A stretch of 33,461 nucleotides of DNA from Bacteroidales bacterium. GTDB lineage: Bacteria > Bacteroidota > Bacteroidia > Bacteroidales > F082. The first letter of the stretch is position 1. Each line of letters starts with the position of its first letter. The stretch lies in NCBI GenBank assembly GCA_017645245.1, contig JAGCPG010000138.1, forward strand, positions 1 through 33,461. Direction: 5' to 3'. Both the position numbers and the translations under genes were made by a program. Below the pieces are notes generated by a model. That model did not search any database and had not been told where the DNA came from. It saw only the letters and a list, made by a program, of their open reading frames with translations. Positions 1 through 33,461 of the stretch are shown in pieces.

Positions 1-2
1 GC

Positions 3-3000
3 GACGGCCACACGCTGACCGTCAGTTACACCGACAACAGCAACGAACACTACTGCGGCCCGTTCCGCTTCATCAACGGCGCCACCATCAAAAATCTGCA
101 TGTGACGGGTTCGATATACAAGGAGAAGAAGAAGCACATAGGTGGCTTGGTGGGCAAAGCCTACGGCACCAACCAAATCATCAATTGCCGCTCGAGTGTC
201 GATATCCAGTCCAACACCGATGGCGACGGCTCACACGGCGGTTTCCTTGGCGACTTGCGTGACGGCACCACTAACTTCACAAGCTGTGTCTTCGATGGGA
301 AACTGCGAGGCACAAGAACCAAGAAATGGGGTGGTTTCGTAGGCTGGGTGGCCGACGGCGAACAGGCTAACTTCACCAACTGCGTCTTCAATCCGGCACT
401 GGTCAACGTCAAAGACGATGGTAACAGGACCTTTGCCCGCCGCAACGACGGCGACGATGTTTCCTTCACCAGTAGCTACTACTTCCAGACTCTCGGGAGT
501 GCCCAGGGCAAAGAGGCGTACAGCATCAGCGCCGATGCGCATGTGACGATGACCCCCTACGGTACCGAGGAACCCGGTGTCAACGGTGGCGTCACCTCCT
601 ACCTAATCTTTCACAACTACAACCCTTGTGTCATGTACGGCGATGTGCTTTACTCAGGCAACGGCGACCAAGTAAAACTCAACCTGAGCCTGAATGGCGA
701 ACCCATCGAAGACTATTCGACCGATCATTTCATTGCAAGTGCTGGAACCATCAACGGCAGCACAGATCCACGCACCCTTACCATGCCCAACGATGATGTC
801 ACCATCAGCCTTGCACCTACCGCTTTGGGCCTCTTCGTGGGCGACATGAGCGATCCTTACCTCATCTACACTTTCGAGCAATGGCAACAAATGTGTTCAC
901 GCATCAACAATGGCATGGCCGACAGTTATCACGGCGGCTATTATTGCGAGAAATACTACAAGCTGATGGCCGACATCACGCTTACGGAAACCCACAGTTC
1001 CGGCAACTCCGCAGTGATGGTGGGTATCAGCACGAGCGACAACACCAAGTTCCGTGGCACCTTCGACGGCAATGGGCACACCATTACCCTCGACATCACC
1101 GACAACAGCGATGACGACTATTGCGCCCCGTTCCGCTACCTCAGGGACGGCACCATCAAGAACCTGCATGTGGCAGGAACCATCGTCAAAACGGATAAAA
1201 AGAACGCCGGAGGACTTGTCGGAAAGGCCGAGGGCAGCAACACCATCCGCAACTGCCGTTCGAGTGTGGACATCTTCTTCGATGATGAAGGCGACTGCTC
1301 CAGCGGTGGCTTCGTTGGTGAGCTGCGCGATGGCAGCAATAACAGCACCAGTTTCTACAACTGCCTCTTCGACGGCACACTGCGCGGAAATGAAGCTTAT
1401 TGTTGGGGCGGCTTCGTCGGCTGGGTGGCCGATGACTGTTGGGCGAGATTCAATCATTGCCTCTTTAATCCCACGGATATCAACTTTGACATCAACGACA
1501 GCAACGACAACAGCAAGACCTTCGCCCGCGTCCATAGTGGCGGTCACATAGTTGTTGAAACCTGCTATTACAAGACGCTCATCAAGGACGCCCAAGGTAG
1601 CACCAACGCCAGCGGAATTGATGATGAGCAGCTACGCTTCAACCTCGGCCATGGCTGGGAAATCGTCACGGAGGTTGACGTTGCCAAAGTGGTGCCCATC
1701 ATGAAGAAATATTCTCTCTCAGGCGAAGGCACCGAAGCTTCACCTTATCTGATTACGTCCACCGATGACTGGAATGGTCTGGCAGGCAACATTTTTTTAG
1801 GTGAAACTTACAGCGGTAAATTCTTGCAGCTGACGGACAACATCACCGTCAACCGCATGATAGGCACAGGCACCACCAGCACCGCATGGAATCAATACTC
1901 CTTTAGTGGTACTTTCGATGGTGCAGGCAACACGCTGACTTTCGACTACTCCACCAATGTGGGCACCGAAGGTCTCATTGCCCCGTTCCGCTTCGTGGAC
2001 GGCGCCACCATAAAGAACCTCGTTGTTGATGGCACCATCGTTACCACCAACCTCTATGCCGCTGGCATCATCGGCCGCGTTGACGGCAACACTGCCCTCA
2101 CCAACTGCCGTTCCAGCGTCATCATCAACAGCAACTTTGCGGGCGAAGGCAACCACGGTGGCTTGATTGGCCTTATCCGTGGCGATGCCAACGCCACCAT
2201 TACAGGTTGCCTCTTCGACGGCAAAATGATTACCTTCAACTTGGGGGACGGAGGAGCTACCACCCACTGCGGTGGCTTGGTAGGTGAGACCTTTGATAAC
2301 GGTGACTATACCGCCCATGTAAGCATCATCAACAGCCTCTATGCACCTGCTGAACTCGCTGAAGGCGAGACCTCTGTTGACAATACCTGCAGCAGCACCT
2401 TGGCCCGCTACACCAACGAAGGCCAAGCCACCATCACCAACAGCTATTACACGCAGCCTTTAGGTACAGCGCAAGGCAAACAGGCGCGTACCATCAGCGG
2501 TAGCGGGTACGCCATCGTGGAGAATGCAGGCACAGCTACCGAATACGATGTCAGTGGCATCACCAGCTATGGCACGGGTATTGGCCTTACCTCCATGGTC
2601 CTCTCTGAGGAAGAAGAGGAATCGGAGGAAGTAGAGGAAGAGGTGGTGGTGCTTTATGCCGGCGATGGCGACAACGTGAGCCTTAACCTCAGTTGCATGC
2701 TGCCAGAGGGCTATGAAATTCACGGCTACCAAGTCAGCGCTGGAACTCTCGATGGTTTTGAAGACACCTATACGCTGACCATGCCCAATGAGGATGTTGT
2801 CATCACTGCCAACGTCACTCTTGTAACCGTTTACCGCGAAATAGAAGGCTATGGCGACGGCAACGACTGTTGGGCGTTTATCGCCTCACCGGTCGAAGGA
2901 AGCATCCTCCCCACGGCTGTCACCGACCTTGTGGGAACGTATGATTCCAGTACTGGATTGTACGATTATGACCTGTATCGTTTTAACCCATTAGCTAATT

Positions 3001-3992
3001 TGGAGTGGGAAAACTACAACAATGCCACTCACCAGGATGGTTTCAACCTCGTCAACGGCATGGGCTACCTCTATGCCACCAAGGAGACCAAGACCTTGGC
3101 TTTCACTGGCACGTTCAACACGGACAACAGCAAGACCCTTGAAAACCTTCCCGCAGGTTTCAACCTCGTGGGCAACCCGTTCACCGTGGCGGCCTACGTC
3201 AATAAGCCTTACTACACGCTGAACAGCGATGGTTCTGCCATTTTGACGACTACTTCTGAGGCTGCCATTCCGCCTTGCTACGGTGTCATCGTGGAAGTCA
3301 ATGGAAGCGAAGCCATCGTCTTCGACACTACAGCCCCCAGCCAGCAAAACGCCAACAACAATGGCAAACTGATAATCGCTTTAACACAGGCTATAGCCTC
3401 CCGTGGCGAAGCCGGTATGAAAACCCTCGACAACGCCATCGTGAGCTTCAACGAAGGCTTTGAACTGGGCAAGTTCTACTTCGGCCATCAGGATGCCAAC
3501 ATCTACATCCCCAAAAACGGCAAGGATTACGCCATCGCCTGCGCTGAAAACGGGGTAGGGGAGGTGCCTGTCAATTTCAAGACCCAAGAGAATGGCGAAT
3601 ACACGTTGACAGTCTCCGCATCTCTCAATTCTCACTTCTCAATTCTCACCTTAATCGACAACCTTACCGGAACTGACGTGAACCTGCTGCAAACGCCGTC
3701 ATACACCTTTACGGGCAACGTAAGTGATTACGCTTCGCGCTTCAAGCTGGTGTTCGTGGCCAACAACGCCGACCTCGGTGGCGAAGGCAGCGACGATTTC
3801 GCCTTCATCAGCAACGACGAGCTCATCGTCGACGGCTCTGGCATCGTCCAGATCATCGACTTGATGGGCCGCGTCCTCGTCACCCGCGATGCCAACGACA
3901 GCATCAGCTCCGAAGGCCTCGGCAGCGGGGTTTATGTGTTACGTTTGATTAATGGCGAGAATGTGAAGACCCAGAAGATCGTTGTGAAATAA
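3..3992 (+). CDS. GLUG-repeat cell-surface adhesin with T9SS type A sorting domain (5' partial)
   Basis: The reading frame is open from the first bases of the window, so the true start and signal peptide lie upstream; about 1329 residues are visible. Three long homologous repeats, each beginning with a G(H/N)T(L/I)T strand and containing PFR(F/Y), (G/A)TIKNL, NCRSSV and CLFDG/CVFDG motifs, start near 6, 1075 and 1927. Between them sit modules ending in LTMPN(D/E)DV. This GLUG-like pattern predicts a right-handed beta-helix or adhesin fold. The last ~350 residues form a module that starts at WAFIASP and closes with a sorting tail (QIIDLMGRVL, SGVYVLRL, TQKIVVK), known to direct outer-membrane export by T9SS. 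A Glu-rich patch lies at about 2608-2645. Ligand and exact function are unknown. It is paralogous to the pseudogene at 5610 and shares its C-terminal module with the gene at 14886. Confidence 0.85.
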   Translation, partial: DGHTLTVSYTDNSNEHYCGPFRFINGATIKNLHVTGSIYKEKKKHIGGLVGKAYGTNQIINCRSSVDIQSNTDGDGSHGGFLGDLRDGTTNFTSCVFDGKLRGTRTKKWGGFVGWVADGEQANFTNCVFNPALVNVKDDGNRTFARRNDGDDVSFTSSYYFQTLGSAQGKEAYSISADAHVTMTPYGTEEPGVNGGVTSYLIFHNYNPCVMYGDVLYSGNGDQVKLNLSLNGEPIEDYSTDHFIASAGTINGSTDPRTLTMPNDDVTISLAPTALGLFVGDMSDPYLIYTFEQWQQMCSRINNGMADSYHGGYYCEKYYKLMADITLTETHSSGNSAVMVGISTSDNTKFRGTFDGNGHTITLDITDNSDDDYCAPFRYLRDGTIKNLHVAGTIVKTDKKNAGGLVGKAEGSNTIRNCRSSVDIFFDDEGDCSSGGFVGELRDGSNNSTSFYNCLFDGTLRGNEAYCWGGFVGWVADDCWARFNHCLFNPTDINFDINDSNDNSKTFARVHSGGHIVVETCYYKTLIKDAQGSTNASGIDDEQLRFNLGHGWEIVTEVDVAKVVPIMKKYSLSGEGTEASPYLITSTDDWNGLAGNIFLGETYSGKFLQLTDNITVNRMIGTGTTSTAWNQYSFSGTFDGAGNTLTFDYSTNVGTEGLIAPFRFVDGATIKNLVVDGTIVTTNLYAAGIIGRVDGNTALTNCRSSVIINSNFAGEGNHGGLIGLIRGDANATITGCLFDGKMITFNLGDGGATTHCGGLVGETFDNGDYTAHVSIINSLYAPAELAEGETSVDNTCSSTLARYTNEGQATITNSYYTQPLGTAQGKQARTISGSGYAIVENAGTATEYDVSGITSYGTGIGLTSMVLSEEEEESEEVEEEVVVLYAGDGDNVSLNLSCMLPEGYEIHGYQVSAGTLDGFEDTYTLTMPNEDVVITANVTLVTVYREIEGYGDGNDCWAFIASPVEGSILPTAVTDLVGTYDSSTGLYDYDLYRFNPLANLEWENYNNATHQDGFNLVNGMGYLYATKETKTLAFTGTFNTDNSKTLENLPAGFNLVGNPFTVAAYVNKPYYTLNSDGSAILTTTSEAAIPPCYGVIVEVNGSEAIVFDTTAPSQQNANNNGKLIIALTQAIASRGEAGMKTLDNAIVSFNEGFELGKFYFGHQDANIYIPKNGKDYAIACAENGVGEVPVNFKTQENGEYTLTVSASLNSHFSILTLIDNLTGTDVNLLQTPSYTFTGNVSDYASRFKLVFVANNADLGGEGSDDFAFISNDELIVDGSGIVQIIDLMGRVLVTRDANDSISSEGLGSGVYVLRLINGENVKTQKIVVK
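3623..3650 (+). repeat. Heptamer array (4 x TCTCAMY-type) inside coding sequence
   Basis: Four consecutive 7-bp units read TCTCAAT, TCTCACT, TCTCAAT, TCTCACC. They lie inside the C-terminal module of the adhesin. The corresponding stretch of the paralogous module at 14886-18320 has an unrelated sequence. The array is translated as part of a SLNSHFSIL stretch. Confidence 0.75.
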
Positions 3993-4032
3993 GGATACGC
4001 CCTTGACAACGGTTTAAAAATGTCGTTTTATT

Positions 4033-4062
4033 TTGCTGGAAACAATACTTTTTGTACATTTG
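4033..4062 (+). promoter_or_regulatory. Bacteroidota promoter for the ATPase gene
   Basis: TTG at 4033-4035 is followed by 19 bases and then TACATTTG at 4055-4062, matching the -33/-7 consensus of Bacteroidota housekeeping promoters. Transcription should begin near 4066, which rules out the upstream in-frame TTG at 4033 as a start codon and supports ATG 4087. Confidence 0.75.
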
Positions 4063-4086
4063 CAGCAAAATAAAACGATTTTTTTT

Positions 4087-5529
4087 ATGAACGCAATCAT
4101 TGGTAGAGAAAAAGAGATAGAGGAACTTAACGAATTGTATAACAGTGATAAATCAGAGTTTGTTGCTGTATATGGACGTCGGCGTGTTGGCAAGACATTC
4201 CTTGTTGACGAAGCGTTGAAAGGGAGGATCACTTTCCGTCATGCGGGTTTATCGCCCGTTGACGAAGACGGGAAGAAGAACACGCTGAAGGATCAGTTGA
4301 AGCATTTTTACTTTTCCCTACAGATGCAAGGCATGAAGAAAAGCAAGTGTCCGTCCTCGTGGATGGAGGCATTCTTCATGCTCTCACAACTGTTGGAAAC
4401 CAAAGACACGGGGAAGCGACAGGTGGTGTTCCTTGATGAATTGCCGTGGCTCGACACGCCTCGTTCCGGTTTTATGACCGCTTTTGAGGGTTTTTGGAAC
4501 ACATGGGGCTGTCATCGCGACAATCTGATGCTTGTGGTCTGTGGCTCAGCCAACTCTTGGATGCTTGACAACCTGGTGAACAACCATGGTGGCCTTTACA
4601 GCAGGACAACCTACGAAGTAAAGCTCTGCCCCTTCAAATTGGGCGAGTGCGAAAAACTACTCAAGAAAAAAGGACTGCGGATGTCGAGATATGATATTGT
4701 GCAGAGCTATATGATCCTTGGCGGTATTCCTTATTATCTAGGCTATATGAAGAAAGGATTAAGCTTAGCACAAAACATTGACCAACTGTTCTTTGATGAA
4801 GACGCCAAATTGCGCGATGAATACGACCGCTTGTTTGCTTCGGTCTTTGCCAACCCAGAGCAAATGAAACAAATTGTGGGAATTCTAGGCACACGACGCA
4901 CGGGATTTACCCGACAGGAACTATTGTCTAAAGCAGGACTCGATGACAACGGAGCTTCGAGCAAGATGTTGAAAGCGCTTGTGGCGAGCGACTTCATCCA
5001 ACCGTATGTGCCTTTTGGCATGAGCAAACACGATGAACACTACAAGCTCATCGACCCATTTTGTTTGTTCTATCAAAAATTCGTGGCGGGACGATTGGAG
5101 TTGGATGCTGAATTCTGGATGCACAACGTGACAGCCCAGAGCGTTAATTCTTGGAGAGGATTCGCTTTCGAGGAGATTTGTCTGACTCATATTCGTCAGA
5201 TTAAACAGACCATCAACATCCTTGACGTTTCTTCCACTCAGTCAGCCTGGTCGCTTAAAGGCGATGATGAGAAAGAGGGCGGTCAGATAGACTTGCTGAT
5301 TAGCAGGAAAGACAACGTGGTGGATATGTGTGAGATGAAATTCTATAACGAGAGTTTTACGGTCAGCAAGGCCTATCATGCAAAACTTATCCATCGACAA
5401 AATCTTTTGGCTGAGCAATTGCCCAAACGTTCTTCCGTCCACCATGTGCTGATCACAACTTTTGGATTGAACTATAATGAATACAGCGGCATCTTCCAGC
5501 ATGTAATTACCATCGACCAACTTTTTTAG
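4087..5529 (+). CDS. AAA-family ATPase with C-terminal DUF234 / nuclease-like domain
   Basis: The protein has 480 residues from ATG 4087, chosen because the promoter -7 box ends at 4062. The N-terminus has MNAIIGREKEIEEL followed by Walker A GRRRVGKT at residues 30-37 and Walker B VVFLDELPW at about 113-121, the pattern of the archaeal-ATPase-like family (PF01637 type). A winged-helix-like middle follows. The C-terminal region resembles DUF234 and contains QIDLLI...CEMKFY, a PD-(D/E)xK-like arrangement at about residues 400-420. Members are common in Bacteroidota and archaea. Their role is poorly understood, with suggested links to mobile DNA or NTP-driven nuclease activity. It has its own promoter and sits between two GLUG paralogues without an obvious functional link to them. 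Family assignment is firm; function is not known. Confidence 0.85.
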   Translation: MNAIIGREKEIEELNELYNSDKSEFVAVYGRRRVGKTFLVDEALKGRITFRHAGLSPVDEDGKKNTLKDQLKHFYFSLQMQGMKKSKCPSSWMEAFFMLSQLLETKDTGKRQVVFLDELPWLDTPRSGFMTAFEGFWNTWGCHRDNLMLVVCGSANSWMLDNLVNNHGGLYSRTTYEVKLCPFKLGECEKLLKKKGLRMSRYDIVQSYMILGGIPYYLGYMKKGLSLAQNIDQLFFDEDAKLRDEYDRLFASVFANPEQMKQIVGILGTRRTGFTRQELLSKAGLDDNGASSKMLKALVASDFIQPYVPFGMSKHDEHYKLIDPFCLFYQKFVAGRLELDAEFWMHNVTAQSVNSWRGFAFEEICLTHIRQIKQTINILDVSSTQSAWSLKGDDEKEGGQIDLLISRKDNVVDMCEMKFYNESFTVSKAYHAKLIHRQNLLAEQLPKRSSVHHVLITTFGLNYNEYSGIFQHVITIDQLF

Positions 5530-5609
5530 CGTGAGATGATTTGATTATTAGTTTCTTACGCTATAAAAAAGTGGAGACTGTTATACACAACAAACAACAA
5601 TTCAACATA

Positions 5610-6144
5610 ATGAAAAAAATCCTCATCCTCCTCGCCCTCATTGCCTTCGCACCAATGGCTTGGGCACAATGGACAGGCAGCGGAACCGCGTCCGACCCGT
5701 ACCAAATCAGTTCAACGACCGACTGGAACACACTGGCCACCAACGTGAACAACGGGAGCCAAACCTACAGCGGCACATACTTCAAGTTGACAGCCGACAT
5801 CACAGTGGAGAGCCAACGCCGAAAAATGGGGCGGCTTCGTGGGTTGGGTGGCCAGCGGACGCACCGTCACCTTCAACAACTGCCTGTTCGATCCCACACA
5901 AATCAGTGTTAACGCCAACAGCAATGGGGGCGACGACAACTTTGCCTTCATCAGCAACGGCGAGCTCATCGTCCTCGGTGAAGGAACCCTCCAAGTCTTC
6001 GATGTCATCGGTCACCAACTACTCACCAAGGAACTTTCCACTTTCCACTCTCCACTTTCCACTTCCCTCTTCCCCGCTGGCGTTTACGTGTTGAGGCTGA
6101 CTAATGGGGAGAATGTGAAGACCCAGAAAATTGTCGTGAAATAA
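5610..6144 (+). pseudogene. Deleted remnant of a GLUG/T9SS adhesin paralogue
   Basis: ATG 5610 begins a clear signal peptide (MKKILILLALIAFAPMAWAQ) followed by a GLUG-type N-terminus (GTASDPYQIS, TYFKLTADI). Near 5812 the homologous reading frame jumps: WGGFVGWVASG, matching the first adhesin of the window, continues in the +1 frame from about 5826. A second, in-frame fusion near 5930 joins a repeat (LFDPTQISVNANSN) directly to the start of the sorting tail (FAFISNGELIV...TQKIVVK). Almost all of the ~1000-residue body is therefore missing. As read, the first frame stops at 5912 without a sorting tail. Two deletions in a former paralogue explain this better than sequencing error, because both joins lose long homologous stretches. 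Confidence 0.75.
6033..6067 (+). repeat. Heptamer array (5 x ACTTTCC-type)
   Basis: Five units ACTTTCC, ACTTTCC, ACTCTCC, ACTTTCC, ACTTCCC lie within the sorting-tail part of the pseudogene and are read as LSTFHSPLSTSLF where the paralogue has a short polar loop. Confidence 0.75.
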
Positions 6145-6149
6145 AATAA

Positions 6150-6179
6150 TATGATATAAAGTTATATGATATAAAATTA
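6150..6179. repeat. 15-bp tandem duplication
   Basis: TATGATATAAAGTTA (6150-6164) is followed immediately by TATGATATAAAATTA (6165-6179), one mismatch apart, in the AT-rich gap after the pseudogene. Confidence 0.7.
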
Positions 6180-6185
6180 TTTCAT

Positions 6186-6202
6186 TTTCACCTTTCAACT
6201 CC
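6186..6202 (+). repeat. Short heptamer repeat (2 units)
   Basis: TTTCACC TTTCAAC TCC. Its ACCTTTCAACTCC portion is identical to the right-hand end of the array at 8597-8630, so both belong to the same dispersed repeat type. Confidence 0.5.
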
Positions 6203-6253
6203 TCAAAGCTGAAGAAAAAAACATCTTTTTTTTCATCCTAAGAAAATAATCAC

Positions 6254-6261
6254 TACCTTTG
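6254..6261 (+). promoter_or_regulatory. -7 box upstream of nfnAB
   Basis: TACCTTTG matches TAnnTTTG and lies 24 bases before ATG 6286. A strict TTG is not present at -33; that region is a T-rich run. Confidence 0.6.
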
Positions 6262-6285
6262 GCCATCTTTTAAACCCATATCACC

Positions 6286-8553
6286 ATGTTTGAAATTGTA
6301 CAAAAGAAGACTTTTGCGGCGGAAACCTACCTGATGGACGTTTACGCCCCTAGAATTGCCCAATCTGCTTTGCCAGGTCAATTCCTTATCATTAAAATGG
6401 AAGAAAACTCGGAACGTATCCCTTTGACAATCAGTGATTATCAACGTGTTAAGGGTACAGTAACCATTGTTTTCAAAGCTATCGGTGAATCCACCAAAAA
6501 GATGGCGGAATATCAAGTTGGCGACAGCTTCCACGATGTGGTGGGACCCCTCGGAAAGCCTTCAGAGTTTGCTACTATGACGGCTGAAGAGCTCCGCAAG
6601 CGTTCTTTTGTGTTCATCGGCGGTGGTGTGGGTATCGCTCCCATTTTCCCACAGGTGAAATGGTTGTATGAACATGGTGCCGTAGCCGACTGTATTATCG
6701 GCGCCCGCACTAAAGACCTTTTGATTTACGAAAAGGAACTTTCGGAATACTGCCACCTTTATGTGACTTCCGACGACGGCTCCACCGGCCGCAAGGGGTT
6801 GGTGACCGACGTGTTGCGCCAACTGGTGGCCAGCGGAAAGGTCTATGACGAAGCGGTAGCCATCGGACCGATGATCATGATGAAGTTCGCCACCAAGACC
6901 TGTGAGGAGTTGGGCATCCGCTGCACCATCTCGCTCAATAGCATTATGGTCGACGGTACCGGCATGTGCGGCGCCTGCCGCGTGAGCATTGCCGGCAAGA
7001 CTAAGTTCACCTGTATTGACGGTCCGGAGTTCCTTGGCAAGGATGTGGACTTCGACGAGGCCATGAAACGTCAGGCCATGTATAACAACGTGGTTACCCG
7101 CAAGCAGCTTGTTGCCGAAGAGAAAGCCGAAGGCCATGAGTGCCACATTGGCGGCATCTCCGAAGAGACATTCGATAAGAAACATAGAGTACCCGTTCCA
7201 GAACAAAAACCTGAGATCCGTGCCCACAACTTCGACGAGGTGTGCCTGGGCTATTCGCCCGACATGGCCATCATGGAGGCGCAACGTTGCCTCAACTGCA
7301 AGGATCCGCAATGTGTGAAACACTGCCCAGTCAACGTCAACATCCCAGGGTTCATCGCCCGTGTTGCCAAAGGCGACTTCGAGGGTGCCGCTGGTGTCAT
7401 CAGTTGCGACTCGGCACTGCCTGCCGTCTGCGGTCGTGTGTGCCCTCAGGAAACCCAATGCGAAGGCAGCTGCATCATGGGCAAGAAGTTCGAACCTATT
7501 GCCATCGGCAAGCTGGAACGCTTCGTGGGCGATTATGCCATCGAGCATGATCTGCACTTTGACAGCCAAAGCATCCCGAACGGCCATAAGGTGGCTATCA
7601 TCGGTAGCGGTCCCTCAGGTTTGACCTGTGCCAAAGACCTGCTCTCGATGGGTTACGACGTCACCATCTTCGAGGCCTTGCATGAGTTGGGCGGCGTGTT
7701 GATGTATGGCATTCCGTCGTTCCGTCTGCCGAAAGATACTGTGGTGAAGAAAGAGGTGGAGAGCGTCCGCCGTCTGGGTGCCAAATTTGAGAAAGACGTG
7801 GTCATTGGCCGCACCATCACCATCGACGAATTGATGCACCGCGAGGGCTTTGAGGCCGTGTTTGTTGGCTCTGGCGCTGGCTTCCCGATGATGCTCAACG
7901 TCCCAGGAGAGAACCTTTGTGGTGTGGTCTCCGCCAATGAGTTCCTGACTAGAAACAACCTGCTGTTCGCTTATAAGGAAGGCTTCGAGACCCCGAATTT
8001 TGTGGGTAAGAAAGTCGCCGTCGTAGGCGGTGGCAACGTGGCCATGGATGCCGCCCGTACCGCATTGCGTCTGGGCTCTGAGGTGCATATCGTGTATCGT
8101 CGTTCCGAGGCTGAGCTCCCCGCCCGTGTAGAGGAGGTGCATCACGCCAAGGAAGAGGGCGTGCAGTTCGACCTGCTCACTGCTCCCGTAGAGGTGCTGG
8201 GCGACGAGAATGGATGGGTAAAAGGTTTCAAGTGCGTGAAATGCGAGCTTGGTGAGCCCGATGCCTCAGGCCGTCGCAGCCCGGTGCCGGTCGAAGGATC
8301 GGAGTTCATCCTCGATGTCGATATGATCATCATGGCTTTGGGTACCTCACCGAACCCGCTCATCGGCAGCACCACTCGCAACCTCGACTTGACCAAGAAA
8401 GGCTGCATCGTGGCCGACGAGGTGGGTGCCACTTCACGTCCGGGCATCTTCGCCGGCGGTGACGCCGTCAGTGGCGCCGCCACGGTGATCCTCGCCATGG
8501 GCGCCGGCAAGAAAGCCGCGAAGGCGATTGATGAATACATTAGGAATAATTGA
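6286..8553 (+). CDS. nfnAB: Fused NfnAB: NADH-dependent reduced ferredoxin:NADP+ oxidoreductase
   Basis: The 755-residue protein fuses a PyrK/NfnA-like flavoprotein (residues 1 to ~285) to a GltD/NfnB-like flavoprotein (~310-755). The first half has the FAD motif RIPLTIS, the NAD-site loop IGGGVGIAP at 111-119, and D223/C228/C231/C243 in GTGMCGACR...C, the Asp-plus-three-Cys [2Fe-2S] pattern known for NfnA. The second half has two four-Cys sets (C335, C338, C343, C347 and C382, C386, C392, C396) for [4Fe-4S] clusters, an FAD motif GSGPSG at 440-445, an NADPH motif GGGNVA and the closing FAGGDAV segment. The complex is cytoplasmic and couples NADH, NADPH and ferredoxin pools by flavin-based electron bifurcation. 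Automated pipelines often label such fusions dihydroorotate dehydrogenase B subunit/glutamate synthase; the residues favour NfnAB. Confidence 0.9.
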   Translation: MFEIVQKKTFAAETYLMDVYAPRIAQSALPGQFLIIKMEENSERIPLTISDYQRVKGTVTIVFKAIGESTKKMAEYQVGDSFHDVVGPLGKPSEFATMTAEELRKRSFVFIGGGVGIAPIFPQVKWLYEHGAVADCIIGARTKDLLIYEKELSEYCHLYVTSDDGSTGRKGLVTDVLRQLVASGKVYDEAVAIGPMIMMKFATKTCEELGIRCTISLNSIMVDGTGMCGACRVSIAGKTKFTCIDGPEFLGKDVDFDEAMKRQAMYNNVVTRKQLVAEEKAEGHECHIGGISEETFDKKHRVPVPEQKPEIRAHNFDEVCLGYSPDMAIMEAQRCLNCKDPQCVKHCPVNVNIPGFIARVAKGDFEGAAGVISCDSALPAVCGRVCPQETQCEGSCIMGKKFEPIAIGKLERFVGDYAIEHDLHFDSQSIPNGHKVAIIGSGPSGLTCAKDLLSMGYDVTIFEALHELGGVLMYGIPSFRLPKDTVVKKEVESVRRLGAKFEKDVVIGRTITIDELMHREGFEAVFVGSGAGFPMMLNVPGENLCGVVSANEFLTRNNLLFAYKEGFETPNFVGKKVAVVGGGNVAMDAARTALRLGSEVHIVYRRSEAELPARVEEVHHAKEEGVQFDLLTAPVEVLGDENGWVKGFKCVKCELGEPDASGRRSPVPVEGSEFILDVDMIIMALGTSPNPLIGSTTRNLDLTKKGCIVADEVGATSRPGIFAGGDAVSGAATVILAMGAGKKAAKAIDEYIRNN

Positions 8554-8556
8554 GTG

Positions 8557-8624
8557 GTGAGAGGTGAGAGGTGAGAGGTTGTTGACCGCGATAGCCACCT
8601 TTCACCTTTAACCTCTAACCTTTC
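8557..8624. repeat. Opposed heptamer arrays forming a potential hairpin
   Basis: Three GTGAGAG units (8557-8577) face four ACCTTTC/ACCTTTA/ACCTCTA/ACCTTTC units (8597-8624). Purine-rich left and pyrimidine-rich right arms can pair imperfectly around a 19-base loop. The element lies between convergent genes, so it could act as a terminator. The right arm also encodes the last residues and the stop codon of the minus-strand gene. Confidence 0.65.
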
Positions 8625-8914
8625 AACTCCACATAGAACACCGTCGGGTCGTCCTCCTCGCAGAACGACTCGTCGGTGTAATATTGTCCCGGCTTGCCGT
8701 CGTCGGTGAAGAGGTTTAAAACCACCTTCTTGAAGGGAATAGGTTTCCCTTGGTCGCTGTATTTCTGAACATCCTCCCGGGTAAGGCCTTCGATCTCCAT
8801 CATTTTGAGCATCATGGCCAGGTCGAGGTTCACGTTGAGCAGCTCCTGTTTCCACTCGATGCTGATCACCGCAGTGGTGTAGAGCTTGAAATTCTTGACG
8901 TCAATAGCCTTCAT
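8615..8914 (-). CDS. Small conserved-looking hypothetical protein (99 aa)
   Basis: The start is ATG at 8914 on the minus strand (MKAIDVKNFKLYTT). Longer in-frame starts would run back through the divergent promoter region and gene at 8964. The product has 99 residues, no signal peptide and no membrane segment. It contains an amphipathic MMLKMMEIEGLTREDVQKY helix and an acidic C-terminal half (ESFCEEDDPTVFY). I do not recognise the family. The C-terminus (VELKG and the TAG stop) lies in the heptamer array at 8597-8624, so the natural end may have been altered by repeat insertion. It is transcribed toward nfnAB and from a promoter overlapping that of the next gene. Confidence 0.65.
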   Translation of the reverse strand: MKAIDVKNFKLYTTAVISIEWKQELLNVNLDLAMMLKMMEIEGLTREDVQKYSDQGKPIPFKKVVLNLFTDDGKPGQYYTDESFCEEDDPTVFYVELKG

Positions 8915-8930
8915 ATCTGGTAATTTTTTG

Positions 8931-8938
8931 TAATTTTG
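8931..8938 (+). promoter_or_regulatory. -7 box for the MORN-like gene
   Basis: TAATTTTG fits TAnnTTTG and lies 25 bases before ATG 8964. Confidence 0.6.
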
Positions 8939-8941
8939 ACG

Positions 8942-8949
8942 CAAATTTA
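8942..8949 (-). promoter_or_regulatory. -7 box for the minus-strand 99-aa gene
   Basis: On the minus strand the sequence is TAAATTTG, 27 bases before the ATG at 8914. It faces the plus-strand box only 3 bases away. Confidence 0.6.
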
Positions 8950-8963
8950 AAAAAATAATCACT

Positions 8964-9635
8964 ATGCGTAAGACTTTGATCATTTTAACCGTCATGCTCC
9001 TCTCATTGTCAGCATCGGCGCAAGTTGTGCAACAAGGCGAAACCCGCAACGGACTCAAGGAAGGCACTTGGTATGACATTGATGCAGGCAAGAACTTGAT
9101 CCGCAAGGTGGTGCAATACGAAAACGGCAAGAAGAACGGCCTTTATCTCGAAATTGACGAGACGGGCGCTGTGGTGAAAATGGACGAATATGCCAACGAT
9201 CAGCTGAACGGCGTGTCGTACACCTGGTTCCGTGGAGGCCGTCTCTCAGGGAAGAACACCTATAAGAACGGCATGTTGGACGGCGAGCAGATCCTGTGCT
9301 ACGAACAGGGCGGCAACCGTGAGATCTCCAACTACAAGGAAGGCCTTCGCGATGGCTTGACCACATGGTTCGGACAAAACGGCAACGTGGTGATGACCAT
9401 CGAGTACAAGGCGGGTCGTTTCGAGGGCAAGCAGCAGACCTTCTACAAGTCGGGCGCCCTGAAGTCGGAGAGTGTCTACAAAAACGGCAAACTCTCAGGC
9501 AAGGTCAAGCAATTCGAAGACGTCAAAATTGATTTAAAGGAGAAGGAAAGACTCGAGAAGGAAGAGAAGGAAAAGAGGGAGATTGAGATGTTGGAAAAGA
9601 TGGATAAGGAAAAGAAAGCTGAAAAAAAGAAGTAG
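8964..9635 (+). CDS. Secreted MORN-variant repeat protein
   Basis: The 223-residue protein starts with a signal peptide (MRKTLIILTVMLLSLSASAQ). It carries about six copies of a ~23-residue repeat with the pattern (Y/F)xNGxxxGxxxx(Y/W)(Y/F), for example YENGKKNGLYLE, YKNGMLDGEQIL, YKEGLRDGLTTWF and YKAGRFEGKQQTFY, which matches the MORN-repeat-variant family often annotated as YwqK-like antitoxin. The last ~40 residues are a highly charged Lys/Glu coiled coil (EKERLEKEEKEKREIEMLEK). It probably acts in the periplasm or at the envelope. The TonB-dependent receptor gene begins 18 bases downstream, so the two are likely co-transcribed. The YwqK name does not imply a demonstrated toxin partner here. 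Confidence 0.8.
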   Translation: MRKTLIILTVMLLSLSASAQVVQQGETRNGLKEGTWYDIDAGKNLIRKVVQYENGKKNGLYLEIDETGAVVKMDEYANDQLNGVSYTWFRGGRLSGKNTYKNGMLDGEQILCYEQGGNREISNYKEGLRDGLTTWFGQNGNVVMTIEYKAGRFEGKQQTFYKSGALKSESVYKNGKLSGKVKQFEDVKIDLKEKERLEKEEKEKREIEMLEKMDKEKKAEKKK

Positions 9636-9653
9636 GGATAACTCGCTTCGGTG

Positions 9654-11579
9654 ATGAAAACCCGTTCGATCTTGCTGTTTTGGCTGCTTTGGCTGTCGTG
9701 CGGCGCTTTTGCCCAGGACACCATCACCCTCGACGCCGTCAACGTTTCGGCTAACCGTGTCAAGGCCCAGACGCTGAATCCCCTGATGATGAAAAAGGTG
9801 GATACCTTGGTGCTCCAAGCCAAAAGCACGTCGAACCTCTCGGAACTCTTGATCCAACACAGCCCCGTGTTCATCAAGACCTACGGCCCGGGTGGCATCT
9901 CAACGGCTTCGTTCAGAGGCACCACCGCCAGCCATACCCTCGTGCTATGGAATGGTTTCCAGCTCAACGCACCCACGCTCGGACAGGTGGATTTCAGCAC
10001 CATCCCCGTGTTTCTGATCGACGATATCGACCTGAAGTGGGGGAGTGGCACTTCCAACAATAGCGGCGGCTTGGGCGGCTCGGTGAATATCGACAACAAG
10101 ACCGCTTTCGGCAAAGGCCTCATCCTCGACCTCAAGCAGACCTACGGCAGCTTCAACACGCTCGGAAGCTTCGTCACCGCTGGCTATAGCGGCAAAAAGG
10201 TCGCCTTCAGGATCAAGGCGTACCGCAACTCGTCCGACAACGACTTCCTGTATTACAACAAGGGCTTGCTGCTTCCTGACAGCCTCAGGTGGATGCGCCA
10301 AAAGAACGCCGACTACGTGGATTACGGCATCATGCCTGAAGTCAGCGTGATGCTGGGACACGGCATCCTGACGCTCTCCTCGTGGAACCAGTGGAACAAC
10401 CGCAACCTGCCTCAGATCATGACCAACGTGCTCAACGAGAACACCGAGGAGTGGACAAACGACTTTTTTTCGAGGAACTTCATGTCGTACCGGCTTTTCT
10501 GGGAAGGTGGCAAGCTCCAGCTGAAGTCGGCGGCTTTCGTCGAGAACCAGCATTACTATCTGAAAACCCATCCGTTGGATCATCCTGAAGTGGACGTCAC
10601 CTCGATCAATTCCATCAATGACGCGGTGGTGCTGCATCAGATTGCCGATGTGGAACAGCGGGTTTTCACCAAATGGACGCTGAAAGGCAAGCTGCAGTGG
10701 GATCGTGAGCAAGTCAACTCAAACAACTATCAGGACATCAAACGGCGCAACATGGTCTCCGTGTATTCCGCTTTTGAGGGCAATCCCTTCAAGAACGCTG
10801 ACCTGAGCCTCACCGCGCGTTACGACATGGTCGACGGCAAATCGATGGGCGTATTCCCCACGGCCACGGTCTCCTATCATTTCCCGATAGGCATCGGCGT
10901 GACGATGGGCTACAGCCACAACTACCGCAATCCCTCGCTCAACGACCTCTATTGGTATCCTGGAGGCAACGACACCTTGAAACCCGAAAACGGCCACACG
11001 CTCGACTTGGCTGTGAGCTATCACCTGAACAAAGGCGGATGGATCGTGGAACTCCGTTCGGGAGCCTACGCCTCGAAGGTGCAAAACTGGATACAGTGGG
11101 TGCCTCAGGCCTACCGCTATTGGAGACCGCAAAACGTGGCTATGGTCTTCGCCCGCGGCATCGAGAACCATTGGGACATCAACTATTTGAAAGGCGATTG
11201 GAAGCTGAGCCTTTCGGGTAATTACGTCTTCACCTTCACGACCGACGAGAGCGAGAACGCCAAGAAATACGGCATCCTCGGCAAACAGCTGATCTACATC
11301 CCGCGCCATCACGGCAACCTGTTCGCCAATGTCCGTTGGAAGACCTGGGATGCCCGCTACACCATGGAGGTGACGGGCTACCGCAACACTTCGTATGCCA
11401 AGTCAGACCGTTTCAGCTTGGAGCCCTACGTGCTGCACCACGTGGCCGTAGGCAAACAATGGCGCAAGTTCCGCCTGGAGTTGCGTTGCAACAATCTCAC
11501 CAACAAGGACTATCAAAACGTGATCTGGCGCGCCATGCCAGGCCGCAGCTACGAAGTGATGCTGAATTTTAAGTATTGA
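9654..11579 (+). CDS. TonB-dependent outer-membrane receptor
   Basis: ATG 9654 is preferred over the GTG at 9651 just before it, giving 641 residues. A signal peptide ends at CGAFAQ. The plug domain follows, with NLSELLIQHSPVFIKTYGPG, SFRGTTASHTLVLWNG, and IDDIDLKWGSGTSN..GGLGGSVNID motifs. Alternating beta-strand segments then run to an aromatic C-terminus (SYEVMLNFKY), as expected for a 22-stranded barrel. The size and lack of a carboxypeptidase-like N-terminal domain resemble the BtuB/siderophore-receptor class rather than the large SusC class. It would import a scarce ligand such as a corrinoid, haem or metal chelate using TonB energy. No SusD or ABC transporter is adjacent, so the substrate cannot be assigned. 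Confidence 0.88.
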   Translation: MKTRSILLFWLLWLSCGAFAQDTITLDAVNVSANRVKAQTLNPLMMKKVDTLVLQAKSTSNLSELLIQHSPVFIKTYGPGGISTASFRGTTASHTLVLWNGFQLNAPTLGQVDFSTIPVFLIDDIDLKWGSGTSNNSGGLGGSVNIDNKTAFGKGLILDLKQTYGSFNTLGSFVTAGYSGKKVAFRIKAYRNSSDNDFLYYNKGLLLPDSLRWMRQKNADYVDYGIMPEVSVMLGHGILTLSSWNQWNNRNLPQIMTNVLNENTEEWTNDFFSRNFMSYRLFWEGGKLQLKSAAFVENQHYYLKTHPLDHPEVDVTSINSINDAVVLHQIADVEQRVFTKWTLKGKLQWDREQVNSNNYQDIKRRNMVSVYSAFEGNPFKNADLSLTARYDMVDGKSMGVFPTATVSYHFPIGIGVTMGYSHNYRNPSLNDLYWYPGGNDTLKPENGHTLDLAVSYHLNKGGWIVELRSGAYASKVQNWIQWVPQAYRYWRPQNVAMVFARGIENHWDINYLKGDWKLSLSGNYVFTFTTDESENAKKYGILGKQLIYIPRHHGNLFANVRWKTWDARYTMEVTGYRNTSYAKSDRFSLEPYVLHHVAVGKQWRKFRLELRCNNLTNKDYQNVIWRAMPGRSYEVMLNFKY

Positions 11580-11583
11580 TTTT

Positions 11584-11614
11584 TTGGATTTTTCAAAAAA
11601 CAATACTATCTTTG
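11584..11614 (+). promoter_or_regulatory. Promoter for the 11643 gene
   Basis: TTG at 11584-11586, 20 bases, then TATCTTTG at 11607-11614, 28 bases before ATG 11643. Good match to the Bacteroidota -33/-7 consensus. Confidence 0.75.
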
Positions 11615-11642
11615 CGTTTGACAAACCCTAAAATATAAGCTT

Positions 11643-13064
11643 ATGAAAAAAAGACTTTTACTTTGTTTGATGCTTTGTGGCTTGGCCATGGCATCAATGG
11701 CGCAAATTCCGCCAATCTCGCACATCGAGGCGAACAACGTGCGCGGTACCATTCTGGGTAATGGCACTGAGTTTTTGGACTATGACGCTGAAGAATTCGA
11801 GCCCGTGCCCTGTCCGACCTGGGAAGTCCCGGTAGGAGAGGGCAAGAGCACCGTCTTTCAAAAGGCGCTGTGGTTCGGCGGCCTCGACGGCTCCAGCAAC
11901 CTGCATCTGGCAGCGATGCGTTTCGGACAAGGTCCGGATCTCAAAGGCGGCCAGGACTATTGGGCGGGTCCCCTGAAGACCACCGACGCCACCCTCGATC
12001 AATTCACCGCTCTGAAGTATCATCATATTTGGAGCTTGACCCGTGCTGAGATCGATCAGTTTATCGCCCATCATGGCGAATCAGGCTATCAGGTGCCTGA
12101 CGACATCCTCACATGGCCTGCACACGGCGAAGGCGACTATGCCCCCAACCTGGCTCCCTTTGTGGACGTGAACAATGACGGGCACTACAATCCCGCCGAC
12201 GGCGATTACCCTGACATCAAGGGCGACCAATGCCTGTTCTTCATCTTCAACGACAGTTTCGGCACACACACCGAAACTCAAGGCGAAAAAGTGGGTCTTG
12301 AAGTCCATGCCATGGTGTATGCCTTCGACGCTCCCAACGATGAGGTACTGAACAACACCGTGTTCACCAACTACAAGTTTTTCAACCGTTCCTCAAACAA
12401 TTACCAAAACACCTATCTGGGTCTGTGGTTCGACTGGGATATCGGTTATGCTCGTAACGATTATGTGGGTTGCGATGTCCAGCGCAATTCATGCTATGCC
12501 TACAACGGAACGGAGATCGATGGCAGCGGTGAGCCTTCGTCATACGGCGAAAACCCTCCAGCTCAGGTCACTACCGTGTTGGCTGGACCTGATGGGCTGG
12601 GAATGACAGGGTTTATGTATCACAACAATAATAGTTCCCACACCGGCGATCCTCATTATGCCCCAGATTATTATTTGATGCTCCAAGGCTGCTGGATTGA
12701 CGGCAGCCGCATGATGTATGGCGGCAATGCCTATCCGGGCATGTCTGGAACAGTCGGCCCTGAATGTAGATACATGTTCCCTGGCGACTCCGATCCCAAC
12801 AACATCGGCACCAACGGTATCGCACCCAACGGTGGCTATAACACCAATGGCAAGTACTGGACCGAGGAAGAGTCAGGGAACATGCCGGATGACCGTCGTG
12901 GTCTGGCTTCGGTGGGACCCTTCAACTTCCCCGCCGGTGGCATGCAAGAGTTGACCTTTGCCGAGATCACCGTGTGGAAAAACGCCACAGCCACGGCCAA
13001 GGACCGCATCGGCGAGTTCGTCGACCATATCGTGGAACTCTATACCAACGGCTTGTCGAAATAA
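11643..13064 (+). CDS. Secreted protein of a T9SS-cargo family, without a sorting tail
   Basis: The protein has 473 residues with signal peptide MKKRLLLCLMLCGLAMASMAQ. The body resembles a large family of Bacteroidota surface proteins: ANNVRGTILGNG, an ALWFGGLDGSSNLHLAAMRF block, a DYWAGPL motif, and a Ca-binding-like DVNNDGHYNPADGDYPDI loop (about residues 176-193) followed by QCLFFIFND and GLEVHAMVYAF. Family members usually end in a T9SS C-terminal domain. This one stops after VDHIVELYTNGLSK with no such tail, and no continuation is visible downstream. It may be secreted by another route, or be periplasmic. It is followed 33 bases later by a GLUG protein that does carry a sorting tail, probably in the same transcript. 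Function unknown. Confidence 0.75.
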   Translation: MKKRLLLCLMLCGLAMASMAQIPPISHIEANNVRGTILGNGTEFLDYDAEEFEPVPCPTWEVPVGEGKSTVFQKALWFGGLDGSSNLHLAAMRFGQGPDLKGGQDYWAGPLKTTDATLDQFTALKYHHIWSLTRAEIDQFIAHHGESGYQVPDDILTWPAHGEGDYAPNLAPFVDVNNDGHYNPADGDYPDIKGDQCLFFIFNDSFGTHTETQGEKVGLEVHAMVYAFDAPNDEVLNNTVFTNYKFFNRSSNNYQNTYLGLWFDWDIGYARNDYVGCDVQRNSCYAYNGTEIDGSGEPSSYGENPPAQVTTVLAGPDGLGMTGFMYHNNNSSHTGDPHYAPDYYLMLQGCWIDGSRMMYGGNAYPGMSGTVGPECRYMFPGDSDPNNIGTNGIAPNGGYNTNGKYWTEEESGNMPDDRRGLASVGPFNFPAGGMQELTFAEITVWKNATATAKDRIGEFVDHIVELYTNGLSK

Positions 13065-13097
13065 TGGATGGTTTAACAATTTAAAAGCAGAAAAAAG

Positions 13098-14501
13098 ATG
13101 AAAAAGATATCTATCATGATCATGCTCGTGTTGGCGGGCGTGTTTGCCCAAGCCCAGACCAGCGTTTGGGACGGCTCCAGACAGTTGTGGACCAGGGGAA
13201 CGGGAACTGAGAGCGACCCGTATTTGATCGAATCGGCCGAGCAACTGGCGTTCCTTTCCTATATGGTCGGCAAGGCCTTCGATACCCATGGCTTGTATTT
13301 CAAGCTGACCACCGATATCGACCTGAATGGCAGCGAGGACAACCAGTGGATCCCCATCGGACTGTCGAAGAATGCCTACTATGAAGACGGTTGTGAGCGA
13401 AATGCCGCTCCTGTAGGTATTAACGCTACCGATCTGGCTTTCAAGGGCCATTTTGACGGCGGCGATCACAGCATTTCCAATATTTATGTCAACAGCGGAC
13501 AAGATGCCGCGGGATTGTTCGGTGTGTTGGCCAACGTCGAGGGAAGCCAAACCGTGGTGGAAAACGTGTTCGTCACCAGCGGATTCATCAAAGGCGTAAA
13601 CGTCGGAGGCATTGCCGGCAACTGTATCCTTTCCAGTGAATCTGACATTTTGATTTCACGCTGCTGGAACGGTGCTGATATTGATGGCACCTATGCAGGT
13701 GGCATTGTCGGTAATAATGCCGACAAAATCCGTAATTGCTACAATATCGCGGCTGTCAAGGGCACTTCCGCTGCCGGTGGCATGGTGGCTAGTTCCGCCA
13801 ACGAATTGACGGAGTGCTACAACAACGGAGCGGTTACCAGCAATAGTTTTTGCGGAGGCATTCTCGGCGGTAATGTGAGTGGGAAAACCGTCGTCAGCAA
13901 CTGTTACAATACGGGAGACGTGTTTTCTACGGGCAGTGGAGCTACTTCGTCGTTACCAGCCTGTCCCGTCGGAGGTATTGTTGGAATGGTGTGGATGGGC
14001 ACACATTCGATGACCAACTGCTATAATGTGGGCTCGGTTTCCTGCGAGACTTGCGATGCTGGCGCTTTGGTCGGAGGATTCGGCAACAGTGGCACGGTTG
14101 AAAACGCCTATTTCCTCATGGGAAGTGGGGCTGACAACTATGGCGAGGCCAAGACTGCTGAGGAGATGCGTGAACCTTCCTTCGTGGACATTCTGAACAA
14201 CGGCACCGACGTTTGGTGCGCCGATACCTTGAGCCATAACAACGGCTATCCTATCTTGGGCAAGAACAACCTTGCCGTTGAGGAATACGCTTGGCAAACC
14301 TTGAACGTCTATCCCAATCCTTCCAACGGACAGTTTACCGCCGAAGGCAACGGCACACTGCGTGTTTTCAATGCCTTGGGCCAGCTGGTGGTGATGCGTG
14401 AGATTCGTGAGAAGGTCGTCCTGGATCTGCCCAAGGGCTTGTATTTCGTTCGTCTGGACGGTGCCGAGGGGATGCGAATGGCGAAACTCGTCGTTAAGTG
14501 A
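13098..14501 (+). CDS. GLUG-motif secreted protein with T9SS type A sorting domain
   Basis: The protein has 467 residues and a signal peptide MKKISIMIMLVLAGVFAQAQ. The N-terminal part (GTGTESDPYLIESAEQLAFL, YFKLTTDIDLNG, FKGHFDGGDHSISNIYV, GLFGVL) is the classical entry to GLUG proteins. It is followed by at least five GGI(V/A/L)G...NCYN repeats predicting a beta-solenoid. The C-terminus has LNVYPNPSNGQF and FNALGQLVV...LPKGLYFVRL...KLVVK, a textbook T9SS type A tail, so the product should reach the outer-membrane surface. It is about one third the size of the GLUG adhesin at the window start and lacks that protein's ~350-residue C-terminal module. It probably shares the 11584 promoter. A strong terminator follows. 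Confidence 0.88.
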   Translation: MKKISIMIMLVLAGVFAQAQTSVWDGSRQLWTRGTGTESDPYLIESAEQLAFLSYMVGKAFDTHGLYFKLTTDIDLNGSEDNQWIPIGLSKNAYYEDGCERNAAPVGINATDLAFKGHFDGGDHSISNIYVNSGQDAAGLFGVLANVEGSQTVVENVFVTSGFIKGVNVGGIAGNCILSSESDILISRCWNGADIDGTYAGGIVGNNADKIRNCYNIAAVKGTSAAGGMVASSANELTECYNNGAVTSNSFCGGILGGNVSGKTVVSNCYNTGDVFSTGSGATSSLPACPVGGIVGMVWMGTHSMTNCYNVGSVSCETCDAGALVGGFGNSGTVENAYFLMGSGADNYGEAKTAEEMREPSFVDILNNGTDVWCADTLSHNNGYPILGKNNLAVEEYAWQTLNVYPNPSNGQFTAEGNGTLRVFNALGQLVVMREIREKVVLDLPKGLYFVRLDGAEGMRMAKLVVK

Positions 14502-14525
14502 CGCTCCTTTAGGAGCAACAAAAAC

Positions 14526-14562
14526 AACAGCGACTACAACTTGAATAGTTATAGTCGCTGTT
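14526..14562. terminator. Bidirectional intrinsic terminator
   Basis: AACAGCGACTACAAC and GTTATAGTCGCTGTT form a 15-bp stem with one mismatch-type (C/A) position around TTGAATA. It is flanked by A-rich sequence on the left and T-rich on the right, so it can serve the plus gene ending at 14501 and the minus gene ending at 14604. Confidence 0.85.
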
Positions 14563-14603
14563 TGTTTATTTGTAGTTTCAACTACATATAGATAGGCAGA
14601 TGC

Positions 14604-14855
14604 TTATTTCTGCTTTCTGTTCTTCAGTGCGTAAGCAGCACCGAAGCCGATGAGCAACAAGGCACCTCCGCCCAAAGGAGTACCATTGGCGTCATCAGTC
14701 CCACCATGGGTTGAGGGTAAGAACAGTCCTGTTGAAGGTTCGTTGTCGAATTGATTACCCGAGTTCGGGCCCATGTCAAACAGACCATTGGTCTGGGCAA
14801 TGCCGCTAATGGCCATGCCGAGAACGATTGCGATTGTTAAAGCTACTTTTTTCAT
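14604..14855 (-). CDS. Small exported protein with C-terminal PLGGG-TM-basic tail
   Basis: The protein has 83 residues. It begins with a signal peptide (MKKVALTIAIVLGMAISGIAQ), has a short Asn/Gly/Ser-rich centre, and ends in a tripartite signal: TPLGGG, a hydrophobic segment (ALLLIGFGAAYAL) and the basic KNRKQK. The tail resembles short C-terminal sorting or anchoring signals seen on tiny Bacteroidota proteins (PID-CTERM-like), but the exact family is not certain. It starts 30 bases downstream of the stop of the large adhesin, with no promoter box visible in the gap, so both are probably one transcript. Function unknown; it could be a membrane-anchored partner or a substrate of a dedicated sorting enzyme encoded elsewhere. 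Confidence 0.75.
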   Translation of the reverse strand: MKKVALTIAIVLGMAISGIAQTNGLFDMGPNSGNQFDNEPSTGLFLPSTHGGTDDANGTPLGGGALLLIGFGAAYALKNRKQK

Positions 14856-14885
14856 ATCTATAAATTCTTAATTATTAATTCTAAA

Positions 14886-17800
14886 TTATTTGATAACGAT
14901 TTTCTGAGTCTTGGTTTCCGAGCCGGTGGTCAGTTGAAGCACATACACGCCAGTGTTCAGTCCGTTGGTGCTGATGCGTTCGTCGGTGCTGCGGGTGCTG
15001 ATCACTCTACCCATCATGTCGATGATCTGGATGGTTCCGGTGCCGTTGACGATGAGTTGTCCGTCGCTACCGACGAAGGCGAAGTTTTCGTTTTCGTTTT
15101 GGTTTTCGTTCACGTTGTTGGCGCTGAACACCAGACGGAAGCGGCTAGCGTAGTCGGTAGGTTGAGCGTTGAAGGTGTAGCTCGGGGTAGCGATGAGGTC
15201 GATGTCCTGACCGGCAATATTATCAATAAGGTGCAGGTAGCTCATCTCCACGTCCTCGGCGTTCACCGTGATGGTGTATTCGCCAGCTTCAGCTGCCACG
15301 AAGTTCACCGGCATTTCGCCTTTCATCTCGGTGCTCACGATAGCATATTCTTCGTTGTTCTGCTGGATGAAGATATTAGCGGCGTTATTGCCGAAGTAGA
15401 ACTTCTCCAGTTCAGTGCCTTCGTTGAAGCTCACGATGGCGTTGTCGATGGTTTCCACGGTATTGCCGCTACGAGTGGCAACGGTTTGAGCGAGGGTCAT
15501 CTGGAGGTTACCATTGTTATTTGAGGAAATGTTTTGAGATGTTTGGGTGAAAATGATTTGACCGCCTTCTACAATGACACCAGTGCAAGGAGCAATGGCA
15601 ACGTTTTTGACTCCTGTAGCCAAAATGGCAGTACGAGTATCATTCAATGTATAATAAGGCTTGTTGATGTAAATCGGGATGTTATAAGGATTACCGATGA
15701 GGTTCCAACCTTCATCCAAGCCCTTCACGTTTGCGTTGTTTTCAGTGGTAAACGTGTTGATTGCGCCGCTGAAATGCAAGGTGGTATTGGCTGAATTAGC
15801 GTAGAGATAGCCTCTGCCATTGGCCAAACCGGTGAAGTCAGAATGGTTTGTAGAAGTGGTTGCCTTGATGTTCTCCCATTTTGTGTCAGATGGATTAAGC
15901 CTAAAGAGATCGTAGGTATTTGAAAGCATGGCTGTTGTTGGTGCAATACTCCCGTCGATAGGCGAAGCAATGAAGTTCCAGCCATTGACGGGATCACCTT
16001 CTTCAGGAGTTGTGTATTTTGCAATGTCCTTATAGAACTCATAGTACGCGTCGTTCCTCACATAGAGATATGGGGGGTCTTGTACAGATGATGATTCACC
16101 ATAGCATGAGAAAACATTAGGAGAATTGTTACCATTGAATCTCAAATACTTGTTTGTTTTGTCACCTTGGGCAATGATAATCGCCTTATGATAATTATCA
16201 CTAGTATCATCATTATCAAAGCTTATGCTCCAACGTCCATTATTGTCGTTAAAGCCTTGAGTCCTTAAATAATTATTGCTACTATTGCCAGAAGGGGAAC
16301 CTGCCGCATACAAATAACCCGTATTAGGGTTGGCATCATGAATGGTGTAATAGCCATCGGCATCGGGACCATTGATGACGAACTCATAGATGCCTGCATT
16401 GGAAGAAATTGAATACTCGTTATTGGTACTATTATAACTATTACTCGGAGCATCAACAGCAGCGCGATTGTTGGTACCCTGCGAACCCATAATCTTTGTA
16501 TTGCTACCATTGGTGATGATATAATGCTTGCCATTTTCAATGCTGGTGGCCAATGTATAGGTGTAGGTAACGACCAACGCTGCCTGAGTGACCGTCACAA
16601 TCTCAGTGGTTGTTTCATTGTCGCCATAGGTATAAGTGAGGGTGACAGTTGCTGTACGCTCAACAGTATTCGGATTGGCCGAGCAAGTGAAAGGAACGTT
16701 TGCTCCAACAACTCCAAGGGTGAGCCAATCACCACCTGTAGTGACGGCTGCCGTGAGTGTTCCAGCTGGATTAGGGATGTTATGAACTGTATAAGCGATA
16801 CTTCCCTCTGTGGCATCGTTGGCAATGTTAACGTTGGCTGCAGTGATGTATGGATCTGTCGATGCTTCAGCATTAACACCCCAAACCACGAAACGTTTTC
16901 CGCTTGATGCAGTAAAAGTCAAATCAACATCTTCTTCCAAAGCATTAAAAGTAATGACCTTGTAATGATCGCTTGAATAAGGCTCTTTGTCATTATTTTC
17001 AGTCCCCCATGTAAAGGGGCTATTTCCGCTAATGCCAGAATTAGGCGTCAAGGGAATATTACTGGAGTAACCTGATGGAGTAACTGACAAAGTAACGCTT
17101 TCAGTACCCCAGCAAGCCAAATGCAGGTGAAGCTTGTTCGTGTTGGCAGGAACGGTGACAGTCCATGAACCAGCAGCATTTGATGTACCAGCTTTAAATG
17201 CATCATATTCAACATTAGAAATCACAACTTTATCAGTGCCAACCGTGACATTACTCGTATAAGTATTGCTGTAGTCCAAGTCAACAACCGAACCAGAAAT
17301 AGTGACATCGAATGCCGGAACATTGAATTTGTTGTCGGTAACGGTTACTTTGGTGGTACTTTCGCCAGTTTTGTAAACATCCCAAACGAAAACCTTACCG
17401 GTAGCAAGACCAGCAGCATTCAATGTGATTTCGGTGTTGTAATCTATTTCCGGATTTTGACCTTCTGCAATAGTGCTGTTAGTGCCGTAGGTTGCGGTTA
17501 AAGTAACATTTTCGATGGAACTTAATGCTACATGATATTGATTAATAGTCCATTTTGCATATAATGTTGTAATATCAGGCAGGGAGATTTGTGATCCTGG
17601 TGCGTAATTTGTTCCAAAACCATTTGCTGCGGTGTTCCATGTATTGAAGCTATATCCTGTTCTGGTGAAGCTTGGGTTATCATTGCTGTTAGGATTGTTT
17701 GGAAGGACAGTGTAGTCTCCAGCTTCGTGTCCACCATCTTCAAAAGTTGCCGGACTTTGAGTGCCATCGTTGGCGTTGTATGTCACGGTGTAAGTGGTAG

Positions 17801-18320
17801 GGGTATCGCCACCCGTAACGTATGTAACAACAACACTCTTTACATAGAGAGCCTTTGTTGCTTTTGTGGGTTTTGTATGCGTTACAACTATTTCTCCAGA
17901 AGCAGAGCCATTGAAAGTATAATCGGTTGCGTTTGTTGTAGTAGATTGCGGATCTCCGCCAAAAGCACTACCACCAACAGTTACGCTTACTGTTGCTGTT
18001 ACTCCAGAAGCCGTAGAGGCATTGACTACAATCTTTGTAATGGTGCCTGAAATATCAGACGTGGTAAGCGTAATGTACTTAACTTGGGCAGAATTAGTTC
18101 CATAATGAATACCTTTTGTATTATCAAAGTTTGATTCCGTTCCATCCGAGGTTACAGTCCATTCAGCACCGTCATCAGCAGTACCAGAACCATTACATTT
18201 TTCTTCAAAAACTAAGCTACTTACATTTTCTGTTCTTGTTTGTCCCCATCCCACCATACTCGGTGTCATGAAGACCAGCAGCGCGAGGGCTGCAATCAAA
18301 AAAGTAAATCTTTTTTTCAT
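14886..18320 (-). CDS. Multidomain T9SS surface protein with Listeria-Bacteroides repeat and BACON domain
   Basis: The protein has 1144 residues with a signal peptide ending near GWGQ. In order it shows a ~140-residue N-terminal beta domain (SSLVFEEKCNGSGTADDG...KSVVVTYV) and a Listeria-Bacteroides (InlB B-type) repeat with YTVTYNANDGTQSP, RTGYSFNTWN and LYAKW at about 175-262. A BACON-like domain (GGDWLTLG...VTLTYTYGDNETTTEIVTVTQA) sits at about 520-600. A beta-trefoil-like stretch (GKHYIITNG, GYYTIHD) follows. The final ~350-residue module, GWNFIASPIDGS onward, is clearly homologous to the end of the adhesin at 3-3992 and closes with a T9SS tail (QIIDMMGRVI, TGVYVLQL, TQKIVIK). A surface adhesin or glycan-binding role is inferred. 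The gene has its own promoter and a ~115-base A-rich leader. Confidence 0.88.
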   Translation of the reverse strand: MKKRFTFLIAALALLVFMTPSMVGWGQTRTENVSSLVFEEKCNGSGTADDGAEWTVTSDGTESNFDNTKGIHYGTNSAQVKYITLTTSDISGTITKIVVNASTASGVTATVSVTVGGSAFGGDPQSTTTNATDYTFNGSASGEIVVTHTKPTKATKALYVKSVVVTYVTGGDTPTTYTVTYNANDGTQSPATFEDGGHEAGDYTVLPNNPNSNDNPSFTRTGYSFNTWNTAANGFGTNYAPGSQISLPDITTLYAKWTINQYHVALSSIENVTLTATYGTNSTIAEGQNPEIDYNTEITLNAAGLATGKVFVWDVYKTGESTTKVTVTDNKFNVPAFDVTISGSVVDLDYSNTYTSNVTVGTDKVVISNVEYDAFKAGTSNAAGSWTVTVPANTNKLHLHLACWGTESVTLSVTPSGYSSNIPLTPNSGISGNSPFTWGTENNDKEPYSSDHYKVITFNALEEDVDLTFTASSGKRFVVWGVNAEASTDPYITAANVNIANDATEGSIAYTVHNIPNPAGTLTAAVTTGGDWLTLGVVGANVPFTCSANPNTVERTATVTLTYTYGDNETTTEIVTVTQAALVVTYTYTLATSIENGKHYIITNGSNTKIMGSQGTNNRAAVDAPSNSYNSTNNEYSISSNAGIYEFVINGPDADGYYTIHDANPNTGYLYAAGSPSGNSSNNYLRTQGFNDNNGRWSISFDNDDTSDNYHKAIIIAQGDKTNKYLRFNGNNSPNVFSCYGESSSVQDPPYLYVRNDAYYEFYKDIAKYTTPEEGDPVNGWNFIASPIDGSIAPTTAMLSNTYDLFRLNPSDTKWENIKATTSTNHSDFTGLANGRGYLYANSANTTLHFSGAINTFTTENNANVKGLDEGWNLIGNPYNIPIYINKPYYTLNDTRTAILATGVKNVAIAPCTGVIVEGGQIIFTQTSQNISSNNNGNLQMTLAQTVATRSGNTVETIDNAIVSFNEGTELEKFYFGNNAANIFIQQNNEEYAIVSTEMKGEMPVNFVAAEAGEYTITVNAEDVEMSYLHLIDNIAGQDIDLIATPSYTFNAQPTDYASRFRLVFSANNVNENQNENENFAFVGSDGQLIVNGTGTIQIIDMMGRVISTRSTDERISTNGLNTGVYVLQLTTGSETKTQKIVIK

Positions 18321-18438
18321 TTTGTTTTTAGTGTTTTTGTTAATTGTTTGTTGTTTTAAATATGAATATTTTACTTTGTTTTATTTATCTGTTTTTTAAT
18401 GCGTTATGTTTTGTTGAACTGTTTCGTTTTTCACGGCG

Positions 18439-18446
18439 CAAAGATA
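18439..18446 (-). promoter_or_regulatory. -7 box for the large T9SS protein
   Basis: Minus-strand TATCTTTG. The predicted start near 18435 gives a long, A-rich, G-poor leader of about 115 bases before ATG 18320. The rest of 18321-18540 is AT-rich with no gene visible. Confidence 0.65.
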
Positions 18447-18547
18447 CGAATTTTACTGGTTAGTGTATGTTTTTTTTCGGGTTTTTTTCAATAAAAATAA
18501 AAAATCTAGAATTTTAATTATTAAAGAGGGAAAAATTGAAAAAAGGC

Positions 18548-18578
18548 TTGCGGGGAAAGGAAATTGTTTGTACCTTTG
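18548..18578 (+). promoter_or_regulatory. Strong promoter of small RNA 1
   Basis: TTG 18548-18550, 20 bases, TACCTTTG 18571-18578. The whole stretch from CTTGCGGGG to TTTGCA is nearly the same as at 19262-19295. Both resemble stable-RNA promoters of Bacteroidota. Confidence 0.75.
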
Positions 18579-18581
18579 CAA

Positions 18582-18660
18582 GCAAATAGGGACGGGACAC
18601 TTCGGTGGGCCTGTACCGCCCCCCGCCAGATTGAAGCGATTCAGTCTGGCGGTTGACTTT
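18582..18660 (+). ncRNA. Candidate small structured RNA 1
   Basis: The ~80-nt transcript is predicted from the promoter start near 18582 to the terminator at 18623-18660. The first half (18589-18622) can fold as nested GGG/CCC, ACGGG/CCTGT and CAC/GTG stems capped by a C(UUCG)G tetraloop at about 18600-18605. The second half is a 13-bp terminator stem with a GCGA tetraloop. No convincing ORF with a start codon follows the promoter. The RNA runs into the 3' end of the minus-strand toxin-like gene (stop at 18660). I do not recognise the family. Confidence 0.55.
18623..18660 (+). terminator. Intrinsic terminator of small RNA 1
   Basis: CCGCCAGATTGAA pairs with TTCAGTCTGGCGG (13 bp, one G-U) around a GCGA loop, followed by TTGACTTTT. 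Confidence 0.75.
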
Positions 18661-19133
18661 TAAAAACTATGTATCACTTCATCTCCCGTGACATAATAGT
18701 AACCATGGATTCCTTTTCTTGACATTTCTGAAACAATGTCTCTGAATTCGTTACCCCAATTTTCGAATTCAATAAGGATAATTTCGGCATTTTGAACTTT
18801 TAGACCGTGTTTGGCGTATCTGATAATATTATTTGTGCTTCGAGTCTTTTTTAAGTCTGCACGGGAATCGTTGATCATTACATCAAAAGAACCTTGCGTT
18901 TTATCGTCTTGGTAATGCCTGACTTTGAATCCCCCTTTTGCAAAGACAAGGCACATAGCATGTTCAGTCTCTAGTTTCTCGGGTTCGTTCTTGGTTGCTG
19001 CTTCCTTAATCCTTTTCCAATTGGTCACAAGATATCCTCCGGTCTCATCGGAAAAGAAGTCTTTGCGCCACTCCTGATCTGGGAGGGCGTCGTATTCCTT
19101 GCGAGCGGATGCTATGTCTGTATGAGCTTTCAA
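18660..19133 (-). CDS. CdiA-CT-like predicted tRNase/nuclease toxin domain, stand-alone
   Basis: From the TTG at 19133 the product has 157 residues (MKAHTDIASARKEYDAL...). Longer starts lie in or beside the -7 box at 19155-19162, so they would not be transcribed. The N-terminal linker (EWRKDFFSDETGGYLVTN) and the C-terminal fold with GSFDVMIN (D84), RADLKK (D93, K95), NNIIRYAKHGLKVQNAEIILIEF and GYYYVTG resemble the CdiA C-terminal tRNase domain, also found at the end of some phage Mu F-like head proteins. Here the domain stands alone without signal peptide or delivery domain, so it looks like an orphan toxin module. No protein immunity gene is adjacent; a small RNA faces its 3' end. Its 5' leader is duplicated at 19786-19898. 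Toxicity and family are inferred. Confidence 0.6.
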   Translation of the reverse strand: MKAHTDIASARKEYDALPDQEWRKDFFSDETGGYLVTNWKRIKEAATKNEPEKLETEHAMCLVFAKGGFKVRHYQDDKTQGSFDVMINDSRADLKKTRSTNNIIRYAKHGLKVQNAEIILIEFENWGNEFRDIVSEMSRKGIHGYYYVTGDEVIHSF

Positions 19134-19215
19134 AAGTATGGTGGAATTGAAATGCAAAGATAGATATTATTAATATTACTATGTATTAATTAGATTGTTT
19201 TACTTGTAACTACTT
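19104..19215. repeat. Direct repeat copy A (toxin leader)
   Basis: About 112 bp, from AGCGGATGCTATGTCTG through the TATCTTTG box to TTGTAACT, matches 19786-19898 with roughly one mismatch in eight by eye. It includes the minus-strand promoter, TTG start and first ~10 codons (MKAxxDIASA). Confidence 0.8.
19155..19162 (-). promoter_or_regulatory. -7 box of the toxin-like gene (copy A)
   Basis: Minus-strand TATCTTTG, 21 bases before the TTG start at 19133. An identical box occurs in copy B at 19837-19844. Confidence 0.6.
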
Positions 19216-19262
19216 AGGCGGAGCCATATCTGCCTTTTTTTTGTTTTTTTTGAAGAAAAGAC

Positions 19263-19293
19263 TTGCGGGGGAAGGAAATAGGTTGTATTTTTG
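19263..19293 (+). promoter_or_regulatory. Strong promoter of small RNA 2
   Basis: TTG 19263-19265, 20 bases, TATTTTTG 19286-19293, with the CTTGCGGGG...GAAAT context shared with the RNA 1 promoter. Confidence 0.75.
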
Positions 19294-19296
19294 CAG

Positions 19297-19435
19297 CGGT
19301 CTACAAAATGACCACCAGGGGACTTAATCCAGAGTAGAGGGGCAATATGCCGCTGTGTCCCAAGTGTCGTGGCTGAGATGCCATGTGATGCGCCAGAATA
19401 AAGGGGTTCCGTTAAAGGAACCCTTTTGCATTTTT
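19297..19435 (+). ncRNA. Candidate small structured RNA 2
   Basis: The ~139-nt transcript is predicted from promoter to terminator. Local hairpins include GGTC/GACC (near 19298-19312), GGCA/TGCC around ATA (near 19350), and TGGC/GCCA around TGAGAT (near 19375). A longer-range GGGAC/GTCCC pairing is possible. Its body shares no obvious sequence with RNA 1 although the promoters are near-identical. Its terminator overlaps the 3' end of the minus-strand ORF ending at 19412. Family not recognised. Confidence 0.55.
19400..19435 (+). terminator. Intrinsic terminator of small RNA 2
   Basis: AAAGGGGTTCC pairs with GGAACCCTTTT (11 bp, one G-U) around GTTAAA, followed by GCATTTTT. Confidence 0.8.
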
Positions 19436-19815
19436 AATGTAGCTTTTGTTCTTGATGTCCTTGTAGGTGATGGTCATCATTTTTCCGTATTTGTTCAATA
19501 AAAGGATATCACCATAAGGAATGTTGTTCCTTGATAAATAGTCAAGGGTGTTGGAAAGCATGCCTACATCCGTTTTCGTCAGCTTGAGGACAATAGTCTT
19601 GGCTTGTTCGAAGCCGTGTTTCAAGTCTTTGGACCTTTGTTGCCGGGCAGCAAGGTCGTCTTGTGGCTGTTTGTCTCGTTCAGGATGACAGCATTTGGAT
19701 CGTCCATAATAGAACCAAGAAAGGCGTTCTTGTTTTTCAGGCCTTTGATTTCGCTCAGTCGCTTTTCGATGAAAGGAGAGCTGAAAGCGGATGCTATGTC
19801 TGGATTTGCTTTCAA
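19412..19815 (-). pseudogene. Degraded second toxin-like module
   Basis: The first part starts at TTG 19815 (MKANPDIASAFSSPFIEKRL...) and stops at 19621 after PGNKGPKT. The second part opens at TTG 19624 in another frame (KHGFEQAKTIVLKL...NAKGFL) and ends at 19412. KHGFEQAKTIVLKL parallels KHGLKVQNAEIILIEF of the module at 18660, and the leader and first residues parallel it too. The middle, where the catalytic Asp/Lys segment should lie, is missing. The simplest reading is an internal deletion with frame change in a related toxin domain. The stop and second start overlap (TTGA), so coupled translation of two fragments cannot be excluded. Confidence 0.6.
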
Positions 19816-19898
19816 AAATATAGTCTAAATGAAATGCAAAGATAGATATTATTAATATTAGTATGTATTAATATGATTATTTTATTTGTAACTTATTT
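19786..19898. repeat. Direct repeat copy B (toxin leader)
   Basis: Matches 19104-19215. The same minus-strand TATCTTTG box and TTG start are kept, but a TAG codon lies just upstream of the TTG, supporting TTG as the original start in both copies. Confidence 0.8.
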
Positions 19899-19922
19899 GG
19901 GAAGGATTTTGGAGTCGTCATT

Positions 19923-20004
19923 ATGCCGTAGGCATGAGATAGGATAGTCGGTCATGCAGCCGTGCCGTAGGTATGGCGATATGACCGGAAAAAAATATGA
20001 CCGG
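19923..20004. repeat. Hairpin-rich dispersed-type repeat (GCCGTAGG core)
   Basis: ATGCC-GTA-GGCAT (19923-19935) is a perfect hairpin. CGGTCAT (19949-19955) pairs with ATGACCG (19981-19987) enclosing a second GCCGTAGG hairpin. ATGACCGGAAAAAA is then repeated at 19997. The palindromic GCCGTAGGC core is typical of dispersed hairpin repeats in gut Bacteroidota. No gene is seen in 19899-20053. Confidence 0.65.
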
Positions 20005-20020
20005 AAAAAAAGGAAAGATT

Positions 20021-20042
20021 TTGAAAAAAGGCTTGCGGAAAG
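20021..20042 (+). repeat. Truncated third copy of the RNA promoter upstream half
   Basis: TTGAAAAAAGGCTTGCGG is identical to 18536-18553 (upstream part of the RNA 1 promoter). Similarity is lost right after GGAAAG, and no -7 box follows, so this copy cannot be a complete promoter. It abuts the 3' end of the 20054 gene. Confidence 0.6.
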
Positions 20043-20053
20043 TCTATTTCAGA

Positions 20054-22111
20054 TTACCATCCGCCGCCACCGGCGCTCACCGTGGAGTACATCGAATTGG
20101 CTGTAAAGGTGGTGGATTGACCACCTGAATAGGTGACGTTGCCCGTGTAATAGCCGTGCCAAGAGGTGCCGCCACTGATGGTGCCGCCGTATTTGACGGT
20201 ATAGGTCTGGCTCATCTGTAACTGGGGATCGGTGAAGAGCATCACGAGACTGTTACCGCCGCCAGGACCGCCGCCGCCAGAGAGAGTAGGACATTGATAG
20301 GTGCAGATCACCGTGCCATCCGACTTGAGAATCTGAATGGCATAGCCCGACTGAGTGTTGATCTTCACACTCGGTTGGGTACAGACGCTTGATGTTGGGT
20401 TGCTGGTGCCACCGCCGGTGCCGATGGAGGTGCCTCCCGTGATCTTAAACTGGTTGTTGTCGCAGTCGAAGCCCTCCTCAGGCATACTCGATCCGTTGGA
20501 GATGTTGAAGCCGCCGTTGAGTTCCATGGTGCCGTTGCTGTCAGTGCCGTCGTTGGCGTCGCTATGGACGTAATAGATGCCGCCGTTGATGACGAGTCTC
20601 GAAGAGGCGTTGACGGCATCGTCCTTCTTGGAATAGGCCTCGATGTTGCCTCCGTTGATGGTCAGGATGGATTTGCTTTCGATGCACTCGCCGCCTTCGT
20701 TCTGGGTCTGGAGACAGTTGACGGTGATGTTGCCACTGTTGATAGTCAAACTGCCTTGCGCCTTGATGGCCTTGGGGTTGGCGTATTCGCCGCCTCCGCC
20801 TGGAGGCCAACCGCCGCCGCCACCTGAAGTCACGGTGATGCGCTCGCCGGTGGTGGTGACGTTAAGGGTCAGATCGTCGTTGTTGGCGTTCTCCATGCCG
20901 ATCTTCAGGGTGCCGCCTGCGGTGATGCCCTTGCCGCCCGTTCCGGTGCTGTTGAGGTTGAAGGTGCCGGCCAGGAGTTCCATGTTGCCGTCGCATTTCA
21001 AGCAGGACGAGGTGTAGGAGTCCTTGGTGTTGCCGCTCACCGTGTAAGCCGCACCGTTGCCGTGGGTCTCGATGGTGAAGTTGCCGCCGCTGATGAACAT
21101 ATTGCCGTCGGCGCTGATGCTCTTGCCCCCTTGGTTACTGGTGGGTAGGGTGATGTTGAAGGTGCCTCCCGAGATGTTGATGTCGGTGTCGCTCTTGATG
21201 GCGGTGCAGTACGAGGGCACGTTTTGTCCGTTGATTTGCTCCAGGATGGTGCTTCCCGAGGCCACCACGGTGATGTCGCCGCCGCTGATGTCGATGGCGT
21301 TGTCGGCCTTGATGCCTTTCGACTGGTCGTTGGTAACGGTGATGTTTAGGCTGCCGCCGTGCATGACGAAATCGTCCGTATGGATGCCGTCGTTGATGGC
21401 GTCAGGGACAGTGATTGTGCCTGAGTTGACGGTCAGCTGTCCCTTCACCTTAATGGCATGTTCAACGAATCCCGTCACGGTGAGGGAGCCGTTGCCTTGG
21501 ATGGTCAGGTCGTTGTTGCTCAGAAGGGCGGCCTTCTTGTCGCTCTCAGTGCCGTCCTGAACGGTATTGCTTGTGCCGTCGGCAAGGACGATGACGATAC
21601 CTGAGTCGCAGGTTAGGTCCATGGCTTTGCCGGTGGGGTTGGTAAGGCTGACGCCGTTCATCACGATGGTGGGCGTGGTGGTGCTCTCAACCTCGAAACG
21701 TCCGGGGTTAGCGGTACCCGTCAGGCAATAGGTGACGAGCGAGGTGCTCATGGCTGTGACGGAGACCTTGGCTCCATTCACGGTCACGGCGACTTCCCAC
21801 GAAGGGTAGGGGTTGGTCACCGTGGCGGTAGTGCCATTGTAGTTGATGAACACGGTATCGCCTGGTTGCGGCGCCTCTTGCCAGACGAAGGTGATGCTGT
21901 CGAAGGCTGTCACGGGGAACGAGCTGGTGCCGCTGAGGGTGTTGATGTCGAGCGAGACGGGGTCGTTGCCTTGGAACGACATGCTGTTGACCGAGTTCAC
22001 GCTGTTTTGGTAGACGACCTGTCCCGACTGATGCAGGTTGAGGTAGTATTCTTGGGCCTGAAGGCTGATGCAGCCAAGCACGAGTGCCATAAGGATCGCG
22101 ATCTTTCTCAT
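20054..22111 (-). CDS. Cthe_2159/DUF4353-type carbohydrate-binding beta-helix protein
   Basis: The protein has 685 residues with a signal peptide MRKIAILMALVLGCISLQAQ. An N-terminal beta domain is followed by the diagnostic core of the Cthe_2159 family: VTYCLTGTANPGRFEV, IVMNGVSLTNPTGKAMDL, GIVIVLADGTSNTVQDG, LTIQGNGSLTV, then repeated (I/L)xISGG(T/D)(F/I)(N/T)I and LTINSGNITV turns of a beta-helix (about residues 150-560). Known members bind calcium and plant polysaccharide (cellulose or acidic sugars). Gly-rich inserts (GGGGGWPPGGGGE and a C-terminal SAGGGGW) replace the usual sorting tail. It overlaps the upstream T9SS-tail gene by 4 bases (ATGA), so the pair is translationally coupled. 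A role in binding dietary or host glycans at the surface is inferred. Confidence 0.85.
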   Translation of the reverse strand: MRKIAILMALVLGCISLQAQEYYLNLHQSGQVVYQNSVNSVNSMSFQGNDPVSLDINTLSGTSSFPVTAFDSITFVWQEAPQPGDTVFINYNGTTATVTNPYPSWEVAVTVNGAKVSVTAMSTSLVTYCLTGTANPGRFEVESTTTPTIVMNGVSLTNPTGKAMDLTCDSGIVIVLADGTSNTVQDGTESDKKAALLSNNDLTIQGNGSLTVTGFVEHAIKVKGQLTVNSGTITVPDAINDGIHTDDFVMHGGSLNITVTNDQSKGIKADNAIDISGGDITVVASGSTILEQINGQNVPSYCTAIKSDTDINISGGTFNITLPTSNQGGKSISADGNMFISGGNFTIETHGNGAAYTVSGNTKDSYTSSCLKCDGNMELLAGTFNLNSTGTGGKGITAGGTLKIGMENANNDDLTLNVTTTGERITVTSGGGGGWPPGGGGEYANPKAIKAQGSLTINSGNITVNCLQTQNEGGECIESKSILTINGGNIEAYSKKDDAVNASSRLVINGGIYYVHSDANDGTDSNGTMELNGGFNISNGSSMPEEGFDCDNNQFKITGGTSIGTGGGTSNPTSSVCTQPSVKINTQSGYAIQILKSDGTVICTYQCPTLSGGGGPGGGNSLVMLFTDPQLQMSQTYTVKYGGTISGGTSWHGYYTGNVTYSGGQSTTFTANSMYSTVSAGGGGW

Positions 22112-22596
22112 AGCTTCATCAGTTTTAGGGTTTGACTATCAAGTTGAAGCAGATACATGCCGCTGGACAGCCCGCTCAGGTCGACAACTTGGCCTTCGGT
22201 GGCTTCGAACGACTTCATCAAACGACCGTCGAGGGCGTAGATGCGGGCAGTGCCGGGGCCTGACAGGTTGCGGATGATGAAGTGGTCGTATGACGGGTTG
22301 GGAAGGATCTGCAGTTGCGATGCCGCGTTTTCTTGAATGTCAGTCAACTCGGCGCAGACGATTTTGCGGATGTTGGCAAGGGCAAACGTCGTTGTAGTGC
22401 CATTGCTGTCGTCGATGACAAGGCTTTCGCCATTGTCGAAATGGAGTTGGCTTTGGTCGGACAGTTGGATGGTCTGCTCCTCACCGTTGGTCAAGGTGAG
22501 GATGAGGTTGACGCTGGTGCCTTGGGCGGTCGCGAATGATGCGATTCCAACAAGGAAAGCGATGGTTATCAATAATTTAGAAAACAAATTCCTCAT
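22108..22596 (-). CDS. Small T9SS-tailed secreted protein
   Basis: The start is ATG 22596 (MRNLFSKLLITIAFLVGIASFATAQ), because the in-frame start at 22629 lies within the -7 box at 22627-22634. The 162-residue product has a signal peptide, a ~70-residue beta-rich domain (LTNGEEQTIQLSDQSQLHF...TTTTFALANIRKI) and a sorting tail (LQILPNPSYDHF, ARIYALDGRLM, LSSGMYLLQL...LKLMKL). The N-terminal block resembles the short domain that opens the following gene (YYLNLHQSGQVVYQNSVNSVNSMSF). It is first in a two-gene operon with the beta-helix protein. It may be a surface partner of that protein; no enzymatic motif is visible. Confidence 0.8.
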   Translation of the reverse strand: MRNLFSKLLITIAFLVGIASFATAQGTSVNLILTLTNGEEQTIQLSDQSQLHFDNGESLVIDDSNGTTTTFALANIRKIVCAELTDIQENAASQLQILPNPSYDHFIIRNLSGPGTARIYALDGRLMKSFEATEGQVVDLSGLSSGMYLLQLDSQTLKLMKL

Positions 22597-22626
22597 GAGG
22601 TTTTGGATTTTAAGAGTTAAAACTTT

Positions 22627-22634
22627 CAAAGATA
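22627..22634 (-). promoter_or_regulatory. -7 box for the 22596-20054 operon
   Basis: Minus-strand TATCTTTG, 30 bases upstream of the ATG at 22596. Confidence 0.65.
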
Positions 22635-22729
22635 CGAATAGTTTTTTAGAAACTGAAGAATTTTAGATTTTTTAACTAAGGATCGATGGTTTTCGTATTT
22701 GAAAAATAGGTTTTTCTTTGGAATTGTCC

Positions 22730-22737
22730 TATTTTTG
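22730..22737 (+). promoter_or_regulatory. -7 box for the steroid-reductase-like operon
   Basis: TATTTTTG lies 21 bases before ATG 22759. No strict TTG at -33. It diverges from the promoter at 22627-22634. Confidence 0.6.
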
Positions 22738-22758
22738 CAATTTCCTTCGAAAACGGCA

Positions 22759-23529
22759 ATGATAACGCTTAACCAATACAATATCTTCCTCATCATCATG
22801 GTTTGTGTGGCCGTGGTGGTGTTTGTGAGCCTCTTCTTTGTGGACGCGGGCTACGGCAAGTTTTACGACAAAAAATGGGGTCCGGCCATTAATAATAAGG
22901 TAGGTTGGGTGCTGATGGAAGCTCCTGTTTTCGTCGCCATGCTGGTGCTGTGGCTGTGTTCCGACCGCCGCGACGACCTGGTGCGGTTGGCTTTTCTGTT
23001 TTTGTTCGAGTTGCATTACTTCCAGCGTTCGTTTGTGTTTCCCTTCCGCCTCCGCGGAAAGAGCGTGATGCCATTCTCCATCATCGTAATGGGCGTGACG
23101 TTCAACGTGTTGAACGCCTTGATGCAGGGCGGCTGGATCTTTTATCTTTCGCCCAACGACTATTATGGACGCGAGTGGCTGACCACGCCGAAGTTCATCG
23201 CTGGTTTCTTGGTCTTCATTATTGGGATGTACATCAACATCCAGTCGGACGACATCATCCGCAACCTACGAAAGGAGGGGGATTCCAGGCATTATTTGCC
23301 CAAAGACGGCATGTTCCGCTATGTTACTTCGGCCAATTACTTCGGTGAGCTGGTGGAGTGGATCGGTTTTGCGATTTTGACATGGTCGTGGTCGGGAGCG
23401 GTGTTCGCCCTGTGGACTTTCGGCAACTTGGCGCCAAGGGCTTCAAGGATCTATGATCGATATAAGCAAGAATTTGGTAATCAATTAAATACGAAAAAGA
23501 CAAAACGGATGATCCCGTTTGTTTGGTAA
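22759..23529 (+). CDS. Steroid 5-alpha-reductase (SRD5A)-family membrane reductase
   Basis: ATG 22759 is chosen because the promoter box ends at 22737; the product has 256 residues and several hydrophobic helices. It aligns in full with animal SRD5A1/2: E54 in VLMEAPVF, HYFQR (Y87), GMYINIQSDDIIRNLRK (N160, D164), DGMFRYVTSANYFGELVEWIGFA (N193, E197), R227, Y235 and the terminal MIPFVW matching the animal IPFIF ending. These correspond, from memory of the human SRD5A2 structure, to NADPH- and substrate-contacting residues. The family reduces the delta4 double bond of 3-keto steroids with NADPH to the 5-alpha product. It is the first gene of an operon with an OYE-family enzyme 1 base downstream. 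Steroid or bile-acid substrate is inferred; an endogenous isoprenoid lipid is the alternative. Confidence 0.88.
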   Translation: MITLNQYNIFLIIMVCVAVVVFVSLFFVDAGYGKFYDKKWGPAINNKVGWVLMEAPVFVAMLVLWLCSDRRDDLVRLAFLFLFELHYFQRSFVFPFRLRGKSVMPFSIIVMGVTFNVLNALMQGGWIFYLSPNDYYGREWLTTPKFIAGFLVFIIGMYINIQSDDIIRNLRKEGDSRHYLPKDGMFRYVTSANYFGELVEWIGFAILTWSWSGAVFALWTFGNLAPRASRIYDRYKQEFGNQLNTKKTKRMIPFVW

Positions 23530-23530
23530 C

Positions 23531-24763
23531 ATGATGGAATCAAAGATATTTACGTCTTGTCAGATCGGTCCTGTCACCCTGCGCAACCGAGTGATCCGCT
23601 CTGCGGCGTTCGAGAACATGGCCTACGGCAACCGGCCTTCGGAGGATTTGTTCAACTACCATGTGGCCGTGGCCCGCGGCGGTGTGGGTATGACCACGGT
23701 AGCTTATGCGGCGGTGAGTCAGTCGGGATTGTCGTTCGATGGTCAATTGTGGATGCGTGAGGAGATCATTCCTGAGCTGAAACGGCTCACCGACGCTGTC
23801 CATGCCGAGGGCGCCAAGGCTTCCATCCAGCTGGGCCACTGCGGCAACATGACGCATCGCTCCACCTGCGGCTGCAAGCCAGTGGGCGCTTCCAACGGTT
23901 TTAACCTCTATTCCCCGACTTTTGTGCGCAAACTCCGCAAAGAGGAGATTTACGACCTGGTGAAGGATTTCGGCCATGCCGTGGAGCTGGCTCGCCAAGC
24001 GGGATTCGACTGCGTGGAGATCCATGCGGGTCACGGCTACTTGATTAGCCAGTTCCTGTCGCCATACACCAATCATCGCCATGATGAGTTTGGTGGCAGC
24101 CTCGACAACCGGATGCGTTTCATGCGCATGGTCATCGAAGAGGTGATGCATGTGGCGGGCGACGACATGGGTGTGGTGGTCAAGGTGAATATGCACGACG
24201 GATTCCGCCGCGGCATGCAGCAGGAGGAGTGCATCAAGGTGGCACAGGAGTTGGAACGGCTTGGCGTGCATGCCTTGGTGCTGACGGCGGGCTTCGTGAG
24301 CAAGGCTCCCATGGAGGTGATGCGCGGCGCCATGCCCTTGAAGACCATGACCTATTATATGGACTTGAAAAAGTTTTGGTGGCTGAAAGCCGGTGTGTTG
24401 CTGTTCGGCCGCCTGATGGTGCCTACGGTGCCTTATAGTGAAGGCTATTTCCTTGAGGATGCCAAGGCGTTTCGGGCCAACCTGAAGCTACCGTTGATCT
24501 ACGTGGGCGGCCTGATCTCCAAGGAGAAGATGGAGGAGGTGCTCGACGCGGGCTTCATGGGCTTGCAGGTGGCGCGCGCCTTGGTGCACGACACCGAGTT
24601 TGTGAACAAACTCCAGCGTGGCGAGATCACTCGCAGCGGCTGCAAGCACTCCAACTACTGCATCGGCAGGATGTACACCTTAGAGATGAAGTGTCACCAC
24701 TGCGTGAAAAACCTGCCGAAGAAACTGCAAAAAGAGATTGACGAAGCGGAAAGGACATTGTGA
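23531..24763 (+). CDS. Old Yellow Enzyme-family NADH:flavin oxidoreductase (5-beta-reductase-like)
   Basis: ATG 23531 follows the previous stop by one base; ATG 23534 is also possible. The 410-residue TIM-barrel shows FMN- and substrate-site motifs: RNRVIRSAAFENM, GGVGMTTVAYA, IQLGHCG (100-104), IHAGHGYLISQFLSPYTNHRHDEFGGSLDNRMRF (H165/H168) and GGLISKEK. The C-terminus has a Cys cluster (CKHSNYC...KCHHC). BaiCD/BaiH and 2,4-dienoyl-CoA reductases have a similar barrel but carry a further NAD(P)-binding half (total ~650 residues), which is absent here. The family reduces alpha,beta-unsaturated ketones; bile-acid members reduce delta4 or delta6 bonds of 3-keto steroids. Placement between an SRD5A homologue and an SDR supports a steroid ene-reductase role, most simply giving the 5-beta isomer. 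Cytoplasmic. Confidence 0.82.
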   Translation: MMESKIFTSCQIGPVTLRNRVIRSAAFENMAYGNRPSEDLFNYHVAVARGGVGMTTVAYAAVSQSGLSFDGQLWMREEIIPELKRLTDAVHAEGAKASIQLGHCGNMTHRSTCGCKPVGASNGFNLYSPTFVRKLRKEEIYDLVKDFGHAVELARQAGFDCVEIHAGHGYLISQFLSPYTNHRHDEFGGSLDNRMRFMRMVIEEVMHVAGDDMGVVVKVNMHDGFRRGMQQEECIKVAQELERLGVHALVLTAGFVSKAPMEVMRGAMPLKTMTYYMDLKKFWWLKAGVLLFGRLMVPTVPYSEGYFLEDAKAFRANLKLPLIYVGGLISKEKMEEVLDAGFMGLQVARALVHDTEFVNKLQRGEITRSGCKHSNYCIGRMYTLEMKCHHCVKNLPKKLQKEIDEAERTL

Positions 24764-25527
24764 TGAGAGCGTTGGTCACGGGCGGAAGCTCAGGCATGGG
24801 ACTGGAATACGCCAGACAGCTGGCGGCCAAAGGCTATGACTTGTTGTTGGTGAGCAACCAGCAGAAAGAGCTATCCAAAGCTGTAGAAGATCTTTCACAA
24901 GTCTTTAACGTCAACGTGATTGGCCATTATCAGGATTTGGCCACGGAAACTGCCGCCGAAGAGCTTTTCTCGTTCTGTCAAGCGGAAAACCTCCAGATCG
25001 ACATCCTGATCAACAACGCGGGCATGTTCTTTTTCGAGGAGCTGACCACCGACAATGCAGACAAAGCCCTCACGATGATGCGATTGCATATCTTCACTAC
25101 GACCCGGCTCTGCGTCTTGTTTGGCGAGGAGATGAAGAAGCGAGGCAGTGGCTATATCCTCAACATGTCGTCGATGGCGGCCAAGCTGCCGTGCCCGGGC
25201 ATCACCGTGTATTCCGCCACCAAGGCTTATCTGAAGAGTTTCAGCAAATCCTTGTATTTCGAGATGCGACCCTACGGCGTCGGCGTGACCACGGTGTGTC
25301 CCGCAGCCATCGCCACGCCGCTTTACAAGCTGAAGCCATCGTTGTTGAAACTGGGTGTGAAGATCGGCTTGATCGGTACCCCGCAATGGCTGGTGCGCCG
25401 CGCTTTGAGAGGCATGTTCCATAAACGCCGTGTGGTCAAGCCAGGCTTAATGAACAGATATCTTCCTCCTTTGATCGCCATATTGCCAAAAAAACTCGTT
25501 GACAGGTTATGGAAAAAATACAAGTAA
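24763..25527 (+). CDS. Short-chain dehydrogenase/reductase (hydroxysteroid-dehydrogenase-like)
   Basis: ATG 24763 overlaps the previous TGA stop by one base. The 254-residue protein has the Rossmann cofactor motif TGGSSGMG (6-13), NNAG (84-87), Ser136/137 in NMSSMAA and the catalytic YSATK (Y150, K154). The position of the usual catalytic Asn before the TTTR helix is His (RLHIF, H109), an unusual change. The C-terminal third is basic and hydrophobic (RGMFHKRRVVKPGLMNRYLPPLIAILPKKLVDRLWKKYK), as in 17-beta-HSD/3-ketosphinganine-reductase-like SDRs that sit at membranes. In context it would oxidise or reduce a 3-keto/3-hydroxy group of the compound handled by the two preceding reductases. Position and stereochemistry cannot be read from sequence. 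Confidence 0.85.
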   Translation: MRALVTGGSSGMGLEYARQLAAKGYDLLLVSNQQKELSKAVEDLSQVFNVNVIGHYQDLATETAAEELFSFCQAENLQIDILINNAGMFFFEELTTDNADKALTMMRLHIFTTTRLCVLFGEEMKKRGSGYILNMSSMAAKLPCPGITVYSATKAYLKSFSKSLYFEMRPYGVGVTTVCPAAIATPLYKLKPSLLKLGVKIGLIGTPQWLVRRALRGMFHKRRVVKPGLMNRYLPPLIAILPKKLVDRLWKKYK

Positions 25528-26453
25528 TATTGCTCCTTTTGGCTTCACAGCTGGCTTTCGGACAGCGCTACGAGAAAGTGCCGTTTGGCGGCTTCGAGCA
25601 GTGGGCGGTGCGCTATATCACTGAATCAAAGGTGATTGGCGGTAAGGAAAAGACGGTGTACATGGTCGGCCCGACGGATACCATTCGGGGCAATGTGGCT
25701 TATTCCTACGAAAACACAATTTGGTCGTCCTCGAATGTCTATGCCAAGGTGATGGGCGTGACCAAGACCAGCACCAACGTCACGCCTGCCAAAGGTCCGA
25801 CGGGCAAATGCGCCAAACTGGTCACCCAAATGGCGTCATGCAAGGTGGCGGGACTCCTTAATATCAATGTGTTGGCGGCGGGTTCCATCTTCTGGGGGGA
25901 GATCCAGGAACCCGTCTCAGGCATCAGCAATCCCTATTCCGTCATGAGCTGGGGCATCCCTTTCACCAAACGGCCAAAGGCGTTGCTGTTCCACTATAAG
26001 GCGTATATTCCGAACAATGGCAAACTCATCAAGAGTACCACGTTCCATGCCTCCGAGTTTGAGGGTTATGATCCGGCAGAGGTCGTCTTTGTATTGCAAA
26101 ACCGATGGGAGGACGCCGAAGGCAATATCCACGCCAAGCGGGTGGGGACTGCGATATGCCAGATTGATCAATCAGTGCCGCATTGGGTGATGGACTGTAG
26201 GATTCCGGTCATTTACGGCGATGCAAGAAAAGACAAGGATTACCGGCCTTTCATGGATCTGATTACAGGGAGTAAGAATCTGTATGCCTTCAACAGCAAA
26301 GGCAAGAAAAAGCTGGTTTTGGAAGAAGGCTGGGCTGATCCTGATACCCCTGTCACCCATGCAATTTTATGGTTTAGCTCGGGTAGCTGCGGTGCTTTCA
26401 TCGGCGCCTTGGGCAACGTGCTTTGGGTGGATGAGGTGAGGCTGGAGTATTGA
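25509..26453 (+). CDS. Secreted PCMD-domain protein
   Basis: ATG 25509 lies 19 bases inside the SDR reading frame, so translation is coupled. The 314-residue product begins with a signal peptide (MEKIQVILLLLASQLAFGQ). The rest matches the PCMD (putative carbohydrate metabolism) domain of Bacteroidota: GFEQWA, WSSSNVYAKVMGV, PAKGPTGKCAKLVTQ, AGSIFWGEI, RPKALLFHYKAYIP, an acidic VLQNRWEDAEG strand and the closing SSGSCGAFIGALGNVLWVDEVRLEY. PCMD proteins are thought to be beta-sandwich, possibly glycan-binding, exported proteins; no enzyme activity is established. Its location as the fourth gene of a steroid-reductase-like operon is unexpected and may mean surface capture of the substrate or its glyco-conjugate. 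Confidence 0.78.
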   Translation: MEKIQVILLLLASQLAFGQRYEKVPFGGFEQWAVRYITESKVIGGKEKTVYMVGPTDTIRGNVAYSYENTIWSSSNVYAKVMGVTKTSTNVTPAKGPTGKCAKLVTQMASCKVAGLLNINVLAAGSIFWGEIQEPVSGISNPYSVMSWGIPFTKRPKALLFHYKAYIPNNGKLIKSTTFHASEFEGYDPAEVVFVLQNRWEDAEGNIHAKRVGTAICQIDQSVPHWVMDCRIPVIYGDARKDKDYRPFMDLITGSKNLYAFNSKGKKKLVLEEGWADPDTPVTHAILWFSSGSCGAFIGALGNVLWVDEVRLEY

Positions 26454-26484
26454 ATTATTCTGGTGGACTTTTCAAAAATATTTC

Positions 26485-26492
26485 TATCTTTG
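26485..26492 (+). promoter_or_regulatory. -7 box for the DUF5606-pyrK-pyrD operon
   Basis: TATCTTTG, 26 bases before ATG 26519. It separates this operon from the preceding four-gene unit. Confidence 0.65.
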
Positions 26493-26518
26493 CCCGTTTT
26501 TTGAAAAATACGAATCAA

Positions 26519-26959
26519 ATGGATCTTACAAAAATTATCTCAATAGCCGGCAGACAGGGACTGTTCCAGATCAAGTCCCAAGCCGTTGGCAGAATCATTG
26601 TTGAATCGGTGCTTGACGGAAAGTGCACCCCAGCCTTCGCTCACGACCGCATGAGCTCGCTCGAGGAGATCTCCATCTTCTCGGTTGATGAGGACAAGCC
26701 GCTTAAGGAAGTGTTCATGAGCATCCACGAAAAGATGGGTGACCAGGTTAACTTCGATTTCAAGAAGGCCTCGAATGACGAACTTCGTGCCAAGTTCCTT
26801 GAGGTGATGCCCGACTACGACCAAGAAGCCGTGTATCCTTCCGACATGAGGAAGGTGTTTGCCTGGTACCAGATGCTGGTGAACAAAAACCTTCTTGACT
26901 TCACGCCTGAGACCAAGGAAGAGGCCGCCGAAGAGAAGGCTGAAACCCCAGCGGAATGA
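26519..26959 (+). CDS. DUF5606 family protein
   Basis: ATG 26519 is chosen since the -7 box ends at 26492; the product has 146 residues. MDLTKIISIAGRQGLFQIKSQAVGRIIVESVLDGKC, AHDRMSSLEEISIFSVDEDKPLKEVF and MPDYDQEAVYPSDMRKVFAWYQMLV match the small, highly conserved Bacteroidota DUF5606 family as I know it. The tail is acidic ([16 protein letters not shown]). It is cytoplasmic with no known biochemical role. It overlaps pyrK by ATGA (26956-26959), so it is translationally coupled to pyrimidine synthesis here. Confidence 0.85.
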   Translation: MDLTKIISIAGRQGLFQIKSQAVGRIIVESVLDGKCTPAFAHDRMSSLEEISIFSVDEDKPLKEVFMSIHEKMGDQVNFDFKKASNDELRAKFLEVMPDYDQEAVYPSDMRKVFAWYQMLVNKNLLDFTPETKEEAAEEKAETPAE

Positions 26960-27717
26960 AACAAATCGCTGATTTCAAGCTCGTTGAGAAAAGGGACTTC
27001 GGCCGCTCCGTGCTACTGAGGCTCCGCTGCGACAAACCCTTACCTGACATCGCCCCCGGACAGTTCGTCCAGGTGCGTGTCGACGACTCTCCATCCACTT
27101 ACCTGCGCCGTCCCATCTCCATCCATGACGTGGACTTTGACAAGCATGAGCTTAGCCTGTTAGTCCAGATTGTGGGGGAGGGGACCAAACATTTGGCCGC
27201 CGTCAACGAAGGTGAGACGGTCAATTTGGTGCTACCTTTAGGCAACGGCTACACGCTTCCCGAGAAGGATGAAAAGGTCCTGCTTGTGGGCGGTGGCATT
27301 GGCATCGCGCCGTTGTTTTATCTTGCCAAAGGCATGGCTGCAAAGGGCGTGAAACCAGTGTTTTTGCTGGGGGGCAAGACGGCCTCTGATCTTGTGATGC
27401 TGGATGCGTATGGTCAACTTGGTGCGACGCATGTCACCACGGAAGACGGTTCGCTGGGCGAGAAAGGCTTGGTGACGGGTCATTCCGTTTGGAAAGAAGG
27501 TGGGTTCGACAAGATCTATGTCTGTGGTCCCAAACGGATGATGATGGCGGTGGCTGACCTTGCCAAGGCAAATGACACTTGGTGTGAGGTCTCGTTGGAA
27601 CATTTGATGGCCTGCGGTCTCGGCGCCTGCCTCTGCTGCGTGGAGGACACCGTCGAGGGGCATCTCTGCGTCTGCAAGGAAGGTCCGGTCTTTAACACAA
27701 GGAGGTTGAAATGGTGA
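26956..27717 (+). CDS. pyrK: Dihydroorotate dehydrogenase B electron-transfer subunit
   Basis: The 253-residue protein has the ferredoxin-reductase-like FAD motif [11 protein letters not shown], the NAD-site loop [24 protein letters not shown], and a C-terminal [2Fe-2S] site with Cys residues in [13 protein letters not shown]...VCKEGPVF. It passes electrons from dihydroorotate oxidation in PyrD to NAD+, in the cytoplasm, in step four of UMP synthesis. It overlaps DUF5606 by 4 bases and pyrD by 7 bases. Its N-terminal fold is homologous to the first half of NfnAB at 6286, but length, partner gene and cluster pattern make PyrK the clear call. Confidence 0.95.
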
Positions 27718-28640
27718 ACATGATGGTTGACTTGGGTCGCGGCTTGGTGCTTCGCAACCCCGTGATGACGGCTTCGGGAACCTTCGGCTATGGCGAGGAA
27801 TATACCGATTTCGTGGATCTGTCGCAGCTGGGCGGCATCATCGTGAAAGGCACCACCTTGTATCCCCGTGAGGGCAACCCTTATCCCCGCATGGCCGAGA
27901 CGCCCTCGGGAATGTTGAATTGCGTGGGCCTGCAAAACAAAGGCGTACAGTACTTTATCGATAAGATCTATCCTCGAATTAAGGACTTCGATACCAACGT
28001 GCTGCTGAACCTTTCGGGCTCGTGTTTGGACGATTATGTTCGCGGTGCGGAGATGGTCGATGCTTTGGACAAGATTCCGGCCATTGAGCTGAATGTGTCA
28101 TGTCCCAATGTGAAACAGGGCGGCATGGCCTTTGGTGTGACCACGACGGGTATTTCGCAGGTGGTCTCTGAGGTGCGCAAAGTCTATCACAAGCACCTGA
28201 TGGTGAAGCTGTCGCCCAATGTGACCAACATCGCTGAGATCGCAATGGCGGCTGAGACTGCCGGAGCCGACTCGGTCTCGTTGATCAACACCTTGATGGG
28301 CATGGCCATCGACGCGGAGCGGCGCAAGCCGAAGCTCTCCGTGATCACCGGCGGCTTGTCAGGCGCCTGCGTGAAGCCCGTGGCCTTGCGTATGGTGTGG
28401 CAGGTGGCTAAGGCGGTGAAGATCCCGGTAGTGGGTCTGGGCGGCATCAGCAATGCCACCGACGCCGTGGAATTTATGCTGGCTGGCGCTTCCGCCATCG
28501 AGATCGGCACAGCCAATTTCATTGAACCTGCTATTTCAACGAAGGTGGCAGATGGGATGAAAGACTACTGCGAACGGCATGGATTTGATAAGGTATCGGA
28601 TCTAAAGGGAGCTCTTCAAATAACTCCTGATTTTAAATAG
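27711..28640 (+). CDS. pyrD: Dihydroorotate dehydrogenase B catalytic subunit
   Basis: The 309-residue FMN TIM-barrel protein starts at ATG 27711, within the end of pyrK; ATG 27720 is an alternative. It has [49 protein letters not shown], the active-site loop [13 protein letters not shown] with the catalytic Cys of class 1 enzymes, and the FMN phosphate segments [10 protein letters not shown] and [26 protein letters not shown]. Together with PyrK it forms the class 1B NAD-dependent enzyme converting dihydroorotate to orotate. Confidence 0.95.
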
Positions 28641-28681
28641 CAAAGCTTTAAAAATATTCTAAAAAATATTCCAAAAAAGTA

Positions 28682-28711
28682 TTGATAATTAATAAAAAAG
28701 TGGTATCTTTG
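28682..28711 (+). promoter_or_regulatory. Upstream promoter of the antitoxin-like gene
   Basis: TTG 28682-28684, 19 bases, TATCTTTG 28704-28711: a close consensus match. Confidence 0.7.
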
Positions 28712-28776
28712 CGGCGAGATACAAGGTGAACTGTGTTTTACAAGATCTAAATTTTACTTGATATGAAAAATATAGT

Positions 28777-28784
28777 TACCTTTG
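28777..28784 (+). promoter_or_regulatory. Second -7 box inside the 5' end of the longer ORF
   Basis: TACCTTTG lies 14 codons after ATG 28763 and 44 bases before ATG 28829. If used, only the shorter product can be made. Confidence 0.5.
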
Positions 28785-28828
28785 CAAATGAAAATCAGTT
28801 GTTAGGGCTGAATATTGGAATTGTCACA

Positions 28829-29032
28829 ATGAACGAATCAAAGGAATCGAAGGAGAATATTGAGGAACTACTCGACCGGATAGAGGCTCAAAGCCCAACA
28901 CCACCTCCGTGCCGTTATACGGTCGACGAGATGGTTCAGCGGGTACTTCAAGCCACTGCCGATGTTGACGCAGGAAGAAATTTGATCTCTCAAGACGAAT
29001 TTCGAAAAGTAGTCCGCTCATGGTACAGGTAA
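28829..29032 (+). CDS. Antitoxin-like small protein (RelB/ParD type)
   Basis: The ORF can start at ATG 28763 (89 aa) or ATG 28829 (67 aa). I prefer 28829, since a -7 box occurs at 28777 inside the longer form. The product is charged, with a helical N-terminus (ESKENIEELLDRIEAQ), a YTVDEMVQRVLQATADVDAG stretch and a C-terminal ISQDEFRKVVRSWYR. Size, charge and the 13-base overlap with a ParE-like start at 29020 fit an antitoxin gene of a type II module. No DNA-binding fold can be named with certainty. The toxin partner is truncated, so it may now be an orphan. Confidence 0.6.
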   Translation: MNESKESKENIEELLDRIEAQSPTPPPCRYTVDEMVQRVLQATADVDAGRNLISQDEFRKVVRSWYR

Positions 29033-29139
29033 TTTGGACAGAGTTGGCCCAACTGGATTTTGATGAGATCTTTCATTATTATGATTCCTTTTCGTCAAAA
29101 GTGGCGATTTCTTATTCGGAAGAAGTGCCTTCATCTTAA
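29020..29139 (+). pseudogene. Truncated ParE/RelE-type toxin
   Basis: ATG 29020 opens a 39-residue frame: MVQVIWTELAQLDFDEIFHY, then YDSFSSKVAISYSEEVPSS and a stop at 29137. The start matches the N-terminal ParE pattern (V.WT..A..D...I..Y, then S...A..Y). Family members run to about 95-100 residues, so the beta-sheet with catalytic or gyrase-binding residues is missing. The stop lies within 3 bases of the convergent murB stop codon, suggesting a deletion that joined the toxin gene to the murB end. Confidence 0.65.
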
Positions 29140-30149
29140 TCGAAATTCACCTCAGGACTGATTCGAATCCCGAACTTTTCTTCAACGGATTTCTGAATTC
29201 TTTGTGATAGATTCACAATGTCCTGGCCTCTGCCGCCGCCGTAATGCACCAGTACCAAAGCCTGTTTCTCATACACTCCCACGTGCTCGTCACGCCAGCC
29301 TTTCCAGCCAGCCTTCTCAATGAGCCATCCTGCAGGGACTTTCACGCGGCCATCAGGTTCGTCGTAATGCGGAATGGTGGGGTAGGCCTGCTGCAATGTG
29401 TCAAACTGGGCCTTGTCAACGACGGGATTCTTGAAGAAACTGCCGGCACTGCCTAGCTGCTTCACATCGGGAAGTTTTGAATCGCGGATGGCACAGATGG
29501 CATCGTGGAGCTGCTGCAAGCTGGGATGGACGATGTCGTTTTGCTCCAGATAGGTTTTTATATTGCCGTATTCCAACTTCAAGTCGCTTTTCTTGGTTAA
29601 TTGAAAATCAACAGAAGTGATGATGTAAAGTCCTTTTAATTCGTGCTTGAAGATGCTTTCGCGATAACCGAAACAGCAAGCTTCGTTGGTGAAGATTCGG
29701 GTCTTTCCGGTGGCCAAATCCATGGCTTCGCATTGCAGGAAACTGTCCTTAAGCTCCATGCCGTAGGCTCCGATGTTCTGCACGGGCGCCGCACCGACTT
29801 TTCCGGGAATATGGGCGAGGTTTTCCACGCCATAAAAGCCTTTGGCGACCATCTGTTTTACAAACTCAGGCCAATCCTCGCCGGCTTGGGCTCGGACGAT
29901 GACATCGTCGCCGTCCTCATGGATGACTTCGATGCCCTTCGTGTTCATCAGGATGACGAGGCCGTCGAAGCAATCGTTGGTAAATAGGATGTTGTTACCG
30001 CCACTGAGGATCAGGTGTTTTTCCGTCTTGAACTCAGGCGTTTTGATCAGTTCCAGCAAGTCATTGACGTCGTTGATCTCAACGAAATGCTTCGCTGTGG
30101 CCTTGAAGCCAAAGCTGTTATAGGGCTGCAGGTTGACGTTGGTTTTCAT
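29136..30149 (-). CDS. murB: UDP-N-acetylenolpyruvoylglucosamine reductase
   Basis: The 337-residue protein begins MKTNVNLQPYNSFGFKATA, the conserved MurB start. It contains LILSGGNNILF, the FAD-binding IPGKVGAAPVQNIGAYGMEL, FGYRESIFK (the tyrosine-loop of the long, E. coli-type MurB), the active-site GSAGSFFKNP with its catalytic Ser, PAGWLIEKAGWKG and a final RISPEVNF with the catalytic Glu. It reduces the enolpyruvyl group with NADPH to make UDP-MurNAc in the cytoplasm. The promoter box ends only 4 bases before the ATG, so the mRNA may be leaderless. It is divergent from the glycosyltransferase pair. Confidence 0.95.
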   Translation of the reverse strand: MKTNVNLQPYNSFGFKATAKHFVEINDVNDLLELIKTPEFKTEKHLILSGGNNILFTNDCFDGLVILMNTKGIEVIHEDGDDVIVRAQAGEDWPEFVKQMVAKGFYGVENLAHIPGKVGAAPVQNIGAYGMELKDSFLQCEAMDLATGKTRIFTNEACCFGYRESIFKHELKGLYIITSVDFQLTKKSDLKLEYGNIKTYLEQNDIVHPSLQQLHDAICAIRDSKLPDVKQLGSAGSFFKNPVVDKAQFDTLQQAYPTIPHYDEPDGRVKVPAGWLIEKAGWKGWRDEHVGVYEKQALVLVHYGGGRGQDIVNLSQRIQKSVEEKFGIRISPEVNFD

Positions 30150-30153
30150 GGTA

Positions 30154-30161
30154 CAAAGATA
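30154..30161 (-). promoter_or_regulatory. -7 box of murB, 4 bases from the start codon
   Basis: Minus-strand TATCTTTG then TACC then ATG. With the box centred at -7, transcription starts at or one base before the ATG. Confidence 0.65.
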
Positions 30162-30169
30162 ATGTTTTT

Positions 30170-30197
30170 TCTGACTTCTGACTTCTGTCTTCCGACT
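30170..30197 (+). repeat. Heptamer array (4 x TCTGACT-type)
   Basis: TCTGACT, TCTGACT, TCTGTCT, TCCGACT between the divergent murB and glycosyltransferase promoters. Confidence 0.75.
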
Positions 30198-30210
30198 TCT
30201 AAAAAATTAT

Positions 30211-30218
30211 TACTTTTG
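30211..30218 (+). promoter_or_regulatory. -7 box of the glycosyltransferase pair, 4 bases from ATG
   Basis: TACTTTTG then CCGT then ATG 30223; predicts an essentially leaderless mRNA. Confidence 0.6.
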
Positions 30219-30222
30219 CCGT

Positions 30223-31338
30223 ATGAAACGTGTCATCGTATCGGTCATCAATGACCTGGTCACCGACCAGAGAGTTAACAAGTCGTGTCTCACGCTGCAA
30301 AAGCTGGGGTACGAGGTAATGTTGGTGGGCCGCAAACAGCGGAAAAGTCCACCGATGGACCAACGACCTTACGATACGAAAAGGATGAAGCTGCTATTCG
30401 AGAAAGGCCCGCTCTTCTATGCGGAATACAATATCCGGCTGTTTTCCTTCCTGCTTTTCCATAAGGCTAATTTATTGCTTTCCAACGATTTGGATACAGC
30501 GTTGCCGAACTATTTCATCTCGAAGCTGAAAGGCATCAAGATGATCTACGACAGCCATGAGTATTTCACTGAAACGCCAGAACTGGTCGACCGACCGAGG
30601 GTGCAGCGGGTGTGGAAACGCATCGAAGGCTTTGTGGTACCTCGACTTCTGGAGATGATCACGGTGTGCGAAAGCATCGCCGACTTGTTCCATGAAAAAT
30701 ATGGGGTGAAATGCCATGTAGTGAGGAATATTCCGGCGCGAGCGGCACTGCCTCCGAAGGGTGATAAAAAGATCTTAAACCTGCCTGAAGACAAGCATTT
30801 GCTGGTACTCCAGGGATCAGGCATCAACATCCAACGCGGTGCAGAGGAGCTGGTGGAAGCCATGCAGTATCTTGACGACTGCTACCTGATGATCATCGGT
30901 GGCGGCGACGTGCTTCCCATCTTGAAACAGATGGTCACGGAAATGCACATCGAGGATCGGGTACGCTTTATTCCGAGGATGCCTTACGCCAACATGATGG
31001 CTTACACCCAGTTGGCCGAATTGGGATTCATCCTCGACAAGGATACCAACCTCAACTATCGTTTCTGCCTCCCGAACAAACTGTTCGACTTCATCCAGGC
31101 AGGCGTGCCCATTGTGGCTTCCCGTCTTGTGGAAGTGGGAAAAATCATCGAAAAATACCAAATTGGGTTGTTCATTCCCGACCATGACCCCAAATCTATC
31201 GCCGCCACCATCAAGGAAGGGCTGGGCGATGCCTCGAGAAGAGCTGTCTGGCAGCAGGGACTGGCCAAAGCCGCTGAGGAGCTTTGCTGGGAGAATGAAC
31301 AACAGGTTCTGTTAGATATCTACAAACATTATGAATGA
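30223..31338 (+). CDS. Group 1 (GT4-like) glycosyltransferase
   Basis: The 371-residue protein has the GT-B architecture. The N-terminal Rossmann half starts MKRVIVSVINDLVTDQRVNKSC and contains LLLSNDLDTALPNY and KMIYDSHEYFTE. The C-terminal donor-binding half has LVLQGSGINIQRGAEELVEAM, MIIGGGDV, VRFIPRMPY, a NYRFCLPNKLFDFIQAGVPIVAS loop with E/P residues that contact nucleotide sugar, and KIIEKYQIGLFIP. It probably adds a sugar to a cell-envelope glycan or lipid carrier; acceptor and donor are unknown. The start cannot be moved downstream without losing the conserved first strand. It overlaps the next glycosyltransferase by 8 bases. Confidence 0.9.
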   Translation: MKRVIVSVINDLVTDQRVNKSCLTLQKLGYEVMLVGRKQRKSPPMDQRPYDTKRMKLLFEKGPLFYAEYNIRLFSFLLFHKANLLLSNDLDTALPNYFISKLKGIKMIYDSHEYFTETPELVDRPRVQRVWKRIEGFVVPRLLEMITVCESIADLFHEKYGVKCHVVRNIPARAALPPKGDKKILNLPEDKHLLVLQGSGINIQRGAEELVEAMQYLDDCYLMIIGGGDVLPILKQMVTEMHIEDRVRFIPRMPYANMMAYTQLAELGFILDKDTNLNYRFCLPNKLFDFIQAGVPIVASRLVEVGKIIEKYQIGLFIPDHDPKSIAATIKEGLGDASRRAVWQQGLAKAAEELCWENEQQVLLDIYKHYE

Positions 31339-32473
31339 CGCTGACTACCATCTACACATCATCGCGTTCGACGTGCCTTATCCTGCCAATTACGGCGGGG
31401 TGATCGACGTGTTTTACCGTGTCAAGGCGCTGTCGGAGGCGGGCGTGAAGGTGCATCTGCATTGCTTTGAATACGGCAGGGGAGAACCCGAAGTGCTGAA
31501 CCGCTGCCATGAGGTGAAATATTACAAAAGGGACACCTCGATCTGGAAACAGTTGCGTCGCGAGCCGTACGTGGTGGCTTCGCGTAAATCGGAAGCCTTG
31601 GTCCAAGACCTGTTGAAAGACGATTATCCGATTCTTTGCGAAGGGCTGCACACTACGGCGGTGCTCAACGACAGCCGCTTAAAAAACCGTAAGATATTCG
31701 TGCGAGCACACAATGTGGAGCATGACTATTACAGGTTGTTGGCCGATTCGGAGCCAACCTTCTGGAAACGTTGGTTCTACAAGATGGAGGCGCGGAAATT
31801 GCAACGCTATGAGCCGGTGCTGAAAAAAGCTGCCGCTGTCTTTTCCGTTACGCAGAAGGACAACGATTATTTCAATGCGCAATATGGCAATGCGGTGCTG
31901 GTGCCCAGTTTCAACTCGGTCAGCAGGGTGTGCTCCGAGACGGGTAGGGGCGACTATGTGCTCTACCATGGCAACCTCTCGGTGGCCGAGAACAAAAAAG
32001 CCGCTGAATGGTTGATTCTTCACGTGTTTTCGGAGATCAACATCCCTTGCGTGGTGGCGGGTTTGAATCCCCCTGACAGCCTTCGGCAGCTGTGCGATCG
32101 CTATCCCAATGTGGCGCTGAAGACCAATCTCGACGATGCCGAGATGATGGATTTGATCCGTAACGCCCAGATCAACGTGATGGTGACCGATCAGCCTACG
32201 GGACTGAAATTGAAGCTGTTGAACGCCCTGTATAACGGCCGTTTCTGCCTAGTGAATGGCGATATGATCCGTGGCACCTCGCTGGATCCGCTGTGCATCG
32301 TGGCGGAAACACCGGAGGAGTTTATCGGTGAAATCAAACGCTTGATGAAAGAAGATTTCACGGAAGACGATGTTGAAGAGCGCGACAATGCCATGCGTGA
32401 GCTCTATCAGAACGAGCGGAATGTGTCGGTGATGATTCAGACGATCTACTCAATGCGTGAGCAAACCACCTGA
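31331..32473 (+). CDS. Glycosyltransferase, GT4-like
   Basis: The 380-residue GT-B protein has HIIAFDVPYPANYGGVIDVFYRVKALSEAGVKVHLHCFEYG (N-terminal strand, Gly-rich loop and helix), FVRAHNVEHDYY, a YVLYHGNLSVAENKKAAEWLI hinge and a weak C-terminal donor site (INVMVTDQPTGLKLKLLNALYNGRFCLV). It overlaps the previous glycosyltransferase by 8 bases, indicating one operon and probably consecutive steps on one glycan. The 3' end overlaps the convergent ftsE-like gene by 28 bases. Sugar specificity is unknown. Confidence 0.88.
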   Translation: MNDADYHLHIIAFDVPYPANYGGVIDVFYRVKALSEAGVKVHLHCFEYGRGEPEVLNRCHEVKYYKRDTSIWKQLRREPYVVASRKSEALVQDLLKDDYPILCEGLHTTAVLNDSRLKNRKIFVRAHNVEHDYYRLLADSEPTFWKRWFYKMEARKLQRYEPVLKKAAAVFSVTQKDNDYFNAQYGNAVLVPSFNSVSRVCSETGRGDYVLYHGNLSVAENKKAAEWLILHVFSEINIPCVVAGLNPPDSLRQLCDRYPNVALKTNLDDAEMMDLIRNAQINVMVTDQPTGLKLKLLNALYNGRFCLVNGDMIRGTSLDPLCIVAETPEEFIGEIKRLMKEDFTEDDVEERDNAMRELYQNERNVSVMIQTIYSMREQTT

Positions 32474-33120
32474 TGGTTTTCGCATTTGATGATGCGGCCT
32501 GGGTACTTCTGGATGAGGCCGTAGTTGTGCGTTGCCATCAACACGGCGGTTCCGAAATCGCTGATTCTCAACAACATCTTTAACACATCGAGTGCCGTCT
32601 CAGGGTCGAGATTACCGGTGGGCTCGTCGGCCAGGATGATGTCGGGGTTGTTGAGCAAGGCCCGTGCGATGGCCACACCTTGACGCTCGCCGCCGGAGAG
32701 GTTGTAAGGCATGCTGTTGCGTTTGTCCTTCAGGCCAACCTTGTCCAGCACTAGATCGATGCGCTCGCTGATTTGGTCATCGTCGTTCCACCCCGTGGCT
32801 TTGAGCACAAACTCGAGGTTGGCCTCCACGTTGCGGTCGTCCAAAAGTTGAAAATCCTGGAACACGATGCCCAGTTTCCTCCTCAGGAAGGGGATCTCCT
32901 TACGGGTGATCTCGGTCAGGTCGAAGCCGGCCACGTTGACGGTGCCTTCTTCGGCGGGAAGCTCGGCGTAGAGGGTCTTCAGCAACGATGACTTGCCGCT
33001 GCCGGTCTTGCCGATGAGATAGACGAATTCGCCCTTGCCGATGCTGAAGGTCACATCGGAGAGCACGATGTTGTCGCGTTGGTAGATGGTGGCGTTTTTG
33101 AGTTCTATGATAGCGTCCAT
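32446..33120 (-). CDS. ftsE: FtsE-like ABC transporter ATPase
   Basis: The 224-residue protein has Walker A GKTGSGKSS (37-45), Q-loop FQDFQLLDDRNVEAN, signature LSGGERQGVAIARALL, Walker B IILADEPTGNLD and the H-loop ATHNY. Size and the DDRNVEAN/SGGERQ pattern match the FtsE/LolD class, and the MDAIIELKNATIYQRDNIVLSDV start is typical of Bacteroidota FtsE. With membrane partner FtsX it would regulate peptidoglycan hydrolases at division. No ftsX is adjacent in this window, so a LolD-like role cannot be fully excluded. It lies 8 bases downstream of the DUF4301 gene, probably co-transcribed. Confidence 0.85.
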   Translation of the reverse strand: MDAIIELKNATIYQRDNIVLSDVTFSIGKGEFVYLIGKTGSGKSSLLKTLYAELPAEEGTVNVAGFDLTEITRKEIPFLRRKLGIVFQDFQLLDDRNVEANLEFVLKATGWNDDDQISERIDLVLDKVGLKDKRNSMPYNLSGGERQGVAIARALLNNPDIILADEPTGNLDPETALDVLKMLLRISDFGTAVLMATHNYGLIQKYPGRIIKCENHQVVCSRIE

Positions 33121-33128
33121 AAGATCAA

Positions 33129-33461
33129 TTAGTTATGCATAGGTTTCAAGAGATCGTTCACGGTCTTCACGGGGTTGAAAGTCTCGATGGGCACCTCCAC
33201 GAAGAGGGTGATCCAGTCGGCCATGGCGCCGTTCCAGAGACCAGGTAGCTCGAGGGCCTTTAGCTCGCGGCCGTCCTTCGACTTGCTGGAGACGAAACCG
33301 GTGCTTGGGTCGACGTATTCGGTAAGGTTGAACGCTTCGCCCTTGTAGTTCCAGCAGCCGCACACCAGATCGACGGGGTTGAAATGAGTGGAACCTTTGA
33401 AGATAGCTTCCTGCTTCTCGTCGCCGTGGTTGATCTGCGACGATTCGATGATCTGCAATGA
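33129..33461 (-). CDS. DUF4301 family protein, C-terminal part
   Basis: The frame remains open to the window end, so only the last ~110 residues are visible; the TTG at 33458 is not a real start. FNPVDLVCGCWNYKGEAFNLTEYVDPSTGFVSSKSKDGRELKALELPGLWNGAMADWITLFVEVPIETFNPVKTVNDLL matches my recollection of the C-terminus of the ~500-residue Bacteroidota DUF4301 family, which resembles nucleotidyltransferases. It precedes the ftsE-like gene by 8 bases. Function unproven. Confidence 0.75.
   Translation of the reverse strand, partial: SLQIIESSQINHGDEKQEAIFKGSTHFNPVDLVCGCWNYKGEAFNLTEYVDPSTGFVSSKSKDGRELKALELPGLWNGAMADWITLFVEVPIETFNPVKTVNDLLKPMHN

Follow-up and report, generated by a model that had tools for sequence, protein, structure and literature searches.

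A predicted 3-oxo-steroid A-ring remodelling cassette with an apparent exported PCMD-domain partner in a Bacteroidales genome

The window, i.e. the whole 33,461-nucleotide stretch of Bacteroidales DNA analysed here, carries four genes packed head-to-tail on the forward strand at positions 22759-26453, as delineated by the list of open reading frames (ORFs) and Pfam. The first (22759..23529, +) encodes a membrane protein of the steroid 5-alpha-reductase (SRD5A) type with 256 residues, which scored 143.8 bits against PF02544 (Steroid_dh, E-value 5e-42), thereby exceeding the gathering score of 22.6, and in which catalytic and NADPH residues are conserved. It is followed by a short Old Yellow Enzyme (OYE)-type flavoenzyme of 410 residues, a putative 3-oxo-5-beta-steroid reductase/delta4-dehydrogenase (23531..24763, +; PF00724, Oxidored_FMN, 193.2 bits, 9.9e-57), by an SDR of 254 residues, a putative 3-hydroxysteroid dehydrogenase (24763..25527, +; PF00106, adh_short, 142.8 bits, 1.2e-41), and by a PCMD-domain protein of 314 residues that is predicted to be exported (25509..26453, +; PF13201, 83.5 bits, cut-off 28, 2.4e-23). 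The SRD5A and OYE genes are separated by a 1-base gap, while OYE and SDR overlap by 1 base and SDR and PCMD by 19 bases; the four genes and these distances, already listed in a first-pass annotation made from the DNA alone, agree with the ORF coordinates.

A candidate Bacteroidota-type -7 promoter box, TATTTTTGC, is located at 22730..22738 (+), 20 bases 5' of the SRD5A start. The underlying pattern, TANNTTTGY, which we take to be the Bacteroidota -7 consensus, occurs 14 times in the window, compared to 7.5 occurrences expected by chance. After TATTTTTGC, the nearest further match on either strand is found at 26485, where a second -7-type box, TATCTTTGC (26485..26493, +), lies 5' of the DUF5606-pyrK-pyrD genes (DUF5606 ORF at 26519-26959) and probably marks the end of the operon. 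The layout suggests that the four genes share one transcript. Sigma-70-type promoters were also searched for, with 2 found and 3.4 expected in the window, and the Bacteroidota pattern was used instead. A longer SRD5A ORF starting from a TTG at 22699 is unlikely, since the TATTTTTGC box sits downstream of this codon and since alignments with full-length homologues begin at residue 1-7 of the protein read from the ATG.

The first-pass annotation had listed eight SRD5A2 active-site residues in the first protein, and all of them are present, each aligned with the identical human residue in PDB 7bw1. In human SRD5A2 numbering, these catalytic and NADPH residues are E57, Y91, N160, D164, N193, E197, R227 and Y235, and the chain numbers of 7bw1 are the usual human numbers + 4. 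All eight are invariant in the window and in 101 distinct loci, counted after removal of one duplicate (L110 = L175; 103 of 103 rows when it is included). Polyprenol and enoyl-CoA reductases are among the homologues of SRD5A, and the weak DUF1295 and PEMT matches of the window's protein would likewise fit a role in endogenous lipid metabolism, with reduction of a polyprenol or enoyl lipid instead of a steroid. Such a role is, however, very improbable. The protein scored 170 and 123.5 bits against steroid SRD5As and 35.8 against an enoyl-CoA reductase, the polyprenol branch lying outside this comparison, and its gene is patchily distributed, occurring in 21 of 36 genomes of the genus. It is missing from G009, G011, G015 and G025, which are estimated to be 98-100% complete, and is therefore not a housekeeping gene; a housekeeping lipid role was rejected on the grounds of both patchiness and closeness to the steroid enzymes.

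For the second protein, the initial label 'BaiCD-like' turned out to be loose. It scored 199.9 bits against the NCBIfam model for BaiCD, NF041087, which is far under the cut-off of 825 and led us to reject membership, and the match consisted of two stretches, the better one covering positions 3-257 of 642. The protein aligns with E. coli FadH only over FadH residues 4-371 of 672 and, in this comparison, through which BaiCD was also judged, lacks the FAD/NAD(P)H half as well as the four-Cys 4Fe-4S motif. Cys371, Cys377 and Cys388 are invariant, and His373 is nearly so. The first two of these cysteines pair with two motif cysteines of FadH, while the FadH motif spacing is absent because Cys388 adjoins a different FadH cysteine. 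His165, His168 and Tyr170 align with YqjM His164, His167 and Tyr169, the His-His-Tyr set of the classical OYEs that bind enones. A hydrophobic insertion was considered as a membrane anchor, a claim that we do not make as its hydropathy is only moderate.

The SDR carries TGxxxGxG and Ser-Tyr-Lys motifs, with Ser137, Tyr150 and Lys154 present in 85 of 85 distinct proteins. The Asn of the classical SDR tetrad is absent from the window's protein; the residue aligned with the Asn of 6zdz, 6y4d and 4bmv is His109, which is found in 84 of the 85 distinct proteins (one duplicate removed). A 3-alpha product cannot be told from a 3-beta product by sequence, and the C3 stereochemistry given below is presumptive.

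Among 80 named loci, OYE was found 3' of SRD5A on the same strand in every case, within 60 bases in 77 of them and with a widest gap of 1870, and because of this constancy the gene arrangement is not attributable to chance. In one set of 20 loci, 3 had no OYE next to SRD5A. A survey of 295 Bacteroidales genomes, in which OYE matches with E-values up to 1e-60 were counted and SRD5A matches weaker than 1e-36 (20 of 90 matching genomes) were scored as no SRD5A, detected OYE in 39 of 40 genomes whose SRD5A belongs to a close clade, in 14 of 30 whose SRD5A is of a distant clade, and in 2 of the remaining 225. These genomes are related by descent and not independent, so Fisher values from the counts overstate significance; the two surveys also overlap in part and are not independent of one another. 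One genome scored as lacking SRD5A (G115) holds a fragment of 47% identity that contains a stop and may be a relic. Within the close clade, SRD5A and OYE are side by side within 600 bases in 34 of 40 genomes, apart in 5 and in contig pieces in 1, figures that replace the 20/20 obtained for 20 of the 40 loci that happen to miss the apart pairs. For the distant clade, no OYE was detected within the fetched stretch in 20 loci (20 of the 30 genomes); the 14 OYE matches lie elsewhere, three of them on the contig that carries SRD5A, at a distance of approximately 9 kb, and five are only 39-41% identical. Two further measures were left out as evidence, namely dN/dS, where dN was low and dS mostly saturated, and inter-gene distance correlations (0.84-0.96), for which there was no control gene.

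We consider it fairly likely, judging from sequence and gene distribution, that the four genes are transcribed as a unit and remodel the A ring of 3-oxo-steroids, as an A/B-ring isomerisation module leading from 5-beta through delta-4 to 5-alpha, followed by reduction at C3. The OYE would interconvert 3-oxo-5-beta-steroids and delta4-3-oxo-steroids by oxidising or reducing C4-C5. The chemistry of the SRD5A family is NADPH-dependent delta4 reduction to 5-alpha, and the membrane SRD5A would use NADPH to turn the delta4 intermediate into its flat, 5-alpha (allo) counterpart. The SDR would then reduce or oxidise the C3 ketone to give 3-hydroxy-5-alpha (iso-allo type) products, and the exported PCMD protein may be an envelope-side accessory, most likely binding the substrate or its sugar conjugate.

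A different use of the same enzymes would be as two parallel terminal reductases acting on external delta4-3-ketosteroids, in which OYE yields 5-beta and SRD5A yields 5-alpha products and the purpose is to dispose of electrons or to detoxify, with no isomerisation. Known examples of both types of enzyme reduce delta4-3-ketosteroids, according to the review PMC12789469, and OYE occurs without SRD5A in two genomes of the genus, G006 (62% complete) and G025 (98%). We nevertheless find parallel reduction unlikely, as a shared intermediate would account better for the near-obligate pairing (39/40 versus 2/225), and as the conversion of 5-beta compounds to isoalloLCA, reported for several Bacteroidota strains (PMC10382948), requires an oxidative 5-beta step.

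The remodelling that we favour resembles a published system, and the suggestion that the genes represent a delta4-3-oxosteroid module as known in gut Bacteroidota is supported by the P. merdae cluster. There, according to a review, the 5AR gene shares a cluster with a NADH:flavin oxidoreductase and a predicted 3-beta-HSDH, and its disruption prevented the formation of alloLCA derivatives; the review also reports that several Bacteroidota strains convert 5-beta 3-oxoLCA or isoLCA to isoalloLCA (PMC10382948). A 5AR/OYE/3-beta-HSDH core cluster in Bacteroidota also appears in PMC12697870 and PMC11271093. The window likewise unites a 5AR, an OYE-type oxidoreductase and an SDR in one cluster, with 63%, 63% and 45% identity for SRD5A, OYE and SDR, respectively, to the trio of Butyricimonas (Odoribacteraceae), and this core matches the already-described isoallo-bile-acid cluster type in its enzyme classes. 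The Butyricimonas trio gives the closest family-level tie to the characterised enzymes of P. merdae, O. laneus and B. dorei, so that any orthology with those enzymes is indirect.

The shared three-gene core would suit a bile-acid specialist, selected on bile acids and making isoallo-bile acids as human gut Bacteroidota do, and so would the names of 8 of the 80 relatives, which point to bile-containing sites (duodenum, cecum, colon, rectum or faeces). This is possible, but we give it well under even chances. No match to the bile salt hydrolase (CBAH) family was found in the window's genome, which is 91% complete. Full-length CBAH occurs in 2 of 36 genomes of the genus (1/21 SRD5A-positive, 1/15 SRD5A-negative), or in 6/21 and 3/15, respectively, when seven more genomes with partial matches above the cut-off are included, and neither count reveals a clear link with SRD5A. 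Furthermore, 34 of the 80 relatives have names that point to pre-duodenal sites, with 17 named after rumen, reticulum or omasum, 4 after abomasum and 13 carrying RUG names, which we take to denote rumen sets (38 name no gut site). All of these sites are upstream of bile entry, which counts against a bile-acid specialism, and the bile-acid substrate originally proposed is thus not upheld. The substrates used natively in this lineage probably extend beyond bile acids. A bolder and rather doubtful extension is a module that serves as a general isomerase of the steroid A/B rings without being tied to bile acids, acting on plant or host 3-oxo-steroids in forestomach Bacteroidales, with PCMD as its dedicated receptor in the envelope, binding steroids or their glycosides. 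If true, this would be a four-part uptake-and-conversion unit, of which we found none in the literature searched; nor was the cassette described there for rumen Bacteroidales, the search having covered mostly papers outside subscription.

The PCMD gene had been noted as an unexpected exported component. An export signal is apparent, as the protein has a hydrophobic N-terminus (with no Cys near it), while the overlap and the co-occurrence within the genus speak against a mere oddity. Of the 22 pairs encoded on one strand, 21 have the exact 19-base SDR/PCMD overlap (the exception, L066, has the genes 823 bases apart), including those where the pair is upstream of SRD5A (L074, L084, L086, L089), and the two genes are probably translationally coupled. 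In Barnesiella and similar loci (L099, L111, L121), PCMD is instead on the opposite strand, beside SRD5A. Within the genus, PCMD is present in 15 of 21 SRD5A-positive and 0 of 15 SRD5A-negative genomes; across the 295 genomes, its subfamily was found in 30/40 with close-clade SRD5A, 0/30 with distant-clade SRD5A and 17/225 without SRD5A, leaving out matches weaker than 1e-40 (10 of 57 genomes). The window's genome has no second PCMD match. These ties, both statistical and physical, make PCMD look like a real partner of the module.

PCMD is, on the other hand, missing from 54 of the 80 named loci, some of which are cut off by the end of a contig, and from L042-L046, the five closest relatives. 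OYE accompanies SRD5A in 80/80 of the named loci, and SDR belongs to the same-strand cassette in 72/80. These absences of PCMD, the 17 subfamily members in genomes without SRD5A, and the assignment of BT2081 and several paralogues to polysaccharide-utilisation loci (PMC2954218) would agree with PCMD being a passenger that has nothing to do with the module and overlaps the SDR only incidentally. We judge this improbable in view of the overlap kept even upstream of SRD5A, the placement beside SRD5A on the other strand, the genus and order counts and the lack of another PCMD match in the genome. A link between PCMD and steroid genes was not encountered in the literature searched, mostly papers outside subscription.

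Host immune cells (PMC11271093) and Gram-positive bacteria (PMC10382948) are both affected by isoallo-steroids, and it therefore matters which animals and gut regions carry the module. Our survey indicates that across Bacteroidales close-clade SRD5A and the short OYE almost always occur together, with many species from pre-bile sites; it also names an exported partner gene, and raises the native steroid and a dedicated envelope protein as questions.

Compared by description, the isoalloLCA cluster of P. merdae, O. laneus and B. dorei has the same three enzyme classes as the window, which differs in its many forestomach relatives, the absence of a BSH-family match and the overlapping PCMD gene; the exported partner looks like an addition to that cluster within the literature searched. 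The SRD5A is homologous across nearly its whole length to the bacterial enzyme of PDB 7c83 and to human SRD5A2 (7bw1) and, unlike these, is encoded in an operon with OYE and SDR. With the BaiCD/FadH class, the OYE shares an FMN barrel at the N-terminus and the beginning of the iron-sulphur region. It differs in lacking the FAD/NAD(P)H half and in having Cys371, Cys377 and Cys388 plus His373 in place of the four-Cys motif of FadH, a YqjM-like His-His-Tyr site and an insertion within 255-305. Finally, BT2081-type proteins (PDB 3hbz, 4het, 4jrl) have the Pfam PCMD domain and apparent export signal in common with the window's PCMD protein, which matches them weakly in phmmer over residues 71-165 and has approximately 54 fewer residues ahead of the matched stretch; BT2081 belongs to a polysaccharide-utilisation context, while the window's subfamily is tied to genomes with SRD5A.

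The four cassette genes lie on the plus strand as ORFs encoding, in order, an SRD5A-type reductase (22759–23529), a short OYE flavoenzyme of 410 amino acids (23531–24763), an SDR that is a putative 3-hydroxysteroid dehydrogenase (24763–25527) and an exported PCMD protein (25509–26453), which scored far over the cut-offs of the Pfam models Steroid_dh, Oxidored_FMN, adh_short and PCMD, respectively. The 1-base gap, 1-base overlap and 19-base overlap described in the first-pass annotation were confirmed. A −7 box of the Bacteroidota type is located 20 bases 5' of the SRD5A ATG, and a scan of both strands placed the next box of this type at 26485, 3' of the PCMD gene, an arrangement that makes a single four-gene transcription unit likely from sequence. 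The latter box precedes DUF5606-pyrK-pyrD (26519–28640), the synteny of which is kept in many relatives. On the other flank, genes for a Cthe_2159 carbohydrate-binding-domain protein (20054–22111) and a small protein (22108–22629), on the minus strand, overlap by 4 bases; the pair is also found upstream of the cassette in the fetched loci L023, L024, L026 and L043–L046 (L024 and L046 being one contig, judged by length). The protein encoded at 6286–8553, with DHODB Fe-S binding, Fer4_20 and pyridine-nucleotide oxidoreductase domains, resembles a glutamate synthase small subunit and is unrelated to the cassette.

Among PDB entries, the SRD5A protein was closest to the steroid 5-alpha-reductase 7c83, at 170 bits, followed by human SRD5A2 (7bw1, 123.5 bits); an enoyl-CoA reductase scored far lower (35.8 bits). 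Alignment with the human enzyme bore out the earlier claim that SRD5A2 active-site residues are kept, these being invariant in the window protein and 101 distinct relatives. The description of the OYE as BaiCD-like was not supported, as the protein failed the NCBIfam BaiCD model (199.9 vs 825 bits). E. coli FadH aligned only over its residues 4–371 of 672; the cassette OYE therefore lacks the FAD/NAD(P)H half, and we infer that electrons must be supplied either by NAD(P)H at the FMN itself or by a separate protein. Three cysteines of the iron-sulphur region (Cys371, Cys377 and Cys388) do not vary wherever they are present and His373 is found in 95/98, though the four-Cys spacing of FadH is lacking. 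The window OYE does have the YqjM-type His-His-Tyr set, which holds the enone carbonyl. Compared with FadH, it carries an insertion of ~35 residues within residues 255–305, including the hydrophobic stretch KKFWWLKAGVLLFGRLM. Ser, Tyr and Lys of the SDR tetrad were found in 85/85 distinct proteins, and Asn is replaced by His109 in 84 of these, which is unusual among classical SDRs.

Of the synteny proposed as a check, the SRD5A–OYE order was fully kept: among the best 80 of at least 578 matches, taken as the named-locus set, the OYE gene followed SRD5A on the same strand in all 80, with a gap of at most 60 bases in 77. Within the same 80 loci, 72 had an SDR in the same-strand cassette (58 downstream, 14 upstream), and five of the eight lacking one were on short stretches. 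OYE also adjoined SRD5A in 17 of a separate initial set of 20 loci from non-named genomes, and was absent from L038, L040 and L041. In L151–L170, a distant SRD5A clade (35–41%) of Bacteroidales with larger genomes, OYE was not adjacent.

Co-occurrence was assessed in 295 Bacteroidales genomes, requested at ≥90% completeness, each protein being searched in the same set. OYE (E up to 1e-60) was present in 39 of 40 genomes with a close SRD5A (≥48% identity), 14 of 30 with a distant one (33–41%) and 2 of the remaining 225. In G036, the sole close-clade exception, a fragment of the OYE lies at the end of a contig. The 40 close-clade pairs lay side by side in 34 cases, apart in five and in contig pieces in one, and the 14 distant-clade OYEs were 47–62% (nine) or 39–41% (five) identical. 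Since the genomes share ancestry, Fisher values for co-occurrence, here and in the genus, cannot be treated as independent. The close clade spans 17 family labels, so the pairing is not peculiar to one family. Within the genus of the window's organism, SRD5A was found in 21/36 genomes, and OYE in 21/21 SRD5A-positive vs 2/15 negative ones. The latter two, G006 (62% complete) and G025 (98% complete), have a short OYE at 68–69% identity and gave no SRD5A match, and the OYE may act alone there. The near-obligate pairing fits a shared delta4 intermediate, which the OYE would form from the 5-beta side and SRD5A would close to the 5-alpha product, with the SDR setting C3. It is also possible that the two enzymes reduce in parallel, OYE to 5-beta and SRD5A to 5-alpha products, with no isomerisation.

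The PCMD subfamily occurred in 30/40 close-clade, 0/30 distant-clade and 17/225 other genomes of the 295, and in 15/21 SRD5A-positive vs 0/15 negative genomes of the genus; in three of the 15 positive genomes that have it, it was only 43–45% identical and away from the cassette. Among the best 80 of at least 578 loci, 26 had PCMD: 21 with the exact 19-base SDR overlap, four on the opposite strand and one, L066, with 823 bases between it and the SDR. The SDR–PCMD pair is upstream of SRD5A in L074, L084, L086 and L089, and among the matches listed PCMD is absent from the five closest relatives (L042–L046). In G030 (C10:71565–73662), a second copy (68%) beside a partial OYE match (residues 292–410 only) may be what is left of another cassette. 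The PCMD N-terminus is hydrophobic with no Cys nearby, and BT2081-type structures match residues 71–165 weakly. Excerpts of PMC2954218 describe PCMD proteins from polysaccharide loci, and the word 'bile' is absent from its main text.

No match to the CBAH (bile salt hydrolase) family was found in the window's genome. Full-length matches occurred in 2/36 genomes of the genus, one with and one without SRD5A, and partial matches over the cut-off in seven more, five with and two without. By record title, the 80 named loci (best 80 of at least 578) comprised 17 from rumen, reticulum or omasum, four from abomasum, eight from intestine or faeces, 13 with RUG names, presumably rumen sets, and 38 with no stated site. 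According to excerpts of PMC9750977, where six regions from duodenum to rectum, and no rumen, were sampled, dairy cows have conjugated bile acids in the duodenum and jejunum, with the unconjugated forms found in the large intestine. Retention of the cassette by forestomach organisms points to other 3-oxo-steroids as substrate, although these cassettes could possibly act on wash-back or trace bile acids.

In the literature searched, there was no report of an OYE pairing this broad, including genomes with the genes apart, of the many forestomach hosts or of a PCMD partner. The three-enzyme core itself is already known. As covered in parts of the review PMC10382948, Bacteroidota strains convert 3-oxo-delta4-LCA to isoalloLCA, several also do so from 5-beta 3-oxoLCA or isoLCA, and disruption of 5AR in P. 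merdae prevented alloLCA derivatives. The 5AR gene there shares a cluster with a flavin oxidoreductase gene and one predicted to encode a 3-beta-HSDH, and the same three enzymes are cited in sections of PMC12697870 and PMC11271093.
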